A DNA stretch of 32,444 bases from Deltaproteobacteria bacterium (GTDB taxonomy: Bacteria; Desulfobacterota; Syntrophobacteria; Syntrophobacterales; Syntrophobacteraceae), in contig JAJYTC010000034.1 in NCBI GenBank assembly GCA_021793275.1, positions 1 to 32,444 of the forward strand, in the 5' to 3' direction. Below, piece after piece: positions 1 to 32,444 of this stretch; position 1 is the first letter of the stretch, and the number at the start of each line of letters is the position of its first letter. Under the pieces are notes generated by a model. The model saw nothing but the letters and a program-made list of their open reading frames with translations. It did not search any database and was not told where the DNA came from. Both the position numbers and the translations under genes were made by a program.

Positions 1-82
1 GAAGTCAAGAGGTCTCTAAAAAACATGGCACTACATTGAGGCTTTGGACTATGGTCCTCCTGAAATTGCTGGTATTTTCTGA
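1..82 (+). other. possible 3' tail of an upstream gene
   Basis: Frame 2 is open from position 20 to a TGA at 80-82 and would read TWHYIEALDYGPPEIAGIF. Frame 1 gives a shorter tail ending at 37-39. Neither is recognisable, and a stop (TAA at 17-19) precedes the longer one, so it would need a frameshift to be a real gene end. I cannot say whether it is coding. Confidence 0.15.
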
Positions 83-172
83 CGCAGCAAGCGCTAAACG
101 ACCATTGTGGAGCTTAAAATGTTAAACTTGGGCTAGAATCAGGCTAAAATAAAGCGTAATGGAGGATACGCA

Positions 173-391
173 ATGAAAGACTATCACATCAACCTCTTCT
201 ACAGTGATGAAGATGACGGATACATCGCAGATATACCGGATTTGAGACACTGTTCCGCTTTCGGCTCTACCCCGGAGGACGCGCTGCGGGAAGTTCTAAA
301 AGCCAAAAAGGCATGGCTTGAGGCAGCACTCGAGCATGGAAAACCTATCCCCGAACCTCGTTACCGTCCTGTCATTTATCAGGTCGCATAA
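173..391 (+). CDS. HicB-family antitoxin-like protein, solitary
   Basis: A 72-aa protein with the pattern of the HicB fold: the N-terminal strand YHINLFYSDEDDGYIADIPD, the DLRHCSAFG turn, then the TPEDALREVLKAKKAWLEAA helix. HicB proteins neutralise the HicA mRNA-cleaving toxin and often repress their own promoter through a C-terminal DNA-binding domain. This version ends soon after the core fold (PIPEPRYRP) and has no visible HTH or ribbon-helix-helix extension. A strong ribosome site, GGAGG at 162-166, precedes the ATG. No HicA-like frame (small dsRBD-like protein with a GSHH motif) is present on either side, so it is either an orphan or its toxin lies beyond the left edge. Fold assignment is fairly sure; the role is inferred. 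Confidence 0.72.
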   Translation: MKDYHINLFYSDEDDGYIADIPDLRHCSAFGSTPEDALREVLKAKKAWLEAALEHGKPIPEPRYRPVIYQVA

Positions 392-496
392 GCCGCTGCC
401 GATTTTTGGTGAAATGAGCGCCGTTTTGTGAGCATCAACGTGTTTGCGGTCTGAGGCCAAATAGATGTCGGGACCATGGTCGGCTGGGCGGTTTGC

Positions 497-524
497 TTGC
501 AATTGCGGCCGCACTGATTATAAA
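497..524 (+). promoter_or_regulatory. candidate sigma70 promoter for phoU
   Basis: TTGCAA at 497-502, a 16-nt spacer, and TATAAA at 519-524, about 90 nt upstream of the phoU start. Found by eye only. No Pho-box-like direct repeat was recognised beside it. Confidence 0.35.
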
Positions 525-612
525 ATGGAACCTCGGATTTAACGACAAAAGATCCGCATTCGTAAATGCAGCCGTATTTACATGATTTCACTCGGTAAGG
601 GGGGCTTTCATA

Positions 613-1314
613 ATGAAAACTCCATTGGAAAAGGAATTGGAGAGGCTTCAGGATGAGCTGGTCGACCTCGGAGTGATGGTCGAACGCAGCTTGATCGATG
701 CGGTCGATATTCTTAGCCGGAAGCGAATCGAGGAGGCTAAGCGTCTGATCCAGGCCGATTCGGAGATAAATCGCAGACGCTATCAAATCGAATCCGATAC
801 CCTGGTTCTCATAGCCAGGCAGCAGCCTATGGCGAAAGACCTTCGGACCCTTGCGGCCATTCTGGAAATTGCCGCAGAGCTCGAAAGAATTGCCGATTAT
901 TCCAAAGGGATCGCAAAAATCGTGATCCAGCTCGGCTCAAAGCCCCTGCTAAAACCTCTGATCGATATTCCTAGAATGGCTGCGCTGGCATCCGACATGC
1001 TCCACAGAGCGCTCCTGTCATTCGTCGATAGAGATACCCGGGCCGCCTATTCGATACCTGGCGAAGACCAGCAGATTGACGACCTCTATAACCAGATATA
1101 CCGCGAACTCATGACTTACGTCCTCGCCGACCCGAGAAACATCGACGACGCGAGCCACCTCATGTGGGTTGCTCACAACCTGGAACGTTCGGCCGACCGC
1201 GTCGTCAACATCTGCGAACGCGTAATATTCACCGTAACCGGGGAACTGATCGAGTTCGACAGCATGCCCACGCTTAAATCCGGAAACTCCGGCGACGAGG
1301 CGGAATCTCAATAG
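613..1314 (+). CDS. phoU: PhoU phosphate signalling accessory protein
   Basis: PhoU is a cytoplasmic protein that links the PstSCAB phosphate transporter to the PhoR/PhoB two-component system and keeps both shut off when phosphate is plentiful. The 233-aa length fits the family. It has two consecutive three-helix PhoU domains, roughly residues 10-100 and 115-205. Each carries acidic metal-binding patterns, seen as ELERIADYSKGIAK in the first and NLERSADRVVNICERV in the second. An AAGGGG ribosome site precedes the ATG. No pst or phoB/phoR gene is in the window, so it is separated from its usual operon, or the operon lies to the left beyond the HicB gene. It converges with the thioredoxin reductase gene, whose 3' end is 82 nt away. 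Confidence 0.93.
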   Translation: MKTPLEKELERLQDELVDLGVMVERSLIDAVDILSRKRIEEAKRLIQADSEINRRRYQIESDTLVLIARQQPMAKDLRTLAAILEIAAELERIADYSKGIAKIVIQLGSKPLLKPLIDIPRMAALASDMLHRALLSFVDRDTRAAYSIPGEDQQIDDLYNQIYRELMTYVLADPRNIDDASHLMWVAHNLERSADRVVNICERVIFTVTGELIEFDSMPTLKSGNSGDEAESQ

Positions 1315-1395
1315 ATAAAAGAATTGGGCGCCCGCCCTCGCGCCGGCCATTAAGTGAACACTATCGCGGTTAGAGGCGGCGGACTTGCGCGACGG

Positions 1396-3048
1396 TCACA
1401 TTCTTGCGACACCGCTCTGCCTCCCCTGCTCGGAGGTCCAATAGGGATGAGCAAGGTCTTCGAACACGGACAGGGCGGCCTCGGTCCCCTGCCCCATGGC
1501 GGTCACTATCTGTTTGTAGCCCCCTTCCACGTCCCCGGCGGAATATATTCCCGGAATATTGGTTCTATGATGCGAATCATGCTTTATGAAACCCTCCGGT
1601 GAAAGTTCGACGCCCAGGGCTTTCGCAAGATCGACCGAAGGCTCATATCCGATCGCCACAAAGACTCCCTGCACGGGGAACGGGTAGACCTCGCCGGTCC
1701 TTTTGTTCTGTAAAACGACCTCTGCGACCCTTTCCTTGCCCCTGATCTCGAGGACTTCGGTATCCCAGAGGACCTCGATGTTGTTGGAAAAGATATTTTT
1801 GGCCAGGTGCTCCTGTGCCCTCAGGGTATTTCGCCTGTGCACAAGGACGGTCTGTACGCCGATGTTATAGAGATGCAGCGCTTCGGTTACCGCGCTGTTG
1901 CCCCCTCCAACCACGATTACCTTCTTGTTTTTGAATAACGGACCGTCACAGGTCGCGCAGTAGCTTACTCCCCGCCCCATGAAGTTCATCTCGCCGGGGA
2001 CCCCGAGTCTTTTGTAATTGGCGCCGGTAGCGAGTATAAGGGCCCTGGCAGTGAATCTTCTCCTGCTCGTGCGCACTTCTATCCTCGGGCCGGATTGAAT
2101 CTCTACCACTTCTTCTCCCTGGAATATCTGCACATATTCCAGGGCATGGCTCACCAAAATATCGACGAGCGTTTTTCCGGGCACCCTCGCAAACCCCGGA
2201 TAGTTCTCCACAATGGGAGTTGTGGCCACCTGGCCTCCGAGCGGTCCGCGTTCGATCACGGCGGTCCTCAGTCCGCTGCGCACCGTGTAAATCCCTGCAG
2301 CAAGCCCTGCCGGACCGCCCCCGACGATAACGACATCCGTTTCGACTAATTCTGCGTCGGTCTCCGGGATGAAGACGGTCTGCTGTTCGAGCTTGTCGAG
2401 CGAGAGGGCAAACAATTCTTCGGCCTGCGCCCCGTGGGCAATGAGAACATCGTTTGCAAAGACTTGCGGGACGCTGAACGCAGAATACCGATTCGCCGTT
2501 TCCTGGTTTGACTGGATATCGATTATTTCCACCGATGCGATATCCGGCCTCTCGATGGCCGTCTTGACCGCGTTGATCGCCTGCTCGGGACAATAAGGAC
2601 AGGTCGGACTGACAAAAACCTTGATTTCCCTTCTCGAACCGATCCTTTTGATGACCTTGAGCGCCTGCTCGCTCATATTGCCCGTACGAAACCCGATAAG
2701 CAGCATCATCCCGACCAGCGTCCTGGCCTCCTCGCCGTACGGGACCCCAAGATACCTTATCGAATAACGATCCGGGTCGAAAATGAGCGTCGGACCGCTG
2801 GTCACATTTCGCTTGCCCGCCTCCTCACTTTTCAAATCGAACTCGCTAAACACTACCTTACTCGATATTTTGCTGAAACTTTTTAGCAGTTCCCGAGCGG
2901 CCATGTTGAGGGCATCGTTACCGCCCTTCTCGGTAAAGAGCATCACGGGGACCTCATTGGGAAGCGCATCGAATGCGACCCTGAGGTTTTTCTCGACTTG
3001 AGCGCCCCAAGAAGAACTCTGCTGTCTTTCAGGTTTCTTTTCCGCCAT
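1396..3048 (-). CDS. AhpF-like thioredoxin-disulfide reductase with N-terminal double thioredoxin fold
   Basis: A 550-aa flavoprotein that should pass electrons from NAD(P)H through FAD and a CxxC pair to a second CxxC on its own N-terminal domain. Residues about 1-230 form two thioredoxin-like folds; only the second keeps the redox pair (CPYC, residues 150-153), as in AhpF. Residues about 238-550 are a TrxB module: FAD site VIVGGGPAGLAAG, redox CATC at 364-367, NAD(P)H site VVGGGNSAVTEA and C-terminal SAGDVEGG. The start at 3048 is chosen because MAEKKPERQ follows a purine-rich GAGGGGG ribosome site; the frame is open 51 nt further upstream. No AhpC peroxiredoxin lies beside it, so the partner is unknown: it may serve a distant peroxiredoxin or act as a general disulfide reductase. 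Confidence 0.88.
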   Translation of the reverse strand: MAEKKPERQQSSSWGAQVEKNLRVAFDALPNEVPVMLFTEKGGNDALNMAARELLKSFSKISSKVVFSEFDLKSEEAGKRNVTSGPTLIFDPDRYSIRYLGVPYGEEARTLVGMMLLIGFRTGNMSEQALKVIKRIGSRREIKVFVSPTCPYCPEQAINAVKTAIERPDIASVEIIDIQSNQETANRYSAFSVPQVFANDVLIAHGAQAEELFALSLDKLEQQTVFIPETDAELVETDVVIVGGGPAGLAAGIYTVRSGLRTAVIERGPLGGQVATTPIVENYPGFARVPGKTLVDILVSHALEYVQIFQGEEVVEIQSGPRIEVRTSRRRFTARALILATGANYKRLGVPGEMNFMGRGVSYCATCDGPLFKNKKVIVVGGGNSAVTEALHLYNIGVQTVLVHRRNTLRAQEHLAKNIFSNNIEVLWDTEVLEIRGKERVAEVVLQNKRTGEVYPFPVQGVFVAIGYEPSVDLAKALGVELSPEGFIKHDSHHRTNIPGIYSAGDVEGGYKQIVTAMGQGTEAALSVFEDLAHPYWTSEQGRQSGVARM

Positions 3049-3433
3049 TTTTCCCCCTCTTCCAACTTTGACCAGACAGTTCGTTGCTATCCAAAACACA
3101 TCAACTTAGTAATGTAAGCACTATTTTTTCCCATCCCACATTTTCTCCCGAGCCGGGATCACCTTTTCGCTCCAAACCCGATACACAGCCCAGTGGCTTG
3201 AAATCCAGTCTCGATTCGTTTGCACGGCGTAACCGTTTTTCCCCGATTGTTTGGCGGATGAGCGAGCGGAGTTTTCGGCTGAAGACCAGGGAAGCGGCAA
3301 TGCAAAAAATATGTCCGGTGGACGGGTAAATAGTCTACCCGCAAGCGCATTGTTCTAAGGATGGAGAAGCTGGCCCCCCTGGCTCGACCCGGCAGGCCGA
3401 AGATAAGTCAATTCGACAGTTTTCTCCGTCAGG
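3049..3433. other. intergenic, no gene seen
   Basis: Separates the reductase and cysS, both on the minus strand. Short frames here have no ribosome site and no recognisable protein. A weak hairpin (CGGGTA and TACCCG arms, about 3323-3342) has no T-run. The region presumably carries the reductase promoter and the end of the cysS transcript. Confidence 0.5.
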
Positions 3434-4933
3434 TCAGCCGACTGGAGGCTGAAGACTTACCCGCCATTTGGTTCCTTCGGGAAAGTCTTCAAGTTGGATA
3501 CGTTTTTCTTCGAGCTCCTTCCTGATTCGGTCGGCTTCGGCAAAATTTTTTTCAAGCCGGGCCTTGTGCCGCAGTGCGATCAGGTCGTTCAGCTCTTCTT
3601 CGGTTACGCCGCTCGTCTTCAATTTAAGCTTCCTCTGGCGGTCAAAAAAGACTTCCGGCTCCAGCATCAGAAGCCCCATTACCCGACAGTGCTTCAAAAG
3701 AGAATCTGCCGCGAGCGCGGCAAGCCGTGCGGCGGGACCTTTGAGGTTTTTCCTGCCGAATTTATCGAGGAAGCGCTGAAGATTTCTCTGGAGCGCAAAA
3801 ATATAGCCCACGGCCTGGGCTGTATTGAAGTCGTTGTTCATGGCTTCGGCAAACAAGGCCGGAAGCGACTCCCACTTCTCATACAGCTCGACATCCTGCT
3901 TTTTCAGGACATCATCCGGATAATCCGCGCCCCCGTCTTTGGCAGTTCTTTCCAGGGCGGTTTCAACAGTGGAGTAGAGGCGTTCGAGTCCTCGCTCGGC
4001 TTCCCCGACGGTTTCGTCGCAAAAATCGACCGGGCTCCTGTAATGCTTGCTTATAACGAAAAGCCTGAGCGATTCAGGGTGCACACATTCGAGCACGTCG
4101 CGGATCGTGACAAAATTTCCAAGCGACTTGGACATTTTCTCGTTGTTGATATTAACGAATCCGTTGTGGACCCAGTAATGGGCAAAAGGCGCATCGAAGG
4201 CCGCTTCGGCTTGCGCAATTTCGTTTTCGTGATGAGGAAAGACCAGGTCTTTACCGCCCCCATGCACGTCGAAGGTGGTCCCGAGGTATTTTGTCGCCAT
4301 GGCGGAACACTCGATATGCCAGCCCGGCCTGCCGGGCCCCCAGGGGCTTTCCCAGGCCGGCTCCCCCGGCTTGCTGCCTTTCCAGAGAACAAAATCCAGC
4401 GGATTGCTCTTGTTTTCATCCACCTCGACCCTTGCGCCCGCCACCATATCTTCAAGCTCTCGCCCCGAAAGCCTCCCGTAGCCGGAGAACCGCTCAACGC
4501 TGAAATAGACGTCAGTTCCGGCCTTGTATGCCACGCCCTTTTCCACCAAGGTGCGGATTATCCCGATCATTTCGGGAATGTGTTCGGTTGCAAGCGGCTC
4601 CATGGTGGGGGGCAAAAGCCCCAGGGCTTCCATATCCTCGTGGAAGGTCCGGATAAAACGCTCGGCGATCGTGCGGTAATCGACTCCCTCGGCAGTCGCG
4701 CGCCGCAGGATTTTGTCATCGATGTCCGTAAAGTTGCGCACGTAGGAAACCTCATAGCCGAGGCTCATCAGAAAGCGGTATATAACATCGAAGACAATGG
4801 CGGAGCGCGCATGTCCAATATGGCACAAATCGTAGACGGTGATCCCGCACACGTACATTTTGACCCTGCCGGGTTCCAAAGGGACGAATTCCTCCTTTTT
4901 GCCCGTCAGAGTGTTATATATCTGCAACGCCAT
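3434..4933 (-). CDS. cysS: cysteinyl-tRNA synthetase
   Basis: Class I aminoacyl-tRNA synthetase that charges tRNA-Cys in the cytoplasm. The HIGH signature lies at about residues 38-41 (CHIGHARS) and KMSKS at about 266-270. Zinc ligands are visible as the early MYVCGIT cysteine, the WHIECSAM cysteine and the PHHENE histidine/glutamate group. The 499-aa length is a little above the usual 460-480. The start at 4933 (MALQIYNTLTG) is preferred over the 15-codon-longer frame because a GAGGGG ribosome site lies before it and the family begins here. It sits 71 nt downstream of ispF on the same strand, with a heptamer repeat in the gap, so it is probably the last gene of an ispD-ispF-cysS unit. Confidence 0.97.
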   Translation of the reverse strand: MALQIYNTLTGKKEEFVPLEPGRVKMYVCGITVYDLCHIGHARSAIVFDVIYRFLMSLGYEVSYVRNFTDIDDKILRRATAEGVDYRTIAERFIRTFHEDMEALGLLPPTMEPLATEHIPEMIGIIRTLVEKGVAYKAGTDVYFSVERFSGYGRLSGRELEDMVAGARVEVDENKSNPLDFVLWKGSKPGEPAWESPWGPGRPGWHIECSAMATKYLGTTFDVHGGGKDLVFPHHENEIAQAEAAFDAPFAHYWVHNGFVNINNEKMSKSLGNFVTIRDVLECVHPESLRLFVISKHYRSPVDFCDETVGEAERGLERLYSTVETALERTAKDGGADYPDDVLKKQDVELYEKWESLPALFAEAMNNDFNTAQAVGYIFALQRNLQRFLDKFGRKNLKGPAARLAALAADSLLKHCRVMGLLMLEPEVFFDRQRKLKLKTSGVTEEELNDLIALRHKARLEKNFAEADRIRKELEEKRIQLEDFPEGTKWRVSLQPPVG

Positions 4934-4974
4934 TGCCGCCGGTCCCCTCAAAAGAGTGATGAGAAAAATCCTGC

Positions 4975-5002
4975 TCACTCTTCACTGTTCACTCTTCACT
5001 GT
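4975..5002. repeat. four-unit heptamer tandem repeat
   Basis: Units TCACTCT, TCACTGT, TCACTCT, TCACTGT occupy 4975-4981, 4982-4988, 4989-4995 and 4996-5002. They alternate at one base, so the true period may be 14. The repeat fills most of the ispF-cysS gap and ends 2 nt before the ispF stop codon. Confidence 0.9.
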
Positions 5003-5004
5003 AA

Positions 5005-5511
5005 TCACACCTCCACAAGAGGCTCCATCCGCCGCTCCGCCGACTCTTCCACCAGCGCAACGGCATATGCTGCTATACCTTCCTCACGGCCCGCAAAACC
5101 CAGTGTCTCCGTCGTCTTGGCTTTTATATTGACACAACCGGGGTTGAGCCCCAACCGGCTGGAAATCCTCTCGACCATACGCGGGATGAAAGGTGCAAGC
5201 CTGGGCCTCTGGGCCACGATGGTCGAGTCGATGTTTTTCAACTTAAACCCTTGCCCCTTAATAAGCTCGAAAGTCCTGACCAACAGAACCAGGCTCGATA
5301 CATCTTTAAACTCCGGATCGGTATCCGGGAAATGAACGCCAATGTCGCCCAGAGCTGCGGCCCCGATCATGGCGTCGCATATGGCATGCAGAAGCACATC
5401 GGCATCCGAGTGGCCAAGAAGCCCGCGTTCGTATTCGATTTCAATCCCGCCAAGGACAAGAGGCCTCCCCGGCACAAGCTTGTGGACGTCATAGCCGAAG
5501 CCTACCCGCAT
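5005..5511 (-). CDS. ispF: 2-C-methyl-D-erythritol 2,4-cyclodiphosphate synthase
   Basis: Fifth enzyme of the MEP isoprenoid pathway: it cyclises CDP-methylerythritol 2-phosphate to the 2,4-cyclodiphosphate with release of CMP. The N-terminal GFGYDVHKL holds the metal-binding D-x-H pair; [18 protein letters not shown] holds the third metal histidine and the conserved HSDAD run. The C-terminal [18 protein letters not shown] is the CMP-pocket segment. At 168 aa it is slightly longer than typical (about 157-160), the extra being the tail [15 protein letters not shown]. The start at 5511 is set by the MRVGFGYDV family start and by a TGATG junction, in which the last base of the ispD stop is the first base of this ATG, implying translational coupling. 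IspD and IspF are adjacent or fused in many bacteria. Confidence 0.96.
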
Positions 5512-6227
5512 CACCGCCTCCCCGATCCAATCACCGAAAGATACCACTCAGCCCACCGCAGGTCTTCGGGCGAGGTCACCTTGATATTGGTGCGCTCCCC
5601 CTCAACGATCGACACGGCAGAGCCCACACGTTCGACGAAAGAGGCGTCATCGGTCCCGGTCCACCCTTCCGAGACAGCCCTTTTATAAGCCTCCGTAACG
5701 ATCTGCTTACGAAAAACCTGGGGCGTTTGCACAAGGTAGACCTCATCTCTCGAAAGGGTCTGCCGTACTATACCGTCGCCGACAAGCTTGACCGTGTCGG
5801 TCGAAGGCACGGCCGCTATACAGGCCCCCGTCGCCCTCGCGCCTTCCCAAACCGCCTTGATAAGGCCGGGCGAGGCGAAGGGGCGCACGGCGTCATGAAT
5901 CATCACCCACTCGCACTCCTCGGGCAGCATCCCGAGCCCGTTATAAACGCTGTCGCTTCGCTCCTTGCCGCCCGCCGCTATGGAAACTTCAGGCAGCAGG
6001 CTCGACTCCTGCCCGCAACGCCACTCCGTCACCAGTTCCCGAACCTTGTCCACGTACCCTTGCGCAACTACCAGGAGAATCATCGACACAAACGGCAGCT
6101 TCGAAAGAGCGCTCAACGTATGAGACAATATAGGCCTTCCGGCCAGATTCAAAAACTGTTTGGGTACGGTCCCCCCCATCCTGACGCCGCTCCCGGCGGC
6201 GGGCACAATCGCGCACGTTTTATTCAT
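5511..6227 (-). CDS. ispD: 2-C-methyl-D-erythritol 4-phosphate cytidylyltransferase
   Basis: Third MEP-pathway enzyme, joining CTP and methylerythritol 4-phosphate to CDP-methylerythritol. The nucleotide-binding loop [13 protein letters not shown] and the PKQF segment are near the N-terminus, followed by HDAVRPF and a late TDDASFVER. The frame is open another 50 codons upstream, but that part runs into the RNase P RNA, and the family begins at [12 protein letters not shown], so 6227 is used (238 aa). The ribosome site there is weak (TTGGAT just before the ATG). The only DNA between the rnpB 3' end and this start is about 32 nt, so read-through from the rnpB promoter could supply the transcript. 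Confidence 0.96.
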
Positions 6228-6259
6228 GATCCAAGACAACCAGCTTAAGAAAATTAAAG

Positions 6260-6644
6260 GATCCGGAGCAGGGCATAAGCCGGGTTCTGTTCCCCGAACG
6301 CCCGAAGACGAACGAGGCATGATCATTCCTCTAGCCCCGCCGTTACCGGCGGGATCAAGCGACCAACCCGAGAGCATCGGACGGGCAGCCCTCGAACGCT
6401 CTCCTATTCGGTCTTGCTCCAGGTGGGGTTTGCCTGGCTCCCGATGTCGCCACCGGGACCGGTGAGCTCTTACCTCACCGTTTCACCCTTACCCCTCGCG
6501 CAAGCGCGAAAGGCGGTCTGCTTTCTGTTGCGCTTTCCTCCTCGTCGCCGAGACTGGGAGTTACCCAGCACCTTGCCCTATGGAGCCCGGACTTTCCTCC
6601 AGCCGCTCTAAGGCGGCAGGCGATCATCCGCCCTGCTCCGGATC
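6260..6644 (-). ncRNA. rnpB: RNase P RNA, bacterial type A
   Basis: Catalytic RNA that removes 5' leaders from precursor tRNAs, with the RnpA protein as partner (not in this window). On the minus strand the 5' part contains the conserved P4 half GAGGAAAGTCCGGGCTCC and the 3' part the matching ACAGAACCCGGCTTA. The two ends pair perfectly over 15 bp as helix P1 (6630-6644 with 6260-6274). Length is about 385 nt, normal for type A. Ends are set by P1 and may be off by a few bases. A T-rich stretch follows the 3' side of P1, so P1 plus that tract may act as a weak terminator ahead of ispD. A good promoter lies immediately upstream. Confidence 0.96.
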
Positions 6645-6655
6645 ACTTCTTTGGT

Positions 6656-6683
6656 GTATTAAGCGCACTCACTTTCTTCTCAA
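6656..6683 (-). promoter_or_regulatory. sigma70 promoter for rnpB
   Basis: Reading the minus strand: TTGAGA (6683-6678), a 16-nt spacer, TAATAC (6661-6656). A start about 7-10 nt further on coincides with the 5' end of RNase P RNA predicted from helix P1. Confidence 0.65.
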
Positions 6684-6718
6684 TCACTATCAATAAACAT
6701 CTTAACAGATTTGCAGCG

Positions 6719-7420
6719 TTATGCAAACGCTCGCACCTCCTTCTCGGCCTGAGAGGTGATTTCATTCAAAGTCCGCTCGAGTTGGACCCTGTATTTTTCG
6801 ATTGCAACGGACGAAGCGTTGCGTTCTACCCATATCAAGGGTCCATAGGACACCGCTACCCTGGAAAAAGGCATCGGGAGCACCGTTTTGTCCCAGGTTG
6901 GCAACCGCCAGCACCTGTCGGCGGCGACGCTTACAGGTATGATCGGAGAACCGGAATACATAGCCAGGACCAGGAGCCCTTTTTGGGCAATTTGCGCCGG
7001 CCCCTGAGACCCATCTGCCACAAACCCGCCTCCCGGACTTTTCTTGAAGGCCGAAATCATGCTCTTTAACGCTGCTGCCCCCCCTTTTCTCGGTGAGCCG
7101 CGAAAAGCGAAAAACCCTAGACCTTGCGCCATCCTGGCGGCAAACTCCCCGTCCCGGCTGCGGCTGGTTATAGTCAGGTAGCCATTATCACGAAAAACGT
7201 AGAGGATGGTCGGGTACGAGAAATGCCAGAAGGCGGCGATTATGGGCGCTTTCACCTTGTACCCGCGCAGCAGGTTTTCCTCCCCCACGTTTACGAACCG
7301 GCAGGTCCGGTGAAGAAGCCTTAGACCTGCAGCGGCAAGGCGAGGCAAAACCGGAGCAAGGGCCGCAATATTGCGGCGATTTTTCGGCTTATCGTGTATA
7401 TTTGAAATCCAGGCAACCAT
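6719..7420 (-). CDS. DUF374 lysophospholipid acyltransferase-family protein
   Basis: A 233-aa protein of the DUF374 group, related to acyltransferases that act on lipid A or lysophospholipids. Seen: the AFWHFSYPTILY segment with the FWH start of the family, then GGGFVADGSQGPAQIAQKGLL and GSPIIPVSVAA, which match the family's DGPRGP and GxPIxPV blocks. The N-terminus is hydrophobic, compatible with inner-membrane association. The longer frame to 7474 would overlap the divergent aroK start; MVAWISNIHD at 7420 is preferred, though its ribosome site is weak. In related bacteria such genes sit beside lpxB, msbA or waaA, so a role in envelope lipid assembly is plausible. The exact acceptor cannot be told from sequence. 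Confidence 0.8.
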   Translation of the reverse strand: MVAWISNIHDKPKNRRNIAALAPVLPRLAAAGLRLLHRTCRFVNVGEENLLRGYKVKAPIIAAFWHFSYPTILYVFRDNGYLTITSRSRDGEFAARMAQGLGFFAFRGSPRKGGAAALKSMISAFKKSPGGGFVADGSQGPAQIAQKGLLVLAMYSGSPIIPVSVAADRCWRLPTWDKTVLPMPFSRVAVSYGPLIWVERNASSVAIEKYRVQLERTLNEITSQAEKEVRAFA

Positions 7421-7452
7421 AATGCTCTGCAACGTATGGACAAGTGTGAAAA

Positions 7453-7998
7453 ATGAAACAGCGCAATATAGCACTTATTGGATTTCGTGCAACCGGCAAG
7501 AGCACGGTAGGAGAAATTCTCGCCCTCAAGCTGGGCCGCAGCTTCATCGATATGGATCGCCGCCTTGTCCAGGATGCCGGCCGCGACGTAGCCTCGTGGG
7601 TTGAACAGCACGGATGGGGTTCTTTCAGAAGGGCCGAATCAGGTCTTCTGGAGGTCATTCGCCAGCGGGAAGGTCTTGTAGTCGCCACCGGGGGCGGAAT
7701 CGTCCTCGACCCGCTCAATCGCCAAACGCTCCGGGAGGATTTTTTCACCGTCTGGCTCAAAGCGACACAGCAAACGATTTACGCTCGATTGAGCTCGGAT
7801 CCCGACTCGCCGCTCACTCGCCCCGCCCTTTCCTGCCTGCCCCCCGGTGAGGAAATCGGGAAAATCCTTTCCGAACGCGACCCGCTCTACTCGCAGGTCG
7901 CCAATATTGTCATCGACACCGAAGGAAAACCGCCTATGCAAATTGCCGAGGAGATCGCGGCCCTGTCGCGGCGATTTACAGGATTTACAGGATTTTGA
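7453..7998 (+). CDS. aroK: shikimate kinase
   Basis: Phosphorylates shikimate at the 3-hydroxyl with ATP, the fifth step of the chorismate pathway. The 181-aa protein has a P-loop GFRATGKST (alanine where most have glycine), the shikimate-binding DMDRRL and FRRAES, and the ATGGGIV block. The lid region LTRPALSC follows. It is one of the few plus-strand genes in the housekeeping block, diverging from the DUF374 gene and converging with lpxB, whose stop lies 5 bp away. The last nine codons are made by a 9-bp repeat that yields the tail FTGFTGF, absent from normal shikimate kinases and probably a later addition. AroK and AroL cannot be told apart by sequence alone. Confidence 0.93.
   Translation: MKQRNIALIGFRATGKSTVGEILALKLGRSFIDMDRRLVQDAGRDVASWVEQHGWGSFRRAESGLLEVIRQREGLVVATGGGIVLDPLNRQTLREDFFTVWLKATQQTIYARLSSDPDSPLTRPALSCLPPGEEIGKILSERDPLYSQVANIVIDTEGKPPMQIAEEIAALSRRFTGFTGF
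7973..7996. repeat. 9-bp tandem repeat extending the aroK 3' end
   Basis: GATTTACAG at 7973-7981 and 7982-7990, then a partial GATTTT. The unit is one base off the GTTTACAG unit of the array at 24535-24695. Confidence 0.85.
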
Positions 7999-8003
7999 AT
8001 TAC

Positions 8004-9149
8004 TCATTGTCTTTTCCTCTCAACCTGTAACGCGGTATCAAGGACGAGCCGCGCCACCCTGTCGGATATGCCGCATGAGCCAAGTTGACCGCGAATTCGC
8101 CTCAGCTCAAGCCGTTGCTCTCTGAGCAGGCCCGGGTCTTTTAAAAGTCTCAGGGCGCATTCGGCCAAAAGCTGCCCCGTAGGCTCCTGCCGTGCAAATT
8201 CCGGCACTATTTCCCTGCCCGCTATCAAGTTCGGTAGCGCTGCGAACTCTGTTGTAACAAGCGCCTCGACGATCCGTCTGGTCACCCTCGAAACCTTGTA
8301 GAAAGCTATCATGGGGGTTTCCAGAATGGCGGCTTCAAGCGTCACCGTGCCGGTCTTTGTAAGGATCAGGTCGCAGGCCCTTACGACACTGTGAGTGTCG
8401 TTGCTCACAACCTGCACAGGCATCGACCGGCGGCTTACCCTGCTTTGCAGCTCCCGCGCATCGATCGAAGAAGCTACAGGCATTATGAACCTGGCCTCAG
8501 GCATTGATTTGAGGATACATCGCGCAGCCTCCATCAGCATGTCGAAAAAGCGCTCGACCTCCTTGCGCCTGCTTCCGGGCAAAAGCCCGACCAGAGGGCC
8601 GTCAAAACCATGATACACCTGATCGCACTGGGCCTTGTCCGGCAGGTTCTTCATCGAATCGACCAGAGGATGACCAACGTAGTCGACCTCGATTCCATAA
8701 GAGGCATAAAAATCTTTTTCGAAAGGCAGAATGACAGCCATCCCGTCCATGAGCCTTCCAATTTTTTTTACACGCTTTTTCCGCCACGCCCAGACTTGAG
8801 GGCTTATGTAGAAATAAACCCGGGCGCCGATTCTTTTGGCGAATCTGGCAAGGAAAAGATTGAAGTCGGGAAAGTCTATCAGAACGACTATAGAGGGACG
8901 GTTTGCAAGAAGATAGGACCTGATCTTCACCCATGCCCCATAGATCGACCGTATTTGCGCCGCCGCCTCCGAGATGCCGACAACGGAAATTTTTCGATTG
9001 TCAACGATGACCGGAACCCCGGCGGATTTCATATGCGGTCCCCCAAGACAGGAAAGGTTCGTTTGGGGGGCGATTGCCCATATCGCGCGGGCCAGATTAG
9101 CGCCGTGAAGATCTCCTGAGGCTTCCCCCGCGCTTATGAAAATTTCCAA
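8004..9149 (-). CDS. lpxB: lipid-A-disaccharide synthase
   Basis: Glycosyltransferase (GT19) that joins lipid X to UDP-diacylglucosamine to form the tetraacyl disaccharide of lipid A at the inner membrane surface. The 381-aa length is typical. Seen: ISAGEASGDLHGANLARAI at the N-terminus, VLIDFPDFNLFLA, YFYISPQVWAWRKKRVKKI, LPFEKDFYASYGIEVDYVGHPLVD, LLPGSRRKEVERF and the C-terminal LTKTGTVTLEAAI. The start is TTG, not ATG: the codon at 9149-9147 follows GGAG with good spacing and yields the family start MEIFISAGEASGD. It overlaps the end of the LpxI fusion gene by 16 nt, which suggests translational coupling. Last gene of the lipid A block, ending against convergent aroK. Confidence 0.96.
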   Translation of the reverse strand: MEIFISAGEASGDLHGANLARAIWAIAPQTNLSCLGGPHMKSAGVPVIVDNRKISVVGISEAAAQIRSIYGAWVKIRSYLLANRPSIVVLIDFPDFNLFLARFAKRIGARVYFYISPQVWAWRKKRVKKIGRLMDGMAVILPFEKDFYASYGIEVDYVGHPLVDSMKNLPDKAQCDQVYHGFDGPLVGLLPGSRRKEVERFFDMLMEAARCILKSMPEARFIMPVASSIDARELQSRVSRRSMPVQVVSNDTHSVVRACDLILTKTGTVTLEAAILETPMIAFYKVSRVTRRIVEALVTTEFAALPNLIAGREIVPEFARQEPTGQLLAECALRLLKDPGLLREQRLELRRIRGQLGSCGISDRVARLVLDTALQVERKRQ

Positions 9150-11104
9150 TTCACTGTCTCCGGCAAAACTTGTTTTGCGCGCATTTGCTCCTTGATAAGA
9201 CTCGATATTTCCAGGGCCACGGAAAGCGCCCGACGCCCCTGCTCCCCGTCGACTTCAGGCCGGCTGCCGGTCATCACGGCCTTCATAAATGAAGTGATCT
9301 CCGCTTCGAGGGAATCCTTCTCGACTATTTCGAAGTTTTCCAGCGAAAGCTGGGGAAATCCGTCCTCCCCCGGCTCGGCTTCCTTGTAGACAGCATAGGC
9401 GCGCTTTTCGGAATAGTCGGCCGAAAAATAGCAATTTTCCTGAAAGATGCGCAATTTCCGCATGCTTTTGATCGAAATTCTGCTTGCGGTAAGATTTGCC
9501 ACCGCCCCGTTTTCGAATTCCATTCGCACCGTCGCGATATCCGGAAGGCGGCTGAGCACGGAGACCCCCGAAGCATGCACGTTTTTAAGTGGCGCATTAA
9601 TGATGCTCAACACGATGTCAATATCGTGAATCATCAAATCGAGGACAACGTCAACTTCGAGGCCCCTTTCATTAAAAAGCGCAAGCCTGTCGGCTTCCAC
9701 GAACATCGGGTTGGACAGCCGATGCCGAATGGCCGTAAACGCCGAGTTAAACCGCTCGAGATGTCCAACCTGGAGAAGCGCCCCGCTCTTCCTGGCGATG
9801 GCGATAAGCTCGTCGGCTTCCTCCAGGTTCTTGGTCATCGGCTTTTCCAGAAGAACATGCACTCCCGCGGACAAAAATTCCCGCGCAATGGCAAAGTGCT
9901 GCTGCGTAGGCGTAACAATGCTGACCGCATCCACCTGGCCGATAAGTTCCCTGTAATCGGTCGAGGCCCGGGCCTTCACTTCTGATGCAACCTCCTCGGC
10001 CCGCCCGCCGTCGATGTCCACAATGGCAACGAGATCGGCTTCGGGAAGTCTGGCATATTTTTGAGCATGAAAACGACCCAGGTAGCCGACTCCGATTACA
10101 GCCGTACGTATTGCCCCCGGGCGCGGGCCGCGGACCAAAACACCCCTCGAAACCGCTGCCTCTTCTTTCGCGTGCTCGGCGGGGCGCGATCGGTTCGCAG
10201 CCGGCTGATTCTGTTCCAGGATGGCTAGCCCATCGTCGTCCTGATGTTCGCTCGCGTCAAACGCGTCGCTTTGCACCAGAATGGATATTCCAGCGGCATC
10301 GGCGGCGTCTATCGTCCTTTCACGGTCGAACAGCAGCGTTTTGCCTGCCTCGAGAACAAGCACGCGCGCGTTCACCCTCTTCATTACCTCTATGGTGCCC
10401 GTACCGGCGGATGGAACATCGAAGCGCATATCCTGCATGGGCTTGCTCACCTTGACGATTACCGCCCCTTCCCTGCAGAGCCGTCCACCACGCATAATGG
10501 TGGCGTCCGTGCCGTCTATGCCTTCAACTGCCAGCACGGCCCGGTTCTTGACAACCAGGCATTGACCGATATCCAGCCTTCCGATCGCCTTTGCCAGGGT
10601 CCATCCAAAACCGATGTCCGCCTGTTCCCGCCGGTTTGGCTTTCGTCTCGTCAGTATCCCTTCGGGCGCGAGAAGCTCAGGCAGGAAAATCGTGGAAGGC
10701 TGGATCAATATGCCTTCGGATTCCAACTCTTCGGCAAGCGCCCGCAGAAGAGAGTCGTCTTTTCTGTTTCTAAGCTTGTTGATAAACCGGACAGCCCTCC
10801 AATCAGGCCGTATTTTCGCATACATACGGGTCTTGTTGATTGCCCCCGCCATCGCCGCGTGGGTTATTCCCGCGCTCCTGAAAGCCCTGACAAGCCGGTT
10901 CAACTGTCCCAGTTTGAGCATGTGAAATTCATCGACATACTTGGCAAGCGTGGGATCGGTTTCCCCGTCAAAACCTACCGCAAACACCCGGACCGAAGCC
11001 TGACGGGCTGCGTGGGCAAAAAGAAGCGGAAACTGCCCGCTTCCGGCAATAAGCCCGACCTCCCTGATCCTGCCCTCCGAATCCCGATCATTTTCCAAAG
11101 ACAT
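9134..11104 (-). CDS. lpxI: LpxI (UDP-2,3-diacylglucosamine pyrophosphatase) fused to a Gfo/Idh/MocA oxidoreductase
   Basis: A 656-aa protein with two parts. Residues about 12-280 are LpxI, which hydrolyses UDP-2,3-diacylglucosamine to lipid X and UMP: GLIAGSGQFPLLFA, the NRRE/GWTLAKAIGRLDIGQ segment, and MRFDVPSAGTGTIE, whose aspartate (about 229) matches the catalytic position known in Caulobacter LpxI. Residues about 281-330 are a charged linker. Residues about 333-656 are a Gfo/Idh/MocA oxidoreductase with Rossmann loop VIGVGYLGRFHAQ and EKP at 420-422. LpxH is not in the window, so this domain probably supplies the activity between LpxA/LpxD and LpxB. The frame is continuous, with no internal ribosome site obvious at the domain boundary. 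The start overlaps the lpxA stop as TAATG. The role of the second domain is unknown. Confidence 0.92.
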   Translation of the reverse strand: MSLENDRDSEGRIREVGLIAGSGQFPLLFAHAARQASVRVFAVGFDGETDPTLAKYVDEFHMLKLGQLNRLVRAFRSAGITHAAMAGAINKTRMYAKIRPDWRAVRFINKLRNRKDDSLLRALAEELESEGILIQPSTIFLPELLAPEGILTRRKPNRREQADIGFGWTLAKAIGRLDIGQCLVVKNRAVLAVEGIDGTDATIMRGGRLCREGAVIVKVSKPMQDMRFDVPSAGTGTIEVMKRVNARVLVLEAGKTLLFDRERTIDAADAAGISILVQSDAFDASEHQDDDGLAILEQNQPAANRSRPAEHAKEEAAVSRGVLVRGPRPGAIRTAVIGVGYLGRFHAQKYARLPEADLVAIVDIDGGRAEEVASEVKARASTDYRELIGQVDAVSIVTPTQQHFAIAREFLSAGVHVLLEKPMTKNLEEADELIAIARKSGALLQVGHLERFNSAFTAIRHRLSNPMFVEADRLALFNERGLEVDVVLDLMIHDIDIVLSIINAPLKNVHASGVSVLSRLPDIATVRMEFENGAVANLTASRISIKSMRKLRIFQENCYFSADYSEKRAYAVYKEAEPGEDGFPQLSLENFEIVEKDSLEAEITSFMKAVMTGSRPEVDGEQGRRALSVALEISSLIKEQMRAKQVLPETVNWKFS

Positions 11105-11883
11105 TATCTGGTCAGACCTCGCTTGGAACCAGCCGTTACGAACTCGATCAGCCTTTCCACTTCCGGCAGCGGCTCAATTTCCTCGCGCACCTTTAGGACC
11201 GCTTCATTGAGAGTGAGCCCTGAGCGGAAAAATATTTTATAAAATTTCTTGATCGCCTGGATCGATTTTAGAGAAAAGCCGTGACGCTTGAGGCCGATAA
11301 GATTGGGCCCGAAGAGCGCAGCGCCCGTCGCGCCGGTGGCAAGCATGTAGGGGGCAATGTCCATGCGCACGCCGGAAAATCCGCCTATGCAACTGTATTC
11401 GCCTAACCTTACAAACTGGTGGACGGCGACGATTCCACCGACCACGGCATGCTCGCCCACTTCCACATGACCGCCAAGGGTTGCCGCATTCGCCAGCAAA
11501 GCCCCGTTTCCGATCTGACAGTCGTGAGCCACATGAGAATAGGCCATGAGAAAAACCCCATCGCCGACCCGTGTGACGCCATGGCCCCTCACGGTGCCTC
11601 GATGAACAGTGACGTATTCTCGAATGATGTTGTTGTTTCCAATAGATACGCCTGTACTCTCATCAGTGTACGTAAGGTCCTGCGGAGGAAGACCTATCGA
11701 GGCAAATGAGAATATGCGGTTGTTTTCTCCTATCGTAGTCCTGCCTTCAATCACTACGTGGTGCCCCACGACGGTCCCGGCGCCAATCGCTACGTCTGGA
11801 CCAATTATACTGTATGCCTCGACAGTAACGTCTTCGGCAAGTTCAGCATTCGGGGATATTATCGCAGTAGGGTGGATCGGCAT
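11104..11883 (-). CDS. lpxA: UDP-N-acetylglucosamine acyltransferase
   Basis: Transfers a 3-hydroxyacyl chain from ACP to the 3-OH of UDP-GlcNAc, the first step of lipid A synthesis. The 259-aa protein starts MPIHPTAIISPNAEL and shows the left-handed beta-helix hexapeptide pattern (repeated I/V/L-G-x-x pairs) through about residue 190, then the helical C-terminal domain. The catalytic histidine lies in AYSHVAHDCQIG. The C-terminal ending LIEFVTAGSKRGLTR is usual for the family. The frame is open 37 codons further, but MPIHP follows GGAGAAGAA, matching both the family start and a ribosome site. It lies 127 nt after fabZ and is coupled by one base to the LpxI fusion. The 3-OH acyl substrate length cannot be read from sequence with confidence. 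Confidence 0.96.
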   Translation of the reverse strand: MPIHPTAIISPNAELAEDVTVEAYSIIGPDVAIGAGTVVGHHVVIEGRTTIGENNRIFSFASIGLPPQDLTYTDESTGVSIGNNNIIREYVTVHRGTVRGHGVTRVGDGVFLMAYSHVAHDCQIGNGALLANAATLGGHVEVGEHAVVGGIVAVHQFVRLGEYSCIGGFSGVRMDIAPYMLATGATGAALFGPNLIGLKRHGFSLKSIQAIKKFYKIFFRSGLTLNEAVLKVREEIEPLPEVERLIEFVTAGSKRGLTR

Positions 11884-12010
11884 TTCTTCTCCATATTCCT
11901 CCATGCGGCAATCCGCGCGCGCAGACACCGGGGGGCGAAACACAACCCCGCATATCGGCGCACGGACATCCGGGCCGTGATTTCCACAGGGCACGGGGGA
12001 AGTTTCAGGA

Positions 12011-12433
12011 TTATGTCACGTTTGCCATCATTTCAGCTTCGGCTACCAGCACATCGTCGACAAAAGCTTCCCCGTACATTTTGAAAAAGCCGCCGCGCTG
12101 TTTTTGAAGCTTCACTTTCATCACCAACCGGTCTCCGGGGCGCACAGGTTTTCGAAACCGAACCTTGTCCACGCCGGCGAAATAAAAAGGCTTGCCCTTG
12201 AGTTCAGGCCATACCGTAAAGACAAGAATACCGCCGGTCTGGGCCATGGCTTCCAATATGAGCACGCCGGGCATGATCGGATCGTTCGGAAAATGTCCCT
12301 GAAAAAAAGGCTCGTTCACCGATACGTTCTTAATCCCCTCTATCGCGTCGGAGGAACATTCGACGATCCTTTCCACAAGGAGGAAAGGATAGCGGTGGGG
12401 AAGGATTTCTTTAATCCGGACAACGTCCATCAT
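12011..12433 (-). CDS. fabZ: 3-hydroxyacyl-ACP dehydratase FabZ
   Basis: Dehydrates 3-hydroxyacyl-ACP in fatty acid elongation and so competes with LpxA and LpxD for the same substrate, which explains its place between them. The 140-aa hot-dog protein has [34 protein letters not shown] (catalytic His and Glu) and [12 protein letters not shown]. Two ATGs stand in tandem at 12433 and 12430; the first is used because AGGAGG lies 12 nt before it. It overlaps the end of lpxD by 23 nt. Confidence 0.96.
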
Positions 12434-13505
12434 CCTTTTTCAGGACCTCCTCGATTCTGCTTACCTTTTCATCCAGTAGTTTCAAAGCCTTCTTGAGCCT
12501 TGGCAACCGCCTGATATCGCCGTATGTCTTGAACCATTCATCGTAAGAGACAGCCGGATAGCCGCCCATAACAACCTGGTTTTCCTTGACGGAATGATGA
12601 ATGCCCGCCTTTGCGGCAGCTTTTACCCCATCACCTATCTCGACATGGCCGGCTACTCCCACCTGTCCGGCCAACACCACGTTTTTCCCAACCTGAGTGC
12701 TGCCCGATATGCCGACCTGCGCAATTAGAAGAGTGTCTTCACCAACCACCACATTGTGGGCGACCATGACAAGGTTGTCGATTTTAACGCCGCGCTTTAT
12801 CCATGTCTTGCCGAAAGTTGCCCGATCAACGGTGGTGTTTGCCCCGATCTCGACGTCATCGTCGATCTGAACGATACCGATCTGGGGGATTTTTATGTGC
12901 TTTCCCCCTTCCTCCCGGGCATACCCGTAGCCATCCGCACCGATAACCGCGCCCGCGTGAATGATGACACGGTTTCCAACGATGCACCCGTTGAGAATGA
13001 CAGCCCTCGGATGTATAAGGCACCCCTGGCCGATTTGAACCTTCCTGCCCACGTATGCCGAAGGCCCGATAGTCGTTCCGCTCCCGATTCTGGAATCGTC
13101 TCCTATGTAGGCAAAAGGCCCCACCGAAACCCCATCTTCGAGAAATACCCGCTCACCAATAAAGGCTGCCGGATGGACCCCTGCAACCTCCGCCGAGGCC
13201 GGCGAAAACAATTGGGCGACTTTGGCAAAAGCGAGATACGGATTTTCAACAATAAGCAGATTGAATTCAACTTCCCGGAATTTCGGAGAAACAATCAGGG
13301 CCGACGCCCTGCAACCCGAAAGCAGATGAGTGTAGCGCGAATCAGTCAAAAAGCTCAACTCTCCGGCGCTTGCGCTATCAAGCGGCCCGATGCCGCTTAT
13401 ACTCACCTGCGGATCGCCTTTGACTTCAGCGCCCAGCAGGCGGCCAAGTTCGGCCAGTGAAAAAGGACCCTCATGCTTTTGATTATAGCTCACGCCAATT
13501 TCCAT
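12411..13505 (-). CDS. lpxD: UDP-3-O-acylglucosamine N-acyltransferase
   Basis: Adds the second 3-hydroxyacyl chain, to the 2-amino group of UDP-3-O-acylglucosamine. The 364-aa protein has an N-terminal uridine-binding domain ([16 protein letters not shown], then [16 protein letters not shown]), a long hexapeptide beta-helix from about residue 105 to 310, and a C-terminal helix ([24 protein letters not shown] with heptads typical of the trimer). The likely catalytic histidine is in [13 protein letters not shown]. The start region [17 protein letters not shown] is slightly longer than usual and the ribosome site is poor (CCGG directly before ATG), so a nearby alternative start is possible. A terminator-like hairpin lies between skp and this gene. 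Confidence 0.95.
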
Positions 13506-13599
13506 CCGGATCGAAACAATGCCGAGAAATCGCGAACAACCGTGACATTATGGCAATGTCCACTTCCCTTCACAAACAACCTCGGGCTCGATCTGTGTC

Positions 13600-13625
13600 A
13601 AAAAGGCGGGACAATATCCCGCCTT
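13600..13625 (-). terminator. rho-independent terminator between skp and lpxD
   Basis: Perfect 9-bp stem AAGGCGGGA/TCCCGCCTT (13617-13625 with 13603-13611), 5-nt loop, followed on the minus strand by TTTTT. It could end or attenuate the bamA-skp transcript before lpxD. The stem also has A residues on the other side and may work weakly on the plus strand, where there is no gene to end. Confidence 0.75.
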
Positions 13626-13655
13626 ATCAGGGTAAACATCCGGCATCGCGCCACA

Positions 13656-14174
13656 TCAATGCGGCGTGCGGTTGAGTTCGGCAACCACCCGTGAAGTAAT
13701 GTCGTCTTTGGGGTTGACGACAATGAGGGCGCTCCTGTCGACAATCATGTCGTAATTGTCATCTTTGGCAACCTTGCGGGCCACTTTATACATTTTCAGG
13801 AAAAGAGGTTCCATGGCCTGCTTTCTCTCTTGCTCCCACTTCATCTGTGAACTCGACACAAGCTGCTGCAATTGGCCGGCCAATTGTTCCAAATGCTGCT
13901 CCTTTCGACTCCTGGCCTTTGCATCCAGAATATCTCTTTCTTTCATGTAGCTGTTCCTTGCTGCCGTAAATTCATCCTTCTTCTGCTGTACGGCGCTGGT
14001 GAGCTGTTCCTGATCACTTTTCAAATTACTGGTGATCTGTTTGCCCCAGTCCGATTGAGCAATTACCTTGGCAACATTCAAATAGCCGATCTTTTCACCG
14101 TAAGCAACTGCATGCGTGCAAAAACCAAAAGTAATTCCGGCAGCCACAAGCACACATCCCCAAAACCTTTTCAT
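13656..14174 (-). CDS. skp: OmpH/Skp periplasmic chaperone
   Basis: Trimeric periplasmic chaperone that carries unfolded outer-membrane proteins to the BAM complex. The 172-aa product starts with a Sec signal peptide (MKRFWGCVLVAAGITFGFCTHAVAYG), then KIGYLNVAKVIAQSDWGKQI, a long charged helical arm (about residues 50-120, coiled coil with many K/E/Q) and the closing strand YDMIVDRSALIVVNPKDDIT. An in-frame extension to 14603 exists but runs through bamA; the start at 14174 follows GGAGACGAAA. It lies 10 nt after bamA, the standard pairing. Confidence 0.93.
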   Translation of the reverse strand: MKRFWGCVLVAAGITFGFCTHAVAYGEKIGYLNVAKVIAQSDWGKQITSNLKSDQEQLTSAVQQKKDEFTAARNSYMKERDILDAKARSRKEQHLEQLAGQLQQLVSSSQMKWEQERKQAMEPLFLKMYKVARKVAKDDNYDMIVDRSALIVVNPKDDITSRVVAELNRTPH

Positions 14175-14184
14175 TTTCGTCTCC

Positions 14185-16848
14185 TTAAAAGAATGCTCCG
14201 GCAGAAAACTGCCACTGATATATTGGATCACCTGGTCTCCTGTTAAGTACATACCCCAGTTCAATGCGAAGCGGTCCGAAAGGTGAATTCCATCGAATAC
14301 CGGGACCAACATCCTCCCTGAACTGCGCAGGATTGATTTGCTGGCCCGGAGCAAAGGCATTTCCCCAATCGAAAAAGAGCACGCCGCGCACGCCGTAATG
14401 CTCCAGAAGCGGGAAGAGCAATTCGTAATTGACCACCATGTACTTGTTGCCGCCGACCACCAGGCCGTGCCTGTCCCTGGGCCCCAGGAAGTCGTACATC
14501 CAGCCGCGCATATTATCAATACCGCCAAGGAAATAGCGTTCGTATATCGGAATGTTTTGCGAGCCGTTTTCAAACCCTGCCTCCACCCGAACATGGCCGA
14601 CAAATTTCCAGAAAAGCGGATGATAATAGCCCGCGTGATACTCTTGCTTAAAAAGATTATAGTCGCTGCCCATGGCCTTGGAGTCGTACTGGAACGACAC
14701 GCCCGAATAGGTCCCGATGGTCGGCATAAAGGGGTTATCGGTGGTATTTCTTACAAAAGAGCCGCCGAAACCGCTCTTCAACTGCCAGCCCCTGGCTACC
14801 GCCTGCTGAAAGACCGGATCGCGCTGCGCATACGCATCCAAGCCGAAGACTTGACCATTTTCCACAACATAGTAGGCGTTAACGGTGCTGTAATTTCCAA
14901 GGGGATAGCCTGCGCGCAGTTTCATTCCGTAAGAGTTCGACATAAAATCTTCATAAGCCATTATCCAGTCATATAGGTCGAACCCGGCAGACATAGGCGT
15001 GTTGAAAATCCACGGATGCGTATAGTTAATTGTGTAAAACTGCGCTTGCTGAGCCACCATGGCTTGCACTGCAAAATATTGCCCCGTCCCGAACAGGTTT
15101 GTCTGCTGCATTTGACCGGTAACGAAAAGACCATCCATAGTAGAGTAGCCGCCGCCGAAACTTATCGTACCGGTTTCCTTCTCCACTATCTTCACGTTCA
15201 GGTCCATCACGTTTGTTTGCGCCGTGCTGACAGGGATAATCTCGACGCTCTTGAAGTAATTGAGCCTTTTTAGCGCAGCCTCGCTATCCCGAATGCCCTT
15301 TGCGCTGAAAACATCGCCTTCGGCTATCGTCATCGCGCGCAAAATGACATAGTCGCGCGTTTTTATATTCCCGGTAATGAAAATTCGGCCGATGTGGACT
15401 ATTCCGAATTTCTTAATGTGGAGATCGACGTCGATAGTATGTGATGCGACATTGGGCTTTACCCGAGGCTCGACTTCAACCTTTGCGTAACCCTTATTCA
15501 TGTAGTAATTTCTAATCAGGTTGAGGTCATGGCGGATTTTATCGCCGCTGAAATATTGATTTGGTTTCGTCTCGAGTTTCTTTTCAATATTCTTTTTGTA
15601 TCCCTTGATAAGGTCCCCGGAAAGAATGCACGACGCTATCTTGTATCTTTTACCTTCCTGAATTGGTATCCTTATATGAAAACCATTCTTTTTAAGAGTA
15701 ATCTCAGGAGATCCGACCACTGCATCCATATATCCATGATCATGATAATATTGATCCAAACGCTCTATGTCGGTATTAAGAATATCTCGCTGGAGGATGC
15801 CTCTTGTCGATATATAAGACAACAAGCTCCATGGTTTTGTTTCCATTTCACCCATGAGTGTATGCGTAGACAAATGCTTGTTGCCTATAAACTTTATAGA
15901 CTTTATGTAAACTTTCTTGTGTTCCGTGATATTGAAAGTAACTACAGCCTCGCGCGGACTTACTGGAAAGGTGATATCGGAAGTAACTACGGCGTTGTAA
16001 TAGCCCTTTTGCTGGTAGAGTTTCCGTACCTTCTGAACATCGCCGGCGATTTCGCTGCGCTTTAAAACCGAATATTGTTTCGTTGTAATTGCAGCAAGGA
16101 TGTCCTTCTTCTTTACCTTCTTGTTTCCCTTGAGTACCAGTTTACTGACGATGGGATTTTCCTTAACGACAAACGTCAGGATTTTCCCGGCAGGCGTGTT
16201 TTTGACCTCGGCTGCGACCTTTTCGAAATACCCCATCCCGAATATAGCGCGAATATCATCGCTTACCTGCTCCGGATTGAACAGTTGCCCCTTCTTGCTT
16301 TTAACAACACTTAATATAGCAGCGGCTTCTATGCGCACATTGCCTTTAACCCTGACTTGAGCGATCACTAATTTGCCCAGCACATAAGCCGAGCTTTGAT
16401 CCACTATTTGCTCGACAGCGGAAGCCAGATTTGCCGGCCCCTGCTGTTCGGCCAAAAGATCCACGGGCTTTTTGGCGCCGGACATATCCACCAGCGTGGC
16501 TTCGATAGAGATGGTGTTGCCCACCAGGCTATACGTACCGAACATTACGTAGGAGGCGCCCAGTTTCTGCCCGATCGACCTGGCCTGCGCCTCGGAACCC
16601 ACAGGACCGCCCGCAACCTTTTCAACCAGCGCCGAATCGATCAGCCCCAAGCCCGCTCGACCCCCAAGGGTGGTGAAAAGCTCATCGAGAGACCCTTGGG
16701 TGTTGGCCGCATTTATCGGGCCGTGCATTACAAAAGGCAGGATCGCCACATTTGGCTGCCCGCTATCGCTCCACGCCGTCGAAAGGCCCAACACGAAAGG
16801 AATCAGAAGACATATTATTATCCCCGCCCTTCTTCTCTTACACACCAT
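14185..16848 (-). CDS. bamA: outer membrane protein assembly factor BamA with extra N-terminal domain
   Basis: Core of the BAM machine, folding beta-barrel proteins into the outer membrane. Of 887 aa, residues 1-27 are a signal peptide. About 30-150 form an additional domain beginning PNVAILPFVMHGP, resembling the small TolB-N/LpoB-like fold. Five POTRA repeats follow (about 158-510, first one QVRVKGNVRIEAAAI, last one GRIFITGNIKTRDYVI), then a 16-strand barrel ending GAFF with the usual terminal phenylalanine. The barrel's VRGF/Y lock motif appears as NMRGWMYDFLGPRDRHG. Classical BamA of about 800 aa lacks the extra domain. A GGGGGGCG ribosome site precedes the start. It is followed closely by skp and preceded by lolD. 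Confidence 0.95.
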   Translation of the reverse strand: MVCKRRRAGIIICLLIPFVLGLSTAWSDSGQPNVAILPFVMHGPINAANTQGSLDELFTTLGGRAGLGLIDSALVEKVAGGPVGSEAQARSIGQKLGASYVMFGTYSLVGNTISIEATLVDMSGAKKPVDLLAEQQGPANLASAVEQIVDQSSAYVLGKLVIAQVRVKGNVRIEAAAILSVVKSKKGQLFNPEQVSDDIRAIFGMGYFEKVAAEVKNTPAGKILTFVVKENPIVSKLVLKGNKKVKKKDILAAITTKQYSVLKRSEIAGDVQKVRKLYQQKGYYNAVVTSDITFPVSPREAVVTFNITEHKKVYIKSIKFIGNKHLSTHTLMGEMETKPWSLLSYISTRGILQRDILNTDIERLDQYYHDHGYMDAVVGSPEITLKKNGFHIRIPIQEGKRYKIASCILSGDLIKGYKKNIEKKLETKPNQYFSGDKIRHDLNLIRNYYMNKGYAKVEVEPRVKPNVASHTIDVDLHIKKFGIVHIGRIFITGNIKTRDYVILRAMTIAEGDVFSAKGIRDSEAALKRLNYFKSVEIIPVSTAQTNVMDLNVKIVEKETGTISFGGGYSTMDGLFVTGQMQQTNLFGTGQYFAVQAMVAQQAQFYTINYTHPWIFNTPMSAGFDLYDWIMAYEDFMSNSYGMKLRAGYPLGNYSTVNAYYVVENGQVFGLDAYAQRDPVFQQAVARGWQLKSGFGGSFVRNTTDNPFMPTIGTYSGVSFQYDSKAMGSDYNLFKQEYHAGYYHPLFWKFVGHVRVEAGFENGSQNIPIYERYFLGGIDNMRGWMYDFLGPRDRHGLVVGGNKYMVVNYELLFPLLEHYGVRGVLFFDWGNAFAPGQQINPAQFREDVGPGIRWNSPFGPLRIELGYVLNRRPGDPIYQWQFSAGAFF

Positions 16849-17026
16849 TTATATCGCCCCCCCTCAGTGCGCTTTCCCGGCAAATCCATGCGCAATAAGC
16901 CCCGCATCCAGGATATCCCCCCAAGGCAGCTTTACAGGGCCTATCTAATACCATCCTTCTCGACGCATGCCCAACAGAATTTTTCCGGCTCGACAATAGC
17001 GCTCCACGTCCCCCCGAACGCGCAGC

Positions 17027-17755
17027 TCATATGGTGATCGTCAGAGTCTCCTCGGGCCGATCCCGTTCTTCTTTGAGATGGGCGTCCTTAAGTCTCAAGA
17101 CCCTGTGCATCATCGAGGCCAGTTCCTGGTTGTGCGTAACTATTACCATGGTCAAGCCATCCGACTCGTTGAGGGAGACCAGCAACTCATGAAGAGACTG
17201 GCCGGTTCGGCTGTCCAGGTTACCGCTCGGTTCATCGGCCAGAAACAGTCTGGGTTTGAGCAGCAGCGCCCTGGCCACTGCAACCCTTTGCTGCTCGCCG
17301 CCCGAAAGCGCTCCCACGCGGTGTTTCAGCCGCTGCGACAGACCCAGCCTGTCGAGCAGATCCGCAGCCCTCGACCTGGCTTCCGATCTGGGCAGTCCCG
17401 AGATCAAACCAGGCATCATCACATTCTCGATAGCATTGAATTCCGGCATCAGGCAGTGAAACTGAAATACAAATCCTATGTTGCGATTCCTGAAATTGGC
17501 CAGTTCGCGTTCACTCTGCAGGAATATATCCGCCCCGCCGTAAAAAACCTTTCCGGCGGTGGGCTTTTCCAGGGTGCCGAGAATATTGAGCAGAGTCGAT
17601 TTGCCCGCCCCCGAACTCCCGACGATGGCCACCCTTTCCCCCTTGCGGATCACAAGATCGAGGTCCCTGAAAAGCTCGATCGTATGGGTTCCGTTCTCGA
17701 ATACTTTTGTAAGTCCCAAGGTGTGGACTTCTATGCTTTGCTTGACATCACTCAT
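17027..17755 (-). CDS. lolD: lipoprotein-releasing ABC transporter ATPase LolD
   Basis: ATPase that drives extraction of lipoproteins from the inner membrane for transfer to LolA. The 242-aa protein has Walker A GSSGAGKST, Q-loop FVFQFHCLMPEF, signature LSGGEQQRVAVARAL, Walker B RLFLADEPSGNLD and the switch IVTHNQELA. The start at 17755 (MSDVKQSIEV) is chosen because it overlaps the lolC stop by 8 nt; the longer frame would extend further into lolC. Next gene downstream is bamA after about 178 nt. LolD and MacB ATPases are hard to separate by sequence, but the neighbours favour Lol. Confidence 0.93.
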   Translation of the reverse strand: MSDVKQSIEVHTLGLTKVFENGTHTIELFRDLDLVIRKGERVAIVGSSGAGKSTLLNILGTLEKPTAGKVFYGGADIFLQSERELANFRNRNIGFVFQFHCLMPEFNAIENVMMPGLISGLPRSEARSRAADLLDRLGLSQRLKHRVGALSGGEQQRVAVARALLLKPRLFLADEPSGNLDSRTGQSLHELLVSLNESDGLTMVIVTHNQELASMMHRVLRLKDAHLKEERDRPEETLTITI

Positions 17756-18986
17756 ATTTGAGAGCTTCTGCCGGGTCGACTCCGGCAGCCTTGCGCGACG
17801 GGTAAAGAGTCGCCACAAGGCTTATGCAAATTGCCGAAAGCGCAATTATCGTCAAATCGGAAGCTTCCATTTTTACCGGAAGGGTGGATATGTGATAGAC
17901 CGATTGAGGCAGCTCGATGAATTTGTACTTTTTGAGCAGCGCGCATAAGACGCTGCCGCCCAAAAGCCCGAAAAGCGTCCCGCACGTGCCTATGAGAAAT
18001 CCTTCCAGGACAAAAATTTTCCTTATACTGGCCGTGGTAGCTCCCATGGCTTTGAGTATCGCAATGTCCCGGCCTTTCTCCATGACCAGCATGGTGAGAG
18101 AACTTACGATATTGAAAGCCGCCACAAGTATTATAAGGGTAAGGATTACAAACATTACAGCCTTCTCCAGCTTGAGCGCCGAAAAAAAACTGCTGTTCAT
18201 ATTGATCCAGTCGGTCACATAGAAAGGATAGCCAAGAATCTTTTTCAAAGCCTCGGAAATCACCCCCGCCTTGTAGATGTCATGAACCTTAACCTCCAGG
18301 CCGGTTACACAGTTTCCTATGCCGAGGAACTGCTGCGCCACAGGCAGATCGACGTAAGCAAGCGTACTGTCGTAATCGTACATCCCCGAGCGTATCAGTC
18401 CGACCACCTGGAAAAGCTCGCTTTTCGGCGCCTGCCCCATAGGAGTCAATCTCCCGGTGGGCGAGATTACCGTCAGGTAACTTCCCACCCCCACCCCGAG
18501 ATTGTTCGCCAGTTGGCAGCCCAGTATGATTCCGGGATAAGAACTTCCGCCCTTTTTTTCCAACGACTGCGCCAGGTCGGCGAGCTTGCCCGCGATAAGA
18601 TTCTGCTGAAGCCTTATCACCCTGGAAGCCGAAAGCGGATCGATTCCATACAGGATGGCCCCCGAACTCCTGTTTGCCGACATCATCACGGGAGCATATA
18701 TATAGGGCGTCGCTTCCACCACGCCCTCGTGCTTATCGATCTTTCTCATTGCTTCTCTGTAGTTGTATATCGATCCGGCATAGCTGGTGATGTCTACATC
18801 GGCTGTGACGCCAAGGATGCGTTTGCGAAGATCGGCGTGAAACCCGTTCATAACCGCCAAAACGACAATCAGAGCGGTAACCCCCACCGCTACGCCCGCC
18901 ATGGAAATAAAAGAGATCAAAGACACAAAGGTCTGTCTTCGCTTGGCCAGCAGATATCTGATGCTTATAAAAAACTCGAAACCCAT
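17748..18986 (-). CDS. lolC: lipoprotein-releasing ABC transporter permease (LolC/LolE family)
   Basis: Inner-membrane permease partner of LolD. The 412-aa protein has one N-terminal transmembrane segment (FVSLISFISMAGVAVGVTAL), a large periplasmic domain (about residues 50-260), and three C-terminal segments of the FtsX type (VILTLIILVAAFNIVSSLTM, GTCGTLFGLLGGSVLCALL, LTIIALSAICISLVATLYPS). The ending YPSRKAAGVDPAEALKYE is characteristic. Only one permease gene is present, so the transporter is likely a homodimer (LolF-like arrangement) rather than LolC plus LolE. It starts 8 nt after the lysS stop. Confidence 0.93.
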   Translation of the reverse strand: MGFEFFISIRYLLAKRRQTFVSLISFISMAGVAVGVTALIVVLAVMNGFHADLRKRILGVTADVDITSYAGSIYNYREAMRKIDKHEGVVEATPYIYAPVMMSANRSSGAILYGIDPLSASRVIRLQQNLIAGKLADLAQSLEKKGGSSYPGIILGCQLANNLGVGVGSYLTVISPTGRLTPMGQAPKSELFQVVGLIRSGMYDYDSTLAYVDLPVAQQFLGIGNCVTGLEVKVHDIYKAGVISEALKKILGYPFYVTDWINMNSSFFSALKLEKAVMFVILTLIILVAAFNIVSSLTMLVMEKGRDIAILKAMGATTASIRKIFVLEGFLIGTCGTLFGLLGGSVLCALLKKYKFIELPQSVYHISTLPVKMEASDLTIIALSAICISLVATLYPSRKAAGVDPAEALKYE

Positions 18987-18994
18987 GATCGTGC

Positions 18995-20488
18995 TTACCG
19001 GCCCTTCTTTTCAGGTCTCATGTGAGGGAAAAGAATCACATCCCTTATGGAAGGCGAGTCGGTAAAAAGCATAACCAGCCGGTCGATCCCGATGCCCTCA
19101 CCAGCCGCCGGCGGCATTCCGTACTCGAGCGCTCGGATATAGTCGTCATCCATCTGGTGTGCTTCCTCGTCACCCGCCTCAAACGCCGCGAGCTGCCGCT
19201 GGAACCTCTCGCGCTGGTCCCTCGGATCGTTTAGCTCCGAGAATGCGTTGGCCATTTCGCGGCCGGCGATAAAAAGTTCGAATCGGTCCACAAATTCAGG
19301 GGCCTTTTCCGTTTTCCTCGAAAGAGGCGATACCTCGAGCGGATACTGGTATATAAAAGTCGGCTGAATCAGCTTTGGCTCGACTACCAGGTCGAAAATC
19401 TTGGTGAGCAGCTTCCCGTGACCCTCGAAGTGCTCGATGCCTATGCCCAGAGACCTTGCGTAATCCACAGCGCCTTCCAGGCTCTCCACCGCCTCTTGCG
19501 GCACATCTCCAAGGGAGCTGAGAGATTCGAGGAAACTGTAACGAGCCCAGGGCGCAGAGAACTCGATAACCTCTCCCTGGTATTCGAGGCTCATTCTACC
19601 CTCGTTAGCCTCCATGCACAACTGGCCGAAAAGCTCCTCGGTCAACTCCATAAGCTCTTCATACGTTGCGTAGGCCTGATAGAATTCGAGCATCGTGAAT
19701 TCTGGATTGTGCTGAGTGGAAACGCCCTCATTGCGGAAATTGCGGTTGAGTTCGAACACGCGCTCGAACCCCCCGACAAGGAGTCTCTTCAGATAAAGCT
19801 CAGGCGCTATTCGCAGATAGAGCTCCATGTCCAGAGCATTGTGATGTGTCTTGAAAGGCTTTGCTGTTGCCCCCCCGGCGATGGCCTGCATCATCGGAGT
19901 CTCCACTTCGAGGAAATCTCGCTCCGTAAAAAACCGCCTGAGGCAAGATATTATCCGGGCCCTTTTGCGGAAAGTCTCCTTTACCTGCTCGTTTACCATC
20001 AGGTCAACGTATCGCTGCCGGTAACGCAGTTCGATGTCTTTGAGACCGTGGAATTTTTCGGGCAGCGGTCGCAGATTTTTTGTAAGCAAAACGAAATCTT
20101 TTACAAGCAGCGTCAACTCATCGGTTTTGGTCCTGAAAAGAGGACCGCTCACACGAATTATGTCCCCGATGTCGAGCCGTTTGGCCAGTGAGTAGCTCTG
20201 TTCGTCGACCAGGTTCTTCTGGACGTATACCTGAATCCTCGCATCCGAATCGCAGATATGCATGAAGGTGGATTTGCCGAAAGAACGCACCGAAAGCACG
20301 CGGCCTGCAATCGTATAGGTCCTCTGATCAGATTCAAGCTCCTCGGCTTTCTTCCCGCCCGAATTCGCCAAAAGGTGCTTGATCCTGTCCGGCACCCGAT
20401 AACCATTGGGATAGAGGGCTACGTTTTGCCGTTCCAATTCGGCGGCTTTCTCGAGCCGCTCCCGCACTACGATATTCAAATCTTCCAT
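18995..20488 (-). CDS. lysS: lysyl-tRNA synthetase, class II
   Basis: Charges tRNA-Lys. The 497-aa protein has an N-terminal OB-fold anticodon domain (TIAGRVLSVRSFGKSTFMHI, about residues 60-165) and a class II catalytic core. Motif 1 region is RKRARIISCLRRFFTERDFLEVETP, motif 2 FELNRNFRNEGVSTQHNPEF and motif 3 GEGIGIDRLVMLFTDS. Length is typical. It is the first gene of the tight lysS-lolC-lolD run, an arrangement seen widely in Desulfobacterota; the ribosome site is weak (AGG). Confidence 0.97.
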   Translation of the reverse strand: MEDLNIVVRERLEKAAELERQNVALYPNGYRVPDRIKHLLANSGGKKAEELESDQRTYTIAGRVLSVRSFGKSTFMHICDSDARIQVYVQKNLVDEQSYSLAKRLDIGDIIRVSGPLFRTKTDELTLLVKDFVLLTKNLRPLPEKFHGLKDIELRYRQRYVDLMVNEQVKETFRKRARIISCLRRFFTERDFLEVETPMMQAIAGGATAKPFKTHHNALDMELYLRIAPELYLKRLLVGGFERVFELNRNFRNEGVSTQHNPEFTMLEFYQAYATYEELMELTEELFGQLCMEANEGRMSLEYQGEVIEFSAPWARYSFLESLSSLGDVPQEAVESLEGAVDYARSLGIGIEHFEGHGKLLTKIFDLVVEPKLIQPTFIYQYPLEVSPLSRKTEKAPEFVDRFELFIAGREMANAFSELNDPRDQRERFQRQLAAFEAGDEEAHQMDDDYIRALEYGMPPAAGEGIGIDRLVMLFTDSPSIRDVILFPHMRPEKKGR

Positions 20489-20748
20489 TGCCTGAAACCT
20501 TCAAAAGAAGCGCCGCGCGCCCCTACCGATCTCTTTGTCGAGTCATTGCGAATACTTACCTGGCACAGTCCGCCGCTCCCGATATCCCTCCGTCAACCGG
20601 AAACAAGGAAAGGTAGATGATTTGGCTTGCCGCGTCAAGGGCCTTATCTTTTCTTCTGTCTTTGTGCCCTGTTCACCCCACACACACTGCCTCTCAGGCC
20701 ATTTTCCCCTTCGCGCCGCCAAAATCCAGGGCTCGGCGAGCGACGGCC

Positions 20749-20928
20749 TCAGGGTCCGTCTTTGCCTTTCGACTGCCCTTTTTCGGCCTTGCTCCTCATC
20801 ATCTTCGAAATGGAAAACGCCACGATCAGTATCCCCAGAATCAAGGGAATCCAGTCCAACCTGAAAAGCCCATAGAGAAAAATTACAACTCCGCCTGTCA
20901 AGCTGAGCCATTGCATCGCTGGACCCAT
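20749..20928 (-). CDS. small two-helix membrane protein
   Basis: A 59-aa frame that starts MGPAMQWLSLTGGVVIFLYG and continues LFRLDWIPLILGILIVAFSI before a basic tail (KMMRSKAEKGQSKGKDGP). It contains two hydrophobic stretches, about residues 8-22 and 26-40, and would be an inner-membrane hairpin with both ends probably cytoplasmic. A textbook ribosome site (GGGAGG, 6 nt before the ATG) makes it credible despite its size. Function unknown. It lies about 260 nt upstream of lysS on the same strand; the DNA between shows no further gene, and the 278 nt upstream of it also shows none. Confidence 0.72.
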   Translation of the reverse strand: MGPAMQWLSLTGGVVIFLYGLFRLDWIPLILGILIVAFSISKMMRSKAEKGQSKGKDGP

Positions 20929-21206
20929 GACTTTACCTCCCGGGTTTCGATCCGCAAAATCTCAGGTCGGGCGCCCGGCCCCTGCCCGACTTTTCCTGCC
21001 TCGGGGGGAAAACACCGGACCAAATGCCGCATGAGACTTCCGAAGCTTCGCTAAAGTTTACGATACCTAGCGACTTTTTGTTAAAAAGGCAAAACAAAAG
21101 AATTTTCGCGAAAGACTCGGATCGCCATTTTTGAAAAAAGTCGCCCTCCTATCGGCTTTCCTGCCCGATAAAAACAGACTTTGAGGCTCGATCCATCGAA
21201 AGCTTG

Positions 21207-21236
21207 TTGACATTGGGGGCAATAAATCACTATTAA
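21207..21236 (+). promoter_or_regulatory. sigma70 promoter for the tRNA-Arg gene
   Basis: TTGACA at 21207-21212, 18-nt spacer, TATTAA at 21231-21236, ten bases before the tRNA 5' end. Confidence 0.65.
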
Positions 21237-21245
21237 GTAGTTAGC

Positions 21246-21322
<77 letters not shown>

Positions 21323-21367
21323 GCAAAATCAAGGACTTAGCGGCATGGCTCTTGAGTCTTTTCTTTT

Positions 21368-21394
21368 TGGTGTCCACATAGTGTCCACGGATGC
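21368..21394. repeat. left copy of 27-bp subterminal direct repeat
   Basis: Identical to 29057-29083. It holds two GTGTCCAC octamers 11 bp apart (21370-21377 and 21381-21388), one helical turn, as expected of paired integrase arm-type or excisionase sites. Confidence 0.85.
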
Positions 21395-21424
21395 AATTTG
21401 AAGCCCCTCGGCGTGCATGATTCA

Positions 21425-21763
21425 TCATTCACCTTCTGAGAATAATTCCCCGCCGCCAAGATCTCGATAATAAGACTCAAGGTCCGCCCGTGAAATCCGG
21501 TAATCCTTCCCTATCTTCGCCGCCTTGAGAGCTTGCTTCTTAATAGCTCTTCTGATCGTTTGTTCATTCAGGTTGAGCATTTCCGCCGCTTCTCTCACGG
21601 AAAACACCTGCTTGCCCACAATCACCCCCCTTACGATTTCACGCCATTCGGCCTCTGTCTTTTCACTTAATGCGTCCAATGCATCCGGGTGTTCGGCCAG
21701 GTACGCGTCAAGCCGGGCATTTGCCCGTCTGATTCCTTCCAGGTTAATAGTCTTCTTGGTCAT
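21425..21763 (-). CDS. excisionase-like HTH DNA-binding protein
   Basis: A 112-aa protein. Its C-terminal half has the HTH_17 / excisionase pattern (QVFSVREAAEMLNLNEQTIRRAI, then the wing KAAKIGKDYRISRADLESYY). The N-terminal half (ARLDAYLAEHPDALDALSEKTEAEW) is helical and charged and unknown. Such proteins bend DNA at att sites and steer the integrase towards excision, or regulate the element. A GAGGAAAG ribosome site precedes the ATG. It is the gene nearest attL, ending about 30 bp from the 27-bp repeat, which in the circular form would put it beside the integrase promoter. It could instead be a transcriptional regulator. Confidence 0.8.
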   Translation of the reverse strand: MTKKTINLEGIRRANARLDAYLAEHPDALDALSEKTEAEWREIVRGVIVGKQVFSVREAAEMLNLNEQTIRRAIKKQALKAAKIGKDYRISRADLESYYRDLGGGELFSEGE

Positions 21764-21820
21764 GGTCTTTCCTCTTTCAATTCCCCCTGGGGGAAAATCC
21801 CCCAGGTCGCCAGTAAACTC

Positions 21821-22486
21821 CTATGCCGCCAGTATGCGCATAACCTGTGTGGCCTGAAAGTCTTTGCCTGTCCGCGTCTTCTTGCCCTTCTCGGTAAGCG
21901 CTCTGGCAATGGCGTTATATCCCATGCCGGATTTGTCGCATTCCCGGATGTAGCTGATTACCGCTTGTTCATCGGGATTCGGAATAAGGCCCTTGCCATC
22001 GTCGGCCAGGTAGTAGCCGTAAGGAATTGAGCCAACACGCTCACCCTTTGCTTTCTTATGCGCCATTGCCGTTTTGGTCCGTTCGGCTATCTGGTCCCGC
22101 TCAAACTCGTTCAGTACGGCCAGCATCCGGAAAACCATCTTCCCCGCTGCGGTGGTGGTGTCGATCTTCTCCGACAGGCTCACAAGGTCTGCGTTCCGCT
22201 CCATGAGCATATCGGCAATTTCGAGAGTGTCTTTTGTGGAGCGGGCAAGACGTGAAAGGCTGTAGACCACAAGAGCGTCATCCTTACCGACTCCCTTCAA
22301 TGCCGCCTGAAGGCCCTCGCGTTTATCCATCGAGGAACCGCTAATCCCGGCATCGGTGAATATCTCAAGGTCCGTGTATCCGTTCAGGTCAGCCCATGCC
22401 CGGATTTTCGCTTCCTGTGCTTCGAGGCTCACGCCTTCCCGCGCCTGGTCCTCTGTGCTCACTCTGATGTAGCCGGTTGCTTTCAT
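21821..22486 (-). CDS. serine recombinase, resolvase/invertase family
   Basis: A 221-aa site-specific recombinase. The N-terminal catalytic domain runs ATGYIRVSTEDQAREGVSLE (nucleophile serine in RVST), then VVYSLSRLARSTKDTLEIAD and MVFRMLAVLNEFERDQIAERT, holding the conserved arginines. The rest (RVGSIPYGYYLADDGKGLIP and onwards) is a short Recombinase-type domain with a terminal helix. The length is nearer small resolvases than large phage integrases. The start at 22486 follows GGGAG; the longer frame to 22570 has no family match. The element already has a tyrosine integrase at the att sites, so this enzyme more likely resolves dimers of the replicated form or inverts a segment. No inverted target repeats were recognised nearby. 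Confidence 0.9.
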   Translation of the reverse strand: MKATGYIRVSTEDQAREGVSLEAQEAKIRAWADLNGYTDLEIFTDAGISGSSMDKREGLQAALKGVGKDDALVVYSLSRLARSTKDTLEIADMLMERNADLVSLSEKIDTTTAAGKMVFRMLAVLNEFERDQIAERTKTAMAHKKAKGERVGSIPYGYYLADDGKGLIPNPDEQAVISYIRECDKSGMGYNAIARALTEKGKKTRTGKDFQATQVMRILAA

Positions 22487-22920
22487 GGTCTGTGCTCCCT
22501 TTGGGGTTTGTTCCGTCCTCGATGTAGATCCAAAGATAGCACACTCTGTCTTACTGTCAAACACTTTCATTGACTTTATTTGATTATATTTGATTTTTTA
22601 TTACAAGGGGAACGGTATGTAATAGGCGTACAGGGGACAGGTTACTACGAATCGAAGAAACCGATTCCCTATTGTGTGAAATCGTTTCTAGTGATGAGTT
22701 TTTCGCATCTCCGAACAAACGTTATCAGCAATAAACGTGCCATTATGGTGTCCCAAACCATCCACCGTTGCAAAGCTACCCCTAAGCCCCCGATACCACG
22801 GATGTTCCGGCCAAGATGCCGGAATCATTGGAGTTTGAGGCCCGCCTTTTTTACACGGGAAACCGGATTGTTGTTGTAACTGGAGAATCCCCGCAAAAAA
22901 ATTTTTCCGGAAAAAATGTA
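22487..22920. other. non-coding gap with a hairpin
   Basis: No credible gene on either strand. A perfect 7-bp hairpin, TTCCGGC/GCCGGAA, lies at 22805-22824 without a T-run. The part next to 22486 presumably holds the recombinase promoter. Confidence 0.5.
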
Positions 22921-23055
22921 ATTGGCCGCATGATCGCGGGCTTTGCCAAGGTCTGAACTTGGTGGAATTAATTCCACAATGTCTGTCTTTAGGTCATTTC
23001 TAGCCCCCTGCCTTTTCTTCGCTTCCGCCTCATAGAATGGCAATGCGTCAACGGC
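22921..23055 (-). pseudogene. remnant of a phage/plasmid DNA-binding-type protein
   Basis: The frame here reads AVDALPFYEAEAKKRQGARND and ends GKARDHAAN. The EAKKRQ...GKARDxAA pattern resembles the C-terminal part of ParB-like or replication-associated proteins common on phages and islands, where an HTH (VGVNPRYV or similar) follows. Here the similarity stops and the frame continues into unrelated sequence (YIFSGKIFLRGF). There is no start of its own: the frame begins inside the neighbouring gene. I read it as a decayed fragment. The family link is from memory and unverified. Confidence 0.4.
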
Positions 23056-23062
23056 ACAGGGA

Positions 23063-23794
23063 CTATTTTTGCCACCATCCGCCCGAATCGCCATGGAGGT
23101 TGTCCATGTGGACGTTTTTATAAATGCCTGGTTCAATCCTGTAATAGTCTGCGATGTTCAGGGCGTCCGCTGGGTCAGTTATCAGGGTGTCTTCAAAGCC
23201 TTTCCAGTTAAGCTTTCGAAATGTGGCCCGGCTATACACCAATATCACGCCGGGTTCGATTGTAGTATTACCGTATGGGTCGGTCATATCGACCATCGTT
23301 TTCATCTCAACAGCAGACACCGTCGGGCATCGGAAGAGAGCTCTCATCACGTGCATGTCAGTGTCAATCGCATCCTCTACAAGCCCAGTTTCATTCCAGA
23401 ACGTTTCGGCACGATATCCCACGGTCACCCTACCTGCCCCAGATTCCGTTACCTCGGTCAAGGTTGATTCAGAGAAATCACCGTATGTAAGACCCGCCAA
23501 CTGCGAGGCAACGGTAGCCTGAGTCGCTGTAGTAGGTGTCCGTTTTGAAGGCACAGCGGAATTATTGCCCTTGTTTCTACCGGGACTAAAAGCTGAAACA
23601 CAAACTGCAACAAGCGTTAACAGCCCCATGACTGCGAAAAACACGCGCCCCGAAAGAGTCACGCCGGATAAGGGGTTCCGAGTGTGGTGCATTAAGTTTT
23701 GCTCAAAATGGCCAATAGGGTTGCCGCAATTTGGACAGGCACTTGCTTGGTCGGATATTTTCTTTCTGCACTCCGAACACTTGATAAGGGCCAT
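23063..23794 (-). CDS. zinc-ribbon membrane protein of unknown function
   Basis: A 243-aa protein with an N-terminal zinc ribbon (ALIKCSECRKKISDQASACPNCG, two CxxC pairs), one transmembrane segment at about residues 50-70 (GRVFFAVMGLLTLVAVCVSAF), a Thr/Ser-rich linker and a folded C-terminal domain of about 145 residues ending HMDNLHGDSGGWWQK. With one membrane pass the C-terminal domain would face the periplasm while the ribbon stays inside. The start at 23794 follows GGAGGG. The soluble domain is not recognised. Similar zinc_ribbon_2 proteins are common and poorly characterised; on an element it might act as a cargo or exclusion protein, but nothing here proves that. Confidence 0.75.
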   Translation of the reverse strand: MALIKCSECRKKISDQASACPNCGNPIGHFEQNLMHHTRNPLSGVTLSGRVFFAVMGLLTLVAVCVSAFSPGRNKGNNSAVPSKRTPTTATQATVASQLAGLTYGDFSESTLTEVTESGAGRVTVGYRAETFWNETGLVEDAIDTDMHVMRALFRCPTVSAVEMKTMVDMTDPYGNTTIEPGVILVYSRATFRKLNWKGFEDTLITDPADALNIADYYRIEPGIYKNVHMDNLHGDSGGWWQK

Positions 23795-24040
23795 TGTTTT
23801 ACCCTCCATCCAAAGACGTCACGCAGCCATATTCAAAACAAAAGTGGCATGGTGCGCGTCTACCGTTGCATCCGGAACCGCGACAAAATGGAGATTATCA
23901 GGGGAGAAAGGGAATAAGTCAGGCTGACGATCACAGCGATTGCCGTTCTGACTTCAGTCATGATTCATGAAGGAAAATAGCCAAAACCTGCGGGATAGTC
24001 AAGCTAATCCCAAGTCTTACAGCGCCTCGCGCCCACGCAA

Positions 24041-24406
24041 TCACCCTGCCCACATACCGTTCGTCCGTGAATCGCCCCGTGGTGCGGCATTTTTTTGCAA
24101 GGAATTGAATATGGCTTCCCTGCGCTTCTGTCTGGTTGATTCGGATATATTCGGATTGGTCCCGAAGCGGAATTGGCAAATACTGCATTCCATGTCATCA
24201 CATTCCCGAACATCCGATGGTGAGCCGCCGACACAATCAAGACACTTGGCCCGGATTGCCTTCAATGGCGATAAGCCTTTCACTGACTTGCCGAACCTGA
24301 GCGGCCATATCGGACACGACTTCTCTGACTGGCAAAGCTCGATTTCCTTTGGCTGGTCCAGACAGCACCAACGGCATTTTTGGCGGATTGCTTCAAGCGG
24401 GGTCAT
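24041..24406 (-). CDS. small protein with two cysteine clusters
   Basis: A 121-aa protein built from two similar halves. MTPLEAIRQKCRWCCLDQPK with later C..C, then SPLKAIRAKCLDCVGGSPSD with C..CxxC, each followed by a PxRFG or FRFG element. Each half has four or more cysteines placed like a zinc finger, so an internal duplication is likely. Similar short cysteine-rich proteins occur in prophages and islands without known function. AAGGG precedes the ATG at good spacing. The tail after residue 90 is basic and may bind nucleic acid. It follows the GTTTAC array, about 290 nt after the helicase gene. Confidence 0.7.
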   Translation of the reverse strand: MTPLEAIRQKCRWCCLDQPKEIELCQSEKSCPIWPLRFGKSVKGLSPLKAIRAKCLDCVGGSPSDVRECDDMECSICQFRFGTNPNISESTRQKRREAIFNSLQKNAAPRGDSRTNGMWAG

Positions 24407-24534
24407 AGCTCTATCCCTTCAGCACTGTTGCCCGCTCGACTTCCACGCAGGGAAGCGGGAAAAGTCGAACGGACGTTGTGCCCTTGAATCGACTAGAACT
24501 TTCATGCACAAAATCTCACTTTTGAGCATGTAGG

Positions 24535-24695
24535 GTTTACACGGTTTACACGGCCCGTAGAATGGCCCACGGTAAAGGTTTGCGTGTAAACTCCCCCGAA
24601 GTTTACACGGGTTTACAAAAGGGATTCGCGCTTCATGTGTCTCTGTAAACCCTGTAAACCCATGAAACCCTGTAAACTCTGTAAACCGTGTAAAC
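24535..24695. repeat. iteron-like cluster of GTTTAC repeats, candidate replication origin
   Basis: Four GTTTAC (24535, 24544, 24601, 24611) and six GTAAAC (24586, 24645, 24654, 24672, 24681, 24690). Inside each cluster the spacing is 9 or 10 bp, with one decayed unit at 24663. A perfect 10-bp hairpin with a 7-nt loop lies at 24583-24609 (CGTGTAAACT/AGTTTACACG). The array begins directly after the helicase stop codon, the position where plasmid-type origins and iterons are often found. The same unit in tandem is also a widespread type of simple repeat, so origin function is a proposal. Confidence 0.6.
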
Positions 24696-24696
24696 T

Positions 24697-26154
24697 CTAA
24701 AAGCATATTTTTAGGTACTTCCCTTTTCCCGCCCTCTTCACAGATCCATTCTGTGCCAAACGAGAAAGTATCCTATAGACATTTTGCCGTGATTTTCCGG
24801 TAATTTGTGCAATGTGATTTATGGACGTGGGTTCGCCGTCCTCCATCGCTTCAATGACCAAGTTTTGCTCTTCGGAAACTATTATGGCCCCCGCATCGCC
24901 CAAGAGTGTCCAGCCGCCTGATGAATCCCGGTCGAGTGCAAATTCTTGCTCTTCAACGTCGCGGCCCCGGACGTAGAGCAAGCCCTTACCGGTTCGGTCC
25001 CTCTTGAGTATCAGGGCGGTATCCACCGCACCGGTCAATCCGGTCGAACCGGATATACAGTCAAAGGGGTCATCATCGGCGGCCATTTTCCGCAGGTGGT
25101 GAACGATTATGATTGCAACGTCCCCCGTGTCAGCCAATCCTTTAAGGCCCTCGACGGACTGGTAATCAACATCGTAAAGCGTTTGATTCGTGGGTTTGCG
25201 GCTTTTGAGCTTCGCCAAGGTATCGGCAATTACCAGCTTCACATCCCTGTGTTCTTCCAGCCATTTTTGAAGTAGCGGGATGCCGCCCTGGTCAATTCGC
25301 GGCCATGACGTGCAAATGTGAAGGTTCTCGGGCCAATTCTCGCCTATGCAGAGTCCGCCTATTCGGTTCTGTACTCGCCGTTCGTGATCCTCAAGGCACA
25401 GATAAAGGACGCCGATTTGTTTGACTGTGACCTTGCCGAAAGCCTTTCCGCCGCATGCACAAGCAAGGGCAATATCGGCCATTGCGAAGGACTTTCCGAC
25501 TTTGGCCTTACCTGTGAAAAGGGATGTCCCTTGCGGGATTATCCCCTCGACTATAAACTCAGGATCACGGAATTGCTTCTTTTGCAGCGCCGCCGCCGTA
25601 ATGACTCCCGGCATAGGTGGAAGCTTGAGCCGATTGTCTTTGTGGTGAGCGAAACTCCCGTTAGTGCTTTGTGCGGGCGGTTGCGTAAGATGCCCCGGTT
25701 CCCGTTCAATCGGTGGTGGTCCATCGTCAAGGGATTCCGCCTTTGGTTTGGGCGGCTTGTAGACTTCCCGGCATTCCGCAATGGCTTTATCCAAGGTACG
25801 ATTCCGATAGCCCGCCCGGTCCCATTTTTTCCGGTAAAGTCCGGATCGCCGGAAAAGCCGGTCCATTCGCTCCTTGTCGCACCCGGCCCAAAAAGCGTAC
25901 ATGCTGCAAAGGGCCAGGTCGGCTTCTGACTGTGAAGCATATCCCGCGCCTTTCCAGTCGCCTGCGTCGTGGAGTTGCGCGAACACGCCGCCATTCACTG
26001 AGCCTCGGGCACGTGCGAGCAACTCTCCATCGTCAAGATCCAAAGGTTCAGCCGGCAAAGCCGGACGCGGTTTATCATCCTGGTCTTCGTCCGGCCATAT
26101 TTCGGCCAGAATAAGCCCCAGTTCCGCCTGACATTCCCTAATCGCCGTCCGCAT
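24697..26154 (-). CDS. RepA-type AAA replicative helicase with C-terminal winged HTH
   Basis: A 485-aa protein. Residues 1-150 continue a primase-helicase architecture: DLDDGELLARARGSVNGGVFAQL and the block LALCSMYAFWAGCDKERMDRLFRRSGLYRKKWD. Residues about 170-410 are a RecA-like helicase of the AAA_25/RepA group, with Walker A FTGKAKVGKSFA and Walker B VKLVIADTLAKL. The last 55 residues form a winged HTH (INHIAQITGKSRQNVYRILSRLAQ). It should unwind DNA for replication of the element. Its ATG lies inside the 3' end of the primase gene, overlapping it by 17 nt in another frame, while in related proteins I believe the two are one chain. The GTTTAC array follows its stop codon. Confidence 0.85.
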   Translation of the reverse strand: MRTAIRECQAELGLILAEIWPDEDQDDKPRPALPAEPLDLDDGELLARARGSVNGGVFAQLHDAGDWKGAGYASQSEADLALCSMYAFWAGCDKERMDRLFRRSGLYRKKWDRAGYRNRTLDKAIAECREVYKPPKPKAESLDDGPPPIEREPGHLTQPPAQSTNGSFAHHKDNRLKLPPMPGVITAAALQKKQFRDPEFIVEGIIPQGTSLFTGKAKVGKSFAMADIALACACGGKAFGKVTVKQIGVLYLCLEDHERRVQNRIGGLCIGENWPENLHICTSWPRIDQGGIPLLQKWLEEHRDVKLVIADTLAKLKSRKPTNQTLYDVDYQSVEGLKGLADTGDVAIIIVHHLRKMAADDDPFDCISGSTGLTGAVDTALILKRDRTGKGLLYVRGRDVEEQEFALDRDSSGGWTLLGDAGAIIVSEEQNLVIEAMEDGEPTSINHIAQITGKSRQNVYRILSRLAQNGSVKRAGKGKYLKICF

Positions 26155-26623
26155 TGAACACCTTTCCTGTGAATGTGAAAAAGCGGTCCCCGTCGTAAAC
26201 TTCGATATGGCCTTTCCTGCAATGGGTGAAGCCGTCCGGCTTCCGGCCCTTGACGATAATGTGCAGGCCGGTCCCGCTGGGCGTTATTTCCGTGTACGAC
26301 TTGAGCAGGTCAACCCATCGCCGCGCCCAAGGTTCCAGTACGCCGGTTTCCGGGTCGAGACACTTGTCCAGGTCAATTCCTGTGAACGGGTCCGATTCGC
26401 TGAACACAAAGCCGATACCGTCAAGCTTGTCGTTGTCCATTCTAATGAGCGCTTCCTGAATGCTCGCCCAGGTCGCCGGGTCCGTAGGGTCTGCATTCCC
26501 GCCGGTCGCAGGGTCTTTCGGAGTCTTGGTGAGCTTGCCTTTCCGGGTTTCGTACTTCCAGGCTACCCATTGCCGCCGATCTTTCATTTCGCTGGGGATG
26601 TTACCGACAAGTGGCGGATTCAT
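26138..26623 (-). CDS. primase/polymerase domain protein (N-terminal half of primase-helicase)
   Basis: A 161-aa protein with the order of a phage PrimPol-type N-terminal domain: QWVAWKYETRKGKLTKTPKD, then DGIGFVFSESDPFTGIDLDK (acidic residues likely binding metal), EITPSGTGLHIIVKG and HIEVYDGDRFFTFTGKVF. It should make primers for replication of the element. It ends FNADGD where relatives run on into the helicase region, and the helicase gene starts within its last 17 nt. Its ATG shares four bases (ATGA) with the stop of the AlpA-like gene, so the three genes are translationally coupled. Whether this short form is active alone is unknown. Confidence 0.8.
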   Translation of the reverse strand: MNPPLVGNIPSEMKDRRQWVAWKYETRKGKLTKTPKDPATGGNADPTDPATWASIQEALIRMDNDKLDGIGFVFSESDPFTGIDLDKCLDPETGVLEPWARRWVDLLKSYTEITPSGTGLHIIVKGRKPDGFTHCRKGHIEVYDGDRFFTFTGKVFNADGD

Positions 26624-26802
26624 TGCAACCTGCCCTTTTCGGTCAATTCCTGGAATTTGCTCAAGTCGATAAACAAACTCCCTCCGATTTTCACGAACAA
26701 GCCCGGATGTCTTTGTAAGTGGACTTGCTTATAAGCCCAGCTTTTGGTGAATGGGAAGTTTTCGCCTGGTTTGATTGCCTTGACTGCAAGTAGGTTGCTC
26801 AT
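26620..26802 (-). CDS. AlpA-like small HTH regulator
   Basis: A 60-aa protein: MSNLLAVKAIKPGENFPFTK, SWAYKQVHLQRHPGLFVKIG and GSLFIDLSKFQELTEKG. The pattern (turn, recognition helix, then a short wing with F-IDLSKF) is that of AlpA/HTH_17 proteins, which activate excision or early genes in phages and satellites. The start at 26802 is used because AAAGGCGAAGCC precedes it and homologues start here; the frame is open to 26883 without a ribosome site. It overlaps the primase gene by four bases. A direct-repeat region directly upstream could be its own operator. Confidence 0.72.
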   Translation of the reverse strand: MSNLLAVKAIKPGENFPFTKSWAYKQVHLQRHPGLFVKIGGSLFIDLSKFQELTEKGRLQ

Positions 26803-26891
26803 GGCTTCGCCTTTCTTCAGTAAGAATTTGTCGATTTTGTTCGACATGGGAAATTTTACCAAAGGCAAAGACAGAAAGGGCACCTATCCAA

Positions 26892-26994
26892 CCTATAGGT
26901 GGTGCGTAGGTGCTATTTTTTTATCTGCCTGATTTGGCTTCGAAAAAGATAGGAAAATGTGCCCATAGGTTGTGCGTAGGTGCTATTTTTTTAT
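26892..26994. repeat. 33-bp direct repeat upstream of the replication operon
   Basis: 26892-26924 and 26962-26994 are identical at 31 of 33 positions, 70 bp apart. The shared core is GTGCGTAGGTGCTATTTTTT. The first copy sits in a dyad (GCACCTA at 26880-26886 with TAGGTGC at 26907-26913, palindrome CCTATAGG between). The second copy runs into the 3' end of the 267-aa gene. The position suggests an operator for the AlpA-primase-helicase genes. Confidence 0.75.
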
Positions 26995-27786
26995 GAGTTC
27001 ATCATAAAAGTCTTGCAAATTCGGAACGGTGAATCCTTCCCTTTGCAAGAGCTTTTGCAACAAACGGCTTACAAAATCTCTGCGGCTATGCGAAGGGTCC
27101 ATATTGAAAAGGTCTAAAGTCAGGTCATCCCTGGTGATAGGTTCATATTTTTTGGGTGCATCGTCGAAGACAGCCAACGCCGTTTGCAGGCAGTCCTCAG
27201 CTTTCTGTGACTTAAGAGACGGGTGCTCTTTCATTGTAAGCTTGTAGAGGCTTTCCACAATCGGCTTTAGTTTCCTGCCGCATTCGATTGCATCTGTCGT
27301 AAGACGCTGAGGCTTGAAACCGATCGGTTCTTTTTCCCGATCTTGCTCTGAAGCTTCGGCCACTGGTTCGGATGCAGCCTTTGTACGTTCCGCGCTATTC
27401 TCAAGAGCCTTCCTGGGGTACTTCAACCGCAAATCCATTGAAAGGCACTGAAAAACTTGATTTCTTCTGGATAGGGAAGGTATCTCATCTATCGGGAGAA
27501 GCCTCACGATTTCTTCGAGTTTGAATAAGCAATTCAGGTATTCTTTATTCCTTTCGGGCTTGCAGGGTTTTGCATTCCTGTCGTAAGTCTGAAGATGGTT
27601 GTCCAGGACAAACGCAAGAAAATCCGCTTCCAAAAGATTCCAAAACCCTACTATAAAACCTCCCGAAATCCAGCCTTTCCTTAGTAATCCGGGCTCGGGA
27701 TTGAACACTGGAGACATCTCTGTATCTGGTGGAGGGATTGGATGAGTATCACCAGTACTTGGCAGTTCGCGTTTCTCTTCGGACAT
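26983..27786 (-). CDS. hypothetical protein, 267 aa
   Basis: Not recognised. From the chosen start MSEEKRELPS it has a Pro-rich N-terminus, a hydrophobic stretch (GFIVGFWNLLEADFLAFVLD) that looks like a buried helix rather than a membrane segment, a charged linker (about residues 130-160, many E/A/K) and a helical C-terminal part ending DFVSRLLQKLLQREGFTVPN with LQDFYDELIKK. AGGAGG stands 9 nt before the ATG, so 27786 is preferred to the longer frame at 27876. It is first after the integrase in the leftward gene order and may be element-specific. Confidence 0.7.
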   Translation of the reverse strand: MSEEKRELPSTGDTHPIPPPDTEMSPVFNPEPGLLRKGWISGGFIVGFWNLLEADFLAFVLDNHLQTYDRNAKPCKPERNKEYLNCLFKLEEIVRLLPIDEIPSLSRRNQVFQCLSMDLRLKYPRKALENSAERTKAASEPVAEASEQDREKEPIGFKPQRLTTDAIECGRKLKPIVESLYKLTMKEHPSLKSQKAEDCLQTALAVFDDAPKKYEPITRDDLTLDLFNMDPSHSRRDFVSRLLQKLLQREGFTVPNLQDFYDELIKK

Positions 27787-27898
27787 TTTATTGCGCCTCC
27801 TGTGCGCAGCTCCTGAAGTGGTCCAGGGAAGGCCGGTCAGGAGTCCCAGCTTTTCGAGCAGGTTCATGACGCCCACCCTATCCCTGGAAGTTGGATTA

Positions 27899-29038
27899 TC
27901 ATTTCACAATCTTCAATACCTGCGCCTGCTTCGGTGTGAGCAGCTCGCCGGACTTTAAAGCGGCTTCCCTTACCGCATCCGGCCTTAAATGCGCGTAACG
28001 CTGCGTGGTGCTCATGTCTTTGTGTGTGAGCAGTTCCCGGACCACGGTTAAGTCAATACCACTGGAAACTAGCATCGAGGCGAAATGATGTCGCAGACCA
28101 TGAAGCCGGAAGTCCGCTGGCAGGTCCGCCGCCTTCCTGATTCTTTCCCACGGTCCCTTGAAGTCTGTCCGCTGCTTGTCTTTCCTGCCCGGAAAAACCA
28201 AGTCACATGTGACGGAGAGATCCCGGATCGTATCAAGGGCTTGAGCACTTACGCTGATCGTGGTCGTTTTGCCGCCCTTCGGATTCCTTAGAGTCACAGA
28301 GCCGCGCTCAAAATCAACATCATTCCAGGCAAGCCGGAAGAGTTCGCCGCGCCTCATACCTGTGAACATGGCGAACTTGACGAAAGCCGCCGATTCCCGG
28401 CAGGGCCAGTTCTCCAGGGTATCGAGCAGCCGCCGCGCCTCATCATCGGAAAGCATCTCTGTTTTCTGGTTATCGACTTTCGGCATGGAAACAGAATCAA
28501 CCGGGTTCTTGCCGTCATAGAGGTTCCACTTCCGGGCGAGGTTGAATACCCGCCGCATAATGACAATCTGGTGCTTTATCGTCTGCGCCGCAAAAGGTGT
28601 CCCGCGAACGCTCTTGCCCTTCTTAAGCTCTGTTTTCATCTTCTCGATGTCGAATGCGGTAATATCTGCAAGCGCTCTGGAGCCAAAGCGCGGTTCAATA
28701 TGCGCCCGGTAATAATATTCGTCGTCGCGCCATGACTTCTTATGCTCTTTGGCCCAAGGAAGATATTTCCCCCATACGTCGCCCAGGGTAATCGGCCTAT
28801 CCTGTGCCCGGTGGTCGGCAATGTCAAATTCGTCCCGGACCAAATCACCCTTGAGCGCCGCTTCGACTTCGCGGGCTATGGTGAGATTATCGACCACGCG
28901 GCTTATCCTCTTGCCTTTCACCTGGACACGGACACGATATTTCCTAACCCGTGTGAAGGTCGTCCCGCACTTCGAGCATTTCTTAGAGTTCAGCCCGTTT
29001 GACGTTTTGCACTCGGTGCAGAAAATCTCGATTGCCAT
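27899..29038 (-). CDS. tyrosine integrase with N-terminal zinc ribbon
   Basis: A 379-aa phage-type integrase that joins attP on the circular element to attB in tRNA-Arg. Residues about 1-35 hold a zinc ribbon (CTECKTSNGLNSKKCSKCG), which some integrase groups carry ahead of the arm- or core-binding region. The core-binding SAM-like domain spans about 70-180 and the catalytic domain about 190-375. The catalytic set is visible: TGMRRGELFRLAW, HGLRHHFAS, LLTHKD and TTQRYAHLRPD with the nucleophile tyrosine. The start at 29038 follows AAGAGG; the longer frame to 29098 crosses the subterminal repeat. It lies next to attR and reads away from it, normal for such elements, so the repeat at 29057-29083 sits over its promoter. 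Confidence 0.94.
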   Translation of the reverse strand: MAIEIFCTECKTSNGLNSKKCSKCGTTFTRVRKYRVRVQVKGKRISRVVDNLTIAREVEAALKGDLVRDEFDIADHRAQDRPITLGDVWGKYLPWAKEHKKSWRDDEYYYRAHIEPRFGSRALADITAFDIEKMKTELKKGKSVRGTPFAAQTIKHQIVIMRRVFNLARKWNLYDGKNPVDSVSMPKVDNQKTEMLSDDEARRLLDTLENWPCRESAAFVKFAMFTGMRRGELFRLAWNDVDFERGSVTLRNPKGGKTTTISVSAQALDTIRDLSVTCDLVFPGRKDKQRTDFKGPWERIRKAADLPADFRLHGLRHHFASMLVSSGIDLTVVRELLTHKDMSTTQRYAHLRPDAVREAALKSGELLTPKQAQVLKIVK

Positions 29039-29056
29039 AGCTAACCTCTTGATTCC

Positions 29057-29083
29057 TGGTGTCCACATAGTGTCCACGGATGC
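29057..29083. repeat. right copy of 27-bp subterminal direct repeat
   Basis: Identical to 21368-21394 and in the same orientation. It lies 19 bp upstream of the integrase start, so protein bound here could also repress the integrase gene. Confidence 0.85.
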
Positions 29084-29191
29084 GGAAAAAGGCGTCAAAA
29101 ACCGTCTTCCAACGTAACGACATAAATACCCTACAACCCTTATTCTGTAAAGGTTTATCTTAAGAACTGAAAAATTGTAAAAAGGCTTTTA

Positions 29192-29227
29192 AACGGACTT
29201 CTAATCCGTAGGTCGAGCGTTCGAATC
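29192..29227. repeat. attR core, displaced tRNA-Arg 3' half
   Basis: Repeats 21272-21307 exactly. After it the sequence no longer gives an acceptor stem or CCA (CCAGGCGTACTAAC), so this copy is not functional. Confidence 0.9.
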
Positions 29228-29693
29228 ACTCCAGGCGTACTAACAAAATCAGGGACTTGGCGGGGTTGCCGCTGAGTCCTTTGGTTTACTGCCGATCTTT
29301 TATCCCCGACTCTATCCCCGACTTTTTAATTTTTACCCGGCTATCCGCGCCCCCCCGGCAAAGCCTAGGACGATTTAGCAGGCATTATCTCTACCTACCG
29401 AAGCCGAAGCTGGACGCGCCAGGATGCCCCACAATCGACGATCTCGGGTCAACACGTAGTCGAGCACGTCTTTATCTCCACACGTCGGTCGGCGTCCCGC
29501 ACATTCGCCCCCACAGTGGCCGATGGATGACACGCCACGGTTAGGATCGTCAATCGTCCGCATTGTCGCGGTTGCTACCGACACCCCCGCGCCCTCACCC
29601 ACATCATACTTCTTTACGTACTGACATTTATCCCCGATAATATGCCCCGTCGTCACATCCCAGCGGATTAGGGAGGAATTCGAGGTCTAGACC
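29228..29693. other. no gene seen; relic of an element left end
   Basis: The first 55 bp match the DNA just after attL at about 40 positions, most changes being transitions. Beyond this no gene with a ribosome site is visible. Confidence 0.5.
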
Positions 29694-29954
29694 ATGATCG
29701 ACAGAGAACAATTCATAAATGAGATTATCCGGGTTGCGCGTGAGCAGGGCTATAGAATTGAGTCAAATGCCCGAACTGGACAGGTGCAAATAAATTTCGG
29801 GAAGAAAAAACTACATGCGGGCCATTTGAGTGCGCTTTATCCCCGTGCTCTTGATCCCAATGAAAATATTGCACGACTGATCGACCAGGTTGCTCCCGGC
29901 CGCCCGTGTTCCCATAAACCCATGCGCGAAATAATTTCGCAACTACAGGAATAA
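29694..29954 (+). CDS. hypothetical protein, 86 aa
   Basis: Reads MIDREQFINEIIRVAREQGY, then RTGQVQINFGKKKLHAGHLS and ends MREIISQLQE. The chain is helical and basic, with no membrane segment and no domain I recognise. GAGG stands 8 nt before the ATG, with a GGGAGG further up, so translation is plausible. It is isolated: attR is 470 nt to the left and a gene-free stretch follows. It may be a remnant of an older island. Confidence 0.55.
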   Translation: MIDREQFINEIIRVAREQGYRIESNARTGQVQINFGKKKLHAGHLSALYPRALDPNENIARLIDQVAPGRPCSHKPMREIISQLQE

Positions 29955-30672
29955 AGGAATCGGTAGCGCCACCTCAAGGTGTCCTGATTGGCCTGCCCGG
30001 ATGCAGATCGCCCCGATTGCATGCGGTCACTGCGTGCAGTATCTCCGCCTGTATACGCACACGCGCCCGGCCGCCGCAGCCGTGCGTTTGCCCCCGTTCA
30101 CCGCCGTTTTGGCGTCGCCACACTCCAATGCCGATGCGCGCAGCCCGGCTATGCAGCGCGCCGGTTGCATGCTGTACGTGCACCCGCCGGGACACCGCGC
30201 CGCGCGCGAAAGCCGGAAGGGGGCGCACTCACTATGCGCATGTGCGCACGCCGACCATGCACGCGTGTACGGCGTCCACATCCCTCGCCTCTGTCACGTC
30301 CCGGCGCACACCATCAACAAACGCGCGGACGCTGGCGCGGACGATCTTGCCGCTGTGCGCATGTGTGCATGTTGTCCGTCAGTGTGCACGTCGGACCGTC
30401 CACCGCGTCGCGCGTGCATCTCCCGCTGCCGGGTACGTACCGCACGCTCTCACCATGGATAAATGAAAGCACTGCATGCCTTACCTCCCAAGCCATCTGC
30501 GCGTCTGACCCAGGCACCCCTCATAATCGTCAGCCGTGCGCGGGCAGGTGGTGGCGCTATCCCCGCGTACAGACCGGCGACTGATTTTTTGAAAATACTC
30601 TCCCCGGTCCTGAGCGTCGGCATGGCGGGCGCAGATCAGCGCATAATGTAACGGAATCCGCAAATTTCGTTA
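29955..30672. other. gene-free stretch rich in alternating purine-pyrimidine tracts
   Basis: From about 30000 to 30440 the DNA is GC-rich and full of CpG, TGCA and GCGC. All three plus frames are open for about 450 bp, yet none gives a protein-like sequence. Perfect purine-pyrimidine alternation occurs at 30233-30250 (18 nt), 30256-30271 (16) and 30354-30371 (18), with shorter runs at 30382-30391 and 30409-30419. Confidence 0.6.
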
Positions 30673-30700
30673 TTGACACCCCCTGAAACGGTGGTAATCT
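30673..30700 (+). promoter_or_regulatory. sigma70 promoter
   Basis: TTGACA at 30673-30678, 16-nt spacer, TAATCT at 30695-30700. It would give the secreted-protein gene a leader of about 195 nt. Confidence 0.65.
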
Positions 30701-30711
30701 ATTTATTTGCG

Positions 30712-30728
30712 GTGGGCAGCCAGCCCAC
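30712..30728 (+). other. hairpin in the leader of the secreted-protein gene
   Basis: GTGGGC/GCCCAC, 6-bp stem and 5-nt loop, within a few bases of the predicted transcript start. No T-run follows. It may protect the 5' end; no known riboswitch was recognised in the 30701-30903 leader. Confidence 0.4.
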
Positions 30729-30903
30729 ATCTTCACCGTACCCCAGCGCACCATGACGAATCGACCATCACGTTCAGAGGTCGAGCAATGAGGTCCATTC
30801 TGAAAATGTCTATATAGCCCCTCGGGGGGCGGCCCATGTCCCGCGGGTGTATGTAACTCAATAATCATGCTGCAAGCCTCGACGCAGATAAGGAGAACGT
30901 GCC

Positions 30904-31356
30904 ATGAAGATTGCCATAGCACTCTTAGTCGTACTTGTCCTTACCTCACCCGCTGCTTTTGCAATGAAGTTTTGTGACAGCAGTGCCCGGCTTACGGCCC
31001 TCCAAAAGCGGAATGATACGTTGCTGCTGCAACATGTGTCGCAACGTGAGCGCGAGAGGGGTCCACTTGTTCCCACCAGCGACTTCAAGCTCGCCAATTG
31101 CCTCCGGCCAGGAACTACATTGGCGTTCAATGATGACGATGGCTACAACCAAGAACCTTACGACCAGCAAGGCAACCCGAATTACCGCTACGAAGGAAGC
31201 TCCGGTGAAAGATATCAATATGATCTTAGTGATCCGAGTGACCAGCTAGAGTATTCGGTCGATCCTGACGCACAACTTAGGGACAGCATTAACCCTGATC
31301 CTCGCATTGATATAGATCGCAGATTAGGTGAACAAGGTGGCGGAGGTAAATTCTAA
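30904..31356 (+). CDS. secreted acidic protein of unknown function
   Basis: A 150-aa protein with a clear Sec signal peptide (MKIAIALLVVLVLTSPAAFA, cleavage predicted after AFA). The mature part begins MKFCDSSARLTALQKRNDTL, has a second cysteine (LANCLRPG) that could pair with the first, and turns into a low-complexity tail rich in D, N, Y, Q and P (QYDLSDPSDQLEYSVDPDAQ, then DSINPDPRIDIDRRLGEQGG). The repeated DP spacing recalls metal-binding or disordered acidic tails but matches no family I know. AAGGAG precedes the ATG. The J-domain gene starts 26 nt later, so they probably share a transcript. Confidence 0.75.
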   Translation: MKIAIALLVVLVLTSPAAFAMKFCDSSARLTALQKRNDTLLLQHVSQRERERGPLVPTSDFKLANCLRPGTTLAFNDDDGYNQEPYDQQGNPNYRYEGSSGERYQYDLSDPSDQLEYSVDPDAQLRDSINPDPRIDIDRRLGEQGGGGKF

Positions 31357-31382
31357 TTTTACGTAGCGAAGGAACGAAGGCC

Positions 31383-31994
31383 ATGCTTTCAGACTATTAT
31401 GGAACGCTCGGAGTACCTTCATCAGCAAGTATAGACGTTATTAAAAAGGCATACCGAGATCGAGCATTAAGGTATCACCCGGATCGAGGTGGTACGCATG
31501 AACGAATGGTCGCCATAAACGAAGCGTGGGAAATTCTCTCAAACCCGGCATTGCGCTCCAAATATGATCTTGCGAGGCAAGCAAACGCCTCAACTGCCGC
31601 TAAGACGGAGGCAGCGACGGCGGCGGAGAAGGCTCGTAGAAGCGCCGAGGATTATCCGCGAAGATGGGCCGATTTCCAGAAGTGGATGGACACTATCTTG
31701 GGTGATTTCACAGGTGCTGAATACGGCAAACGTAATGGATTCCTGGCTACTAGTATAGGGTGGCCAACCGCTAGAAAGAGTGTCTCTGGCCGAGTTTTTA
31801 TTATTTGCGGTGGCATATTAGGATTCATCGTAGGTTTCGTTTTTGACGCGATCATCCAAGAGCTTTTTGGAATTAAAGGAGGTGGGGGGCTATCATACCT
31901 AGTATTTGTATTTGCCGCACTCGGAGCTTGGGCTGGGCGAGCGATACATGAACAAATTGGGGCTTCGCTAAAACGAGCGAAGCGTCCAAACTAG
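31383..31994 (+). CDS. membrane-anchored J-domain protein
   Basis: A 203-aa protein. Residues 3-63 are a J-domain (DYYGTLGVPSSASIDVIKKA, the HPD motif in RYHPDRGG, then EAWEILSNPALRSKYD), which stimulates the ATPase of an Hsp70. A charged Ala-rich linker follows (about 65-85). No Gly/Phe or zinc-finger region of DnaJ is present. Two or three hydrophobic stretches end the protein (GRVFIICGGILGFIVGFVFD and LSYLVFVFAALGAWAGRAIH). It would recruit DnaK to a membrane-side client, with the J-domain in the cytoplasm. AAGG precedes the start. It is flanked by two exported proteins, which suggests a client in secretion or the envelope; this is inference. Confidence 0.85.
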   Translation: MLSDYYGTLGVPSSASIDVIKKAYRDRALRYHPDRGGTHERMVAINEAWEILSNPALRSKYDLARQANASTAAKTEAATAAEKARRSAEDYPRRWADFQKWMDTILGDFTGAEYGKRNGFLATSIGWPTARKSVSGRVFIICGGILGFIVGFVFDAIIQELFGIKGGGGLSYLVFVFAALGAWAGRAIHEQIGASLKRAKRPN

Positions 31995-32060
31995 CAACAA
32001 CGTGCGGAACATGATTAGACTCTGCCCTTTTCTGTGGCCCCTATTTTGCGAAGGGTTAAC

Positions 32061-32444
32061 ATGGACATCGCCAAATTCTATTTGTACATCGTTGTAAGCT
32101 TACTGATGATTATTTATCACTTGGGGAGTCCAATTGTTCACGCCGGTCAAGCTGACTTAATTAACTCACTACAGACTACATTAAATAATTTTAATAAGAC
32201 ACTCCCTAAGATGGTGAATGGACAGACCAGAGTAGATTCAACCCTGATTGGCCCAGGTTTAAGATTAACATTTTTTTACACATTTATTAAGTATAATTCC
32301 ACAGAGTTCGATTCATCCAAATTATTTGCTGAGAAGGCACCTATACTCCGTAAGGGTATGTGTAGCGATCCTTATTGGAAGAGGATTCTTGAAGGTGGCT
32401 TTACTATAGACTATTACTATCGCGGCAAAGATTGGAGATCGGAA
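32061..32444 (+). CDS. exported protein, truncated by the window end
   Basis: The frame is open from the ATG at 32061 to the last base (128 codons). It begins with a signal peptide (MDIAKFYLYIVVSLLMIIYH, cleavage likely after VHA) and continues QADLINSLQTTLNNFNKTLP, RVDSTLIGPGLRLTFFYTFI and GGFTIDYYYRGKDWRSE. The order (KxLPxMVN, a RxDST..GPG..LTFxYT block, a single cysteine, then a YYY-GKDW strand) recalls a group of small exported proteins of unknown function common in Gram-negative bacteria, but I cannot name it. AAGGG precedes the ATG. It is clearly AT-richer than the housekeeping genes, which suggests a recent arrival. The third position in a run with the J-domain gene suggests one operon. 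Confidence 0.75.
   Translation, partial: MDIAKFYLYIVVSLLMIIYHLGSPIVHAGQADLINSLQTTLNNFNKTLPKMVNGQTRVDSTLIGPGLRLTFFYTFIKYNSTEFDSSKLFAEKAPILRKGMCSDPYWKRILEGGFTIDYYYRGKDWRSE

Follow-up and report, generated by a model that had tools for sequence, protein, structure and literature searches.

The gene between lpxA and lpxB in the 32,444-nucleotide stretch of Syntrophobacteraceae DNA analysed here (the window) raises two questions: does a single protein truly join LpxI to a sugar oxidoreductase, and what would the second enzyme do in lipid A synthesis? Lipid A is the outer-membrane anchor in bacteria. LpxI acts after LpxD and converts UDP-2,3-diacylglucosamine to lipid X. UDP-GlcNAc, the substrate of GnnA, stands ahead of LpxA; in Acidithiobacillus, GnnA and GnnB convert it to UDP-GlcNAc3N, which leads to diaminoglucose lipid A. 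The original prediction, made without naming a strand, of one uninterrupted 656-codon frame holding LpxI and a complete Gfo/Idh/MocA oxidoreductase was borne out on the minus strand; the plus strand across 9134–11104 is interrupted by stops. The features of the locus are as follows.

8004–9149, minus strand: lpxB, immediately downstream of the fusion; TTG start; 16-base overlap with the end of the fusion
9134–11104, minus strand: fused lpxI::gfo (GnnA-like) ORF; 656 aa, ATG start; one ORF in relatives too
9185–10111, minus strand: GnnA-like Gfo/Idh/MocA half, residues 332–640 (Pfam, PDB, alignment, predicted fold)
10112–10276, minus strand: linker of about 55 residues (277–331), with many charged, Ala and Pro residues, weakly conserved
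10280–11059, minus strand: LpxI half, residues 16–275 (Pfam LpxI_N and LpxI_C, match to PDB 4ggm)
11104–11994, minus strand: lpxA, immediately upstream; ends in a stop codon overlapping the fusion's ATG
12011–12433, minus strand: fabZ, member of the same gene run
12411–13505, minus strand: lpxD, member of the same gene run

The gene order on the minus strand is lysS, lolC/E, lolD, bamA, ompH/skp-like, lpxD, fabZ, lpxA, the fusion, lpxB and DUF374. All domains expected from the prediction were found in the translation with Pfam: LpxI_N (residues 16–144, E 9e-41), LpxI_C (147–275, E 6e-49), GFO_IDH_MocA (332–448, E 4e-32) and GFO_IDH_MocA_C3, the Gfo C-terminal domain (485–553). Both LpxI domains exceed the Pfam gathering scores and cover the full length. 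Among 45 fused ORFs (see below) the linker measures 31–57 residues (median 49) and is variable in sequence. An internal start that would yield the Gfo half as a polypeptide of its own was considered and rejected: none of the 45 fused ORFs has a strong Shine-Dalgarno sequence with an in-frame start within the 45 codons preceding Gfo, weaker signals being possible. By eye, a TTG following GAGGGG is seen ahead of the Gfo half in the window, a weaker signal than a strong Shine-Dalgarno sequence.

Both halves lie in one open frame at 45 loci, the window included, distributed over families f1, f2, f3, f5 and f6 of one class. Because of these 45 fused open frames and the low dN/dS in both halves (0.01–0.05 for LpxI and 0.04–0.11 for Gfo, seven pairs), the frame is attributed neither to chance nor to faulty assembly. 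An assembly or frame error has practically no probability left: the fragmentation of the window's assembly (278 contigs) is all that speaks for it, and it is ruled out by the identical open frame in relatives, the single-contig genomes G015 and G024 among them. The LpxI::GnnA join is confirmed as real and conserved, and the data show two intact enzyme domains under purifying selection, in one frame, within a lipid A operon.

The fusion protein was matched in 55 of 59 relatives (E≤0.001), in some through Gfo paralogs only, and an LpxI/Gfo match was obtained in 355 of 395 genomes sampled from the phylum (E≤1e-40). Among the best matches listed from these 395 genomes, uninterrupted full-length matches were confined to the window's own order; G357, G080 and G072 also gave long matches, but these are interrupted by stops and correspond to separate ORFs. 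Ninety-two phylum loci were then classified, chosen by hand and not at random, with same-place duplicates and the contig-end fragment L051 left out: 45 were fused, 22 had gfo without an adjacent lpxI, and 25 had lpxI and gfo as separate adjoining genes, the arrangement foreseen for relatives. In other phylum members the separate genes adjoin between lpxA and lpxB. Within the class, G039 (f4) is the sole genome in which both genes were seen unfused. Close relatives that all have two genes would have pointed to a sequencing error; the opposite was found, with 45 loci fused.

In a tree of Gfo sequences (102 rows), f1–f3 and f6 formed one clade and f5 stood apart with weak support, a topology that allows one or two putative fusion events. 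Close neighbours in this tree, such as Desulfogranum marinum (L183) and L225, a MAG of the Desulfococcaceae, make Desulfobacterota the probable phylum. Thirty-nine unfused adjacent pairs were listed, phylum loci being pooled with at least 80 named loci; in 29 of them the distance between the lpxI stop and the first conserved residue of Gfo was −4 to 58 bases, and in the remainder it reached up to 420 bases. Such short distances, together with the variable linker and the one or two origins permitted by the tree, speak for a fusion without functional meaning, in which near-overlapping neighbours merged by stop loss and the domains work as they do when apart. This is a substantial possibility, though short of an even chance, and it can hold alongside either view of what the Gfo half does. 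The fused state has, however, been retained across five families, the linker always has at least 31 residues, and only G039 keeps the genes separate among the same-class genomes in which both were seen.

The LpxI half matched two PDB entries only, 4ggm (E 1e-33) and 4j6e, which we take to be LpxI, the UDP-2,3-diacylglucosamine pyrophosphatase, of Caulobacter. D229 of the window protein falls at the Asp by which the two entries differ, presumably the catalytic D225 of the Caulobacter enzyme, and Asp is kept at this column in all 47 rows (Caulobacter LpxI, the window and the 45 fused sequences). The fusion shares with LpxI both Pfam domains, the catalytic Asp and the place between lpxA and lpxB; it differs by the second enzyme at its C-terminus and by a score below the cut-off of the NCBIfam equivalog NF047836 (137.4 against 400 bits), which is an annotation threshold and not a biochemical feature.

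For the Gfo half, the closest PDB chain in a sequence search was 7bvj (238 bits, the next reaching 85), titled UDP-N-acetylglucosamine 3-dehydrogenase GnnA from Acidithiobacillus ferrooxidans. An AlphaFold2 model made for this half only (pLDDT 94) aligned to 7bvj with a Z of 41.2 and an rmsd of 1.2 over 301 residues; the best non-GnnA structure gave a Z of 34.9, and Foldseek agreed with GnnA as the nearest fold. The sequence is 42% identical to GnnA; for the Gfo proteins linked to gnnB in the phylum the figure is 41–42%. The Gfo/Idh catalytic residues are present (EKP at 420–422, DLMIHD at 489–494), and E90, K91, P92, R144, R151, D160, H164, D165, D193, S212, R213 and R220 (GnnA chain numbering) are invariant in an alignment of GnnA with 45 fused, 33 gnnB-linked and 94 other rows. 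The top NCBIfam model is NF040723 (archaeal UDP-GlcNAc 3-dehydrogenase), whose score of 197 bits lies below the annotation threshold of 450. Overall, the analogy with GnnA, which the original prediction had named as a precedent, is well supported by sequence and modelled structure: the Gfo half shares with GnnA (7bvj/7bvk) the fold, the active-site columns and the location in an lpx operon. It differs in being fused to LpxI, in having no adjoining GnnB, and in a loop where P147 is mostly L (28/45 fused rows), P150 is E (45/45) and D154 is mostly E (40/45), so that its substrate may have shifted. WlbA/WbpB and WbpE, which carry out C3 oxidation and amination of UDP-GlcNAc uronate, have superfamilies and C3 chemistry in common with this system; the Gfo half is much nearer to GnnA than to WlbA (3q2k, Z 33.1).

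The GnnB aminotransferase had been predicted to be absent. This held for the operon, as there is no gnnB-like gene beside the fusion at any of the 45 fused loci and none between the fusion and lpxB in the window. Outside the operon, the window's genome encodes two other DegT aminotransferases (C93 and C237; 354 and 311 bits), and an unlinked candidate is present in 28 of the 45 fused genomes. Elsewhere, gfo is followed by a gnnB-like DegT gene, the GnnA–GnnB arrangement, at 9 of the 92 phylum loci, and by a DegT aminotransferase at 25 of 80 among the named loci listed. None of the named loci listed (at least 80) is titled Acidithiobacillus. A profile of seven lpx-linked GnnB-like proteins (A1) defined a class at ≥562 bits, with a gap down to 502, which occurs in 26 of the 395 phylum genomes. 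No member of this linked class was found when 45 genomes of the window's class were searched with A1 (G004 omitted, the partial fusions G021 and G054 taken in), the best score being 461 bits. A cut-off of 560 bits was not retained for GnnB in general, since Legionella bononiensis peaks at 397.

A tree of 79 DegT proteins revealed a second clade, unlinked to lpx, that unites the DegT of most fused genomes with those of Legionella, Gluconobacter and others, in which this Gfo is present without an adjacent gnnB. In a larger DegT tree the clade broadly tracks families f1–f3, and it is vertically inherited. It sits next to housekeeping genes, purL-like in f2 and AMMECR1-like in f1 (labelled by eye from sequence), and the PDB entries closest to it are 4qgr, 8e75 and WbpE (341 bits). 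A profile of this clade (A3) gave scores in the class genomes of either ≥518 or ≤382 bits, gene fragments in G019 and G021 being excluded. By this measure the 28 fused genomes that carry the clade divide into 16/25 in f1, 7/7 in f2, 5/5 in f3, 0/6 in f5 and 0/2 in f6. The 17 others include the window's own, where the best A3 score was 342 bits and where C93 and C237 belong neither to the second clade nor to the linked GnnB class. The WbpE-like DegT of this clade could replace GnnB. Its existence weakens the notion that the fused group is simply without GnnB; its patchy presence, and its occurrence (at about 470 bits or more) in 7 of 20 listed genomes that have no LpxI/Gfo match, weaken the notion that it simply is GnnB. 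LpxA residues gave no usable signal as a marker of UDP-GlcNAc3N use: the active-site columns are identical between groups and the other differences are confounded by ancestry.

The reading we favour, at somewhat better than an even chance, is that one bifunctional protein serves as both LpxI and GnnA in making diaminoglucose lipid A, and that it arose when two adjacent genes of the operon merged in frame. Its N-terminal half would hydrolyse UDP-2,3-diacylglucosamine to lipid X, and its C-terminal half would use NAD+ to oxidise UDP-GlcNAc at the 3-OH, giving the 3-keto sugar. For most relatives, the next step to UDP-GlcNAc3N would fall to an aminotransferase encoded at another locus, for which the WbpE-like DegT clade is the best candidate, and the resulting lipid A would contain 2,3-diamino-2,3-dideoxyglucose with amide-linked 3-acyl chains, as with Acidithiobacillus GnnA and GnnB. 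The fusion would fix the ratio and location of the two halves rather than channel a product; this is the likelier purpose because the halves act before LpxA and after LpxD, and thus not consecutively. With the known GnnA/GnnB pathway the system has the GnnA half in common, and lpx-linked gnnA–gnnB pairs exist in the same phylum; the fused loci differ in their lack of a linked GnnB (0/45), the unlinked candidate occurring in some of the genomes only. The points against a diaminoglucose product are this empty place in the operon and the rarity of the linked class (26 genomes against 355 with an LpxI/Gfo match), the 17 fused genomes without the candidate clade, and the presence of that clade where LpxI/Gfo is not matched.

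PMC8036547 attributes a 2,3-diaminoglucose lipid A backbone to Caulobacter, Legionella pneumophila and Brucella abortus; Caulobacter, with both LpxI and such a lipid A, offers a precedent for LpxI acting on these precursors. Capnocytophaga has gnnA, gnnB and a hybrid backbone according to PMC3342949. PMC3087551 places lpxI between lpxA and lpxB and describes lpxC/fabZ fusions, so that fusion between lipid A genes is in itself already known. Both enzyme types found here are known, and their fusion was not found in print: a literature search, with most subscription papers outside its reach, returned no publication on an LpxI fusion, and no description of lipid A for this bacterial group was found in the searchable literature. 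The fusion couples an optional step, one that alters the backbone, to a central step of lipid A synthesis and offers a single gene for testing diaminoglucose lipid A in these bacteria. The wide mismatch in numbers between GnnA-like and GnnB-like genes implies either that for many genomes it may be misleading to equate the presence of gnnA with diaminoglucose lipid A, or that aminotransferases not linked to the operon have escaped notice.

The GnnA half is of particular interest in lineages where no aminotransferase was found. Five fused genomes had no A1 match: in G014, G022 and G051 there was no match to PF01041 (E≤1e-15), whereas the matches in G025 and G042 were no more than weak or partial. 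The assemblies G014 and G022, which belong to a single genus (g5), are 94 and 87% complete; their Gfo halves are under strong purifying selection (dN/dS 0.063) and keep every active-site residue. Such fused genomes, in which no DegT was found, and the far wider occurrence of the lpx-operon Gfo than of the linked GnnB class, argue for a C3 dehydrogenase of the GnnA type acting without a transamination step, supplying a 3-keto or C3-epimerised UDP-sugar or adjusting the UDP-GlcNAc–NAD(H) balance before LpxA, GnnB having been added in some lineages only. As a general account this is rather unlikely: the two g5 assemblies are incomplete, an aminotransferase of another family could serve, and no enzyme of lipid A synthesis is known to perform C3 dehydrogenation without transamination. 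For the DegT-free lineages themselves, we give a marginally lower chance to an lpx-operon GnnA that works without amination, either to form such a UDP-sugar or to set the flux into lipid A by drawing off UDP-GlcNAc in an NAD(H)-dependent manner. If true, a 3-keto or C3-epimerised UDP-sugar would mean an undescribed lipid A backbone, and GnnA in the lpx operon would have a broader place in lipid A synthesis than its transaminase has; in the flux version, UDP-GlcNAc withdrawal would occur in the same protein as the LpxI step.

Action of the oxidoreductase on a lipid A intermediate or another UDP-sugar close to the LpxI step, as the original prediction had it, is not supported, as the GnnA active-site columns are kept and UDP-GlcNAc precedes LpxA. 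In its specific form, oxidation at or beside the LpxI step, for example at C4 or C6 of lipid X or UDP-2,3-diacylglucosamine, it appears distinctly improbable. The fusion itself, the adjacency of lpxI and gfo at 25 of the 92 phylum loci and the altered loop (P147/P150/D154) in the fused rows would fit it, but the rest of the GnnA active site is unchanged and the 3-OH, the target of GnnA, is blocked in the acylated intermediates. Moreover, of the 22 phylum loci with gfo and no adjacent lpxI, 8 have a gnnB-like gene, and these 22 loci indicate that the lpx operon, rather than LpxI, is what gfo is tied to.

The order lpxA-gfo-lpxB, with no lpxI in between and no gnnB, was found at nine of the inspected loci (L045, L124, L126, L128, L135, L137, L144, L145 and L149); the GnnA-like gene is still kept where lpxI and gnnB are both missing as neighbours. 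At locus L116 (genome G144) the order was different: a single ORF matching both fabZ and lpxA was followed by gfo (in an open frame of 642 aa), lpxI and lpxB. Within genus g21 the fusion was present in the members other than G040 and G044; in these two genomes a search with the window's fusion protein matched neither LpxI nor an lpx-type Gfo, which may reflect either loss or an assembly gap.

The candidate GnnB substitute, a WbpE-like aminotransferase (A3; G024:C1:1014905-1016068 and orthologs), carries FFPAKPLG at the PLP lysine. Its genes adjoin housekeeping genes and are vertically inherited within the window's taxonomic order; the protein is predicted to be a core sugar aminotransferase with no assigned role.

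Two further features of the window are these:

24697-29098, minus strand, AAA_25/NrS-1 primase-like protein, unassigned ORFs and phage integrase
21246-21322, plus strand, tRNA-Arg

The former stretch, with its primase-like protein, unassigned ORFs and integrase, has the appearance of an integrated element and is situated upstream of lysS, at a distance of a few kb.
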